The notes under the pieces: model-generated | Told to the model about the DNA's origin: nothing | The model's input: only the letters and a program-made list of their open reading frames with translations | Database searches by the model: none | Assembly (NCBI GenBank): GCA_031260285.1 | Contig: JAIRKD010000075.1 | Span: forward strand, 1-41,365 | Direction of reading: 5' to 3' | From: Gemmatimonadota bacterium | Lineage (GTDB): Bacteria > Gemmatimonadota > Gemmatimonadetes > Longimicrobiales > Longimicrobiaceae | DNA: 41,365 nucleotides | Shown: positions 1 to 41,365 of the stretch, in pieces | Layout: every line of letters begins with the position of its first letter | How positions within the stretch are numbered: the stretch's first letter is position 1 | Program-made: the position numbers and the translations under genes

Positions 1-109
1 GCTGCTCGGTTGGGGGCCTCACAAGCGCGTAGGGCGCGCCCGGTTCTCCACCCGCGCCGTGGCCCCCCCCCCCCCCGCTGAAACCCCCTCCCGCGCGGAT
101 GTGCCCTGA
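1..109 (+). CDS. 3' end of a probable LivM-type permease gene (partial)
   Basis: An open frame enters from the left edge and ends at TGA 107-109, whose last base is the A of the livG ATG (TGATG). That overlap is typical of translationally coupled livM-livG genes. The visible 35 residues are a hydrophilic Arg/Pro/Ala-rich tail with no transmembrane segment, so the identity rests on position just upstream of livG and livF; LivM is the inner-membrane permease usually found there. The tail contains a run of 14 C (63-76), read as consecutive prolines. One base more or fewer would shift the frame and uncouple the stop from livG. The partial sequence is too short for a firm call. Confidence 0.45.
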   Translation, partial: LLGWGPHKRVGRARFSTRAVAPPPPAETPSRADVP

Positions 110-873
110 TGACTTCGATCCTCAAGGTACAGGGCGTCACCCGGCGGTTCGGCGGGCTTACAGCGGTGAAGAACCTCAACATGGATCTGAAGCCGGGAGA
201 GCTGTACGGCCTCATCGGTCCGAATGGCGCGGGGAAGACAACGATCTTCAACCTGCTCACCGGGGTTTACGCCCCCGATGAAGGATCCATCGAACTTGCG
301 GGCCGTCGGGTGAACGGGATGAAGCCTTCGCGGATCGCGAAGCTGGGAATGTCGCGGACCTTCCAGAATATCCGCCTGTTTTCATCCATGACGGTGCTGG
401 AGAATGTGAAGCTTGCGCGTCACATCTCTCGCGGGCAGAGCGTTTTTGACGCGATTCTGCACACCCGGAAACTTCGGGAGGAGGAGGCGAGGATCGAGAA
501 CGATTCGCTCGAACTGCTGCGCATCTTCAAGCTGGAAGGGCGGGCGGATGATCGGGCGGTCAACCTCCCGTACGGGTCGCAGCGTCGTCTGGAGATCGCG
601 CGGGCGCTTGCCACAAACCCCAAGGTGCTTCTGCTTGATGAGCCGGCGGCGGGAATGAATCCGCGCGAGTCCGAGGAGCTCATGTATCTGATCCGCTCCA
701 TCAGCGACCGGTTCGGGCTGACGATCCTGCTTGTGGAGCACAACATGAAAGTGGTGATGGGCGTCTGTCAGCGGATTCAGGTGATTGATTACGGAGAGAC
801 CATCGCGCTTGGCGGCCCCCGCGAGATCCAGGACCACCCGCGTGTCATCGAAGCCTATCTGGGGGGCGCGTGA
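109..873 (+). CDS. livG: Branched-chain amino acid ABC transporter ATPase LivG
   Basis: This is one of the two cytoplasmic ATPases that power import of branched-chain or related amino acids through LivH/LivM. The 254-residue protein has every ABC motif: Walker A GPNGAGKT at 37-44, Q-loop Q86, a signature of the LivG type (LPYGSQRRLEIARA, about 153-166, instead of LSGGQ), Walker B VLLLDEP at 173-179 and H-loop His211. The LPYG signature and the length are those of LivG rather than LivF. The start ATG overlaps the stop of the upstream frame and the gene's own stop overlaps the livF start, so the three are one operon. A urea (UrtD) or other HAAT-family substrate cannot be excluded without the binding protein, which is outside the window. 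Confidence 0.93.
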   Translation: MTSILKVQGVTRRFGGLTAVKNLNMDLKPGELYGLIGPNGAGKTTIFNLLTGVYAPDEGSIELAGRRVNGMKPSRIAKLGMSRTFQNIRLFSSMTVLENVKLARHISRGQSVFDAILHTRKLREEEARIENDSLELLRIFKLEGRADDRAVNLPYGSQRRLEIARALATNPKVLLLDEPAAGMNPRESEELMYLIRSISDRFGLTILLVEHNMKVVMGVCQRIQVIDYGETIALGGPREIQDHPRVIEAYLGGA

Positions 874-1589
874 GCGAGGTGATTCTGGAACTGCGGGATG
901 TTTCCAGCGGTTACGGCGCGATTGAAGCCGTCCGCGGAATCAATCTGCGGGTGGAGAAGGGGGAGACAGTCACCCTGATCGGCGCAAACGGGGCGGGGAA
1001 GTCCACCACACTGCGCAATATTGTCGGACTGGTGAAGGTGAAGTCCGGAGAGGTGATCTATGAGGGTCAGCGGCTGAACGGGATTCCTACTCACCGGATC
1101 ACCGCGATGGGAATCTCGCTGGTGCCCGAGGGGCGGGCGATCTTCGCGAACCTCTCGGTGCGTGACAACCTGGAACTCGGGGCGTACCTGCGGAAGGACC
1201 GGGTGGAGAAGGCGCAGGATGAGGAGCGCGTCTTCAACCTCTTCCCCCGGCTGCGGGAGCGGAGCCGGCAGCAGGCAGGGACGCTTTCCGGTGGTGAACA
1301 GCAGATGCTGGCGATCGGCCGGGCGATGATGGCCCGCCCCCGGGTGCTGTTGCTGGACGAGCCGTCGCTTGGACTCGCGCCGCTGCTTGTACATACAATT
1401 CTTGACGCGATTGATCAGATCAACCGTGAGGGCGTGACAGTGCTGCTTGTCGAGCAGAACGCCAATGCGGCGCTGAAGCACTCCCGGCGGGCGTATGTGC
1501 TGGAGACGGGGGCGATTGTGATGGAGGGGCCGTCTGCGGAGGTGGCGGCGGATCCCCGGGTGAAGGCGGCGTACCTGGGGGAGCATTGA
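870..1589 (+). CDS. livF: Branched-chain amino acid ABC transporter ATPase LivF
   Basis: Second ATPase of the same importer, 239 residues. Walker A GANGAGKS is at 38-45, signature LSGGEQQML at 139-147, Walker B VLLLDEP at 159-165, and VEQN at 194-197 gives the Gln in place of the H-loop His that is characteristic of LivF. The start is GTG at 870 in a GTGA overlap with the livG stop, which implies translational coupling and equal expression of the two ATPases. It is the last gene of the operon: about one kilobase without a convincing gene follows. No clear intrinsic terminator was seen directly after the stop, only a T-rich stretch near 1605-1612. Confidence 0.93.
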   Translation: MSEVILELRDVSSGYGAIEAVRGINLRVEKGETVTLIGANGAGKSTTLRNIVGLVKVKSGEVIYEGQRLNGIPTHRITAMGISLVPEGRAIFANLSVRDNLELGAYLRKDRVEKAQDEERVFNLFPRLRERSRQQAGTLSGGEQQMLAIGRAMMARPRVLLLDEPSLGLAPLLVHTILDAIDQINREGVTVLLVEQNANAALKHSRRAYVLETGAIVMEGPSAEVAADPRVKAAYLGEH

Positions 1590-2618
1590 GGGGGGAGGGA
1601 CGATTCTTTTTGTGGTGGTGAAAAATTGACCCAGGCAAGGGAGAAGGCGAAACCCCGCGTATTTTTCGGCCCGGTACAAAAACAAAACTCTTGCGCTATC
1701 CGACATGGAGAGTAATATGTGAGTTAGTCGCCATCGTGCGATGGTGGAAATCTTCTGTTTCTTCCCTGAATTCTTTTCCTGTTTGCATACATCCGCTGCT
1801 GGAGCTGGTGTTTGTCCTGTCGTTTCTGGCTGGGTGATTCCTGTCCTGTCTGAAGTGGTTTTTCTGAAGCGCTGAGAGCGTTTTTCCGGAAGGGCGTAGA
1901 GATCAGGCCGGGCTTCCTTCATTGCGATATTTCCTCTTTGTGGCCGGAAGAATGATACGCTTGAGGGTCTTCTGAGCATTCTCTGAGTCAGATCTCAGTT
2001 CATCGAGCTGCCGTACCTGCATCGCTGGATCACCTTCTCCCCCGGGGTGCCGCCATGATGGATTTTGTGCCGTCTGTGGGTTTTTCCGGTTCATTCCTGC
2101 TGAGGCGGGTTGGCGCGGGAATCTGCATGCGCACAGAGGCTCTGATCCGGAGGAATCCATGCAAACCCGTTACGCGCATTTCAGTCAACGATGCGTTGTT
2201 CCCGGCGAGTATGCGGGAGCTGGTCAGCTGATCGGATACTCAGAAGGTGTCCCGGAGAATCCAGATTCAGGAAAGAGTACAGGGAAGTCTCGAAGAACTG
2301 GAAGGCGATCCATCCCTGGAATCCCGCCTTCCGGAGCTTTCAGCTCATGTTCGGTGAGGACCGCGTCCCTTTGAGCTCACTTTGGAAACCAGGTTTACAC
2401 AGTTCGCTTTACAGATCCCGGCAGCAGTTCCCTCCTCCCGGCATATATGCCCGTCGCCATCGCTTATTTCTCCCTCCACGCTGACCGAGAATCGGGGTTG
2501 CCTGATCTGGAATGTTACCTGGTTGTAACAAATGTTATGATCGGGTGTGACCTCGAAGGGCAATCATGCAGTCTGTAAGATGCTGTTCCTGTGGGTTTCA
2601 CATCAATTCGAGGCAGAT
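1590..2618. other. Gene-poor kilobase between livF and the peroxidase operon
   Basis: This is the longest stretch without a convincing gene. It is visibly richer in T and lower in GC than its surroundings. I see a possible promoter (TTGCGC 1691-1696, 16-bp spacer, TAATAT 1713-1718) just before a small perfect dyad CCATCG-TG-CGATGG (1731-1744). A 58-codon frame at 2055-2231 and a continuing frame to about 2356 (interrupted by TGA 2229-2231) have protein-like composition and could be a decayed gene. A purine-rich GGAGG lies before ATG 2159, but the 71-codon frame from it looks random. A dyad and putative promoter for the next operon lie at 2513-2541. No tRNA or recognised riboswitch was found. 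Confidence 0.5.
2513..2541 (+). promoter_or_regulatory. Dyad and possible -10 element before the lipoprotein-peroxidase operon
   Basis: TGTTAC (2513-2518) and GTAACA (2525-2530) form a perfect 6-bp dyad with a 6-base centre. It sits next to TATGAT (2536-2541), which resembles a -10 box. The dyad would cover the -35 region, as a repressor operator does. No good -35 hexamer at 17-bp spacing was seen, and the regulator is unknown. The gene start at 2619 is about 78 bases downstream. Confidence 0.35.
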
Positions 2619-4124
2619 ATGAGGTTGAACGGAGCGATTCGACTGGGTACGGCAGCGATCAGTGCCTTTGCGCTTGCCGCGTGTAATGACACCAATTCGA
2701 CAATAACCGACCTTGCCAGCGCAAGTGCCGGGCCCCAGGCCGAGAAGTTTCCGAGTGTGCAGAACTGGTCCGTGACCCCGGCCCTCGTCAAGAACCTCAT
2801 GGGTGGTGTTCAGGCGTATACGATTCTCGGCAGCGATGATGAGCTGGCCGGCTCGCCGAACTACATCTTCGGGGGATCCGCTGACGGTGCCGCGCTCACC
2901 CGCAGCCGGGGTGATGGGACGTACACGCTCCTGGTGAACCATGAGGATAACTTCTCCGTCTCGCGTGTTACCCTCGACAGGAACATGAAGCCGATCAAGG
3001 GTGAGTACCTGATCAACTCTGACATCGGTCGCTTCCGTCTCTGCTCAGCGACACTCGCTACACCGGAAGTACACGGCTTTGGTCCGGTCTTCCTCTCTGC
3101 AGGTGAAAGCAGTATCGAATCGGTGTCACACGCACTGGATCCCTTTGGTGCGGTTGGCAATGATAAACTGCTTCCCGCGCTCGGACACTGGAACGCCGAG
3201 AACCTGGTGCCGCTTCCGAAGCAGACCTTCCCGGGCAGGACAGTAATTGCCATCGGGGATGACGATTCGGGCATCAATGGTGGGCAGTTTGCGCTCTATG
3301 TCAGCGATAAAGTGGGTGATCTGGATAGCGGCAGGCTCTACGTTCTTGCTCCCGCGGCTGGAACAATGATTGAGTCCTCAATCACAGTGGGCCAGGACAT
3401 CCCCGTTGTTTTCAGGCAGATCGAGGGGCAGACACAGATGACCGGTGCCCAGATTGACGCACGGGCCGCGGCGCTTGGAGCCTTCCAGTTCGGGCGTGTG
3501 GAAGACATCGATTACCGGAAGGGAAGCAATTGGGCGAATGGCACGTTGCAGGGTCGCGAAATCTTCTTCATCGTGACCGGCCAGGACTATACGGGCGCAA
3601 ACGCTGATCACTCACGCAGCAAGTATGGTCGTGTGTACCGCCTCCTGCTTGATGCGAAGGATCCGCTCAAGGGCACGCTCTCGGTTGTCCTCAACGGCGA
3701 CGACCGCACCGGCCCTGCCGGAACCTTCCAGAACCCGGATGGCATTCTTGTTACCGAGAACTACTTCTACGTGGGTGAAGATCCCAACGGGTACGGGGAT
3801 GAAACGCACGACGCCTATCTCTATCAGTACAACATCGCCAGTGGTCAGCTGAATGTCGTGACAGAGCTGGATCATCAGCGCACTGCGGTTGACGCTGACA
3901 GATACAACGTGGGTGGGACGTCGCGTTTCGGATCGTGGGAGTACGGTTCGGTGACCGATGTGACCGATCTTCTGGGTTCACCCAACGGTGGTACCACGTT
4001 GATGGTCGCGATCCAGCCGCACACCTGGACGGGCGCGAAATATCGTGCTCCGGATGGTGGTGCTACGCGGGCAAACGAGCAGCAGGCGAGCCAGATGATC
4101 CTGCTTACCGGCCTGCCCAGGTAA
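2619..4124 (+). CDS. Predicted lipoprotein with PhoX/DUF839-like putative beta-propeller
   Basis: I chose ATG 2619 over the longer frame (from 2547) because it gives a clean lipoprotein signal: basic start, hydrophobic run, then AFALAAC with the lipidation Cys at about residue 22. The mature protein (about 480 residues) has short repeated beta-type motifs. Segments such as TLLVNHEDN, a central GRVEDIDYR and a later PDGILVTENYFYVGED resemble the layout of PhoX/DUF839 phosphatase-type propellers, but I could not confirm the metal-site residues. It ends four bases before the next gene, so both are probably one operon and both products are lipid-anchored. A phosphatase or a structural propeller partner of the peroxidase are both possible. 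Function uncertain. Confidence 0.6.
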   Translation: MRLNGAIRLGTAAISAFALAACNDTNSTITDLASASAGPQAEKFPSVQNWSVTPALVKNLMGGVQAYTILGSDDELAGSPNYIFGGSADGAALTRSRGDGTYTLLVNHEDNFSVSRVTLDRNMKPIKGEYLINSDIGRFRLCSATLATPEVHGFGPVFLSAGESSIESVSHALDPFGAVGNDKLLPALGHWNAENLVPLPKQTFPGRTVIAIGDDDSGINGGQFALYVSDKVGDLDSGRLYVLAPAAGTMIESSITVGQDIPVVFRQIEGQTQMTGAQIDARAAALGAFQFGRVEDIDYRKGSNWANGTLQGREIFFIVTGQDYTGANADHSRSKYGRVYRLLLDAKDPLKGTLSVVLNGDDRTGPAGTFQNPDGILVTENYFYVGEDPNGYGDETHDAYLYQYNIASGQLNVVTELDHQRTAVDADRYNVGGTSRFGSWEYGSVTDVTDLLGSPNGGTTLMVAIQPHTWTGAKYRAPDGGATRANEQQASQMILLTGLPR

Positions 4125-4128
4125 CTTG

Positions 4129-5973
4129 ATGCGGCTCTGTGTGATTGCGATCACGTTGGTCCTTGCGGCCTGTTCTTCATGGAGGGACAGGCCGCAGGCC
4201 GATGTTGTCCGACAGGAGCAGATGGTTCGTCTGGATCGGTTGATCAATGCTGTTTCTGAGCTGGATTCAGCCGCGGCACGGGTTTCGGATGATTCCGCGA
4301 GTCAGTATGTGGCGCAGCAGGCCTTTATTCATGCGCGGGCGGCCTACAAGCGTGCTGAGACGCTGATTGAATACTTCACTCCGGTTACTGCCGGGGAAAT
4401 GAACGGACCTGCAATTCCCAGGATGGCACCCGATGAGCCAGCGCAGATCATCACGCCGCCGGATGGGTTTCAGGTCATTGAGGAGATGCTGTTCCCTCAG
4501 GTGAATGTGAAGGAGCGGACAGCTCTGAGCACCGCTGTTCGTGTACTGGGTGGCCACGCACGCAGGGCGAAGACAATCGCCGAGGTATCTTCCTTTACTG
4601 ATACAGCGCTGTTTGACGCCATGCGGCTGGAGCTCACACGGGTGATGTCACTTGGGCTCGCAGGCTTCGACTCCCCCGTTGCCGGGCAGAGTGCGGGGGA
4701 AGCGGCGGAGGCTATCGCTGGTGTCCGGCTCGTTTTTGCGCCGTACGCCCGTGGGCTCGCACTGGTTGATCTGTCACTTGCTCAGGATCTGGATGAGCGG
4801 TTTCTGATGGCTGAATCATGGTTGCGGGAGCAGTCAGCGGAAACGCCGCTCGACCAGCTCACCTTCCTGACCACACAGGGGATTCCGCTGGCGAGGGTGC
4901 TGCAGGAATCGGTGATTGCGCTGGGGATCCCGTTGCCCCTGGAGCCACGGCTCTGGCGCGCAACCGCGGCGTCTCCTTTTGATGATGGCGCCTGGGATGC
5001 CTGGGCGTTTGCGCCGGCCCGGGATCCTCGCGCTACCGCAGAGGTCACTCTGCTCGGAGCCAGGCTCTTTAACGACCCCGTGCTGTCGGGTGATGGGGTA
5101 CGCAGCTGTGCGTCATGTCATAACCCGGAGAAGGGCTTTGTCGATCAGCTGCCCCGGAACTCGGCGATCGGTGGCTCAGGGGTTACACTCCGCAATACAC
5201 CAACCCTGATCAATGCGGCGCTCCAGACAGGGCAGTTCTACGATCTGCGCACAACCTACCTTGAAGATCAGGTAGCCCAGGTTATACAGAATCCGCATGA
5301 GATGAATGGATCTTTGAAAGATGCGGCGACTGTGGTTGGTGAAAACGCCTGGTATCGTGCGGCATTTGCGCGGGCTTTTGACTCATCTTCCGATTCTGTG
5401 GTCACCGAGCGTCAGATCCAGATTGCACTTGCATCGTACGTCCGCTCACTGGTACGCCTTGATGCTCCCTTCGACCGGTATATGCGGGGTGATACAACCG
5501 CAATGAATGAAGCCGCGCGGCGCGGATTTAATACCTTTATGGGGAAGGCCGGATGCGGGAGTTGCCACTTCGCGCCACTCTTCGGCGGACCACTGCCACC
5601 TGTATTTGCCGGGACGGATCTTGAGGTGATAGGGGTACCGGACCACCCGGATACCGTGAATGCAACCATCGACCCGGATGTCGGTGCTTTTTCCGTGACA
5701 CGGATGAGTGTGCATCAGTATGCCTTCAAGGCTCCATCCCTGCGCAACAGTGCGATTACCGCGCCGTATATGCACAACGGTGTATATCAGACATTGGAAG
5801 AGGTAGTGGACTTCTACGACCGCGGAGGTGGTGTGGGGATCGGCATTGATCTGCCGAACCAGACGTTACCGGCAACACCACTGATGCTGACCGCGCAGGA
5901 GAAGTCGGATCTGATCTCATTCCTCGAAGCACTTACGGATGTCGCGGCCCCGGAAACACTCCGGATTCAGTAG
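4129..5973 (+). CDS. Imelysin-like / di-haem cytochrome c peroxidase fusion lipoprotein
   Basis: The protein (614 residues) starts with a lipoprotein signal ending LVLAAC (Cys15); TTG 4126 is an alternative start one codon earlier. Residues about 30-250 are helical and contain DGFQVIEEMLF (112-122), which matches the imelysin GxHxxE region except that the His is Gln. The C-terminal half is a MauG/CcpA-type di-haem peroxidase: haem c motifs CASCH (327-331) and CGSCH (476-480), the LRNTPTLINAA and NPHEM segments between them, and the family's closing APSLRNSAITAPYMHNG segment. It should act in the periplasm and need cytochrome c maturation. Imelysin-family proteins are linked to iron handling and CcpA to peroxide reduction, so an iron or redox role is likely but inferred. 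It is usually near 350 residues without the N-terminal domain. Confidence 0.85.
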   Translation: MRLCVIAITLVLAACSSWRDRPQADVVRQEQMVRLDRLINAVSELDSAAARVSDDSASQYVAQQAFIHARAAYKRAETLIEYFTPVTAGEMNGPAIPRMAPDEPAQIITPPDGFQVIEEMLFPQVNVKERTALSTAVRVLGGHARRAKTIAEVSSFTDTALFDAMRLELTRVMSLGLAGFDSPVAGQSAGEAAEAIAGVRLVFAPYARGLALVDLSLAQDLDERFLMAESWLREQSAETPLDQLTFLTTQGIPLARVLQESVIALGIPLPLEPRLWRATAASPFDDGAWDAWAFAPARDPRATAEVTLLGARLFNDPVLSGDGVRSCASCHNPEKGFVDQLPRNSAIGGSGVTLRNTPTLINAALQTGQFYDLRTTYLEDQVAQVIQNPHEMNGSLKDAATVVGENAWYRAAFARAFDSSSDSVVTERQIQIALASYVRSLVRLDAPFDRYMRGDTTAMNEAARRGFNTFMGKAGCGSCHFAPLFGGPLPPVFAGTDLEVIGVPDHPDTVNATIDPDVGAFSVTRMSVHQYAFKAPSLRNSAITAPYMHNGVYQTLEEVVDFYDRGGGVGIGIDLPNQTLPATPLMLTAQEKSDLISFLEALTDVAAPETLRIQ

Positions 5974-6008
5974 CCGGAAGTATTTTTGCCTGCGCCGGGA
6001 ATCCGCGG

Positions 6009-6028
6009 GGGCGTTGCATACAGCGCCC
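6009..6028. repeat. 20-bp hairpin repeat, copy 1 (between convergent genes)
   Basis: GGGCGTTGCATACAGCGCCC folds into an 8-bp stem (one G-U pair as RNA) with a CATA loop. A second copy differing at only two bases, both in the loop, lies at 24117-24136. This copy lies in the 82-bp gap between the convergent peroxidase and symporter genes, nested in a longer imperfect inverted repeat (about 5997-6052), so it may serve as a terminator for either side. No U-tract follows. Confidence 0.7.
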
Positions 6029-6055
6029 TCCCCCCTCCCTCCGCGATTCCCGTCC

Positions 6056-7501
6056 TCATCTCCCCTCTTCCGCCCCCGCCTCCGTCTCTTTCCGGAAATA
6101 TTCCCTCGTATCCGCCGCCACCACCCCGGAAAGCAGGATCAGACCGATGAGGTTCGGAACCGCCATCGCGCCATTCAGCATATCCGAGAACCCCCAGACA
6201 AAGTCGAACCCCCGCGTTCCCCCCAGCGTGAGCACCCAGCACCCCGCAAACACCCCGAGGATGAATACAATCCGGTAGGGCAGAATCGCCCGGCCACCCA
6301 GCAGGTATTCAACATTCCGCTCCCCGTAATATGACCAGCCGAGCAGCGTAGCATAGGCAAAAAGCGCGATGGAGATCGAGACGATATAGTCACCCATCCG
6401 GCCGGGCAGAGCTGTATTGAACGCTTCGATCGTCAGTGGCGCACCGGTGAACACCGACCCGGTCACCGGATCCGTTCCCGTCCAGGAACCGCTGGCGATG
6501 ATGACAAACGCGGTGAGCGAGCATCCTATAATCGTATCGATGAAGGTCTGTGTCATGGAGACAAGCGCCTGGGTGATGGAGTCACCGGTTTTCGCCGCCG
6601 CCGCCACAATCCCGCCCGTGCCCAGCCCCGCCTCGTTGGAGAAGACCCCTCTCGAAATCCCCATCCGGATCGCCATCATCACGGTTGCTCCCGTAAACCC
6701 GCCCACCGCCGCCGTTGCTGTGAACGCCTCCCGGAAGATCAGCGCAAACATATCCGGGATCCCGCGGAAGTTGATCGCGATGACCACCAGACACCCCAGT
6801 GTGTAGAAGATGAGCATCACCGGCACCAGGATACTCGCAAAGCGCCCGATCGACTTGATTCCCCCGAGGATGACCAGCGCGGTGAGAGCGGCGAGAACCG
6901 CCCCGGTCCAGACGGGAGAGACCCCGAACGAGCTCCGCAGCGCATCCGCGACGGAGTTGGACTGGACCATATTCCCGATCCCGAAGGACGCAAGCGCCGC
7001 GAAGATCGCGTACAGGAACCCGAGTGATCGCCCGAAGCGTCCACCCACCCCCCGGGCGAGGTAGACCGCGGGCCCGCCGGACATCTCCCCCTGGCTGTCC
7101 TTCACCCGGTACCGGACCCCGAGTGCCGCTTCCGCAAACTTGGTCGCCATCCCCACGAGCGCGGAGATCCACATCCAGAAAAGCGCCCCCGGGCCGCCAA
7201 CCGCGATCGCCGCCGCCACCCCCGCGATGTTCCCGATACCCACTGTCGCCGCGAGGGAGGTCATCAGCACCTGGAAGTGGGAGATATCACCCTGCACATG
7301 ATCGCCGGACTCACCCGAATCAAAAAACGCCAGACGGAGGCCCTGGATCAGCCTTCGGAACTGGACCCCGCGCAGCAGGAAGGTGAGGTAGAAGCCGACA
7401 CCGATGATCAGCAGGAAGAAGATCGGCCCCCAGATGAACGCGTTTGCCTTCTCGACCCAGGCAAGCGCGAGGTCGAAGGTGGTGGTCTGTGCAGAGGGCA
7501 T
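6056..7501 (-). CDS. Sodium:alanine/glycine symporter, AGCS family
   Basis: This integral inner-membrane carrier (481 residues) takes up alanine, glycine or a related amino acid with sodium. Family-typical stretches are visible: the ATVGIGNIAGVAAAIAVGGPGALFW region near residues 85-115 (read in parts), FAEAALGVRYR, GEMSGGPAVYL, and FSNEAGLGTG in the second half. About ten hydrophobic helices can be counted, and the length is normal for the family. I chose ATG 7501; a TTG 21 bases upstream is also in frame. It is transcribed alone, with a 226-bp gap to the next minus-strand gene that contains that gene's terminator. The substrate cannot be told from sequence. Confidence 0.9.
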   Translation of the reverse strand: MPSAQTTTFDLALAWVEKANAFIWGPIFFLLIIGVGFYLTFLLRGVQFRRLIQGLRLAFFDSGESGDHVQGDISHFQVLMTSLAATVGIGNIAGVAAAIAVGGPGALFWMWISALVGMATKFAEAALGVRYRVKDSQGEMSGGPAVYLARGVGGRFGRSLGFLYAIFAALASFGIGNMVQSNSVADALRSSFGVSPVWTGAVLAALTALVILGGIKSIGRFASILVPVMLIFYTLGCLVVIAINFRGIPDMFALIFREAFTATAAVGGFTGATVMMAIRMGISRGVFSNEAGLGTGGIVAAAAKTGDSITQALVSMTQTFIDTIIGCSLTAFVIIASGSWTGTDPVTGSVFTGAPLTIEAFNTALPGRMGDYIVSISIALFAYATLLGWSYYGERNVEYLLGGRAILPYRIVFILGVFAGCWVLTLGGTRGFDFVWGFSDMLNGAMAVPNLIGLILLSGVVAADTREYFRKETEAGAEEGR

Positions 7502-7643
7502 GGGTCCCGTCCCTTGTCTCAATGAAATTCATCCGACGGGGCCATCCGGAGCGGCCGCGCGGGGTGAAGCCAGTAACCGCTCAGGAATCAGGCAAAGGAA
7601 GGACCGGAACAGGGAGAACGCCTTCCCCATACCGGAAAAAGGC

Positions 7644-7696
7644 GAAAAAAAGCTCCGGAACGTGGTCAATTACAGACAGATGACCTTCGTCCGGAG
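7644..7696 (-). terminator. Intrinsic terminator of the cupredoxin gene
   Basis: On the minus strand CTCCGGA and TCCGGAG, plus inner GGTCA/TGACC pairs, form an interrupted stem with a 12-base loop (7653-7696). It is followed directly by C and seven T (complement of A 7645-7651). It lies about 30 bases after the cupredoxin stop and before the symporter start, so it separates the two genes. Confidence 0.85.
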
Positions 7697-7727
7697 CCGG
7701 AGGAGAGTGCCTCCCGGGGGATATCCG

Positions 7728-8234
7728 CTATTCCACCAGAAGTTTGCCGCGCTCCCCCTCGCTGTAATGATCAAACTCGTCACGGACCATACAGACGAAG
7801 TCGTAGATTCCGGGCTTGAGGGTGGTTTTCAGCAGCGTTGAATCGCCGGGGGAAATCTGCTGGGTCGCGAAGAATTCACCCGTCTCGGCCCGGCGCACCA
7901 CAAAGGTATGCCCCGTCCGGCCGGAGTTGAGGACGTGGAAGGTCACATCCCCCGCCGCGACGGAGGAGTCGGACATCTCGATCCGGTACTCGCGGAAGCG
8001 CACCCCGACCTCGTTTGCGCCGGTTGGCTGCGGAACGGGGAGAAGCGGATGGCTTGTCGCGGTGACCAGCGGGGTCCCGGAGTTTGCGGTTCCCGGACCC
8101 AGGGTTCCCCGAGCTGCGACTTCGGAGATGGATGGATCTGTGTTGCCCGCGGCACCGGCACCCGGGCTGTTATCACCGCATCCCGCGACCAGCGGAAGCA
8201 GCAGAACGGTAAAAAGCGGAAGCTTCAGCCTCAT
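7728..8234 (-). CDS. Small cupredoxin-like lipoprotein
   Basis: The protein is 168 residues with a signal peptide ending PLVAGC (lipidation Cys19), a Gly/Pro/Thr-rich linker to about residue 72, and a cupredoxin domain from about 75. Type 1 copper ligands can be lined up as His109 (TGHTF), Cys148 (YDFVCMV) and His156 (FDHYSEG). At the position where plastocyanin-like proteins carry the axial Met (GMKG), this one has Glu161 (GERG). It is probably an exported, membrane-tethered electron carrier or copper protein. It is transcribed alone and followed by an intrinsic terminator. The divergent neighbour is msrP, also an envelope redox gene, but no shared operon exists. Copper binding is inferred. 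Confidence 0.75.
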   Translation of the reverse strand: MRLKLPLFTVLLLPLVAGCGDNSPGAGAAGNTDPSISEVAARGTLGPGTANSGTPLVTATSHPLLPVPQPTGANEVGVRFREYRIEMSDSSVAAGDVTFHVLNSGRTGHTFVVRRAETGEFFATQQISPGDSTLLKTTLKPGIYDFVCMVRDEFDHYSEGERGKLLVE

Positions 8235-8612
8235 GATGATATCAGAACTGGCGGGCCGGGGGGGCGCCGCGACAGAGAATCATGGACTCTGAGGTATTCA
8301 GGGAGTCTGATGAATTGTGAACAGCACCGGACGCTGGCGCAAGCGCCCCGTCTGCGTCCATGATAACGGATCATGATCTGAGGCGATGCGCACCGATCCG
8401 GCCCGGACACCCGTCCTGACCTGCATGGCGACGGGCTCCGGGCAGTCCCGGTCGCGATCCCGGGGGATGTGTGCGGATCCGGCAACCCGCTCCCGGGGTA
8501 GGTTATGGGTTGTCCATCGCTCCCGTGTCCTTGTCTGAACGTATCTGTGGTTGCAGCTGTACCTGTACCGTAACCCGTACCTGCACCCGCCTTCACAACG
8601 CGGAACTATCCC
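8235..8612. other. Divergent intergenic region, cupredoxin gene / msrP
   Basis: These 378 bp separate two divergently transcribed redox genes and must hold both promoters. The sequence is rich in CCGG, GATC and GGATCC-like words and has a short repetition GTACCTGTACC / CGTACCTGCACC near 8560-8590. I saw no convincing -35/-10 pair and no gene. Confidence 0.4.
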
Positions 8613-9551
8613 ATGCTCATTCGACGTGGCGGCCCGGACATTCCCTCCTCCGAAATCACTCGCGAAGAGGATTATCTCAACCGTCGGGAGTTTATCGGAC
8701 GGGTTGGCGCGGGTGCCCTGGCGGCTGCGGTGGGCGGGGTGAGCATCGCGTCTGACAACGCGTCTGCGCAGACGGCTCCCGGCGGGCGTCAGAGCTCCGA
8801 TCCGCTCACTCCTCTGGAGTCGGTGACCCGGTACAACAACTTCTACGAATTCGGCTTCGACAAGGAAGATCCCTACCGGAACTCCGGCGGCTTTGTCCCC
8901 CGTCCCTGGACGGTGGTTGTGGAGGGACACGTCAACAAGCCGGCGGCGTACGATCTGGAGGATCTCATCCGCCCGTTTACGGTTGAGGAGCGGATCTACC
9001 GCCTCCGCTGTGTGGAGGCCTGGTCGATGGTGATCCCCTGGCGGGGCTTCCCGTTGCGTGACCTCATCAACCGGGTTGAACCTACCTCCCGGGCGCGGTT
9101 TGTCGCCTTTGAGACCATCTTCCGGCCGGCTGAGATGTCCGGTCAGCGCTCCCGCGTCATGGACTGGCCCTATGTGGAAGGGCTGCGCATGGACGAGGCG
9201 ATGCATCCGCTGACGCTGATCGCCACGGGGCTGTACAACCAGAATCTGCCCAACCAGAACGGCGCTCCGCTCCGGCTGGTGGTCCCCTGGAAATACGGGT
9301 TCAAGAGCATCAAATCGATTGTGAAGATCTCGTTTGTGGAGAGCCAGCCGCCCACCACCTGGAACCGGATGGCCCCCGAAGAATACGGCTTCTACGCCAA
9401 TGTGAATCCCGAGGTGGATCATCCCCGCTGGAGCCAGGCGCGTGAACGGCGGATCGGGGAGCTGCTCCGCCGCCCGACGCTGATGTACAACGGGTACGGT
9501 GACCAGGTGGCAAGCCTCTATCGGGGGATGAACCTCGTCCGGAACTACTGA
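8613..9551 (+). CDS. msrP: Protein-methionine-sulfoxide reductase catalytic subunit MsrP
   Basis: This periplasmic molybdopterin enzyme reduces methionine sulfoxide in oxidised envelope proteins. The 312 residues follow the E. coli protein closely: twin-arginine signal RREFIG (Arg24-Arg25) followed by an Ala-rich h-region, YNNFYEFG near 74-81, [16 protein letters not shown] with the Mo-ligand Cys133, [14 protein letters not shown], and [18 protein letters not shown] near the end. The length of the region before the twin arginines also matches known MsrP, supporting this ATG. It is followed after four bases by msrQ, its membrane partner. Export should be by Tat with cofactor already loaded. 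Confidence 0.95.
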
Positions 9552-9555
9552 CCGG

Positions 9556-10191
9556 ATGAGCCAGCCGCGTCCGACACCGCGGAAGCCCGGGGTGGAGCCC
9601 TGGGTTGCGGCCACCCTGCTCGCGGCCCTGCCGCTGGTGAAGATCCTCGTTGACACCACCACCGGGCAGCTGGGTGCTGATCCTGTTGAAGCACTGATCC
9701 GTCGAACGGGCTGGTGGGCGCTGACGCTGCTCGTGGCAACCCTCGCGGTCACCCCCGTCCGCCGTTTCACGGGGTGGAACCGGATCATCACGATCCGGAA
9801 GCCGCTCGGGCTGATGTCGTTCCTGTACGCCTGTCTGCACTTCCTTCTCTATGTGGGGATCGATCAGTTTTTCGCCTTCTCCTACATCATCGAGGATATC
9901 CTTGAGCGGCCGTACATCACGGCGGGGTTCGTCGCACTCCTGATGCTTCTGGCGCTTGCGGTGACGTCCCGGCGGGATTCGATCCGGAAACTCGGGGGAA
10001 AACGCTGGCGTCGGATCCATTTCCTGATCTATCCTGCCTCTCTGCTGGCCGTGCTGCACTATTACTGGCTGGTGAAGGCGGATACCCGGCCGCCTCTGGC
10101 GTTTGCGGGAGTGGTGATGGTCCTGCTCCTGGCCCGGCTGCCCGGGTCGCGACTCTTCTCCCGATCACTTTCCACGCCGGTCCCTCGTTGA
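9556..10191 (+). CDS. msrQ: Haem-binding membrane subunit MsrQ
   Basis: This is the inner-membrane b-haem protein that passes electrons from the quinone or flavin pool to MsrP. The protein has 211 residues and about six hydrophobic helices. His95 (YACLHFLLY), His155 (RRIHFLIYP) and His168 (AVLHYYWLV) fall where the haem ligands of the family lie. WWALTLLVATLAVTPVRR and the RKPLGLMSF turn are family-typical. It starts four bases after the msrP stop and is surely co-transcribed. The downstream waaA begins 16 bases after its stop, so the same transcript may continue. Confidence 0.93.
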   Translation: MSQPRPTPRKPGVEPWVAATLLAALPLVKILVDTTTGQLGADPVEALIRRTGWWALTLLVATLAVTPVRRFTGWNRIITIRKPLGLMSFLYACLHFLLYVGIDQFFAFSYIIEDILERPYITAGFVALLMLLALAVTSRRDSIRKLGGKRWRRIHFLIYPASLLAVLHYYWLVKADTRPPLAFAGVVMVLLLARLPGSRLFSRSLSTPVPR

Positions 10192-10207
10192 CCCGACCCG
10201 TCGTCTC

Positions 10208-11542
10208 TTGATTGAAGACCTCTATACCGCGGCGGTGAGCCTTGCGGGGGTTCTGCTTCCGGCTCTGTCGATCGGTCAGGGCAAGCTCGCCCGCGGGATC
10301 CGTGGCCGGCGCGGGGCGGTGGAGCGCCTGGAGGCCTGGGCGGCCGGGTCACGCAATCGGTCCCGTCCGCTTGCCTGGTTCCACGCGCCCAGTGTCGGGG
10401 AGGGGCTGCAGGCCCGCGCGGTGATCGAGACGCTGCGCGAGCTGGAGCCGGAGATGCAGATCGTCTACACCTGGTTCTCACCCTCCGCTGAGTCCTTCGC
10501 GCGGACGATCCCGGCGGACGTTGCGGACTACCTTCCGCTTGATCTGCCCGGGCTGGTGCGCCGTCTTTTTGATGCCCTCCAGCCTGATGTCATCGCGTTC
10601 ACCAAAACGGAGATCTGGCCGAATATCACCCGTGAGGCTGAGCGGCGCGGGGTTCCGGTTGTACTCCTCAGCGCAACGCTTCCCGCCGCCTCCTCCCGCC
10701 TGCGTGGGCCCGCCCGCGCGCTGCTGACGCCTTCCCATCAACGGCTCAGCCGGGTTGCCGCGATCTCCGCCGCGGACGGTGGTCGTTTTGAGGCGCTTGG
10801 AGTGCCACCCGACCGGATCACGGTGATGGGTGACGCCCGCTTTGATCAGGTCTGGCGAAGGGTGAAGCAACCGCTTTCTGACCCCGCCCTGATTGAGCTC
10901 CTGACGGGCTCCCTGAAGGCCCCGGGGGATACAACCCTGGTCGCCGGCTCAACCTGGCCGGAGGATGAAGAGCGGCTGATCCCCGCCCTGGCAGCGCTGA
11001 ACGATCCCTGCATCCGTCTGGTGATTGCACCCCACGAACCGACGGAGGCATACCTCACGGGACTCTCCGGCCGCCTTCGCGCGGCGGGGTTGTCGTTTGC
11101 CTTTCTGGGAGATGAAGCAGGCGTTCTCGCCCGGCCGAGGGTGGTGGTTGTGGATCGAACGGGCGTTCTGGGCGATCTCTACCGGCTTGCGGATATCGCG
11201 TACGTGGGAGGCGGATTCGGCCATGATGGTCTGCATTCGGTGCTTGAGCCCGCCGCGTTCGGTGCACCGGTCATCTTCGGTCCGAACCATGACAACTCGC
11301 GCGAGGCGGGTGAACTGGTTCTGGAAGAGGGCGCCCGGTCCGTACGTGACCAGAAGGAGCTGGAGAAGCTGCTGACGGAGTGGACCCGGGCGCCGGAGAC
11401 CCGGGCTGAGGCTGGCCGCACCGCCGGCCGGTATGTGGAAGTGGGCCTCGGGGCCGCGCGGCGCGGCGCCAGGGTTCTGGCCGATATTGCGGGCGACCAC
11501 AGGTCACCCCTACGGGTACCCAACACCTCGATGCCGATGTAG
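10208..11542 (+). CDS. waaA: 3-deoxy-D-manno-octulosonic acid (Kdo) transferase
   Basis: This membrane-associated glycosyltransferase adds Kdo to lipid A precursor, showing that the organism makes LPS. The 444 residues include WFHAPSVGEG with the catalytic Glu65, the FTKTEIWPN segment, the YVGGGFGHDGLHSVLEPAAFG donor-site region (read in two parts) and FGPNHDNSREA. The frame begins with TTG 10208; no ATG or strong ribosome site exists nearby, so the start is uncertain. The final residues after VLADIAGD (HRSPLRVPNTSMPM) are translated from a REP-like repeat, so the original C-terminus was probably altered by repeat insertion. A duplicate of the gene's last 81 bases lies 214 bp downstream. Confidence 0.93.
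   Translation: MIEDLYTAAVSLAGVLLPALSIGQGKLARGIRGRRGAVERLEAWAAGSRNRSRPLAWFHAPSVGEGLQARAVIETLRELEPEMQIVYTWFSPSAESFARTIPADVADYLPLDLPGLVRRLFDALQPDVIAFTKTEIWPNITREAERRGVPVVLLSATLPAASSRLRGPARALLTPSHQRLSRVAAISAADGGRFEALGVPPDRITVMGDARFDQVWRRVKQPLSDPALIELLTGSLKAPGDTTLVAGSTWPEDEERLIPALAALNDPCIRLVIAPHEPTEAYLTGLSGRLRAAGLSFAFLGDEAGVLARPRVVVVDRTGVLGDLYRLADIAYVGGGFGHDGLHSVLEPAAFGAPVIFGPNHDNSREAGELVLEEGARSVRDQKELEKLLTEWTRAPETRAEAGRTAGRYVEVGLGAARRGARVLADIAGDHRSPLRVPNTSMPM
11491..11513. repeat. REP-like palindrome 1
   Basis: GGGCGACC-ACA-GGTCACCCCTAC: an 8-bp stem with one mismatch, three-base loop and a 3' CCTAC tail. It lies inside the waaA coding frame. Confidence 0.8.
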
Positions 11543-11561
11543 GGGCGACCTGCGGTCGCCC
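11539..11561. repeat. REP-like palindrome 2, inverted relative to unit 1
   Basis: GTAGGGGCGACC-TGC-GGTCGCCC is the reverse orientation of the same unit. It begins at the last sense base of waaA and supplies its TAG stop. With unit 1 it forms a head-to-head pair 25 bp apart. Confidence 0.85.
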
Positions 11562-11604
11562 GAAGGGGGCAATTGCCTCCCCATTATTTATTACAAATGC
11601 CAAT

Positions 11605-11628
11605 GCAGGGGTGACTTGTGGGGTCGCC
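11605..11628. repeat. Degenerate REP-like palindrome 3
   Basis: GCAGGGGTGACTTGTGGGGTCGCC is a diverged unit in the same orientation as unit 2, in the spacer between the two 102-bp copies. Confidence 0.65.
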
Positions 11629-11675
11629 TGAGGGGGTTGGCGGGATCAGTCATTCCAGATTTTCCATCTGGTGCA

Positions 11676-11777
11676 CGCGGTGCCAGGGTTCTGGCCGATA
11701 TTGCGGGCGACCCCAGGTCGCCCCTACGGGTACCAAACACCTCGATGCCGATGCAGGGGCGACCTGGGGTCGCCCGA
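11676..11777. repeat. 102-bp direct repeat, copy B
   Basis: Second copy of the segment at 11462-11563. It carries palindromes at 11705-11727 (unit 1 type) and 11753-11775 (unit 2 type), both closer to perfect than those in copy A. A further half unit GCAGGTCGCCC follows at 11782-11792. The rest of 11543-11821 between waaA and ftsH holds no gene. Confidence 0.9.
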
Positions 11778-11821
11778 GGTTGCAGGTCGCCCGATGAGGC
11801 TCCAGATGGAAAAATAAGAGA

Positions 11822-13831
11822 TCAGTCCTCCAGACTGCTTGCATCCGCGGCGTCACGCTGCTCCTCGGTTCCCACGGGTGGAGTATGGACAACACGTCGT
11901 TCATCAATCGGCCGGACGCGCCGGGGGAGGCCCATGATCTCCCTCAACTCCTCCTCATCCACCACCTCTGTCTCCAGCAGCCGTTCCGTGAGCAGGTCCA
12001 GCGTGTGCCGGTCGCGCTCCAGAATCGCCCGGACCCGCCTGCAGGTACCGTCCACAATCCCCCTCACCTCAAGATCGATGGTCCGCGCGGTATCCTCCGA
12101 GTACTTCCGGCTTTCGCCCGCCCCGGGGAAGAGAGAGCCTTCCGAATCGGGCATGAACTGCGGTGCCGGCGAACCCCGGTAGTTGATGGGGCCCAGTTCG
12201 CGTGACATCCCGTACTCCATCACCATCCGTCGGGCGAGGTCGGTCACCCGTTCCAGATCGTTCCCCGCGCCGGTTGAGACCTCGTTGAAGACAATCTCCT
12301 CCGCCACCCGCCCGCCGAGAAGCACCGCCACCCGGTCCATCAGCTCCTGCTTGGTGAGCAGATAGCGGTCTTCTGTAGGCAGCTGCTGGGTGTATCCAAG
12401 CGCCGCCAGCCCCCGGGGAATGATGGAGATCTTGTGAACCGGATCCGCCGTTTCCACCCGTTCCGCGACAATGGCGTGACCCGCTTCATGGCAGGCGACA
12501 ATCTGCCGTTCCTTATCGTTGATCAGGCGGTTCTTCTTCTCCAATCCAGCGATGATCCGGTCGATCGCATCGTCGATCTCCTGCATACGTACCGTCTTCC
12601 TGTCACGCCGGGCGGCGAGGAGGGCGGCTTCATTCAGCAGGTTCGCCAGGTCGGCGCCCACAAACCCCGGAGTCCGACGCGCGACCCGCATCAGATTCAC
12701 ATCCCGGTCGAGCCGGATATCCTTCGCATGGAGACGGAGGATGTCAAAGCGACCCTTCACATCGGGGCGGTCCACAAGAATCTGACGATCAAAACGGCCG
12801 GGACGGAGCAGGGCGGGGTCCAGAATCTCCGGCCGGTTGGTGGCAGCCATGATGATCACTCCCAGCCGCGAACCGAAGCCGTCCATCTCCACAAGCAGCT
12901 GGTTCAGCGTCTGCTCGCGCTCGTCGTGGCCTCCCATGATTCCGCCCGCACCGCGCGCCTTGCCGAGGGCGTCCAGCTCATCAATGAAGATGATGCATGG
13001 CGCCTGGGCTTTCGCCTGGGCAAAGAGGTCGCGCACCCGGGCCGCGCCTACACCCACAAACATCTCCACAAACTCCGCTCCGGAGATGGAGAAGAAAGTC
13101 ACTCCCGCCTCACCCGCAACCGCCCGGGCGAGAAGCGTCTTCCCCGTACCCGGAGGGCCCACAAGCAGAACACCCTTCGGGATCCTCGCGCCCAGCCGGG
13201 CGAACTTCTCCGGCCGCTTCAGGAACTCGACAATCTCTTCCGTTTCCTGTTTTGCCTCATCAATTCCAGCCACATCCTCAAACGTCACACCCGTGCCTTC
13301 CTCACCCACGATGCGCGCCCGGCTCTTGCCCACTGTCAGCACTCCCTGCGTAGGGTTCATCCGGCGCAGGATGAACATCCAGAAGAGGAAAATGAGACCG
13401 AGCGGAAGCAGCCAGATGAGCGCCTGGGTCGTAAACCCCTGGGTCAGGCCTTTGTAGCTGACTCCATTTGCGTCCAGAAGGGGAAGGAAGGAGTCGTCCG
13501 GCTGGGGTGGCGGAGTTGCCCGCCAGACAAGCGGAGCACCGGCTGCCTGGCTGGTGTCGCGTGGCAGTGCCTCGATCACCGTGGGTCCGATCCGGACCTC
13601 GCCGATCTGGCCGGCCGCCACTCGCTGCTTCAGCTCGCTGTAGCTGATCTCCGCCCGGTCCGGGCGTGTAATGAGGCTCTGCGCCATCGCCAGAACAAGC
13701 AGCGCGGCAAAGAAGTATCCGAAGGAGAAACGTGCGCGGGAACCATCCATCGGTCCGGCGCCGGTGCTTCCGGACCGCCGGTCTCCCGTGCCTTTCCGCC
13801 GGTCCATGGGGTGCTTGTCTGGGTTTGCCAT
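11822..13831 (-). CDS. ftsH: ATP-dependent zinc metalloprotease FtsH
   Basis: This membrane-anchored AAA+ protease degrades damaged or regulatory membrane and cytosolic proteins. From the chosen ATG 13831 (a TTG lies 18 bases upstream) the protein has 669 residues: a hydrophilic basic N-terminus of about 35 residues, helix 1, a periplasmic FtsH_ext domain, helix 2 near 135-155, Walker A GPPGTGKT at 225-232, Walker [12 protein letters not shown], arginine-finger region LLRPGRFDR, and zinc motif HEAGH at 448-452. Walker B reads [12 protein letters not shown] rather than the common IDEIDAVGRQRG. It stands alone on the minus strand, with the susCD terminator just upstream. Confidence 0.95.
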
Positions 13832-13869
13832 ACCCCCGCCGGGGCGCAAGACACGGGCCGTGTCTGCAC

Positions 13870-13909
13870 AGAAAAGCCCCCGGGAGCGATCTGTTCCGGG
13901 GGCTTTTCT
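13870..13909 (-). terminator. Intrinsic terminator downstream of susD
   Basis: GAAAAGCCCCCGG and CCGGGGGCTTTTC form a 13-bp stem (extended by one A-T pair) around a 12-base loop. Read on the minus strand it follows susD, and the T-rich descending arm can serve as the U-tract. On the plus strand TTTTCTTTTA also follows, so it can stop transcription both ways. It isolates ftsH from the susCD operon. Confidence 0.85.
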
Positions 13910-14013
13910 TTTACTTCCCCTGATGGTCCGGGCGGCTGGTGGTCAGAACGGGATCCGCTTTCCCTTGTCCTTCAGCCCGCCGCCCTTCAAACCCGTCTCT
14001 CAACCCGTGCGGG

Positions 14014-15447
14014 TCACTGCGGCATCCACCACATCGGGGTGTCCAGCGGGGTGTTGACGTAGTCCTTTGCGTACCGGTTGTACAGTGCCTCCCGGACCGG
14101 ATATGGCATACGGGAAGGAAGCTGAGCAAGAGCCGCTTTGGCAGGCAGCGGCAGCGCGGGAACACCCGTCCGGCGAACTTCCGCAAAGCTTTCCGGTCCG
14201 TTCAGGAAGAGTGCGATCCACTTCTGGAGCTGGATGCTTGCCACCCCGCTGTAGGCGTTCCCCGGGATTGCGAGATAGCTCTCGATCGCGGCTGCCGGAA
14301 CACCGTTGTTCTCCATCGCCGCGGTGATCCCTGCCCGGTACAACGTTCCCGCGTCGTCCGGAATCCATCCGAGCGTTGCCGCCTCCGCGCCCAGCAGAAG
14401 CACCTCTGCCCGCGTCATCAGTACAGACGGGGCTGAGGCTGCGGTGAATACGGGCCCGAGTGTGGAGAAATCATTCACCCCCAGCCCGAGGTCTGCGGGA
14501 AGGTCTCCGTTTGACAGGCCCCGGAAGAGGCTTCCGTTCACCGTGGGCGCAGCAAAGATCTCAAGCCGCGGATCCGCCCGCCCGGCGAGAATATCCACCA
14601 GAGTTCTGCTCATCCGGAAATCGTTCCCCCGCCCACCCAGGGTGAACGCCTCGAAGATCGGATTCTGTGAAGGCAGAACGCCCGACCAGCGCAACACCGC
14701 GTTGTCAGCGTTGGTTGTGATCGGTGTGTCCGCCCAGGCATCCGCAAACGCCTGCCCGGCCAGCGCCGCCGCCGAGGTGCCGGAGATCCGGATCGCGATA
14801 CGCAGCCGCAGCGAATTTGCAAACTTCCGCCACTTCAGCAGATCGCCGCCATAGATCAGATCACTGCGGGCCCAGGACGGGTTGCCAGCCGGATCAATCT
14901 GCCTGACCGCTTCCTCCAGGCGTGTGAGCAGATCAGGGTAGATCTCCGCCTGCGGAGTGAACCGCGGCTCCCGGTTCTGCTCAAGGTCCAGCGCATCGAA
15001 ATACGGCACATCCCCGAAGAGGTCGGTCAGGAAGAGGAATCCGTAGACTTCGAGGATATCGGTAACGGCGACGAGGTTTGCGTCGTCAGCCTCTTTACCG
15101 AGTCGCTGGGCATCATCCAGGTCAGCCAGTGTGCCCGCGTACATCTCCGTCCAGATACTCTCGTTGAGCCCGGCCCGCGGAGTATACCGGTCCTCGTCGT
15201 TGTACGCAGACTGGGCAAGATGCTGTGACCAGATGGTTGTGTGGTAGAGTGTGGTCCACTCTCCCATTACACCCCGGCCCGCGCTGTTGGATACCAGAGT
15301 CCAGATCCCGCCCGAAAGCAGAGACTCAACCGGTACCTTCTCCGGGTTGTTCGGGTTGATGTTGATCCCTGTCAGGCCCAGATCACAGCCGCTGACCACG
15401 CCCAGCAGCCCGATCATCGGGATCAGTCCTTTCCACCGGGAGATCAT
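14014..15447 (-). CDS. SusD/RagB-like outer-membrane substrate-binding lipoprotein
   Basis: This is the surface lipoprotein lid of a SusCD importer. ATG 15447 is chosen because GGGAGAG lies just upstream and the product then starts MISRWKGLIP with a lipobox GVVSGC. The 477-residue protein shows NINPNNPEK just after the signal, the helical YGFLFLTDLFGDVPYFDAL segment (read in two parts), LLKWRKFANSLRLRIAIRIS, and a C-terminal WIALFLNGPESFAEVRRTG stretch. These belong to the SusD-like family common in Bacteroidota and Gemmatimonadota. It follows susC after a 26-bp gap and ends before a terminator. No glycosidase or peptidase neighbour reveals the substrate. Confidence 0.9.
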   Translation of the reverse strand: MISRWKGLIPMIGLLGVVSGCDLGLTGININPNNPEKVPVESLLSGGIWTLVSNSAGRGVMGEWTTLYHTTIWSQHLAQSAYNDEDRYTPRAGLNESIWTEMYAGTLADLDDAQRLGKEADDANLVAVTDILEVYGFLFLTDLFGDVPYFDALDLEQNREPRFTPQAEIYPDLLTRLEEAVRQIDPAGNPSWARSDLIYGGDLLKWRKFANSLRLRIAIRISGTSAAALAGQAFADAWADTPITTNADNAVLRWSGVLPSQNPIFEAFTLGGRGNDFRMSRTLVDILAGRADPRLEIFAAPTVNGSLFRGLSNGDLPADLGLGVNDFSTLGPVFTAASAPSVLMTRAEVLLLGAEAATLGWIPDDAGTLYRAGITAAMENNGVPAAAIESYLAIPGNAYSGVASIQLQKWIALFLNGPESFAEVRRTGVPALPLPAKAALAQLPSRMPYPVREALYNRYAKDYVNTPLDTPMWWMPQ

Positions 15448-15473
15448 CGTTTTCTCTCCCTTCGGGCGCGCGT

Positions 15474-18400
15474 TCACGGTCGCACCGTCACGGTCAGCCC
15501 GATGCTCCGCGCTGGCGGGGTCTGCCCGTATTCGAAGCCCTGGACGTTGCCCGCTTCACTGGCCGTCTCGGGATCGATGTGCGGATTCTCCTTCGGCGTC
15601 CAGAGCCAGAGGTTCCGTCCGATCAGTGCGACCTGCAGCGCATTGGCACCCGTCCGCCGGGTCCAGGAGCTGGGAAGGTTGTAGGAGAGGGTCAGCTCAC
15701 GCAGCTTCACGAAGCTGCCGTTGATGATGTTGGCTTCGGCGGTCTGGTAGTAGTAGTTCATGGCCACCACCTGACCACTGCGGGCCCGGGTGTTCCGGAC
15801 GTATGTCGTATCTCCGTTGGTGACTACCCGCTGTACGCCATCAATGATGACCCCGGTCTCGGCATCACAGACCGGATAAGAAGAGCCTGGTACCGCGCTC
15901 TTTTCCACACACCGGCCCCAGTCAGCGGTTTCCGCCAGCACACCGGTGAAGGTGCCGAACATCTTGGTAGCGGAGAAGATATCTCCACCGACCTTCGTAT
16001 CGATCAGCCCCGAAAACCCGAAGTTGCCCCAGCTTACTGTATTCTGCCAACCCGCCCGCCAGTGGGGGTTGAAGTTGCCGATCACCTGATTTGAAAGGCG
16101 GGCAATGGGCAGCCCGGTTGTACCTGTGAGAATCTCACCGTTGGTTACGCAGCGGGTCCCCGCTGTTTCTGTACATCCCGCGATCGGCACACCGACAGGG
16201 GCACGCTGGAAGGCGGTCCCGATGATCTGGCCGTACTCCTCACCCTCGCGGGCGAAGATGCTTGCGCCCCAGAAGTCCCCGATGCCGATCTCCAGGCCAC
16301 TGACTCCATCAGCCAGTTTCTCAACCACACTCCGGTTCTTCGACCAGGTCAGCGTGGTGCGCCAGTGGAGGTTGTTCTTCTGGACCGGAACACCGGTGAG
16401 CAGCACCTCCCAACCCCGGTTGCGAACGCTCCCGGCGTTCACGTACTGGCTGGCATACCCCGTTGCGGGCGAGATATTGATCGGGAAGATCTGATCCCTT
16501 GTCACCTCGTTGTAACGGGTGATATCCAGACCCAGCCGGTCCCGGAGGAACCCGAGCTCCACACCAAACTCCCTGGAACTGGTGACTTCCGGCCTCAGAT
16601 CCTCATTCAGCCGGATGTTGGGGACCTGGAAGGTTGGCGTTCCCTCCCAGATCTCTCCCGGAGTATACGCGTTACGCAGGCTGTACGGGTCCGTGTCGTT
16701 ACCCACCCGCGCCCAGCTTGCCCGCAGCTTCCCATGGCTGATCACATCGCTGTTCGCGAGAAACGGGATGACATCCGTAAAGACAAAGCTGCTGCTTATC
16801 GAGGGATAGAAGTACGAATTCGCATTCTCGGGCAGTGTGGACGACCAGTCGTTCCGACCCGTGAAGTTGAAGAACAGATAGTTGTTGTAGCCGAACTCAG
16901 CCTGTCCGTAGAGGCTGTTGATCGCTTTCCGCGAAGTCCGGATGTACGTCTCCGGGGTGACGGCGGCGTTGCTGATGTTGTAGATGCCCGGAGTGGTAAG
17001 CCGTCCGACCCAGAGGTAGTTATGCGTTCGCTCCCAGTCCCGGCGTCCTCCACCAAGGGTGAAGGCGGTGGTGAAGGGAAGCCCCATCCCGGGGTTGGCG
17101 CTCAGCAGGAAATCCGTATTCCGCTCCTGGAAGCCGAGGTTCCAGTCTCCGAAGGCACCGGTTTCCTGCACAAAGTCCCGGCTGGCCGTGAGCGGATTGG
17201 TGGTGTACAGACCACAGCAGTTTCCTTCCGCCCAGGAGCGGATCCGCTCGTCCTGGTACCAGTCGATGGACGTCCGCACCATTCCCCCCAGCCAGGGCAG
17301 GAGCTGATAGGAACCGGAGATCTGCCCGATCAGGCGGTTACGGGTGTCGCTGTTGTGGTTCACCAGCTGCAGGAAGTACGGATTGTTGTGGTATTCCTGC
17401 TGCCAGTTGACATAACTGCCTGCCGCCGGATGGTCGTCAGCATAGCGGGTCAGGTAGAGCTGCCTGAGCACTCCCGTATCCACCTGCCGGCCGAACCAGA
17501 CACCCATGGAGTTCATCGGGTTGTTCCCGTCGTAACCCTGGGCCGGACGGTTCTGCGCTTCATGGGTGATGAACTGGACCGAGGAGTTCACCGACAGCCG
17601 GTCGTTCGGCTGCACCCCGCCCGCCATGCTGATGGTGGTCCGCCCGATCCCGAAGCCCGGTGTGATTCCCCTCTGGTCGTAGCGGGAAAGAGAGAACCGG
17701 CCATTGGCACGCTCCGTCGCACTCGCGACTGAAACGTTGGTGACCCGTGTGTTCCCCGTCTCGAAGAAGTCCTTCACATTGTCGGGCCGCGAAACCCAGG
17801 GCAGCGGTTCCAGAATCGTCCGGCCATCCGCATCCATTCCGAGCACCCGACTGTTGAACTGGGGGATCATCAACCCCTGATCAAGAGCCGGTCCCCAGCT
17901 TTCATCCACGTCATCATAGATGCCGTTCCCCTTCCCGTCGTAGTACTCGAAGAGACCGTTGGCACCCTGACCGTATTTATTCTGGTACTTCGGCAGACGC
18001 AGAGTATTCTCGAAGCTGATCGCCTGTGATGCGACCACCTCCGCGCCTCCCGTTGCCGAACTCCCCTTCTTTGTCTCGATGACAACCACCCCGTTTGATG
18101 CCCGTGACCCGTAGAGCGCCGCGGCGTTGGCTCCCTTGAGGACCGTGACCGATTCAATTGAGCCCGGGGCGATGTCGTTGATCAGTGTGCCGTAGTCGTA
18201 GCCGCCCTGATTGACAACAACACCCTGCGCTCCGCCTGAGTAGTTGTCGACGGGAACGCCATCAATCACAAACAGCGGCTGGTTATTCCCGAGAAGTGAA
18301 TTTTCACCACGGATGATAATGCGTGATGACCCGCCCTGTGTGGTTGCGCTTGTCACGTTTATGCCGGACACCTGACCGGACAGACTGGTGACAATGTTGG

Positions 18401-18842
18401 GAGCGATGACGCTCAGCTGATCGCCATTGAGCTGCTGCGCAGCGACGCCCAGAGTGCGCGCCGACCGTTCCATCCCGAGCGCCGTAACCACAACACCCTC
18501 GATGGTGATGACTGATGAAACGAGGCGCAGACTGACCTCTTCCGTGGTCCCTGCGGCAAGCGGAACGGACAGCGTACCCTCGTTGTAGCCGATAACGCTG
18601 GCCCGGAGGGTGTACGTTCCCGCGGGTACATTGGCGAGAGTGAAGCGCCCCACTGCGTCCGTGATCGCCCCGAGGTTCCCCGGCACCAGAGAGCCCTGGA
18701 CAGCGGTGACCCGGGCTCCTGCGAGAGGGCGCATCGAGGTTGCATCCACCACAATCCCCCGGATCGTGCCCTGCTGCGCTGCCACACCCGATGGCATGAT
18801 CAGGATGCCCAGCAGAACCATCAGCCGACGCAGATTATTCAA
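15474..18842 (-). CDS. SusC/RagA-type TonB-linked outer-membrane transporter
   Basis: This large beta-barrel imports the substrate captured by its SusD partner, using TonB energy. I chose TTG 18842 because GGAGAG stands eight bases before it and the product begins with a signal peptide ending GVAAQQ; an in-frame GTG 18866 would put that ribosome site inside the gene. The 1,122 residues contain a carboxypeptidase-regulatory-like domain (about 25-105: GTIRGIVVDATSMRPLAGA, then AGTYTLRASVIGY), the plug region with IIIRGENSLLGNNQPLFVID and GVPVDNY, then the barrel ending in SIGLTVTVRP with an aromatic-poor tail. VVVTALGMERS marks the start of the plug. It heads the susCD transcript. Confidence 0.93.
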   Translation of the reverse strand: MNNLRRLMVLLGILIMPSGVAAQQGTIRGIVVDATSMRPLAGARVTAVQGSLVPGNLGAITDAVGRFTLANVPAGTYTLRASVIGYNEGTLSVPLAAGTTEEVSLRLVSSVITIEGVVVTALGMERSARTLGVAAQQLNGDQLSVIAPNIVTSLSGQVSGINVTSATTQGGSSRIIIRGENSLLGNNQPLFVIDGVPVDNYSGGAQGVVVNQGGYDYGTLINDIAPGSIESVTVLKGANAAALYGSRASNGVVVIETKKGSSATGGAEVVASQAISFENTLRLPKYQNKYGQGANGLFEYYDGKGNGIYDDVDESWGPALDQGLMIPQFNSRVLGMDADGRTILEPLPWVSRPDNVKDFFETGNTRVTNVSVASATERANGRFSLSRYDQRGITPGFGIGRTTISMAGGVQPNDRLSVNSSVQFITHEAQNRPAQGYDGNNPMNSMGVWFGRQVDTGVLRQLYLTRYADDHPAAGSYVNWQQEYHNNPYFLQLVNHNSDTRNRLIGQISGSYQLLPWLGGMVRTSIDWYQDERIRSWAEGNCCGLYTTNPLTASRDFVQETGAFGDWNLGFQERNTDFLLSANPGMGLPFTTAFTLGGGRRDWERTHNYLWVGRLTTPGIYNISNAAVTPETYIRTSRKAINSLYGQAEFGYNNYLFFNFTGRNDWSSTLPENANSYFYPSISSSFVFTDVIPFLANSDVISHGKLRASWARVGNDTDPYSLRNAYTPGEIWEGTPTFQVPNIRLNEDLRPEVTSSREFGVELGFLRDRLGLDITRYNEVTRDQIFPINISPATGYASQYVNAGSVRNRGWEVLLTGVPVQKNNLHWRTTLTWSKNRSVVEKLADGVSGLEIGIGDFWGASIFAREGEEYGQIIGTAFQRAPVGVPIAGCTETAGTRCVTNGEILTGTTGLPIARLSNQVIGNFNPHWRAGWQNTVSWGNFGFSGLIDTKVGGDIFSATKMFGTFTGVLAETADWGRCVEKSAVPGSSYPVCDAETGVIIDGVQRVVTNGDTTYVRNTRARSGQVVAMNYYYQTAEANIINGSFVKLRELTLSYNLPSSWTRRTGANALQVALIGRNLWLWTPKENPHIDPETASEAGNVQGFEYGQTPPARSIGLTVTVRP

Positions 18843-19185
18843 TCTCTTCTCTCCTTGAATGCGCACTGAGGGGCAGGGGCGCTTTCAGTGCTTCCGGTAA
18901 GACAGTCCGTCCGCTTCCGGAACGGACTTCTCTGACTCGGAACTTCCCTGCAGGAGAAGGTGACGCCCTTTCTCACAGACAGGAAGGTACATCGGGTTGG
19001 TCGCTGTTCTGACCGGCACGGAACGATACCATCGCCTGTCAATAAGGATAGCTTCTTCCCCGTCGCAATCAGGAAGGTTCCTGAATCGGATCCGGCCGCA
19101 ACCGGACGGGACGGGGAGCGGGTCGTCGGATCCCACCCGGTGGAAGCTCCGGAGCGACCTGCCCGGAAAGGCTCTGATGGAGCCA
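18843..19185. other. Gap between trpE and susC (343 bp)
   Basis: The region should contain the susC leader and promoter on the minus strand. A TTGACA lies at 19042-19037 (minus) but has no -10 match at the right distance. A weak hairpin GGCTC-TGATG-GAGCC (19170-19184) follows the trpE stop and could end that transcript. No gene seen. Confidence 0.4.
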
Positions 19186-20679
19186 TTAATCTTTTTGTGC
19201 GCTCAGTATCCGGACGGCGCGAAGCGGTCCACGTGCCTTGTTCAATGTCTCCTCATATTCGGATGCCGGGTCCGAATCTGCAACGATCCCGGCGCCCGCC
19301 TGCACATGTGCCTGACCGTTGGCGATGATCATGGTGCGGATCGCGATGGCGAGGTCCATCGCCTGGCCGCCGTTGGCGATGTACCCGACGGCCCCGGCGT
19401 AAGGCCCGCGTCTGACTGCCTCAAGCTCGTCGATGATCTCCATCGCCCGAACCTTCGGCGCGCCTGAAACGGTACCGGCGGGGAAGGAAGCGCGCAGTAC
19501 ATCCATCGCGCTGACTCCCTCCCGGAGATCGCCCTCCACGGTGGAAACCATGTGGAGAACATGAGAGTACCGCTCGACAATCATCCGCTCGGGCACACGG
19601 ACGCTCCCGTACCGGGAGACCCGCCCTACATCGTTCCGGCCCAGATCAAGCAGCATGAGGTGCTCTGCGCGCTCCTTGGGGTCGGCAAGCATGTCGCTGG
19701 ATAGCTCGACGTCCTCCGCTGCGGATCCGCCACGCCGGCGGGTCCCCGCGATCGGCCGGACCACCACCTTTCCCTCGTCCACCCGTACCAGTACCTCCGG
19801 TGAGGAGCCGACCAGCTGGAAGCCGTCCAGGTCCAGATAGAAGAGGTATGGTGACGGGTTGAGCGCCCGCAGCACCCGGTAGAGATCAAAGGGAGGCGCG
19901 GAGATCGGTACACTCAGCCGCTGGGAGAGCACCGCCTGGAAGATGTCTCCCGCCGCGATATACTCCTGGACCCGACGGACCCCGTTTTCGTATTCCTCGC
20001 GGGTGACACTGCTTGTAAAAGGCGGATCCCCCTCGGGTGCGGGCGCAGGGTCAAGCGCCGGCAGCGGATCCCCTTCCCGCAGCCGGTCCACGAGGACATT
20101 GATCCGGGCAAGCGCCGCATCATACCGGCGCCGCAGCTCAGCCTCATCCGCACCTTCCACCTCCACGCCGACAATCACTTTCGCCCGGCCGAAGAGGTTG
20201 TCGATGGCTACCATCCCGTCCGTCAGCATGAAAAGCGCGTCCGGCAGGCCGAGGGTATCGGGCGGCGAGTCCGGAAGGCGCTCGATATGGCGGATGATGT
20301 CATAACCGAAGAAGCCGACCGCGCCTCCCCAGAAGCGGGGAAGACCGGGGACTTCCGCGGGCTGGTAGCGCGACATGATCGCGTCCAGGTCAGCAAGCGG
20401 GTCCGCGACGGACTCACCTTCCACCCAGCCCTCTTCCGGCGACCAGCGGTCGATCCTGTCCCGGACAAGCCGCCATGCGGCCCGGGGCTCTGTGCCCAGG
20501 AAGGTATAGCGCGCCCAGGTCTCCCCCCCGACAACGGATTCGAGGAGGAAGCCGAACGGCGGCCGCGCGATCTTCGCATAGGCGGAGACGGCGGTATCCG
20601 TATCGAAGAGCAGATCCCGGTAGACCGGGACAAGCGTCGAGCTGCGCGCAAGCGCCCGGAAGTCATCAAACGACGTCAT
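19186..20679 (-). CDS. trpE: Anthranilate synthase component I
   Basis: It converts chorismate to anthranilate, the first step of tryptophan synthesis, using ammonia from a TrpG partner. ATG 20679 gives 497 residues, normal for TrpE; a longer in-frame extension upstream looks random. The tryptophan feedback site motif LLES is present near residue 44. The chorismate-binding domain has PIAGTRRRGG (Ala at the position that is Lys in PabB), the HLMLLDLGRNDVGRVS helix, and the C-terminal FPAGTVSGAPKVRAMEIIDELE region (read in two parts). No trpG, trpD or other trp gene is adjacent, so it is an orphan. A perfect 21-bp dyad lies 93 bases upstream of the start. Confidence 0.95.
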   Translation of the reverse strand: MTSFDDFRALARSSTLVPVYRDLLFDTDTAVSAYAKIARPPFGFLLESVVGGETWARYTFLGTEPRAAWRLVRDRIDRWSPEEGWVEGESVADPLADLDAIMSRYQPAEVPGLPRFWGGAVGFFGYDIIRHIERLPDSPPDTLGLPDALFMLTDGMVAIDNLFGRAKVIVGVEVEGADEAELRRRYDAALARINVLVDRLREGDPLPALDPAPAPEGDPPFTSSVTREEYENGVRRVQEYIAAGDIFQAVLSQRLSVPISAPPFDLYRVLRALNPSPYLFYLDLDGFQLVGSSPEVLVRVDEGKVVVRPIAGTRRRGGSAAEDVELSSDMLADPKERAEHLMLLDLGRNDVGRVSRYGSVRVPERMIVERYSHVLHMVSTVEGDLREGVSAMDVLRASFPAGTVSGAPKVRAMEIIDELEAVRRGPYAGAVGYIANGGQAMDLAIAIRTMIIANGQAHVQAGAGIVADSDPASEYEETLNKARGPLRAVRILSAQKD

Positions 20680-21220
20680 GAACCCCTGAACTGAAGGATC
20701 GCGCGCCCGAAGGCGCCAGCGATAACAGGAACCGGAACCCGGATCTCCGGCATCAGATATCAGCACCGCAAATCGATCATCTGATGATCGATACCAGACT
20801 GCCAACCTCTCGAAAGCTGCACCGGAATCAATACCGGGAAACGGGATCGATCCGCATCAGAAAACCGGCAGCCGGCAGGACAGTGATCACCGCCGGTTGA
20901 ACCGGAATGATCTCCGGAAGTGAATATCCTTCTCCTGAGCTTTGTCAAATCTCTCCGGCCGGATGCACTTCCTCACCTCCAGCGGAATCCTTCCCCCCCG
21001 GCTTCGCCCGAATCCGGGAAGACAGGGTTCCCGGGAGATTCCGATCTGTTCAAGCTAGTGTCTCCTCAGGGATTGGGAAGTGTTTCGTGCCCATTCCCCC
21101 ACCCGTTCTTTCCGTGAACCCGCGAGCCTACTTCCGGACCGCCATCGCGGCGCGTAGCTTTCCAGGTTTGTTCTGGAACTACCACCCGGGTTTGCTTCGA
21201 ATCACCAGACGCTGCTCAGA
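20680..21220. other. Divergent intergenic region, trpE / DUF2723 gene
   Basis: These 541 bp hold both promoters. The trpE-proximal half is crowded with CCGG words (ACCGGAA, CCGGATC, CCGGC) and contains the dyad at 20772-20792. The other half (20950-21220) shows no clear gene; short frames there have random composition. No Trp-rich leader peptide was found on the minus strand, so classical attenuation of trpE is not supported. Confidence 0.45.
20772..20792 (-). promoter_or_regulatory. Perfect 21-bp dyad upstream of trpE
   Basis: Ten-base arms ATCGATCATC and GATGATCGAT flank a single T. The size and perfection suit an operator for a dimeric repressor, and the position (93 bp before the trpE ATG) suits control of trpE. 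The regulator is not in the window. Confidence 0.5.
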
Positions 21221-23542
21221 ATGACTCGAAAACCCTATGGAACCGCGGTGCTCGCGGCTGCCTGTGTCTTCGCCCTGTACGCGATTACGCTTTCGCCGAC
21301 AACGGCTTTCTGGGACGCGAGCGAATACATCGCAACGGCGCATATCCTCGGGATTCCGCACCCCCCGGGGAACCCGCTCTTTGTTCTGATGGCCCGTGCC
21401 TGGGAGCTGCTGCTTGCTCCGACAGGTCTTTCTGTCGCGGTGCGGGTGAACCTGTTCTCCTCGCTCATGACGGCGGGAGCGTCGTTCTTCTGGTTCCTGG
21501 TTCTGCACCGGATCCTCTCGTATATCACGGATCACGAACTGGTCCGGAAGGTGGGCGCGGGCGCGGGCGTGTTTGTGGCCGCCACGGCTTTCACCGTCTG
21601 GTACCAGAGCAACGTCAACGAGAAGGTCTATACCGTCACCCTGCTGACAATCGCGGCGCTTACCTGGCTCGCCTTCCTCTGGCGTGACCGGGTTGAGACG
21701 CGCCAGGAGACCGCTCAGGATTCGAAATGGCATGGGGACAACATCCTTGTGCTGATCCTCTTCCTGCTTGCGCTCTCGGTCGGAAACCATCTGATGGCTT
21801 TCCTCGCCGCCCCCGCGATCGGGGTGCTTCTGCTGATGGTGAAGCCGAGGGTGCTCCTGAACTGGCGTCTGTACGGGTTCGGTCTGGTCTTTGTGATCAT
21901 CGGCCTTTCGGTGCACCTCTACCTGCCGATCCGGGCGGGACTCAGCCCGGTGATCAACGAAGCAGATCCTACCTGTGAGTCGCTTGGGGAGGCGCTGGTC
22001 AGTGTGGTTACGATGGGCTCGTCGGGGTGTGCCGAGCTCTCCTCTGCGCTCGCCCGTGAGCAGTATGCGAAGCCGCCGGTGTCGGAGCGGCTCGCTCCCA
22101 TTTCGGCGCAGGTCATGAACTATCTGCAGTACTTCGACTGGCAGTGGTCCCGTTCGCTTGATGGTCGGGCTGGCTACTTTGCTCCCGCGCGGCTGCCGTT
22201 CACCCTGCTCTTCCTGGGCCTTGGTATCTTCGGTGCCTGGACGCATCGACGCAGGGATCTGAAAAGTTTTGCCTACATCGCAACCCTGTTTGTGACGCTC
22301 TCGCTGGGGCTCGTTCTCTACCTGAACTTCAAATACGGGTTCGGGCAGTCAGCGGCACTCGGACTGGGGCCTGAGGCCGGCGAAGTCCGCGAGCGCGATT
22401 ACTTCTTCATCGTTTCATTCTCCATCTGGGGGCTCTGGGTGGGGGTCGGGCTTACTGCCCTCTGGTTGAGAATGGCCCAGCGGATCTCCCGCGGGAGGGG
22501 TGAGGACAGCGACCAGGGAAGTGTTCAGGCGGGCAGAAAGTCAGTCTCCGCTTCCGCTCCGGCTCCGGGAAGTCGTTCGTTTGTGCTGGCTTCGCCGGTG
22601 ATGGTGCTTGCCTTCATCCCGCTTCTCCTCAACTGGAGCTATGCGTCGAGGGCGGGTGACTATTCAGCCCGCGACTGGGCGTTCAACCTCCTCAACTCGG
22701 TTGAGCCTTACGGGGTGCTGGTGACCAACGGCGATAATGATACCTTCCCGCTCTGGTATCTGCAGGAGGTGGAAGGCGTCCGCCGCGATGTGACGGTGAT
22801 GGTCTGGTCGTATCTGAACACGCCCTGGTATGTGAAGCAGCTCCGCGACCTCACCCGCCCCTGCGACCAGCTCGGGGAGCCGGATGCGGACCCGAGCCGG
22901 ATCCTATGCCAGCGGCCGTTTGATCCCGCAACGGCACTGCCGATCTATTCGGTGGACAGGCCTCCCACGAGATCGGTTCTTGATCTGTCCGATGAGGATA
23001 TCAACGCGGTCACGGGCCTGGGATACGCCCGGCTTCCGCAGGAGGCGACCTTTGAGGCACGGGGTCTCCAGGTGGCGCTGCCAGCAGGCACGGTTCTGAA
23101 CGCGGCGGATCAGCTGATTCTTGTGATCATCCAGAGAGCCTGGGGTGACCGGCCTGTCTACTTCGCCATGACTACCCAGGCCCACCGGAATATCGGCCTG
23201 GGTGGCTTTGTCGGAAGGCAGGGGCTGGCCTACCGGCTGCTGACTCCGGAGGAGATGAGCTCGGGGCAGTTTGTTCAGATTCCCTCTGACCATCCCTGGG
23301 CACCCGTGATCGGGCCGTTTGTGGATGTGGAGCGGACTCATGAACTGCTCTGGAACCAGTTCGTTTTCCGTGACCTTCCGGGCCGCAGCCACTGGGTGGA
23401 CGATGCAACCCGTGGAATCCCCAGCTATTACGCCTATACTTTCCTGGCGCTGGCCGCGGCGAACGAACTACAGGGGAATGAACCGGGCGCGGAGCAGAAC
23501 ATTGCCCGGTTCGAGGAATGGAGTGGACTGGCGGGTCGATGA
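21221..23542 (+). CDS. DUF2723 / protein O-mannosyltransferase-like membrane protein
   Basis: A 773-residue polytopic membrane protein. The N-terminus has the family hallmark FWDASEYIATAHILGIPHPP (30-49), with Asp32 and Glu35 placed like the acidic catalytic residues of GT-C glycosyltransferases. About ten helices follow. The soluble C-terminal third contains LVTNGDNDTFPLWYLQEVEG, the other characteristic block. DUF2723 is frequent in Bacteroidota and Gemmatimonadota and is annotated as a putative protein O-mannosyltransferase. The GT-C topology supports a lipid-linked sugar transfer role at the outer face of the inner membrane, but acceptor and sugar are unknown. The next gene follows 90 bases later. 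Confidence 0.85.
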   Translation: MTRKPYGTAVLAAACVFALYAITLSPTTAFWDASEYIATAHILGIPHPPGNPLFVLMARAWELLLAPTGLSVAVRVNLFSSLMTAGASFFWFLVLHRILSYITDHELVRKVGAGAGVFVAATAFTVWYQSNVNEKVYTVTLLTIAALTWLAFLWRDRVETRQETAQDSKWHGDNILVLILFLLALSVGNHLMAFLAAPAIGVLLLMVKPRVLLNWRLYGFGLVFVIIGLSVHLYLPIRAGLSPVINEADPTCESLGEALVSVVTMGSSGCAELSSALAREQYAKPPVSERLAPISAQVMNYLQYFDWQWSRSLDGRAGYFAPARLPFTLLFLGLGIFGAWTHRRRDLKSFAYIATLFVTLSLGLVLYLNFKYGFGQSAALGLGPEAGEVRERDYFFIVSFSIWGLWVGVGLTALWLRMAQRISRGRGEDSDQGSVQAGRKSVSASAPAPGSRSFVLASPVMVLAFIPLLLNWSYASRAGDYSARDWAFNLLNSVEPYGVLVTNGDNDTFPLWYLQEVEGVRRDVTVMVWSYLNTPWYVKQLRDLTRPCDQLGEPDADPSRILCQRPFDPATALPIYSVDRPPTRSVLDLSDEDINAVTGLGYARLPQEATFEARGLQVALPAGTVLNAADQLILVIIQRAWGDRPVYFAMTTQAHRNIGLGGFVGRQGLAYRLLTPEEMSSGQFVQIPSDHPWAPVIGPFVDVERTHELLWNQFVFRDLPGRSHWVDDATRGIPSYYAYTFLALAAANELQGNEPGAEQNIARFEEWSGLAGR

Positions 23543-23632
23543 ATGAAGGGCACGCGACTTGAGCGGCGCCCCGGTGTAACCGCAGGCAGATCAGAAGACA
23601 TCCGAGCGCAAGCGACCGAAGGACGAAGGATC

Positions 23633-24016
23633 ATGGCCGAGAAAAAACCGGAAAAAGCACCAGCACAGCGGGCGAACCAGACGGATAAACAGCCTGACAA
23701 GCCGGTCAAAAAGAAGAAGAAAAAACAGACCGCGGAGGCCATGCACCGGCAGATCCAGGATTCGGTGATGGCCATCCCGTACGCGATTGATCAGCAGAAG
23801 AAGGAAGGGAAGTGGTTCCGCGCCTGGGTTCTCCGGTACATCAGCGGCCCGCTTCTCCGGATCGTCAACAAGGGAATGAGCTACAAGCGTTACCGCGGCG
23901 TCGAGGGCCAGAAGCTGAAGCAGACGGAACAGATGCGCCGCCATCTGGACCACCGGCGCCAGGCAATGAAGCACTACCAGGGTCAGATCGACGAGATGCG
24001 GAAGCGGAAGCGGTAG
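23633..24016 (+). CDS. Small lysine-rich basic protein of unknown function
   Basis: I chose ATG 23633 because GAAGGA stands a few bases before it; the frame extends upstream to ATG 23543, which touches the stop of the previous gene. The 127 residues begin with a disordered Lys/Pro/Gln stretch (a run KKKKKK near residue 27-32), followed by a helical region with a short hydrophobic segment WFRAWVLRYISGPLLRIV and a Lys/Arg/Gln-rich C-terminal coiled-coil-like helix ending RKRKR. No family recognised. The hydrophobic stretch and basic ends could bind membrane or nucleic acid. It probably shares the DUF2723 transcript and ends before the palindromic terminator. Confidence 0.7.
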   Translation: MAEKKPEKAPAQRANQTDKQPDKPVKKKKKKQTAEAMHRQIQDSVMAIPYAIDQQKKEGKWFRAWVLRYISGPLLRIVNKGMSYKRYRGVEGQKLKQTEQMRRHLDHRRQAMKHYQGQIDEMRKRKR

Positions 24017-24065
24017 CCTGCGCGGGGTTATTGTCTTCCGGCTCTCGTCCGGACGATTCATGACA

Positions 24066-24105
24066 GAAACACGGCCACCCGGGCGCGCCCGGGTGGCCGT
24101 GTTTC
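24066..24105. terminator. 40-bp perfect palindrome, bidirectional terminator
   Basis: Arms GAAACACGGCCACCCGGGCG and CGCCCGGGTGGCCGTGTTTC are exact reverse complements. With a four- to six-base loop this is a very stable hairpin whose arms begin GAAA and end TTTC, so each strand has a short U-tract. It lies between two convergent genes (ending 24016 and 24236). Confidence 0.85.
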
Positions 24106-24116
24106 ATTAAATCTGC

Positions 24117-24136
24117 GGGCGTTGTATGCAGCGCCC
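24117..24136. repeat. 20-bp hairpin repeat, copy 2
   Basis: GGGCGTTGTATGCAGCGCCC differs from the copy at 6009-6028 at two loop positions only, keeping the 8-bp stem and its single G-U pair. Like copy 1 it is between convergent genes. Confidence 0.75.
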
Positions 24137-24235
24137 CTGCACCTGGTTTTATTCGGCAGGCCCTCATTTCCCGGGGATCAGCAAGACCCTGGTACCGCCG
24201 GAAAGAGGCAGACCCTTGTATCTATGTCCGCGTAC

Positions 24236-25678
24236 CTACGTCCGTGACCGGGGAGTAGAAGACCGTGCCGGTTGAGACAGGTCGTGGAAGACAACCGTGT
24301 CCTCCTCAACCTGCCATTCCTCCCGGGGCCAGAGCTCGAAGGTGCCGGGAACCACAACCGGACGGATCTCCTGCATCGACGCAATCAGGAGGAAGTTCTG
24401 CGCATCGGGGAAGTCCTGCCCCCGGTGAGTCCAGAGCTCCACAAAGGGGAAGACATCCGCAAAGGTGCGCACAACCGACCAGAACCGTACCGCCGACTTC
24501 CCGGCAAGCGTTCCGATCAGATTCATCCCCATAACTCCGCCCGGCCGCAGGATCCCCGCGATAAGCAGGGCGGCGTCACGGGTGACCAGCGGGTAGGGAG
24601 TGATCTCGCTCCCGCCGTAGACATCCATGAACACCCGGTCGAATGAAGCGGGCTCAGCGGTCTCCAGAAACGCCCGGGCGTCACCATGAACCGTACGGAT
24701 CCCCAGGTGCGGCTTCAGTCCGAAGAACCGTTGCGCAAGACGGGTTGCCTCGGGGTCCAGCTCAACCACGCAGACCTCCGCGGAGGCATCACGCTCCGCG
24801 ATCCGGCGCGGGAGTGTATATGCGCCTCCACCCAGGAACAGATAGGCCGCGCCCGCGGGAGTACTCGAAACCAGCCACTGCTCCGCCGCGGCCACATACG
24901 CCAGCGTTGGCGTCCCCCCGCGAACCAGCTCCCCTGACTCCTGTTCATCGTTGAGGTACAGCCTGCGCTCCGGCTGGCGCTCTCCGGGATAGTCCACCTC
25001 AGTCACCGTCCAGACGCCAAGTGGAGAGCCAACCTCGGCGAGCTGGGTCTCGTAAGAGCGGCTCATGGCCGGCACCCGAAGCAGAAACGGGAGCAGGAGA
25101 GAGAACGTCGCGAGGATCATCACCGACCCCCGGTTCCATTCATCGGGAATGGCCAGGACCATAACCAGAATCGCTGCGGCAAACCCCACCAGGAATGCGG
25201 GCATGAAGAGCCCCGTGACAAACCGTTCAAGGTCCGTCGGGTCCTCTCCATCCTCATCCAGATCCCGGGCGGAGGTGATGAGCCGGACTGGAATGCGGCC
25301 CAGTGCATAGGCAGGTGCCGCGACCCCCAGAAGCAGACCGCCGATCTTCCAGGGGATGGAGGGGAAGGCGTTGGAGTAGACAGGAGCCAGCGTCCCCCAG
25401 ATCGCCGCCAGGGCGGTCAGTGAACTGGCGAGAAGCCAGCGATCCCGGAGTGGAGGAAGCACATCCTCCGTATCAGGGTCGCTTGCCCAGAGCCCGATCG
25501 CAAAGGCCAGTATGGAGACAGCGGCGACAACCACCCACCCCCGAAGAGAGGTGGAGATATCCAGCGTGATGGAGCCGCCGACGATGAGCGTGATCCCCCA
25601 CGCCCAGCCGGCGATGCCTGTATGCACCGCAATTGTCCTTCTCGCCCGGTCTTCCGGTAGTGATCCCTGAATGTCCAT
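24236..25678 (-). CDS. Membrane protein with spermidine-synthase-like domain
   Basis: The 480-residue protein has an N-terminal membrane half with about six helices (roughly 22-40, 48-66, 83-100, 112-130, 155-178, 186-203) and a C-terminal aminopropyltransferase/methyltransferase fold. In the latter YLFLGGGAYTLPR (279-291) is the SAM-binding glycine loop, VCVVELDPEAT (302-312) the acidic strand end, VHGDARAFL (330-338) and FDRVFMDVYGG (346-356) the catalytic-side motifs. Such fused proteins are common but uncharacterised; aminopropyl transfer to a polyamine is one possibility, and methyl transfer another. Start ATG 25678 is the only sensible one. It is transcribed alone and is convergent with the preceding plus-strand genes. 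Confidence 0.8.
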   Translation of the reverse strand: MDIQGSLPEDRARRTIAVHTGIAGWAWGITLIVGGSITLDISTSLRGWVVVAAVSILAFAIGLWASDPDTEDVLPPLRDRWLLASSLTALAAIWGTLAPVYSNAFPSIPWKIGGLLLGVAAPAYALGRIPVRLITSARDLDEDGEDPTDLERFVTGLFMPAFLVGFAAAILVMVLAIPDEWNRGSVMILATFSLLLPFLLRVPAMSRSYETQLAEVGSPLGVWTVTEVDYPGERQPERRLYLNDEQESGELVRGGTPTLAYVAAAEQWLVSSTPAGAAYLFLGGGAYTLPRRIAERDASAEVCVVELDPEATRLAQRFFGLKPHLGIRTVHGDARAFLETAEPASFDRVFMDVYGGSEITPYPLVTRDAALLIAGILRPGGVMGMNLIGTLAGKSAVRFWSVVRTFADVFPFVELWTHRGQDFPDAQNFLLIASMQEIRPVVVPGTFELWPREEWQVEEDTVVFHDLSQPARSSTPRSRT

Positions 25679-26052
25679 GTTTACGCCGCTGGCTTATCCT
25701 TCCATGCCGCCTCATATACATGGCGGCTCTCTTCAGTCTGGTCCGGTTCCGGTCCGGAGTGCGCCGGATGGTGCTCCAGCCCGGATCCGGTTCTGATCTG
25801 ATCCGGTGAATTCCGGGTACTGAACCGGATATCTTTCCCGATTCCGTTCCCGGGATTGCTCCGGAGATTGCTCCGGATATATCGGGAGAGGATGGCCGGC
25901 TACTTGCTCCGCCGGGGCATCGGTCTCAAAGTACAGTCTGCCGGAACACGCTGCCCGGTTATCGGGAGCGGAACCGGATGAATCGCGCCGGTCCGCCGGC
26001 ATCGCCCCTGGGCGCGCTCCGGAGAGAGACGCCTGTTCCTCAACGTCTGATC
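25679..26052. other. Divergent intergenic region with CCGG-rich short repeats
   Basis: These 374 bp separate two divergent genes. About a dozen CCGG-centred words (TCCGGTT, GTCCGGA, ATCCGGT, ACCGGAT) occur in 25735-25980, and GATTGCTCCGGA is repeated exactly in tandem (25854-25865 and 25866-25877). No gene or clear promoter was recognised. Confidence 0.5.
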
Positions 26053-27039
26053 ATGCTCAGCCGAAGATTTGCACGGAGCATTCCGCTCCTGATTGTAGCG
26101 GCGCTCCCGGGGTGCGACAACGTGATCTGGGGTGGATCGGATATCCAGATTGTGCCGCCACCCCCTCCGCAGTCCGCCTTCCGGATCGAGACGGACGTTC
26201 GCGCATTCAGTGAGTTCGGCCTTCCCACCGCTCCGGTGGTCTTCCACCTCACCGAACACGACGGCTCCGCGCTCCTGGTGCCGATCGGCGAACTCGGAGC
26301 GGAGGGCATCCGTCCCCTGCGCCGTCCTTCGGATGTTTCGCCGGAAGCGTTTGCGGCCCGCTTCCGGGAGACAGTGGTCCCCGTGGGCGGCCAGTTCTCC
26401 GTCTTCCGCCGTGGCGCCCGGGTTGGCACCTTCACCGCCACCGGCGAAGGACCGATTTCCCGCTGCGGGATCCCGACAGTGACAGGAACGACAACCGTGG
26501 TTGCCGCTGCGGTCGGGTCGTCGGACTATCTGGCCTTCCGGGAGGGGCTCGCTCCCACGGTGCGCGGGGAGTATTCACCCCCCCAGATCACCGGGTCGAT
26601 CCGGACCTACGCCTCGATTGTGGCAGAGCGTCTGATCCTCCAGTCGGGACTCCCCAGACCCCGGAGCTGGCCCGGCGCGCAGCGCGACCTCCAGGCGATC
26701 GAGATCATGCCCGGCGGGCATCCGGAGATGGCTACAACCTACCTTGTCGGAGATCAGCTGGCTGTCGGGCCCGCGGATCCGGAGGGCTACAGCGTTTTCT
26801 ACATCGCTGACTACGAGACCCAGCGCGGCTATCAGCCGATCTACTCGGAGGTGCGTGACTACCGGAAAGTGTCCCCCGCGGCTCCCCGGTTTGTTGATTA
26901 CGTTGATATGGACAGCGATGACTCCCCCGAGGTAGTTGTGGAAGTCTTCGGCCCTACGCAGTCCTGGTACGATATCATCAGCAAGCGCGACGGAAACTGG
27001 GTGAAGGTGCTGGAAGGGTCAGCCTGCGGGGAAGGGTGA
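26053..27039 (+). CDS. Lipoprotein of unknown function
   Basis: From ATG 26053 the product (328 residues) starts MLSRRFARSIPLLIVAALPGC, a good lipoprotein signal with Cys21; an upstream in-frame ATG 25978 would bury it. The mature part opens with a run of prolines (VPPPPPPQS) and is predicted beta-rich. Near the C-terminus VDYVDMDSDDSPEVVVEVFG resembles an FG-GAP/VCBS-type calcium-binding loop (DMDSDDSPE), as in proteins that report on integrin-like propeller repeats, but only one copy is visible. No enzyme motif seen. It stands alone on the plus strand, and the TGAAGGAA repeat begins five bases after its stop. Confidence 0.75.
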   Translation: MLSRRFARSIPLLIVAALPGCDNVIWGGSDIQIVPPPPPQSAFRIETDVRAFSEFGLPTAPVVFHLTEHDGSALLVPIGELGAEGIRPLRRPSDVSPEAFAARFRETVVPVGGQFSVFRRGARVGTFTATGEGPISRCGIPTVTGTTTVVAAAVGSSDYLAFREGLAPTVRGEYSPPQITGSIRTYASIVAERLILQSGLPRPRSWPGAQRDLQAIEIMPGGHPEMATTYLVGDQLAVGPADPEGYSVFYIADYETQRGYQPIYSEVRDYRKVSPAAPRFVDYVDMDSDDSPEVVVEVFGPTQSWYDIISKRDGNWVKVLEGSACGEG

Positions 27040-27044
27040 GCTGG

Positions 27045-27108
27045 TGAAGGAATGAAGGAATGAAGGAATGAAGGAATGAAGGAATGAAGGAATGAAGGAA
27101 TGAAGGAA
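27045..27108. repeat. Eight exact TGAAGGAA tandem units
   Basis: The octamer TGAAGGAA is repeated exactly eight times (64 bp) and then breaks into CGGGG. It lies between the convergent lipoprotein and cyclo-ligase genes. The period is not a multiple of three and no gene crosses it. The perfect identity of all units points to recent slippage. Confidence 0.95.
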
Positions 27109-27174
27109 CGGGGATGGTCGGAGGTCGATGGGAGGTTGAGCCAGCGGAGAGAGACGGGGGGCGGGGATGGCGTC

Positions 27175-27798
27175 TCAGCTGAACATCCGCACGCCGTTCT
27201 CTGTGACAACCGCGTCCAGCGACACATCCCATGAGTCGACCGGGATCACCGGCATCTGCTGGATTCCGAAGAAGAGACCGACCCGGAACGGCTGTTTCCC
27301 GGGAAGCGCAAAGAGACGATCGTAGTATCCCGCGCCACGCCCCAGACGGTGACCGGTGTCGTCCCAGGCCAGGCCGGGGACAAAAATGACGTCAATCGCG
27401 GCAAGGGGAGTCAGCGGGCATTCTTCGGAGGGCTCACGGATTCCCCCGAAGCCGGGGAGGAGCAGTTCGGGGGTCTCCACGCTGTGCAGTGACATCGCCC
27501 GGGTTTCGGGAAGGCATCGAGGGTAGACAACCTGGATCCCCCGGCGCCGTGCCTCATCCGCGATTGTGTCCGTCGGCACCTCTGCGGGCAGTGACGCAAA
27601 GAGCAGAATCGAGCGGGCGGTGGCTACCGCGGGGATCGTCCAGATCTGTTCCGCGATCCGGGTGGAAGCAACCTCCCGGAGTTTATCGGTCAGGAGCTGA
27701 AGACGGGCACGTACTTCCGCGCGGATCTCCGCCTTCTCCTTCGTCAGCCCGCTTCCATTCCCGGTGGTTGCATCTGCCATCGTCGGATCAGTCAACAT
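27175..27798 (-). CDS. 5-formyltetrahydrofolate cyclo-ligase
   Basis: This cytosolic folate enzyme converts 5-formyl-THF to 5,10-methenyl-THF with ATP. The 207 residues show the N-terminal LTKEKAEIRAEVRARL helix, LLFASLPAEVPTDTI, FGGIREPSEE, and the family signature VPGLAWDDTGHRLGRGAGYYDRLF (read in two parts, about 146-169). ATG 27798 overlaps the end of psuG; ATG 27780 is another possible start six codons later. The last gene of a coupled minus-strand cluster, it is followed by the tandem repeat region. Confidence 0.9.
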   Translation of the reverse strand: MLTDPTMADATTGNGSGLTKEKAEIRAEVRARLQLLTDKLREVASTRIAEQIWTIPAVATARSILLFASLPAEVPTDTIADEARRRGIQVVYPRCLPETRAMSLHSVETPELLLPGFGGIREPSEECPLTPLAAIDVIFVPGLAWDDTGHRLGRGAGYYDRLFALPGKQPFRVGLFFGIQQMPVIPVDSWDVSLDAVVTENGVRMFS

Positions 27799-28760
27799 TC
27801 CCTCGCGGACCTCTGCGCGCGCTCCGGCTGGTCCGGTCCGGCCAGCGCAACCGCAACCTCCGTCGCCACCCGCACATTGTTCCGCAGAAGGGCGATATTT
27901 GCCGAGAGCGTTGCTCCCCCGGTTGCGGCTGTCAGCTCCCGGAGCAGAAAGGGTGTGAGCTGCTTTCCGCGCACACCACTTGTGCGGGCGGTCGAAATGG
28001 CGAGATCAATCGCTTCTTTCACCTCGCTGGCGGGAAGCTCCTCCTCCAGGGGAACCGGCGCGCAGAGCAGCAGTCCTCCCGGGATGCCGGTGGACCGGAG
28101 CGCTCTCCAGACTTCCGCCACCTCATCGGCGGATTCAACCGGCGCGTCCACCCGCTCCCCCGTCTCCCGCGAGTAGAACCCCGGGAATACATCGGTCTGC
28201 CAGCCGAGCACCGGAATGGCAAGCGTTTCGAGCGCCTCCCGGGTCGCGGGAATGTCGAGGATGGCCTTCGCTCCCGCGCAGACCACGAGAATCCGGGTGC
28301 GGGTGAGCTCCGTAAGATCCGGAGATACGTCCCGGGGCTCCCCGCGATGGACACCTCCGATACCACCCGTCGCAAACACCGTAATTCCCGCGGCGGCTGC
28401 GAGGAATGAGGTTGCAGCGACAGTTGTGGCGCCCGTGAGGCCTCCGGCCACCGCGATCGGGATCTCCCGGGTGGAGAGCTTCCGGACGTCCTCACTGGTC
28501 GCGATGCGTTCCAGCTCCGCCTCGCTGAGCCCGATCCGGGGTTCTCCATCAATCACTGCAATGGTTGCGGGCACCCCGCCACCTGCCCGCACCAGGGCTT
28601 CCAGCTCCCGCCCAACCTCCAGATTCCGGGGACGCGGCAGTCCATGCGCCAGTACGGTGGACTCCAGAGCCACCACCGGATACCCGCCAGCAAGCGCGGC
28701 TTCAACCTCAGGGGAAATGCGCAGGGCCTTCGGGTCTGCTTCCATGGCGTCTGCTTTCAT
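27792..28760 (-). CDS. psuG: Pseudouridine-5'-phosphate glycosidase
   Basis: It reversibly cleaves pseudouridine 5'-phosphate to uracil and ribose 5-phosphate, the second step of pseudouridine breakdown. The 322 residues include ALESTVLAHGLPRPRNLE near the start, GVPATIAVIDGEPRIGL, the KLSTREIPIAVAGGLTGATT segment, FATGGIGGVHRG, and GWQTDVFPGFYSRETG, all diagnostic of PsuG. No PsuK kinase is next to it. It lies immediately after the trmJ-like gene and its stop overlaps the cyclo-ligase start, so RNA modification, modified-nucleoside recycling and folate genes are physically coupled here. Confidence 0.93.
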   Translation of the reverse strand: MKADAMEADPKALRISPEVEAALAGGYPVVALESTVLAHGLPRPRNLEVGRELEALVRAGGGVPATIAVIDGEPRIGLSEAELERIATSEDVRKLSTREIPIAVAGGLTGATTVAATSFLAAAAGITVFATGGIGGVHRGEPRDVSPDLTELTRTRILVVCAGAKAILDIPATREALETLAIPVLGWQTDVFPGFYSRETGERVDAPVESADEVAEVWRALRSTGIPGGLLLCAPVPLEEELPASEVKEAIDLAISTARTSGVRGKQLTPFLLRELTAATGGATLSANIALLRNNVRVATEVAVALAGPDQPERAQRSAREC

Positions 28761-28768
28761 GGCTTTCC

Positions 28769-29632
28769 TCAGCCCCCGCTGACCAGCGGCGCTCCGGCCG
28801 GATCATCACTCTGCGCGTCCCCGGTATCCCCGGTGTTCCTGGCATCCCCTGCATCTTCAGGCTGTTTTTCCTCGATCCGCCCGATGTACTTCACGATCTC
28901 GATGGAGATCGCGCGCAGGAAGCTGGCCTCCCGATTGTCCAGATCAGCCCGGTGGGCAACCTCGCGCAGGGTGCGCATCACACTGTTGGTGTCACGCGTC
29001 TTGAAGAAATCAACCGCATGCAGCGCCGTCTCCGTATCCGCGAACATGCGTTCGATCAGCTGAACTGTCGCTGGTGGCGCATCACGTCTCGGGCGCTTGA
29101 ACTCCTGGGGGGCACCGGATGCCGCGGCCATCCAGAGCTCATAAGCGATGACCAGCACCGCCTGCGCCAGGTTCAGCGATTTGTGGTCGGGGTTGGTGGG
29201 GATGGTGATCGACCGGTGACAGAGGTCGAGCGCGGAGTTCGGCAGGCCCGCATCCTCCCGGCCGAAGAGAACCGCCACCGGCGCGCCTTCGGGGCTCGTT
29301 TCCGCCCGGTCCAGCAGTTCACCCGCGATATCCCGGGGACCGGACATCGCGCGTTTTGCGCGCCGCCCCCGTGCGGTCATCGCCACAACATACGAGCAGT
29401 CCGCCAGCGCGGATTCGAGGTCGTCAAACAGCTCCGCGGCCGCGACAAGATCCCCGGTGTCGTGCGCGATCCCCTCGATCCGCCAGGCATCCCATGCAGC
29501 CGGAGATACCAGGCGGAGCCGGTGCAGCCCGAAGTTCTTCATCGCCCGGATCGTGGCGGCGATATTTACCAGGTCCTGGGTTTCCCAGAGAACAATGACG
29601 ATCCGGTCCAGTACATCCCGCCGTTCACTCAA
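28769..29632 (-). CDS. TrmJ-like SPOUT RNA methyltransferase
   Basis: A 287-residue SpoU/TrmH-type enzyme that 2'-O-methylates RNA; TrmJ acts on position 32 of tRNA. The three SPOUT motifs are visible: N23 in NIAATIRAMKNFG (motif 1), VAVLFGREDAGLPN (119-132, motif 2) and IPTNPDHKSLNLAQAV (144-159, motif 3), forming the trefoil knot. A C-terminal helical extension follows (LREVAHRADLDNREASFLRA), as in TrmJ. The tail is a low-complexity Gly/Asp/Ala/Thr stretch. Start ATG 29632 overlaps the upstream stop (ATGA). Target nucleotide cannot be read from sequence. Confidence 0.85.
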   Translation of the reverse strand: MSERRDVLDRIVIVLWETQDLVNIAATIRAMKNFGLHRLRLVSPAAWDAWRIEGIAHDTGDLVAAAELFDDLESALADCSYVVAMTARGRRAKRAMSGPRDIAGELLDRAETSPEGAPVAVLFGREDAGLPNSALDLCHRSITIPTNPDHKSLNLAQAVLVIAYELWMAAASGAPQEFKRPRRDAPPATVQLIERMFADTETALHAVDFFKTRDTNSVMRTLREVAHRADLDNREASFLRAISIEIVKYIGRIEEKQPEDAGDARNTGDTGDAQSDDPAGAPLVSGG

Positions 29633-30123
29633 TCGAGAGGGCGCTCCTCCCGCTCGCCGGAATCGTTCCGCGCGGAGAGCCGGCCGAGAAGCACCCGGGC
29701 GGCACGCACATCATGTCCGACATCGATGAACAGCACAGTCAGATCGCCAACCCCCCAGAGAATCGCGGCCAGCACCACGCCACGGATCACCTCCGCAAAA
29801 AGCGGAAGAACCGCCCCTACACCCTCCAGCGCGACCCCGGCGATCACTTCAGCGGTCAGCGCCACAACCACAACCATCGCCGCGATCTTGAAGAGCCGGG
29901 CCACATACTGAAGGGCGAAGTAGGGCTCAACATCATCCGCCCGGATCGCTTCAGCGCGGCCGTCGTTCCGGTCATCTCCGTCTGCGGAGGACGGCGGGTC
30001 GGCCCGTCCCGCCCGGACAACCCGCGGGGCCTGCCCGACGGGATCTCCCGTCACCAGGGGTTCATTCTGCCGCGATACTTCTTCTTCCGGTCCCCCGGAG
30101 CCGCTCCGGTCGGCGTTTTCCAT
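29629..30123 (-). CDS. Small membrane protein of unknown function
   Basis: From ATG 30123 (GGAAAG just upstream) the 164-residue product has an acidic, Gly/Asp/Arg-rich disordered N-terminus to about residue 75, then two hydrophobic helices (about IAAMVVVVALTAEVIAGVAL and VIRGVVLAAILWGVGDLTVLF), and a charged C-terminus. No family recognised, but the layout is like small two-helix membrane proteins. Its stop overlaps the trmJ-like start by four bases, so it heads that operon. The upstream in-frame extension to 30222 looks random and lacks a ribosome site. Confidence 0.65.
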   Translation of the reverse strand: MENADRSGSGGPEEEVSRQNEPLVTGDPVGQAPRVVRAGRADPPSSADGDDRNDGRAEAIRADDVEPYFALQYVARLFKIAAMVVVVALTAEVIAGVALEGVGAVLPLFAEVIRGVVLAAILWGVGDLTVLFIDVGHDVRAARVLLGRLSARNDSGEREERPLD

Positions 30124-30257
30124 GTCTTTCCGCTGGTCTGGTGAAATCCCGTTCAATGTATCGAGTCGCTGATGTCCGCAAGAAGAAGGCTGGCGCGGGA
30201 TGGATCCCCCGCGGGCTGTCATTCGACTGTGCTTTTCAGCACGTCCTTATCAACGGA

Positions 30258-31418
30258 TCAGCGGACTTCCTGTCCCGCAGCCATCGCCGTGATCCGCTGT
30301 CCTCCGCGTCTGTACTCCTTCTCCGCGGAGAGCAGTGCATCCCAACCTGCGCGGCCCTCCGGCCCCAGCACGCCGTTATGCATCCGGCGGGTTGGCCAGG
30401 GCGCTATACCGTCATCAATCGGGCCGGAATAAAGTGCCATGGTAGCATTGACAATCGACCGTGTGGCCCGTGTCCGCGCGGCTTCATCGATCCGTGCGAG
30501 AGAGACAACCACCCGCAGCGCTCCGCGTGAAAATACGTCCGCGAGAAAGGTATCGTACTCCCACGAAAGCGTCCGGTTGGCCGGCCGTCCCGCGAGGGAG
30601 AGAAGCCCCCGGAGCGCATCCGCGTCATCCTTCAGCCCACGGGTGATCAGGCGGCTTGCGATCGGTACCCATGCGCCCGTCCGGTCGTTATTCCCCAGGA
30701 GCGTCTCCAGATCACTCAGCAGACGCGCTGTGGGAACACCCGCCAGCGGGTCAGGCGCCTGGGGCCGCGCACCCGGAGCCCGGGCTGGGGGAGGAGGCGC
30801 GGCGTCCAGAGACTCCCCGCCGATGATGACAATCGGTGTGCCGATCTGAACGTTATGGTAGAGCCGCTGCGCAAACCGGTTCTCCAGACGGATACATCCG
30901 TGCGAAACCCGCTGACCCAGCAGCTCCGGCCGATCCGTTCCGTGAATAGCGATCTCCGAACCGAGGTAGACCGCCGCAACTCCGAGCTGACCGGTGAGCT
31001 TCCGGCTCGGATCGTTCTGCGGAGGGACCGCCAGATGGTTTTCGATGAAATACCAGTCCGGCAGATACCAGACGGGCATCTCCTCTTTATAGACCGCCTG
31101 GAAGACGCCGCGCGGGGTTGAGAAGTGCCACTCGGTCTCATCACTCGCCAGCCGGAGTCCTGTGCCTGTACCAACCGGTGCCCGCCAGATCTCGGTGGAA
31201 CCGTGCATGAACCGGAGGATGTTCTCGTCCAGATCAATGATCACGAAGGCGCGCGTGGCGGTATCGACAAAGACCTCCGGCGCAACCGGAATCATCTCCA
31301 TCCCCGAACCGGGCCGAAGCTCCCCGGCGAGAGGCGCGCTGCGAGCCGCCGGACTGCACCCGGCGGCCAGAGCCAGAACGGCCAGCATGCACGCTCTCCA
31401 TGCAGTCAGTCCAGGCAT
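30258..31418 (-). CDS. L,D-transpeptidase (YkuD) lipoprotein
   Basis: This periplasmic enzyme forms 3-3 cross-links in peptidoglycan or attaches proteins to it. ATG 31418 gives a lipoprotein signal MLAVLALAAGC within the first 22 residues; in-frame codons upstream to 31703 are repeat-derived. Of 386 residues, the YkuD domain spans about 60-200 with AIHGTDRPELLG and catalytic SHGCIRLEN (Cys175). A Pro/Ala-rich linker follows (about 205-230), and a helical C-terminal domain of about 150 residues of unknown role. It is alone on the minus strand, 134 bp before the small membrane protein gene. Confidence 0.88.
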   Translation of the reverse strand: MPGLTAWRACMLAVLALAAGCSPAARSAPLAGELRPGSGMEMIPVAPEVFVDTATRAFVIIDLDENILRFMHGSTEIWRAPVGTGTGLRLASDETEWHFSTPRGVFQAVYKEEMPVWYLPDWYFIENHLAVPPQNDPSRKLTGQLGVAAVYLGSEIAIHGTDRPELLGQRVSHGCIRLENRFAQRLYHNVQIGTPIVIIGGESLDAAPPPPARAPGARPQAPDPLAGVPTARLLSDLETLLGNNDRTGAWVPIASRLITRGLKDDADALRGLLSLAGRPANRTLSWEYDTFLADVFSRGALRVVVSLARIDEAARTRATRSIVNATMALYSGPIDDGIAPWPTRRMHNGVLGPEGRAGWDALLSAEKEYRRGGQRITAMAAGQEVR

Positions 31419-31492
31419 GGCACCATCTTCCCGCCTTCGCGCCTTTGCGTGAGATGCGTACACGCTCTCCACGCCAGTCAGCCCGGGCATGG
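31390..31492. repeat. Imperfect direct repeat at the start of the transpeptidase gene
   Basis: 31390-31420 and 31461-31492 are related copies (three substitutions and one indel) that both encode MPGLT on the minus strand. The first contains the start codon of the transpeptidase gene. Between them is the AT-poor word CTTCGCGCCTTTGCGTGAG (31435-31453), which resembles a dispersed repeat I know from several unrelated genomes. Confidence 0.6.
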
Positions 31493-31739
31493 AGTGCCTG
31501 GTGGCTCGTTGTTGTTTGATTTGTCTCATCCCGCATCCCTGATATCCAGACAGATTCAGACCGGCCGATGTCATCTGCCATCTCCCCGCTGTTGTCGCAT
31601 ATCCCGCGTACTTCCCCGACTCCTTCCGGAGGCGCTGCGCGCCAGATGATCCGGGGAAGGATTCCAGCCGAACGGGGCGGATATCCATTCCGGCGGAACC
31701 CATTTCGTAATGAGGATAGACGAGTTTTGTTCCCGCCGC
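31419..31739. other. Gap between the M1 peptidase and transpeptidase genes (321 bp)
   Basis: On the minus strand this carries the leader of the transpeptidase gene, including the direct repeat described at 31390-31492. No other gene or clear promoter was recognised; the in-frame codons upstream of 31418 have random composition. Confidence 0.45.
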
Positions 31740-33650
31740 TCAGGGACCGCTGACCCGGAGCGTGTTGTTTGCCGGGATCAGGTCGATCAGGATTCCCTCG
31801 GGGTCCAGCACCGCGAGGTCGGGTCGGGAGGCCGTCCGGATCATGACGACCTGGATGCGGTCGCGGGATTCCAGCCGCTCTTCCACCTCACCAACACGCA
31901 CGATCACCGGCATCCATGCCTCTCCGGCGCGCTGGACCTCGACGCGGGTTGTCCACCCCCCGTTGCTGTCCGGGGTTGTTGTGGCCGAGGTGATCCGGTA
32001 ATCAAGCTGGGCCGTTGTATGGAACCACTGGTCGAAGAACCAGCCCAGCTCCTGACCGGATACACCGTTGAAGACTTCCCGCAGGTCATGCTCGTCAAAA
32101 TGCTGAAGGGCACTCCGCGCATAGAGCGTGTGCATCGCTTCCCGCATCGCTTCTTCTCCGATCACCCAGCGGAGCATCCGGAAGATCAGCGCGGTCTTGG
32201 TATAGGTGAGCGCTGAATAGACGTTCGGGTCACGGAAGGCCGCTCCCGGTTGGGCGATGGGTTCGGATACACCTGCCAGCTCAAGCCCCCGGATCCCCGC
32301 CATCGACTGTGCCCAGAGCATTGCCGCGTCCTGACCCGGGTGCTCCTCCCAGTACCAGTTCTCCAGAAACGAAACAAAACCCTCGTCCAGCCAGCCCGCA
32401 TCAAACTCGTTGTTGGCGAGCATCCCGTGAATGTACTGATGCGCTCCCTCATGTATGATCAGCCCTTCACTGGGAGAGCCATTCATCACCATCATCGGGA
32501 ACTCGGTGCCCCCCGGTTCGATCCGATGCACATTGGTGAGCTGTGGCCAGAGGTAGGGGCCGAAGATCTCCTGGAGCCACCGGAGCGCATTTTCCGTTCT
32601 CTCCGTGACCACACCGCCACCCCAGCTCGCTGAATCCGCGGGCTGATAAAGAACGTGGATCGCGATCGGATTCCGGTCCCCGATGTTTCCTCCCCGGCTG
32701 TTTCCCGGACTATTCCCCGGATTGTTTCCCCCGGAGCCTCCCGTGTTTTCCACGGAGCCACCTTCATAGATGTAGTCCGGGCTTGTTGTCCAGGCGAAGT
32801 GATGCACATTCCTCGCGATCCACCGGACCCGCTTTGTGCCATCGGGAGTCCGGCTGGTCAGCAGGCCCAGTCCCGGAGCTTCGGCAGGCTCTCCATAGAA
32901 CTCCCGGGTGTTGATGATCGTATCAAAGCCCGGTCGCGCGCGCCGTGCCCATCCCGGATCGCCATCCACCGGCACTCCCGTAGCACCGATCACCTGGTCA
33001 TCCGCGACCTCCAGCGTCACATCGTAGGAAGCGAACTCCCCGAAGAATTCACCCTGGGGAAGCAGTTCCTGCGTGTGCCAGCCATTTCCGTCATACACAG
33101 CGATCCGGGGATACCACTGCGCAAAGTCGTAATGTCGTCCCTCCCGACCCTGCCTTCGCGGGATGGTCGAGAGCCGGGCCTGCCAGTCAAATCGGACGGT
33201 GACTGTACCGCCAGCCGGCAGGGTGCGAGGCAGAGGGAATCCAACCACTGTGGAGTCGGGTGCAAGCGGATAGACGGGGGTCAGGACAGCGCCATCCGCG
33301 GTAACGACCTGCAGGCGATCAAAAGCATGATCGTCGGGCCCCAGATCCTGGTAGCGCCGGATCCCGAACTCCAGCTCCCGCCGCGCCCAGGCGCTCTCCG
33401 GCCGGAAGGCGTTCAGATGCTGGTGCAGCCAGAGTGTATCCAGGGGAGACACCGAGTTGTTGGTATACCGGAGCTCCGCCCGCCCGCTGAGCACATCCGT
33501 GGTTTCATCAAGGCGTGCCTCGATCCGGTACTCCACTCCCTGCGGTGCCTCTGCTCCTGAAGCCGGGGTCACCTGAGCCAGAGCCGCCTCAGCCACAGAT
33601 ATCCGGATCGCGAGCACCGCGACAGCAACGGGAAGGAAGCGGTTTGTCAT
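31740..33650 (-). CDS. Exported M1-family metallopeptidase
   Basis: The 636-residue protein has a signal peptide (hydrophobic to about residue 25, ending ALAQ), an N-terminal beta domain, and the thermolysin-like M1 catalytic domain. Zinc motif HEGAH is at 400-404 with the third ligand Glu423 in WLDEG, the exact M1 spacing. The exopeptidase GxMEN motif is replaced by GGTEFPMMV, as in the bacterial gluzincin subgroup, so aminopeptidase specificity is not assured. A Gly/Asn-rich stretch (GNSPGNSRGGN, about 295-325, DNA 32670-32765) interrupts the N-terminal half. It probably digests peptides in the periplasm or outside. Downstream of pyrE by 107 bp. Confidence 0.9.
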   Translation of the reverse strand: MTNRFLPVAVAVLAIRISVAEAALAQVTPASGAEAPQGVEYRIEARLDETTDVLSGRAELRYTNNSVSPLDTLWLHQHLNAFRPESAWARRELEFGIRRYQDLGPDDHAFDRLQVVTADGAVLTPVYPLAPDSTVVGFPLPRTLPAGGTVTVRFDWQARLSTIPRRQGREGRHYDFAQWYPRIAVYDGNGWHTQELLPQGEFFGEFASYDVTLEVADDQVIGATGVPVDGDPGWARRARPGFDTIINTREFYGEPAEAPGLGLLTSRTPDGTKRVRWIARNVHHFAWTTSPDYIYEGGSVENTGGSGGNNPGNSPGNSRGGNIGDRNPIAIHVLYQPADSASWGGGVVTERTENALRWLQEIFGPYLWPQLTNVHRIEPGGTEFPMMVMNGSPSEGLIIHEGAHQYIHGMLANNEFDAGWLDEGFVSFLENWYWEEHPGQDAAMLWAQSMAGIRGLELAGVSEPIAQPGAAFRDPNVYSALTYTKTALIFRMLRWVIGEEAMREAMHTLYARSALQHFDEHDLREVFNGVSGQELGWFFDQWFHTTAQLDYRITSATTTPDSNGGWTTRVEVQRAGEAWMPVIVRVGEVEERLESRDRIQVVMIRTASRPDLAVLDPEGILIDLIPANNTLRVSGP

Positions 33651-33722
33651 CGCGAAGGTAGTATTCCTGAAGAGGGTTTGTTTCAGGGGAAGGTGAAGCG
33701 GTCTGTGCCCGCGGATGCCGGA

Positions 33723-33741
33723 GGGCGGGTGAAACCCGCCC
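33723..33741. repeat. GC-rich hairpin between pyrE and the M1 peptidase gene
   Basis: GGGCGGGT-GAA-ACCCGCCC, an 8-bp stem with a three-base loop, followed by the ten-base palindrome GTGCGCGCAC (33742-33751). No U-tract on either strand. It resembles the other intergenic hairpins here in size and its GGGCG start. Confidence 0.65.
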
Positions 33742-33757
33742 GTGCGCGCACCGCGTT

Positions 33758-34306
33758 TCAGCGTTTCAACAGCTCCCTGATCCCCACCAGAGTGATCAGT
33801 GGTACGCCCGTCGCTTCGATGGCTTCCCGCCCGCCCGACTCACGATCCACCACCGCGAGCACGGAAAGTACCACGCCGCCTTCCTCCCGCACCGCCGCGC
33901 AGGCCTCCAGCGCGCTTCCGCCGCTGGTGATCGTATCCTCAATCACGACAACCTTCTGGCCCGCTTCAAAGGTCCCTTCGATCCGCCGCCCCTTCCCATG
34001 CCCCTTGGCCTGCTTCCGCACGGAAAAGGCGTTTACAGGATCACCCGCGAGCCAGCTGGCGTGCGCGATTGCGTACGAAACCGGATCCGCGCCCATCGTC
34101 AGGCCGCCAACGCTCTGGGGCGCCAGTCCCGCAGCCCGGATCGCCGCCAGCCCCAGCCGGCCCACCAGCGCCTGCCCCTCGGCATGCATCGTGGTTCTCC
34201 GCACATCAATGTAAAAGTCGCTCCGCGCGCCCGATGCGAGCACAAAATCACCGAACTCCAGCGACCGCTCACGCAGCAACTCCACCAGCCGGTCCCGATC
34301 ATTCAT
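33758..34306 (-). CDS. pyrE: Orotate phosphoribosyltransferase
   Basis: It forms orotidine 5'-phosphate from orotate and PRPP in pyrimidine synthesis. The 182 residues carry the PRPP-binding motif VVVIEDTITSGGSAL (119-133), FVLASGARSDFYIDVR near 21-36, GGLTMGADPVSYA for phosphate binding and FSVRKQAKGHGKGRRIEG for the flexible catalytic loop. It is a shorter, single-domain type, as in most bacteria. No pyrF or other pyr gene is beside it. The hairpin at 33723-33741 lies directly after its stop. Confidence 0.95.
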   Translation of the reverse strand: MNDRDRLVELLRERSLEFGDFVLASGARSDFYIDVRRTTMHAEGQALVGRLGLAAIRAAGLAPQSVGGLTMGADPVSYAIAHASWLAGDPVNAFSVRKQAKGHGKGRRIEGTFEAGQKVVVIEDTITSGGSALEACAAVREEGGVVLSVLAVVDRESGGREAIEATGVPLITLVGIRELLKR

Positions 34307-34487
34307 GTGCAGACTGATTTCCTGAGAAGTGAATCCGGATCCCGCCGGACAAAACAGGTCGGGCGGGAACCAGAAGATATGAATTGTGAATCATGGTGAA
34401 TCCGCCACCATTCCGTTCTTCCTGCTTCCATCCAGCTGCGTTGTTCCTCTTTACTCCACCGGATATTCTGCCCGCAACGCTCTTCCG

Positions 34488-34763
34488 CTACGGAAGGTCC
34501 ACCCACTCTTCGGATACCCCGCGGGCCAGCTCCTCCAGTGCGCGAAGTGCCGCCCCGATGGAAGGATCGTCGCGAGGGTCCGTCTCTCCGGAAAATTCCA
34601 GGAACTCGATATGGAGGTCCGCGTCCGTACCACTGCGGAAGCGCCAGGCGTTGACGCGAAAGGACATCCCGCCCGCTGCCGCAACCAGGCGGTTCCAGGC
34701 TTCATTGTACTCCGCGATCCTCCGGCCCTCGACTCTCCGCCGTGTGCTGACGAGGTGGCGCAA
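34488..34763 (-). CDS. Small unknown protein coupled to the upstream helical protein
   Basis: The frame starts at TTG 34763, two bases after the upstream stop. GGGGGAGG about eight bases before it supports this start. The 91 residues contain AEYNEAWNRLVAAAGGMSFRVNAWRF and a strand DADLHIEFLEF, then an acidic helix ending SEEWVDLP. No family recognised. The alternating strand/helix and conserved-looking aromatic residues suggest a small folded domain, not a leader. It is co-transcribed with the 258-residue gene and precedes pyrE by 181 bp. Confidence 0.7.
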   Translation of the reverse strand: MRHLVSTRRRVEGRRIAEYNEAWNRLVAAAGGMSFRVNAWRFRSGTDADLHIEFLEFSGETDPRDDPSIGAALRALEELARGVSEEWVDLP

Positions 34764-34765
34764 CT

Positions 34766-35542
34766 TCAGCCTCCCCCTTCTTCACCTGCTCCATGTGGCC
34801 TACGTACTCCGCGTGGCTCACCTGCTTTACGGACCTTCTTCCGCCCCGCCCGACGGTTCGATTTGAGACGTTCCCGGCCGCCCGCAAGCAGCTGACGGAT
34901 CACGAACACCCCGACGCGTGAAAGCGTGGATGGCCGGTACCGCGCCACACGTCGCACAACCAGGCGGCGGATCGCATCAACCTCGGCGGGGGGCAGCTGG
35001 CGGTGAAGGATGGCATGGTGCAGACGGATCAGCGCCTCTGACAGGGAAGCATCCATGGAGCCCGCGTTCCAGAGCATGCGGTCCGCCGCATGCCGCGCGG
35101 CGTTGAGGAACCCTTCCACCCGCTCCCGTTCCCGGGGCAGAAGACGCCTTCCCTCTGCCGGATAGGCGGTACGGTACTCATCTGTCAGCGCCCGCAGCAG
35201 CGTTTCCAGCACAACCGCCCAGACCGACGGGTCCGCCAGATCATGCCGGTCGAGCCCCCGCTCCATGATCCGGTTCAGGATCCGCCGGAAGCTCAGGGCG
35301 GCGGCTTCGATTCCTTCCTCGTCTTCAGGAAGGACCGCGAAGAAATCCACCGTTGCATCCCACGCCCGGCGGGCGACAGCCTGGTCCAGGGAGTCGATCT
35401 CCGCGATCAGACCGCTGATCCGGTTTGCGAACCCCTCCCGGAAGTCCTCTCTGAAGGTGGGCCGTTCCGAGAGAAGATAGCCGGTCTCTGCCTCGACCAG
35501 CGTCTCAAGTACAACAAACCGCGCGTACGTATCCGCCTTCAT
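34766..35542 (-). CDS. Helical protein of unknown function
   Basis: A 258-residue protein, mostly amphipathic helix by eye, with no signal peptide or membrane segment. ATG 35542 opens MKADTYARFVVLETLVEAETGYLLSE-type helices (read to residue 26). The second half has VRRVARYRPSTLSRVGVFVIRQLL, and the C-terminus is a Lys/Arg/Gly-rich tail (SNRRAGRKKVRKAGEPRG) that could bind nucleic acid. No motif identifies an enzyme. It is the first gene of a two-gene unit with the small protein behind it. Function unknown. Confidence 0.7.
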   Translation of the reverse strand: MKADTYARFVVLETLVEAETGYLLSERPTFREDFREGFANRISGLIAEIDSLDQAVARRAWDATVDFFAVLPEDEEGIEAAALSFRRILNRIMERGLDRHDLADPSVWAVVLETLLRALTDEYRTAYPAEGRRLLPRERERVEGFLNAARHAADRMLWNAGSMDASLSEALIRLHHAILHRQLPPAEVDAIRRLVVRRVARYRPSTLSRVGVFVIRQLLAGGRERLKSNRRAGRKKVRKAGEPRGVRRPHGAGEEGGG

Positions 35543-35600
35543 GAGGGCTCTGAAGTGCCGGGACCGGAGAGCTCGTCAGCCCGCCGTGGAAAACGCGTCA

Positions 35601-35627
35601 ACCCCTCAAAGCTCTTCGCCGAGGGGT
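35601..35627 (-). terminator. Possible terminator of the SIMPL gene
   Basis: ACCCCTC and GAGGGGT form a 7-bp stem with a 13-base loop about 30 bases past the SIMPL stop (minus strand). The following bases, TGACGCGTTTTCC, contain only a displaced T-run, so termination is uncertain. Confidence 0.35.
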
Positions 35628-35656
35628 GTAACGTCAAGAAGATCAATCAATTCCCG

Positions 35657-36487
35657 TTATTCGATCTCGAAAACAACGGAAGCGGATGCATACACATTCT
35701 GTTCACCCACCTGAATAGGTGTTGGCGCGGCGGCCGCCATCACACTCATCTCGGCGAAGGCCATATCTCTCTGCATATAGAAGGGCTGGGCCGGCTGACT
35801 GCTTGTGCTGGCGTCCAGCACCCTGCCCAACCGGACTCCCAGCGCTGTTGCGATCGTCTCAGCTGATGTCCGGGCGGCCTGGACTGCCCGGCTGAGTGCT
35901 TCCGTCTCCGCTGCCCGGGAATCAACCAGCTCAAACGACACCCCGTTCAGCCGGTTTGCGCCCGCCCCGAGGCCCGTGTCAATCAGCCGCCCGACTGAAT
36001 CAATGCTGCGCGTCCGCACCGACAGCTGGTTGGACGCCCGGTACCCCCGGATCCTCGGCGTCGCATCCGGATCGTCACGGGTCTGCATCGCGTACTCGGG
36101 GTAGAGCGAGTACCCGCTGGTGCTGATCTCCTCACTGGTGACGCCGGCTCCGCGCAGAGCCCGGACCACCGCATCCATCGCGTTTGAGTTCGCTTCACTC
36201 GCCTCACGAGCCGTCGCTCCGGTTGTCTCCACCGCAAAGTTCACAGTCGACATATCCGGCTTGACCCTGACCTCCCCCACCCCCGAAACCCGGATCGTCC
36301 CCGGGCCGGCGCCTGCTCCCGGCGTAGCCTGTGCGGATGCCGGACCCGCATTGACAGAGGTGAGAAAGGCAGCGAGAGAGAAAAGAATGGCAGCCGGGAT
36401 GATCCCCGCCTTTCCCGCTCCGGCAGACGGAACTCCTTCTGTGACCTTCATCCGGTTCCTGCCGCTCCGGTCCATGGTTCCAGCCAT
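35657..36487 (-). CDS. Exported SIMPL-domain (DUF541) protein
   Basis: ATG 36487 is preceded by GAGGAG at a good distance and yields 276 residues. The start (MAGTMDRSGRNRMK) is unusually hydrophilic before the hydrophobic segment AGIIPAAILFSLAAFLTSVN and a cleavage-like region ASAQA. The mature part is a SIMPL domain: ITVSG-like IRVSGVGEVRVKPDMSTVNF, NSNAMDAVVRALRGAGV, then ISTSGYSLYPEY and a C-terminal ASASVVFEIE strand. SIMPL proteins are periplasmic or outer-membrane-associated oligomers linked to oxidative stress tolerance; molecular role unknown. It is divergent from queE. Confidence 0.88.
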   Translation of the reverse strand: MAGTMDRSGRNRMKVTEGVPSAGAGKAGIIPAAILFSLAAFLTSVNAGPASAQATPGAGAGPGTIRVSGVGEVRVKPDMSTVNFAVETTGATAREASEANSNAMDAVVRALRGAGVTSEEISTSGYSLYPEYAMQTRDDPDATPRIRGYRASNQLSVRTRSIDSVGRLIDTGLGAGANRLNGVSFELVDSRAAETEALSRAVQAARTSAETIATALGVRLGRVLDASTSSQPAQPFYMQRDMAFAEMSVMAAAAPTPIQVGEQNVYASASVVFEIE

Positions 36488-36907
36488 GAGCTGCTCCTCG
36501 TTCTTCTGGGGATGATCCGCTGGATCCGGCGGGCCTGCGGAAAGGAGCCAGACACGCCTGTCGTATACGTTAACGAAGAAGCGGGACGGGGAGTACTCCC
36601 GTCCCGCTTCATGCGGGTACTCCAGCGTGCCTGCCCACAACAGAGAATTGCATGGCGGGGTTATCTCACGGGGCGCTTCGTTCCGGCGAAGGGGAGATGA
36701 CGGGACAATGAAGCGGTTCCTTACGCTGGCCCGGACAACCGCTGAGGGTGACGCAATGACAGTGCCTGACTTCAGGATATGACAGTTCCGGCAGATGGAG
36801 AAAACCTCCCCCGCCTTCCCGCGACTGCCTTTCATCTATACGTTTTTTCATGCGGGTTCCGTTGGTTTCCCATTCAACGGGGCGTAACATCCGAAGAGGT
36901 CCGGCTG
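36488..36907. other. Divergent intergenic region, SIMPL gene / queE
   Basis: These 420 bp hold both promoters. A strong hairpin lies at 36577-36609: arms GAAGCGGGACGGG and CCCGTCCCGCTTC around a 7-base loop GAGTACT. It has no T-run on the plus strand and only TTCTTCGTT on the minus. Short frames here have random composition. It may be a terminator of a lost gene or a leader element of the SIMPL gene. Confidence 0.45.
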
Positions 36908-37546
36908 ATGAAGCGGTATGGAATCAGGGAAGTTTTTGCGACGCTGCAGGGAGAGGGCGCTCTTGCCGGCTCGCCGGCGGTCTTCCTTCGCTTCGCGGGA
37001 TGCAACCTCGGCTACGATGTCTGTCCCTGGTGTGATACAGACTGGGAGAAAGCGGAATATCTCGAACCGGTGAGCGGTGTTCTGGAGCTGGTGCACCGTG
37101 CCGCGGTTCAGGGCTTCGGGGGAGTTCTGCCGGGAACACTGCTGGTTGCAACCGGTGGCGAGCCGAGCCTTCAGCTGGATGCTCCACTCTCCGACGCCCT
37201 CCGTGCCGCGGGCTTCCGGATCGCCATGGAGTCCAACGGCTCCCGCTCTGTGGACCGCTCACTGGTTGACTGGCTGACAGTTTCACCCAAACAGAACGGA
37301 TTTGCGCAGAAGGAGGGAGATGAACTGAAGATTGTGTTCAGCGGATCCACCGTCCCCGGCCCGGCCCCCGATGTTGAAGCGGTTCGGAGACTTGTCGCGG
37401 ACACCCGCTTCAGCCACTACTTCCTGCAACCGGTTGATCTGCCCGGCCAGGGCCCCAACTACACACAGACCGTCGCGGCGGTGATGGAGCTGGGCCCTCC
37501 CTGGAGGCTGTCAGTCCAGACCCACAAGGTGATCGGGATCCAGTAA
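36908..37546 (+). CDS. queE: 7-carboxy-7-deazaguanine synthase QueE
   Basis: This radical SAM enzyme makes CDG, a precursor of queuosine and other deazapurines. ATG 36908 gives 212 residues, normal for QueE. The protein opens VFATLQGEGALAGSPAVFLR, matching the family substrate-site start. The cluster cysteines are Cys32, Cys39 and Cys42 in GCNLGYDVCPWCDTDW, a Cx6Cx2C spacing rather than the radical SAM Cx3Cx2C. TGGEPSLQ binds SAM, and MESNGSR, VSPKQNG and HYFLQPVD are further QueE motifs. No queC, queD or queF is adjacent. It converges on ygfZ with a 16-bp gap. Confidence 0.92.
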   Translation: MKRYGIREVFATLQGEGALAGSPAVFLRFAGCNLGYDVCPWCDTDWEKAEYLEPVSGVLELVHRAAVQGFGGVLPGTLLVATGGEPSLQLDAPLSDALRAAGFRIAMESNGSRSVDRSLVDWLTVSPKQNGFAQKEGDELKIVFSGSTVPGPAPDVEAVRRLVADTRFSHYFLQPVDLPGQGPNYTQTVAAVMELGPPWRLSVQTHKVIGIQ

Positions 37547-37562
37547 ACCCGGTTCCGGACTG

Positions 37563-38630
37563 TTACTGTCCGCTACGGCGGAAGGGGAGATCAGCAACAA
37601 CCGCGGGATGGTCCCCCACAAGAACCGTTTCCCCCGGTGACACTTCCCGGCGAACGTATCCCATCGCGATTGTCTGGCTGAGTGCCGGAGACAGAGTTGC
37701 GCTGCCGGTGACGCCCAGAGGCCTTCCGGTTTCCACATGGACCAGCGGAGTCCCCGGCGGGGGTGACGGTGCCTCACCAAGCAGCAGCCCCCGCAGCAGC
37801 CGGTTGACGTGCCCCCGGTGCGCGATCCGGACGACAACCTCCTGCCCGGTATAACAGCCCTTGTTGAAGGAGACGGCTCTTTCCATCTGCCCGATGGATT
37901 CAAACACCTCGGCTGGAAGCGTCTCGTCCGTCATATCAACCCCGTACCGGGGTCGCCCTGCCTCGATCCGCGCGACCTCGAAGCGCTCGAATGGGCAGCG
38001 GCCTCCATCCAGCATCCGCGCGGCCTGGATCAGTTCGTTGTGGACTGCTTCCGCCTGATCCGCTCCCACAGATACATCAGAACCGAAAACCCCCGCAATT
38101 CCCGTTGAGATGAGGGAAATCCCGCTGCCGTCCCGGGTTATGGTGGCCAGGGAGTCCTCATCGGGTTGCGGCGCCATGCCGAACACCGCGTTCAGGAGGG
38201 CTCCGGAGTGCGGGCCGTAGACGCCGAACGTCTGACCTTCCACAACCTCCCACCGGGCAAACCGCGGGGGAAGAAACCGGTTGAAATGCTCCGTAAGTGC
38301 CGGGAGCGCCACCTTCGGAACGTCCAGTCGCAACTCTTTTGTACTGCCTTCCGTTACGGAGGGAATGACCCGCCCGTCCGAGATCATCTTCCCCTTCGGC
38401 GTGAGCAGCGCCGCATAGACAGCCCGCTCCGGGGTCATCCGGGCAAGATCGTTGGTCAGCAGCCCGTTCAGCATGCGTTCGGGATCCTGGCCCCACACAC
38501 GGAGCCGGACGATATCGACCCGCTCAACCACCCCGACGCTGGTCAGGAGAGCGGAATAACCCTCTCTCTCTCCGGAATCGCGTCTTTCACCGGAATCGTG
38601 GCCTGCCCCCGCCCCGTCCAGCTGGCTCAC
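37563..38630 (-). CDS. ygfZ: YgfZ/GcvT-fold folate-binding protein
   Basis: A protein of the YgfZ family, which uses folate to help assemble or repair iron-sulfur clusters, in particular in radical SAM enzymes. Among 355 residues the diagnostic KGCYTGQE is at 257-264 with Cys259, followed by VVVRIAHRGHVNRLLRG. The N-terminal GcvT-like fold contains GLLTNDLARM, ALLTPKGKMISD, the latter typical of YgfZ. The start is GTG 38630 in a GTGA overlap with the upstream gene, so they are coupled. The first 25 residues are Gly/Asp/Ser/Arg-rich and variable. Its convergent neighbour queE encodes an Fe-S protein. Confidence 0.9.
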   Translation of the reverse strand: MSQLDGAGAGHDSGERRDSGEREGYSALLTSVGVVERVDIVRLRVWGQDPERMLNGLLTNDLARMTPERAVYAALLTPKGKMISDGRVIPSVTEGSTKELRLDVPKVALPALTEHFNRFLPPRFARWEVVEGQTFGVYGPHSGALLNAVFGMAPQPDEDSLATITRDGSGISLISTGIAGVFGSDVSVGADQAEAVHNELIQAARMLDGGRCPFERFEVARIEAGRPRYGVDMTDETLPAEVFESIGQMERAVSFNKGCYTGQEVVVRIAHRGHVNRLLRGLLLGEAPSPPPGTPLVHVETGRPLGVTGSATLSPALSQTIAMGYVRREVSPGETVLVGDHPAVVADLPFRRSGQ

Positions 38631-38890
38631 GCTCCGGACCCGGCTCCCTCGAAATACGCCCGCAGCAGCTCCTCCGCTCCGGTCAGCTCGCGCTCCAGCC
38701 GGCGCACATCCGCGGTGGAGGCGGCGTTGGGAAGATCCACCTTGACCTCGCCGCCCGACTCCCGCGGAAGGAAGACCAGAGAGACCTTCCAGCCTTCAAC
38801 ACCTGTGGCTTTCCGGGCGACAAGATCAACACTGTATTCGGTGCCGGATCCAGCGCTGTTCCCGCCGGTTTCGCAGCGCAGGCGGTCCAT
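38627..38890 (-). CDS. Small unknown protein coupled to ygfZ
   Basis: The stop overlaps the ygfZ GTG start by four bases. I chose ATG 38890 since GGAAGGA lies about ten bases before it, giving 87 residues; ATG 38926 would add 12 more. The product has alternating strands (TEYSVDLVARK, WKVSLVFLPRE, GEVKVDLPNA) and a C-terminal helix RRLERELTGAEELLRAYFEG. No family recognised. The coupling suggests joint expression with ygfZ, but no functional link can be claimed. Confidence 0.65.
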   Translation of the reverse strand: MDRLRCETGGNSAGSGTEYSVDLVARKATGVEGWKVSLVFLPRESGGEVKVDLPNAASTADVRRLERELTGAEELLRAYFEGAGSGA

Positions 38891-39089
38891 CAACCGGTGT
38901 TCCTTCCACGACGAACTACGCGACATCGCCATCGGTCCGAACCTCCCGCTCCATGTGTATCCGCAGCGCGACGGTTGCAGCCGAGTGCCCGTGCGCGCAT
39001 CTTCCAAACCTGCCGCCGAACCGGAACCGGTCCGGCGGGAATGGTCCCGGAAGATACTGCCGGGGGGTTCTTCCTTCCAAGAGTGCGTG

Positions 39090-39719
39090 ATGCAGCCGAA
39101 CCTGCCGATCTGGTTCCAGCGGCTTCCCAGTGATGTACGGCGCCAACTCGAGCTGGCCATGGCGGCCGCGACCGAGGCGCGATTTGACACGCACGCACAG
39201 GAGGCGATGAACGTCGTCACCGTGCTGGCCGCCCGGCTTGATTTCAACCAGGCCGTGGAGCGCTATCTGGATATCATGGGCCTCGGTGGGGAAGAGGCAC
39301 AGGTAGTCCATACCCGTGCGCTTGTCCTTCTCGGCCAGAGCGGAATGGCCAACGACCTTGCCACCCGGGATCACCGGACTTCGGGGGGGCGGCTCAACTG
39401 GCGTTATGCCACGCCGCTCGGGGCGGTTCGCTTTGTCCGGCGCCAGCTCCGGAGAAACGCGGAGGAGGACTACTGGATGGAACTCTCCGCCGCTCGCGCG
39501 GAAGAGGCGCTTGTCCGCACCCATATCAAACACGCGCTGATCTTCGTTGATATCCTCAACGAGTACTACCCGCCCACCCGATCCGTTATGTTCTACCTCG
39601 ACCAGCTTGCGGTTCCCTCCGCCCGGTCGCGGTCTGTCTATCAGCGGGCGCTTGCCCGTGTCGCGACCACCGAGCTCCCGCGTCTGGCGCCCGGTATTGA
39701 GGCTTCCGCTTCCGAATAG
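39090..39719 (+). CDS. Helical protein of unknown function
   Basis: ATG 39090 with a weak AAGAG upstream yields 209 residues, nearly all amphipathic helix, starting MQPNLPIWFQRLPSDVRRQL. A loose repetition of helix pairs (for example NVVTVLAARLDFNQAVERYL and VHTRALVLLGQSGMANDLAT) suggests an alpha-hairpin or TPR-like scaffold, but no repeat family is matched. There is no signal or membrane segment. The reading frame upstream of 39090 has random composition. It is divergent from the small gene before ygfZ, with about 200 bp between them. An imperfect long hairpin lies after its stop. Confidence 0.7.
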   Translation: MQPNLPIWFQRLPSDVRRQLELAMAAATEARFDTHAQEAMNVVTVLAARLDFNQAVERYLDIMGLGGEEAQVVHTRALVLLGQSGMANDLATRDHRTSGGRLNWRYATPLGAVRFVRRQLRRNAEEDYWMELSAARAEEALVRTHIKHALIFVDILNEYYPPTRSVMFYLDQLAVPSARSRSVYQRALARVATTELPRLAPGIEASASE

Positions 39720-39756
39720 CTGTTCCCCGGTGTGATCTTTATCCGACAGTCAAACC

Positions 39757-39808
39757 CCCGGTGACCGGTGAAGAGGCGTGTGACTTGCGCTTCTTCACCG
39801 ATCACGGG
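39757..39808 (+). terminator. Long imperfect hairpin after the helical-protein gene
   Basis: CCCGGTGACCGGTGAAGA (39757-39774) pairs with TCTTCACCGATCACGGG (39792-39808), with one bulge and one mismatch, around a 17-base loop. It is 37 bases beyond the stop at 39719. No U-tract follows, so it may be a Rho-independent terminator relic or an RNA stability element. Confidence 0.4.
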
Positions 39809-39947
39809 TGGCCCTTGTGGGGTATAAGGTTGTTACTCCCGGAGAAAACCGGTCTGAACCGTCAGTGATGCGCCCGGTTGTTGCCGCAGAACGGCCCGGG
39901 CGAGCGATCAATTTGTATTGTTTCCAACGTGTTTCCCAGGCTCCACG

Positions 39948-41096
39948 ATGATGTGGTACAGAGAAAGATCTCCGCGTAGAACGCCGACCCCTGGCGCCGC
40001 TGTACTGACGGCCCTCTCCTTTCCGCTTCTGGCTGCACTTGCCGCCTGTGCGAACTCCGACGCGGTTCCCGCTGAGGCAACCGAGCCTCTCTCCGGGACC
40101 GAGGCGGTTGCGGCCCCGGTGCAGCCTGCGGAAGCAGCGACTCCATCCGTCCGGGCTGCCCGCGGCCCCGCGCTGGATCTGCCACCCAATGAGCTGGGGG
40201 AGATCATGGTTCTTGAATACCACCGGCTGGGTGAGCCTGAGGGTGAGTTCTACCGGTCGCGTGAGCACTTCGCCCAGGACCTCCAGAACCTGTACGATGC
40301 CGGGTTCCGTCCGATCACGATGCGCCAGATGCTCGCCGGTGATATCAACCTTCCGGCGGGAACCACCCCGGTTGTCTTCACCTTTGATGACTCTTCCACG
40401 GGCCAGTTCTACCTTCGGGGTGATGGCTCCGTAGACCCGAACACCATGGTGGGGATGTGGACTGCCTTCTCCCAGGCCAACCCCGAGTGGGAGAACGGCG
40501 GAACCTGGTGCGTTCTGCCGGCGGCGGACCATCCGTCAAACTTCTTCGGCGAACTCCCTTCCCGCGAAGTGGACCGCACCACCCGCGAGGACCGGATCCG
40601 CAGGAAAGTGGATTACCTCATCTCGAACGGTCACGAGATCTGTAATCACACGCTCTACCACGCCCGGCTCGACAAGGCCCGGGATCAGGCGCAGGTCCAG
40701 GAATGGATCGGACGGGGCGAGGATTCGATCCGCGTCTACCTGCCGGAAGACTACGAGATCGTTACTCTGGCGCTTCCACTGGGGATGTGGCCCGCCACAA
40801 AGTCCCTCGCCTGGAGCGGTACCTATAAAGGACACAGCTACGAATATCAGGGAATCCTGGAAGTTTCCGGCGGCCCGAACGTCTCTCCTTTTGACAGAAG
40901 TTTCAACGGACATTCGGTCAACCGGGTCATTGTGGCGCCCGGCGCTCTTCCCAGAGCTCTCACACGGTATGAAAAGGAGCCCGGCAAGCGCTTCATCTCG
41001 GATGGGGACCCTCGCACAATCGCGGTTCCGGACTCGCTTTCCAGTCGGGTGGCGAAGGACCGCTGGCCGAACCTCCAGCTGAAGACGGGGAGCTGA
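39948..41096 (+). CDS. Polysaccharide-deacetylase-like lipoprotein
   Basis: ATG 39948 (another ATG at 39951) gives 382 residues with a lipobox LLAALAAC (Cys34) after a basic start. A linker rich in Ala/Pro/Glu leads to a NodB-homology fold: VVFTFDDSS (143-151) is the catalytic-base motif, usually TFDDG, with Asp147 and Asp148, and GHEICNHTLYHARL contains the metal site HTLYH (234-238). EYHRLGEPEGEFYRSREHF near 90-108 is also typical of this branch. An unusual segment between the two motifs contains WENGGTWCVLPA. It should remove N- or O-acetyl groups from an extracellular glycan such as peptidoglycan. Probably monocistronic, followed by a strong terminator. Confidence 0.85.
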   Translation: MMWYRERSPRRTPTPGAAVLTALSFPLLAALAACANSDAVPAEATEPLSGTEAVAAPVQPAEAATPSVRAARGPALDLPPNELGEIMVLEYHRLGEPEGEFYRSREHFAQDLQNLYDAGFRPITMRQMLAGDINLPAGTTPVVFTFDDSSTGQFYLRGDGSVDPNTMVGMWTAFSQANPEWENGGTWCVLPAADHPSNFFGELPSREVDRTTREDRIRRKVDYLISNGHEICNHTLYHARLDKARDQAQVQEWIGRGEDSIRVYLPEDYEIVTLALPLGMWPATKSLAWSGTYKGHSYEYQGILEVSGGPNVSPFDRSFNGHSVNRVIVAPGALPRALTRYEKEPGKRFISDGDPRTIAVPDSLSSRVAKDRWPNLQLKTGS

Positions 41097-41161
41097 ACCC
41101 CTTCCCGACAGCCCCTTCCCGGTTCAGCCCGGGGGTGGGAAAGGGGTTGGAGGAATAAAGA

Positions 41162-41195
41162 AAGAGGCCGGGACATTGATCTGTCCCGGCCTCTT
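41162..41195. terminator. Bidirectional intrinsic terminator
   Basis: AAGAGGCCGGGACA and TGTCCCGGCCTCTT form a 14-bp perfect stem with a 6-base loop TTGATC. It lies between the deacetylase gene and the minus-strand gene at the right edge, with A-rich sequence before it (T-rich for the minus-strand transcript). Confidence 0.85.
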
Positions 41196-41216
41196 CTGTG
41201 TGTCTGTGACGCCTGC

Positions 41217-41365
41217 TCAGCCGTCCTGACGCGTCTCGACCGGAGCAGCCTGTGCCGCCTGGATCTGGGCCGGAGCCTGAGGTGCCGCCTGAAGCGGAGC
41301 CTGCTGCGTCTGCCCACCCTGAATGGCCGAATCGTCCAGGCCGTTGAGAGCCCGCTTGAAGTCTC
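41217..41365 (-). CDS. 3' end of an unidentified gene with a Gln/Ala/Pro-rich tail (partial)
   Basis: A minus-strand frame enters from the right edge and stops at TGA 41219-41217, 21 bases from the terminator. Its last 48 codons read DFKRALNGLDDSAIQ and then a low-complexity Gln/Ala/Pro tail ending ETRQDG. The terminator position and coherent frame argue that it is real. The visible part is too short to name the protein; the tail looks like a disordered C-terminus. Confidence 0.6.
   Translation of the reverse strand, partial: DFKRALNGLDDSAIQGGQTQQAPLQAAPQAPAQIQAAQAAPVETRQDG

What the first reader, a model, noticed from the sequence alone, without database searches (positions are those of the whole stretch)
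2619..5973. Two-lipoprotein operon: PhoX-like propeller plus imelysin-di-haem peroxidase fusion
The second gene joins an imelysin-like helical domain to a MauG/CcpA-type peroxidase with both CxxCH motifs (CASCH 327-331, CGSCH 476-480), and the adjoining gene encodes another lipid-anchored protein. In the known EfeUOB system an imelysin-family protein (EfeO) and a haem peroxidase (EfeB) work together in iron uptake as separate proteins. A covalent pair, tethered to the membrane and operonic with a propeller lipoprotein, could be a parallel iron- or redox-handling module. The fusion is seen; the function is inferred.
Basis: partly seen in the sequence, partly recalled or inferred. Interest (0 to 1): 0.6.

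Follow-up and report, generated by a model that had tools for sequence, protein, structure and literature searches.

The report
Phosphatase with fused imelysin–haem partner
A gene pair, probably switched on by phosphate starvation, makes a lipid-anchored PhoX-type phosphatase together with a partner that fuses an iron-uptake-type helical domain to a two-haem enzyme; the same partner sits beside secreted phosphatases of unrelated folds in many bacteria, so it may be a general helper that activates secreted phosphatases.

Summary
LP1 (2619-4124) is a lipoprotein of the PhoX alkaline-phosphatase family. LP2 (4126-5973) is a lipoprotein joining an imelysin domain (GxQxxE instead of GxHxxE) to a MauG/BthA-type di-haem domain. 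The pair is conserved in Bacteroidota and Gemmatimonadota. The Flavobacterium version (Fjoh_2478/2477) is published as strongly phosphate-starvation induced, with a suggestion that the MauG-like protein matures PhoX.

New here: (1) the "MauG-like" partner belongs to an imelysin fusion family; (2) LP2 homologues lie beside a phosphatase gene at 26/26 Gemmatimonadota places and 77/79 Bacteroidota loci, but the phosphatase fold varies (PhoX, PF04185 phosphoesterase, calcineurin-like, purple acid phosphatase); (3) a Pho-box-like 11-bp direct repeat precedes the window operon and most Gemmatimonadota homologues, and lies between phoB and pstS in the window's genome; (4) PhoX partners of LP2 have Sec or lipoprotein signals, whereas stand-alone PhoX in the phylum mostly have Tat signals and never co-occur with LP2.

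Best explanation: LP2 matures Sec-exported phosphatases outside the cytoplasm, probably by iron loading or oxidation. The phosphatase link is strong; the mechanism is inferred.

The parts
2514..2529 (+). Pho-box-like direct repeat GTTAC-N6-GTAAC (11-bp period), about 105 bp upstream of LP1
   Evidence: 13 of 19 Gemmatimonadota LP1 upstream regions carry GTNAY-N6-GTNAY (null mean 0.45, maximum 3 in 500 shuffles); spacings 11/22/33 dominate; same motif between phoB and pstS of the same genome
2619..4124 (+). LP1: PhoX-family (divergent clade) lipoprotein, putative phosphatase, 501 aa
2619..2684 (+). LP1 Sec lipoprotein signal, lipobox LAAC, no twin-arginine
   Evidence: Cys22 invariant in 34 homologues
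3042..3044 (+). LP1 Cys142, invariant; aligns with the Cys of the PhoX motif NCxxGxTPW(G)TxxTCEE
   Evidence: further invariant residues Glu163, Glu194-Asn195, Arg293, Glu295-Asp296, Glu387-Asp388
4126..5973 (+). LP2: lipoprotein fusing imelysin-like and MauG/BthA-like di-haem domains, 615 aa (614 from ATG 4129)
4198..4920 (+). Imelysin-like helical domain (about residues 25-265)
   Evidence: helices in model; invariant or near-invariant R71, K75, E78, N93, G94, G114, Q116, E119, D182, E192
4465..4482 (+). GFQVIE: GxQxxE variant of the imelysin GxHxxE motif (Q in 98 of 102 homologues)
5023..5940 (+). Di-haem CCP_MauG domain (about residues 300-605)
5107..5121 (+). First haem c site CASCH (residues 328-332)
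5554..5568 (+). Second haem c site CGSCH (residues 477-481)
5815..5817 (+). Tyr564, position of the MauG/BthA Tyr ligand of the six-coordinate haem (102 of 102); Met in classical peroxidases
   Evidence: Alignment to 2c1u and 6e1c, column count

Best explanation
The operon is a Pho-regulated phosphate-scavenging unit. LP1 is a PhoX-family phosphomonoesterase exported by Sec and lipid-anchored, probably at the outer membrane. LP2 is its dedicated, co-localised maturation partner. Because LP1 is exported unfolded rather than pre-loaded through Tat, its Fe(III)/Ca centre must be built outside the cytoplasm. The imelysin domain would hold and hand over iron, and the MauG/BthA-type di-haem domain would use peroxide-level oxidation to set it as Fe(III), or oxidise the enzyme's active site. 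Shown: the domains, the pairing, the signal-peptide contrast, the partner swapping among phosphatase folds, and the repeat shared with phoB-pstS. Published for the Flavobacterium pair: induction by phosphate depletion, and a phoX mutant with less phosphatase activity. Inferred: that LP2 acts on the phosphatase, and that iron loading or oxidation is the act. I put about 0.85 on a phosphate-acquisition role, 0.6 on LP2 being needed for phosphatase activity, and 0.35-0.4 on iron loading or oxidation specifically.
For: Phosphatase next to LP2: 68 PhoX, 6 PF04185 and 3 purple acid phosphatase out of 79 evaluable Bacteroidota loci; 18 PhoX, 4 PF04185 and 4 calcineurin-like out of 26 Gemmatimonadota places. 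Partner type changed at least 8 times on the LP2 tree, with PF04185 and calcineurin-like partners arising more than once. Plain di-haem peroxidases without imelysin had no phosphatase neighbour in 6 plasmid loci, about 4 of them independent. Pho-box-like repeat. Flavobacterium PhoX-like and MauG-like genes rise together in phosphate depletion (12.50 and 9.58 in the paper's transcript FC column; PMC8115612); deleting phoX lowers inducible phosphatase activity, and phoX alone is inactive in P. putida (PMC8812569). Stand-alone PhoX in the phylum carry twin-arginine signals in 22 of 29 against 2 of 87 for LP2-linked PhoX. PhoX holds two Fe(III) and three Ca and is thought to be iron-loaded before Tat export (PMC4223295). 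No genome with stand-alone PhoX has the LP2 fusion (0 of 76; p=0.0006). BthA, another MauG-like enzyme, sits beside a putative purple acid phosphatase (PMC6405878).
Against: No experiment on any LP2 protein is known to me. PF04185 enzymes are not established here as iron enzymes, so an iron-only mechanism may not cover all partners. The failure of phoX alone in P. putida can have other causes (mislocalised lipoprotein), as its authors say. Fisher tests ignore phylogeny. LP1 stands without LP2 in one genome (G135), and LP2 without a clear phosphatase in L050 and with only a weak, distant candidate in L062. Six of 19 LP1 upstream regions, including that of the nearest relative G032, lack the repeat.
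Confidence: 0.5

Rival explanations
1. LP2 is a MauG-type modifying enzyme: it makes a specific covalent oxidation (e.g. on Trp, Tyr or Cys) in the phosphatase, creating a protein-derived cofactor; the imelysin domain only docks the partner.
For: All 102 homologues keep the MauG/BthA-type Tyr at the six-coordinate haem and the distal Gln and Glu; MauG and MbnH models are the best NCBIfam matches. Lidbury et al. suggested this for Flavobacterium (PMC8812569); Rizzolo et al. suggested oxidation of the phosphatase by BthA (PMC6405878). LP1 has invariant Trp440 and Trp470.
Against: Partners have unrelated folds, so one shared target motif is unlikely. The inter-haem Trp of MauG is not conserved (Y 44, A 22, W 18, S 7 of 102), though BthA works without it. 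A conserved imelysin functional site would be unnecessary for docking alone.
Confidence: 0.22
2. LP2 does not act on the phosphatase: it is an iron- or peroxide-handling protein co-regulated with phosphatases because phosphate and iron are freed together (iron phytate, iron phosphates) at the cell surface.
For: Imelysins belong to iron-regulated operons and usually accompany peroxidases (PMC3143127). LP2 can occur with different phosphatases.
Against: No iron transporter or receptor is a conserved neighbour; the conserved neighbours are phosphatases and, in Hymenobacter, an LRR protein. LP1-type PhoX almost never occurs without LP2 (18 of 20). The Sec/Tat contrast is unexplained.
Confidence: 0.2
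3. LP2 is a peroxidase or oxygenase acting on the phosphatase's substrate or product (for example oxidising an organophosphorus compound before or after dephosphorylation), like other di-haem oxygenases of the superfamily.
For: RoxA-like cytochrome region weakly matched (PF21419, E=0.0019); di-haem enzymes of fatty-acid oxygenation are known in the superfamily (PMC4496055, abstract). One LP2 gene lies with phosphonate and phosphate transport genes (Hymenobacter NBH84 plasmid).
Against: Different phosphatases would have to share a substrate class; nothing explains the imelysin domain or the Sec/Tat contrast.
Confidence: 0.08

Closest known systems
Flavobacterium johnsoniae PhoX-like / MauG-like operon (Fjoh_2478 / Fjoh_2477), PMC8115612 and PMC8812569
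   Same: Divergent PhoX-like lipoprotein without clear Pfam match, in one operon with a MauG-like cytochrome c peroxidase gene; Flavobacterium loci fetched here carry exactly this pair.
   Different: Window pair is in another phylum, about 40% identical to the Flavobacterium proteins. The imelysin domain, the partner swapping and the Sec/Tat contrast do not appear in the passages read.
BthA / phosA of Burkholderia (PMC6405878)
   Same: MauG-like di-haem enzyme with Tyr-His six-coordinate haem and no required inter-haem Trp, beside an exported putative phosphatase.
   Different: BthA has no imelysin domain that I know of; its partner is a putative purple acid phosphatase, not PhoX.
MauG and MbnH
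   Same: Same di-haem fold, Tyr ligand position, distal Gln and Glu; both act on or beside a partner protein.
   Different: Scores below the equivalog cut-offs; no methylamine or methanobactin genes seen nearby; imelysin domain added.
EfeO/EfeB and imelysin-EfeB-like fusions (PMC3143127)
   Same: Imelysin fold combined with a haem peroxidase; [quoted passage not shown]
   Different: Catalytic half is CCP_MauG (PF03150); GxQxxE motif; partner is a phosphatase; no EfeU permease.
PhoX of Pseudomonas fluorescens
   Same: LP1 has the same fold and conserved Cys and Glu motif positions.
   Different: LP1 is a Sec lipoprotein of a divergent clade; canonical PhoX is Tat-exported, and no genome of this phylum with a canonical PhoX had LP2.

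Membership tests
PhoX alkaline phosphatase (PF05787) | Profile or fold match | tested here: met
   Model's top PDB matches are PhoX, E=2.7e-15; same-family homologue passes PF05787 at 3.2e-9; profile-profile with two PF05787-positive groups 97%. LP1 itself falls below Pfam reporting.
PhoX alkaline phosphatase (PF05787) | Fe/Ca ligand residues | tested here: inconclusive
   Cys142, Glu194, Glu295 invariant and aligned with PhoX motif positions; ligand set not mapped on a solved structure. Fjoh_2478 reported with 9 of 10 key residues.
PhoX alkaline phosphatase (PF05787) | Phosphomonoesterase activity | not testable with these tools
   Deletion of the Flavobacterium relative lowers inducible activity (PMC8812569).
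PhoX alkaline phosphatase (PF05787) | Tat export | tested here: not met
   Sec lipoprotein signal, no twin-arginine; this marks canonical PhoX rather than the fold, so LP1 is filed as a divergent PhoX.
Imelysin-like superfamily | Imelysin fold by profile | tested here: met
   all-helical model.
Imelysin-like superfamily | GxHxxE motif | tested here: not met
   GxQxxE in most of 102 homologues. The superfamily also holds GxxxxE members such as IPPA (PMC3143127), so this excludes the classical imelysin/EfeO families, not the superfamily.
MauG-type di-haem enzymes | Two CxxCH, Tyr ligand of six-coordinate haem, distal Gln and Glu | tested here: met
   Invariant C328/C331/H332, C477/C480/H481, Q382, E392, Y564 in 102 homologues.
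MauG-type di-haem enzymes | Inter-haem Trp | tested here: not met
   Tyr372 in window; Y/A/W/S in family; BthA also lacks it.
MauG-type di-haem enzymes | bis-Fe(IV) state and partner oxidation | not testable with these tools
   Needs spectroscopy and a partner assay.
EfeUOB iron uptake | EfeU permease and EfeB-type peroxidase in the locus | tested here: not met
   Peroxidase half is PF03150; the adjacent window genes are a PhoX-type phosphatase and a Na/Ala symporter.
Pho regulon | PhoB-box-like repeat upstream | tested here: met
   binding by PhoB not tested.

The most novel reading that the evidence does not exclude
LP2-type imelysin-di-haem fusions are a general extracytoplasmic maturation factor for Sec-exported metallophosphatases, serving enzymes of at least three unrelated folds and replacing cytoplasmic metal loading plus Tat export.
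Probability: 0.33. Interest if true: 0.82.

Novelty: new variant of a known kind. Interest (0 to 1): 0.6.

Why it matters
How imelysin domains and orphan MauG-like enzymes work, and how iron phosphatases get their metal outside the cytoplasm, are open questions. This family ties all three together and makes a sharp prediction: a PhoX given a Tat signal should no longer need LP2. Phosphatases of this kind are prominent in plant-associated Bacteroidota, so it also bears on soil phosphorus cycling, and on why such an enzyme can fail when expressed alone in a foreign host.

Tried and rejected
EfeUOB-like iron uptake as the main reading: rejected because the conserved neighbours are phosphatases. 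MauG or MbnH equivalog: rejected on model cut-offs. Chance or artefactual fusion: rejected, since about 100 homologues share both halves. Single-sequence Pfam for the imelysin half was only marginal (E=0.06), so a family profile was used. A first tree held one wrong-strand row (L116) and was rebuilt. A first scan for the forward E. coli-like Pho-box form was unconvincing except in the window and two others; the GTNAC form was then noticed in the printed sequences, so its shuffle statistic is after the fact, but the pst clusters were an independent check. The same repeat is only weakly enriched upstream of Bacteroidota operons. A literature search for PhoX ligand numbering gave nothing useful. 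The LP2 fold search listed only di-haem peroxidases among its 50 best, so the imelysin half rests on sequence profiles, not on a fold match.
Full report
What is there. LP1 (2619-4124) and LP2 (4126-5973) are co-oriented and practically contiguous, both with a lipobox. LP1 has no direct Pfam match, but its AlphaFold model (pLDDT 86.5) has P. fluorescens PhoX as top PDB match at E=2.7e-15, about nine orders of magnitude ahead of the next fold. Its homologue in a genome of the same family (G032, about 59% identical) and the Gemmatimonas-type homologues pass the PF05787 cut-off. LP2 residues 300-605 are a di-haem CCP_MauG domain. Residues 25-265 are imelysin-like by family profile: Peptidase_M75 7q1g 7e-7, EfeO 7wgu 2.9e-5. 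The classical GxHxxE reads GxQxxE, with Q in 98 of 102 homologues and with R71, K75, E78, N93, D182 and E192 conserved. The di-haem half keeps the MauG/BthA Tyr ligand position and the distal Gln and Glu in all 102, but not the inter-haem Trp.

Conservation. LP2 fusions were found across Bacteroidota (80 loci) and in the window's own phylum (25 of 298 genomes). That phylum is very probably Gemmatimonadota: relative G019 is a single 4,636,964-base contig, which I recall as the length of G. aurantiaca T-27; this identification rests on memory. LP1-type PhoX is present in 20 of 298 genomes, 18 of them with LP2 adjacent. The two others are a contig end (G282) and one real exception (G135).

The neighbour is nearly always a phosphatase, but not always the same one. 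In 68 of 79 evaluable Bacteroidota loci a PhoX-family gene precedes LP2, in three subfamilies: A (LP1-like), H (Hymenobacter, PF05787 5.5e-47, with an LRR gene in between) and S (Saprospiraceae/Lewinella, 9.4e-25). In six it is a PF04185 phosphoesterase (three of the six tested against Pfam, E down to 1.5e-88; the others by their near-identical starts) and in three a purple acid phosphatase. Only L050 has none and L062 a weak, distant candidate; L106 is truncated. All eight Gemmatimonadota places without LP1 have another phosphatase: PF04185 in L112, L115, L117 (by a profile built here) and L119, and calcineurin-like in L113, L114, L116 and L118. In two of these (G033, G027) LP2 is broken by apparent frameshifts. 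On the LP2 tree the partner type changes at least eight times, and PF04185 and calcineurin-like partners each arise more than once (quick tree, long branches). Six plasmid loci of plain di-haem peroxidases, about four independent, had no phosphatase neighbour, a small control.

Regulation. The upstream region of LP1 holds GTTAC-N6-GTAAC at 2514-2529. GTNAY-N6-GTNAY occurs in 13 of 19 Gemmatimonadota LP1 upstream regions against 0.45 expected, mostly near -85 to -130, and GTNAC spacings are 11, 22 and 33 bp. The form was noticed in these sequences before it was counted, and most of these genomes belong to one genus. As an independent check, it also occurs between phoB-like and pstS-like genes of the window's own genome (L153 2131-2146; flanking genes identified) and upstream of pst clusters of G019, G074 and G039. 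This is what a Pho box would look like; binding is untested, and the enrichment is weak in Bacteroidota.

Prior work. In F. johnsoniae the PhoX-like lipoprotein Fjoh_2478 and the MauG-like Fjoh_2477 form one operon, strongly induced by phosphate depletion. Deleting phoX lowers inducible phosphatase activity, phoX alone is inactive in P. putida, and the authors suggested MauG-like maturation. I could not fetch F. johnsoniae itself; the many Flavobacterium loci held here carry the same pair. A fusion of imelysin with an EfeB-like domain was noted in 2011. BthA sits beside a putative purple acid phosphatase and its authors proposed oxidation of that partner.

Mechanism. PhoX carries two Fe(III) and three Ca, purple acid phosphatases carry Fe(III) plus a divalent metal, and PhoX and PhoD are thought to be iron-loaded in the cytoplasm before Tat export. 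I tested the implied contrast. Stand-alone PhoX of the same phylum show a twin-arginine signal in 22 of 29, most of the rest having misassigned or truncated starts; LP2-linked PhoX show it in 2 of 87. No genome with stand-alone PhoX has an LP2 fusion (0 of 76, p=0.0006, uncorrected for phylogeny). The simplest account is that LP2 provides, outside the cytoplasm, what Tat-exported PhoX receives inside: iron handled by the imelysin domain and oxidised or installed by the di-haem domain. That LP2 acts on the phosphatase, and how, is inferred. Site-specific MauG-like modification is the main rival, weakened by the unrelated folds of the partners; simple co-regulation of iron and phosphate scavenging is the second.

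Verdict. The pair itself belongs to a kind described in Flavobacterium. The imelysin identity, the partner swapping across phosphatase folds, the Pho-box-like element and the Sec/Tat contrast were not found in the papers read, and together they make a testable new hypothesis.

Noticed in passing
L130 (Hymenobacter sp. NBH84 plasmid): PhoX-LRR-LP2 unit near IS3 transposase genes and followed by a Na/Pi symporter and a phosphonate-degradation oxygenase gene: a possible mobile phosphate-acquisition island.
   Followed up: partly
L051, L052, L059, L063 and other Hymenobacter-type loci: A leucine-rich-repeat protein of about 305 aa is inserted between PhoX and LP2, often overlapping the LP2 start by 4 nt; role unknown.
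   Followed up: no
L105 2663-5756: Two tandem LP1-type genes upstream of one LP2 in Cnuella takakiae.
   Followed up: no
window 7731-8234 (-): Lipoprotein with a cupredoxin-like domain (PF13473 at cut-off) about 2 kb downstream; EfeO proteins carry a cupredoxin domain, but linkage to this operon was not tested.
   Followed up: partly
window 14017-18866 (-): SusD-like_2 lipoprotein and TonB-dependent receptor pair; a GTNAC-N6-GTNAC repeat lies inside the receptor ORF at 16501-16516.
   Followed up: partly
window 8613-10188: Molybdopterin oxidoreductase plus ferric-reductase-like membrane protein, resembling MsrPQ.
   Followed up: no
window 24239-25678 (-): 480-aa ORF without any Pfam match at 1e-4.
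   Followed up: no
L121 (G135): An LP1-type PhoX without LP2 within about 4 kb; a natural test of whether LP1 can work alone.
   Followed up: partly
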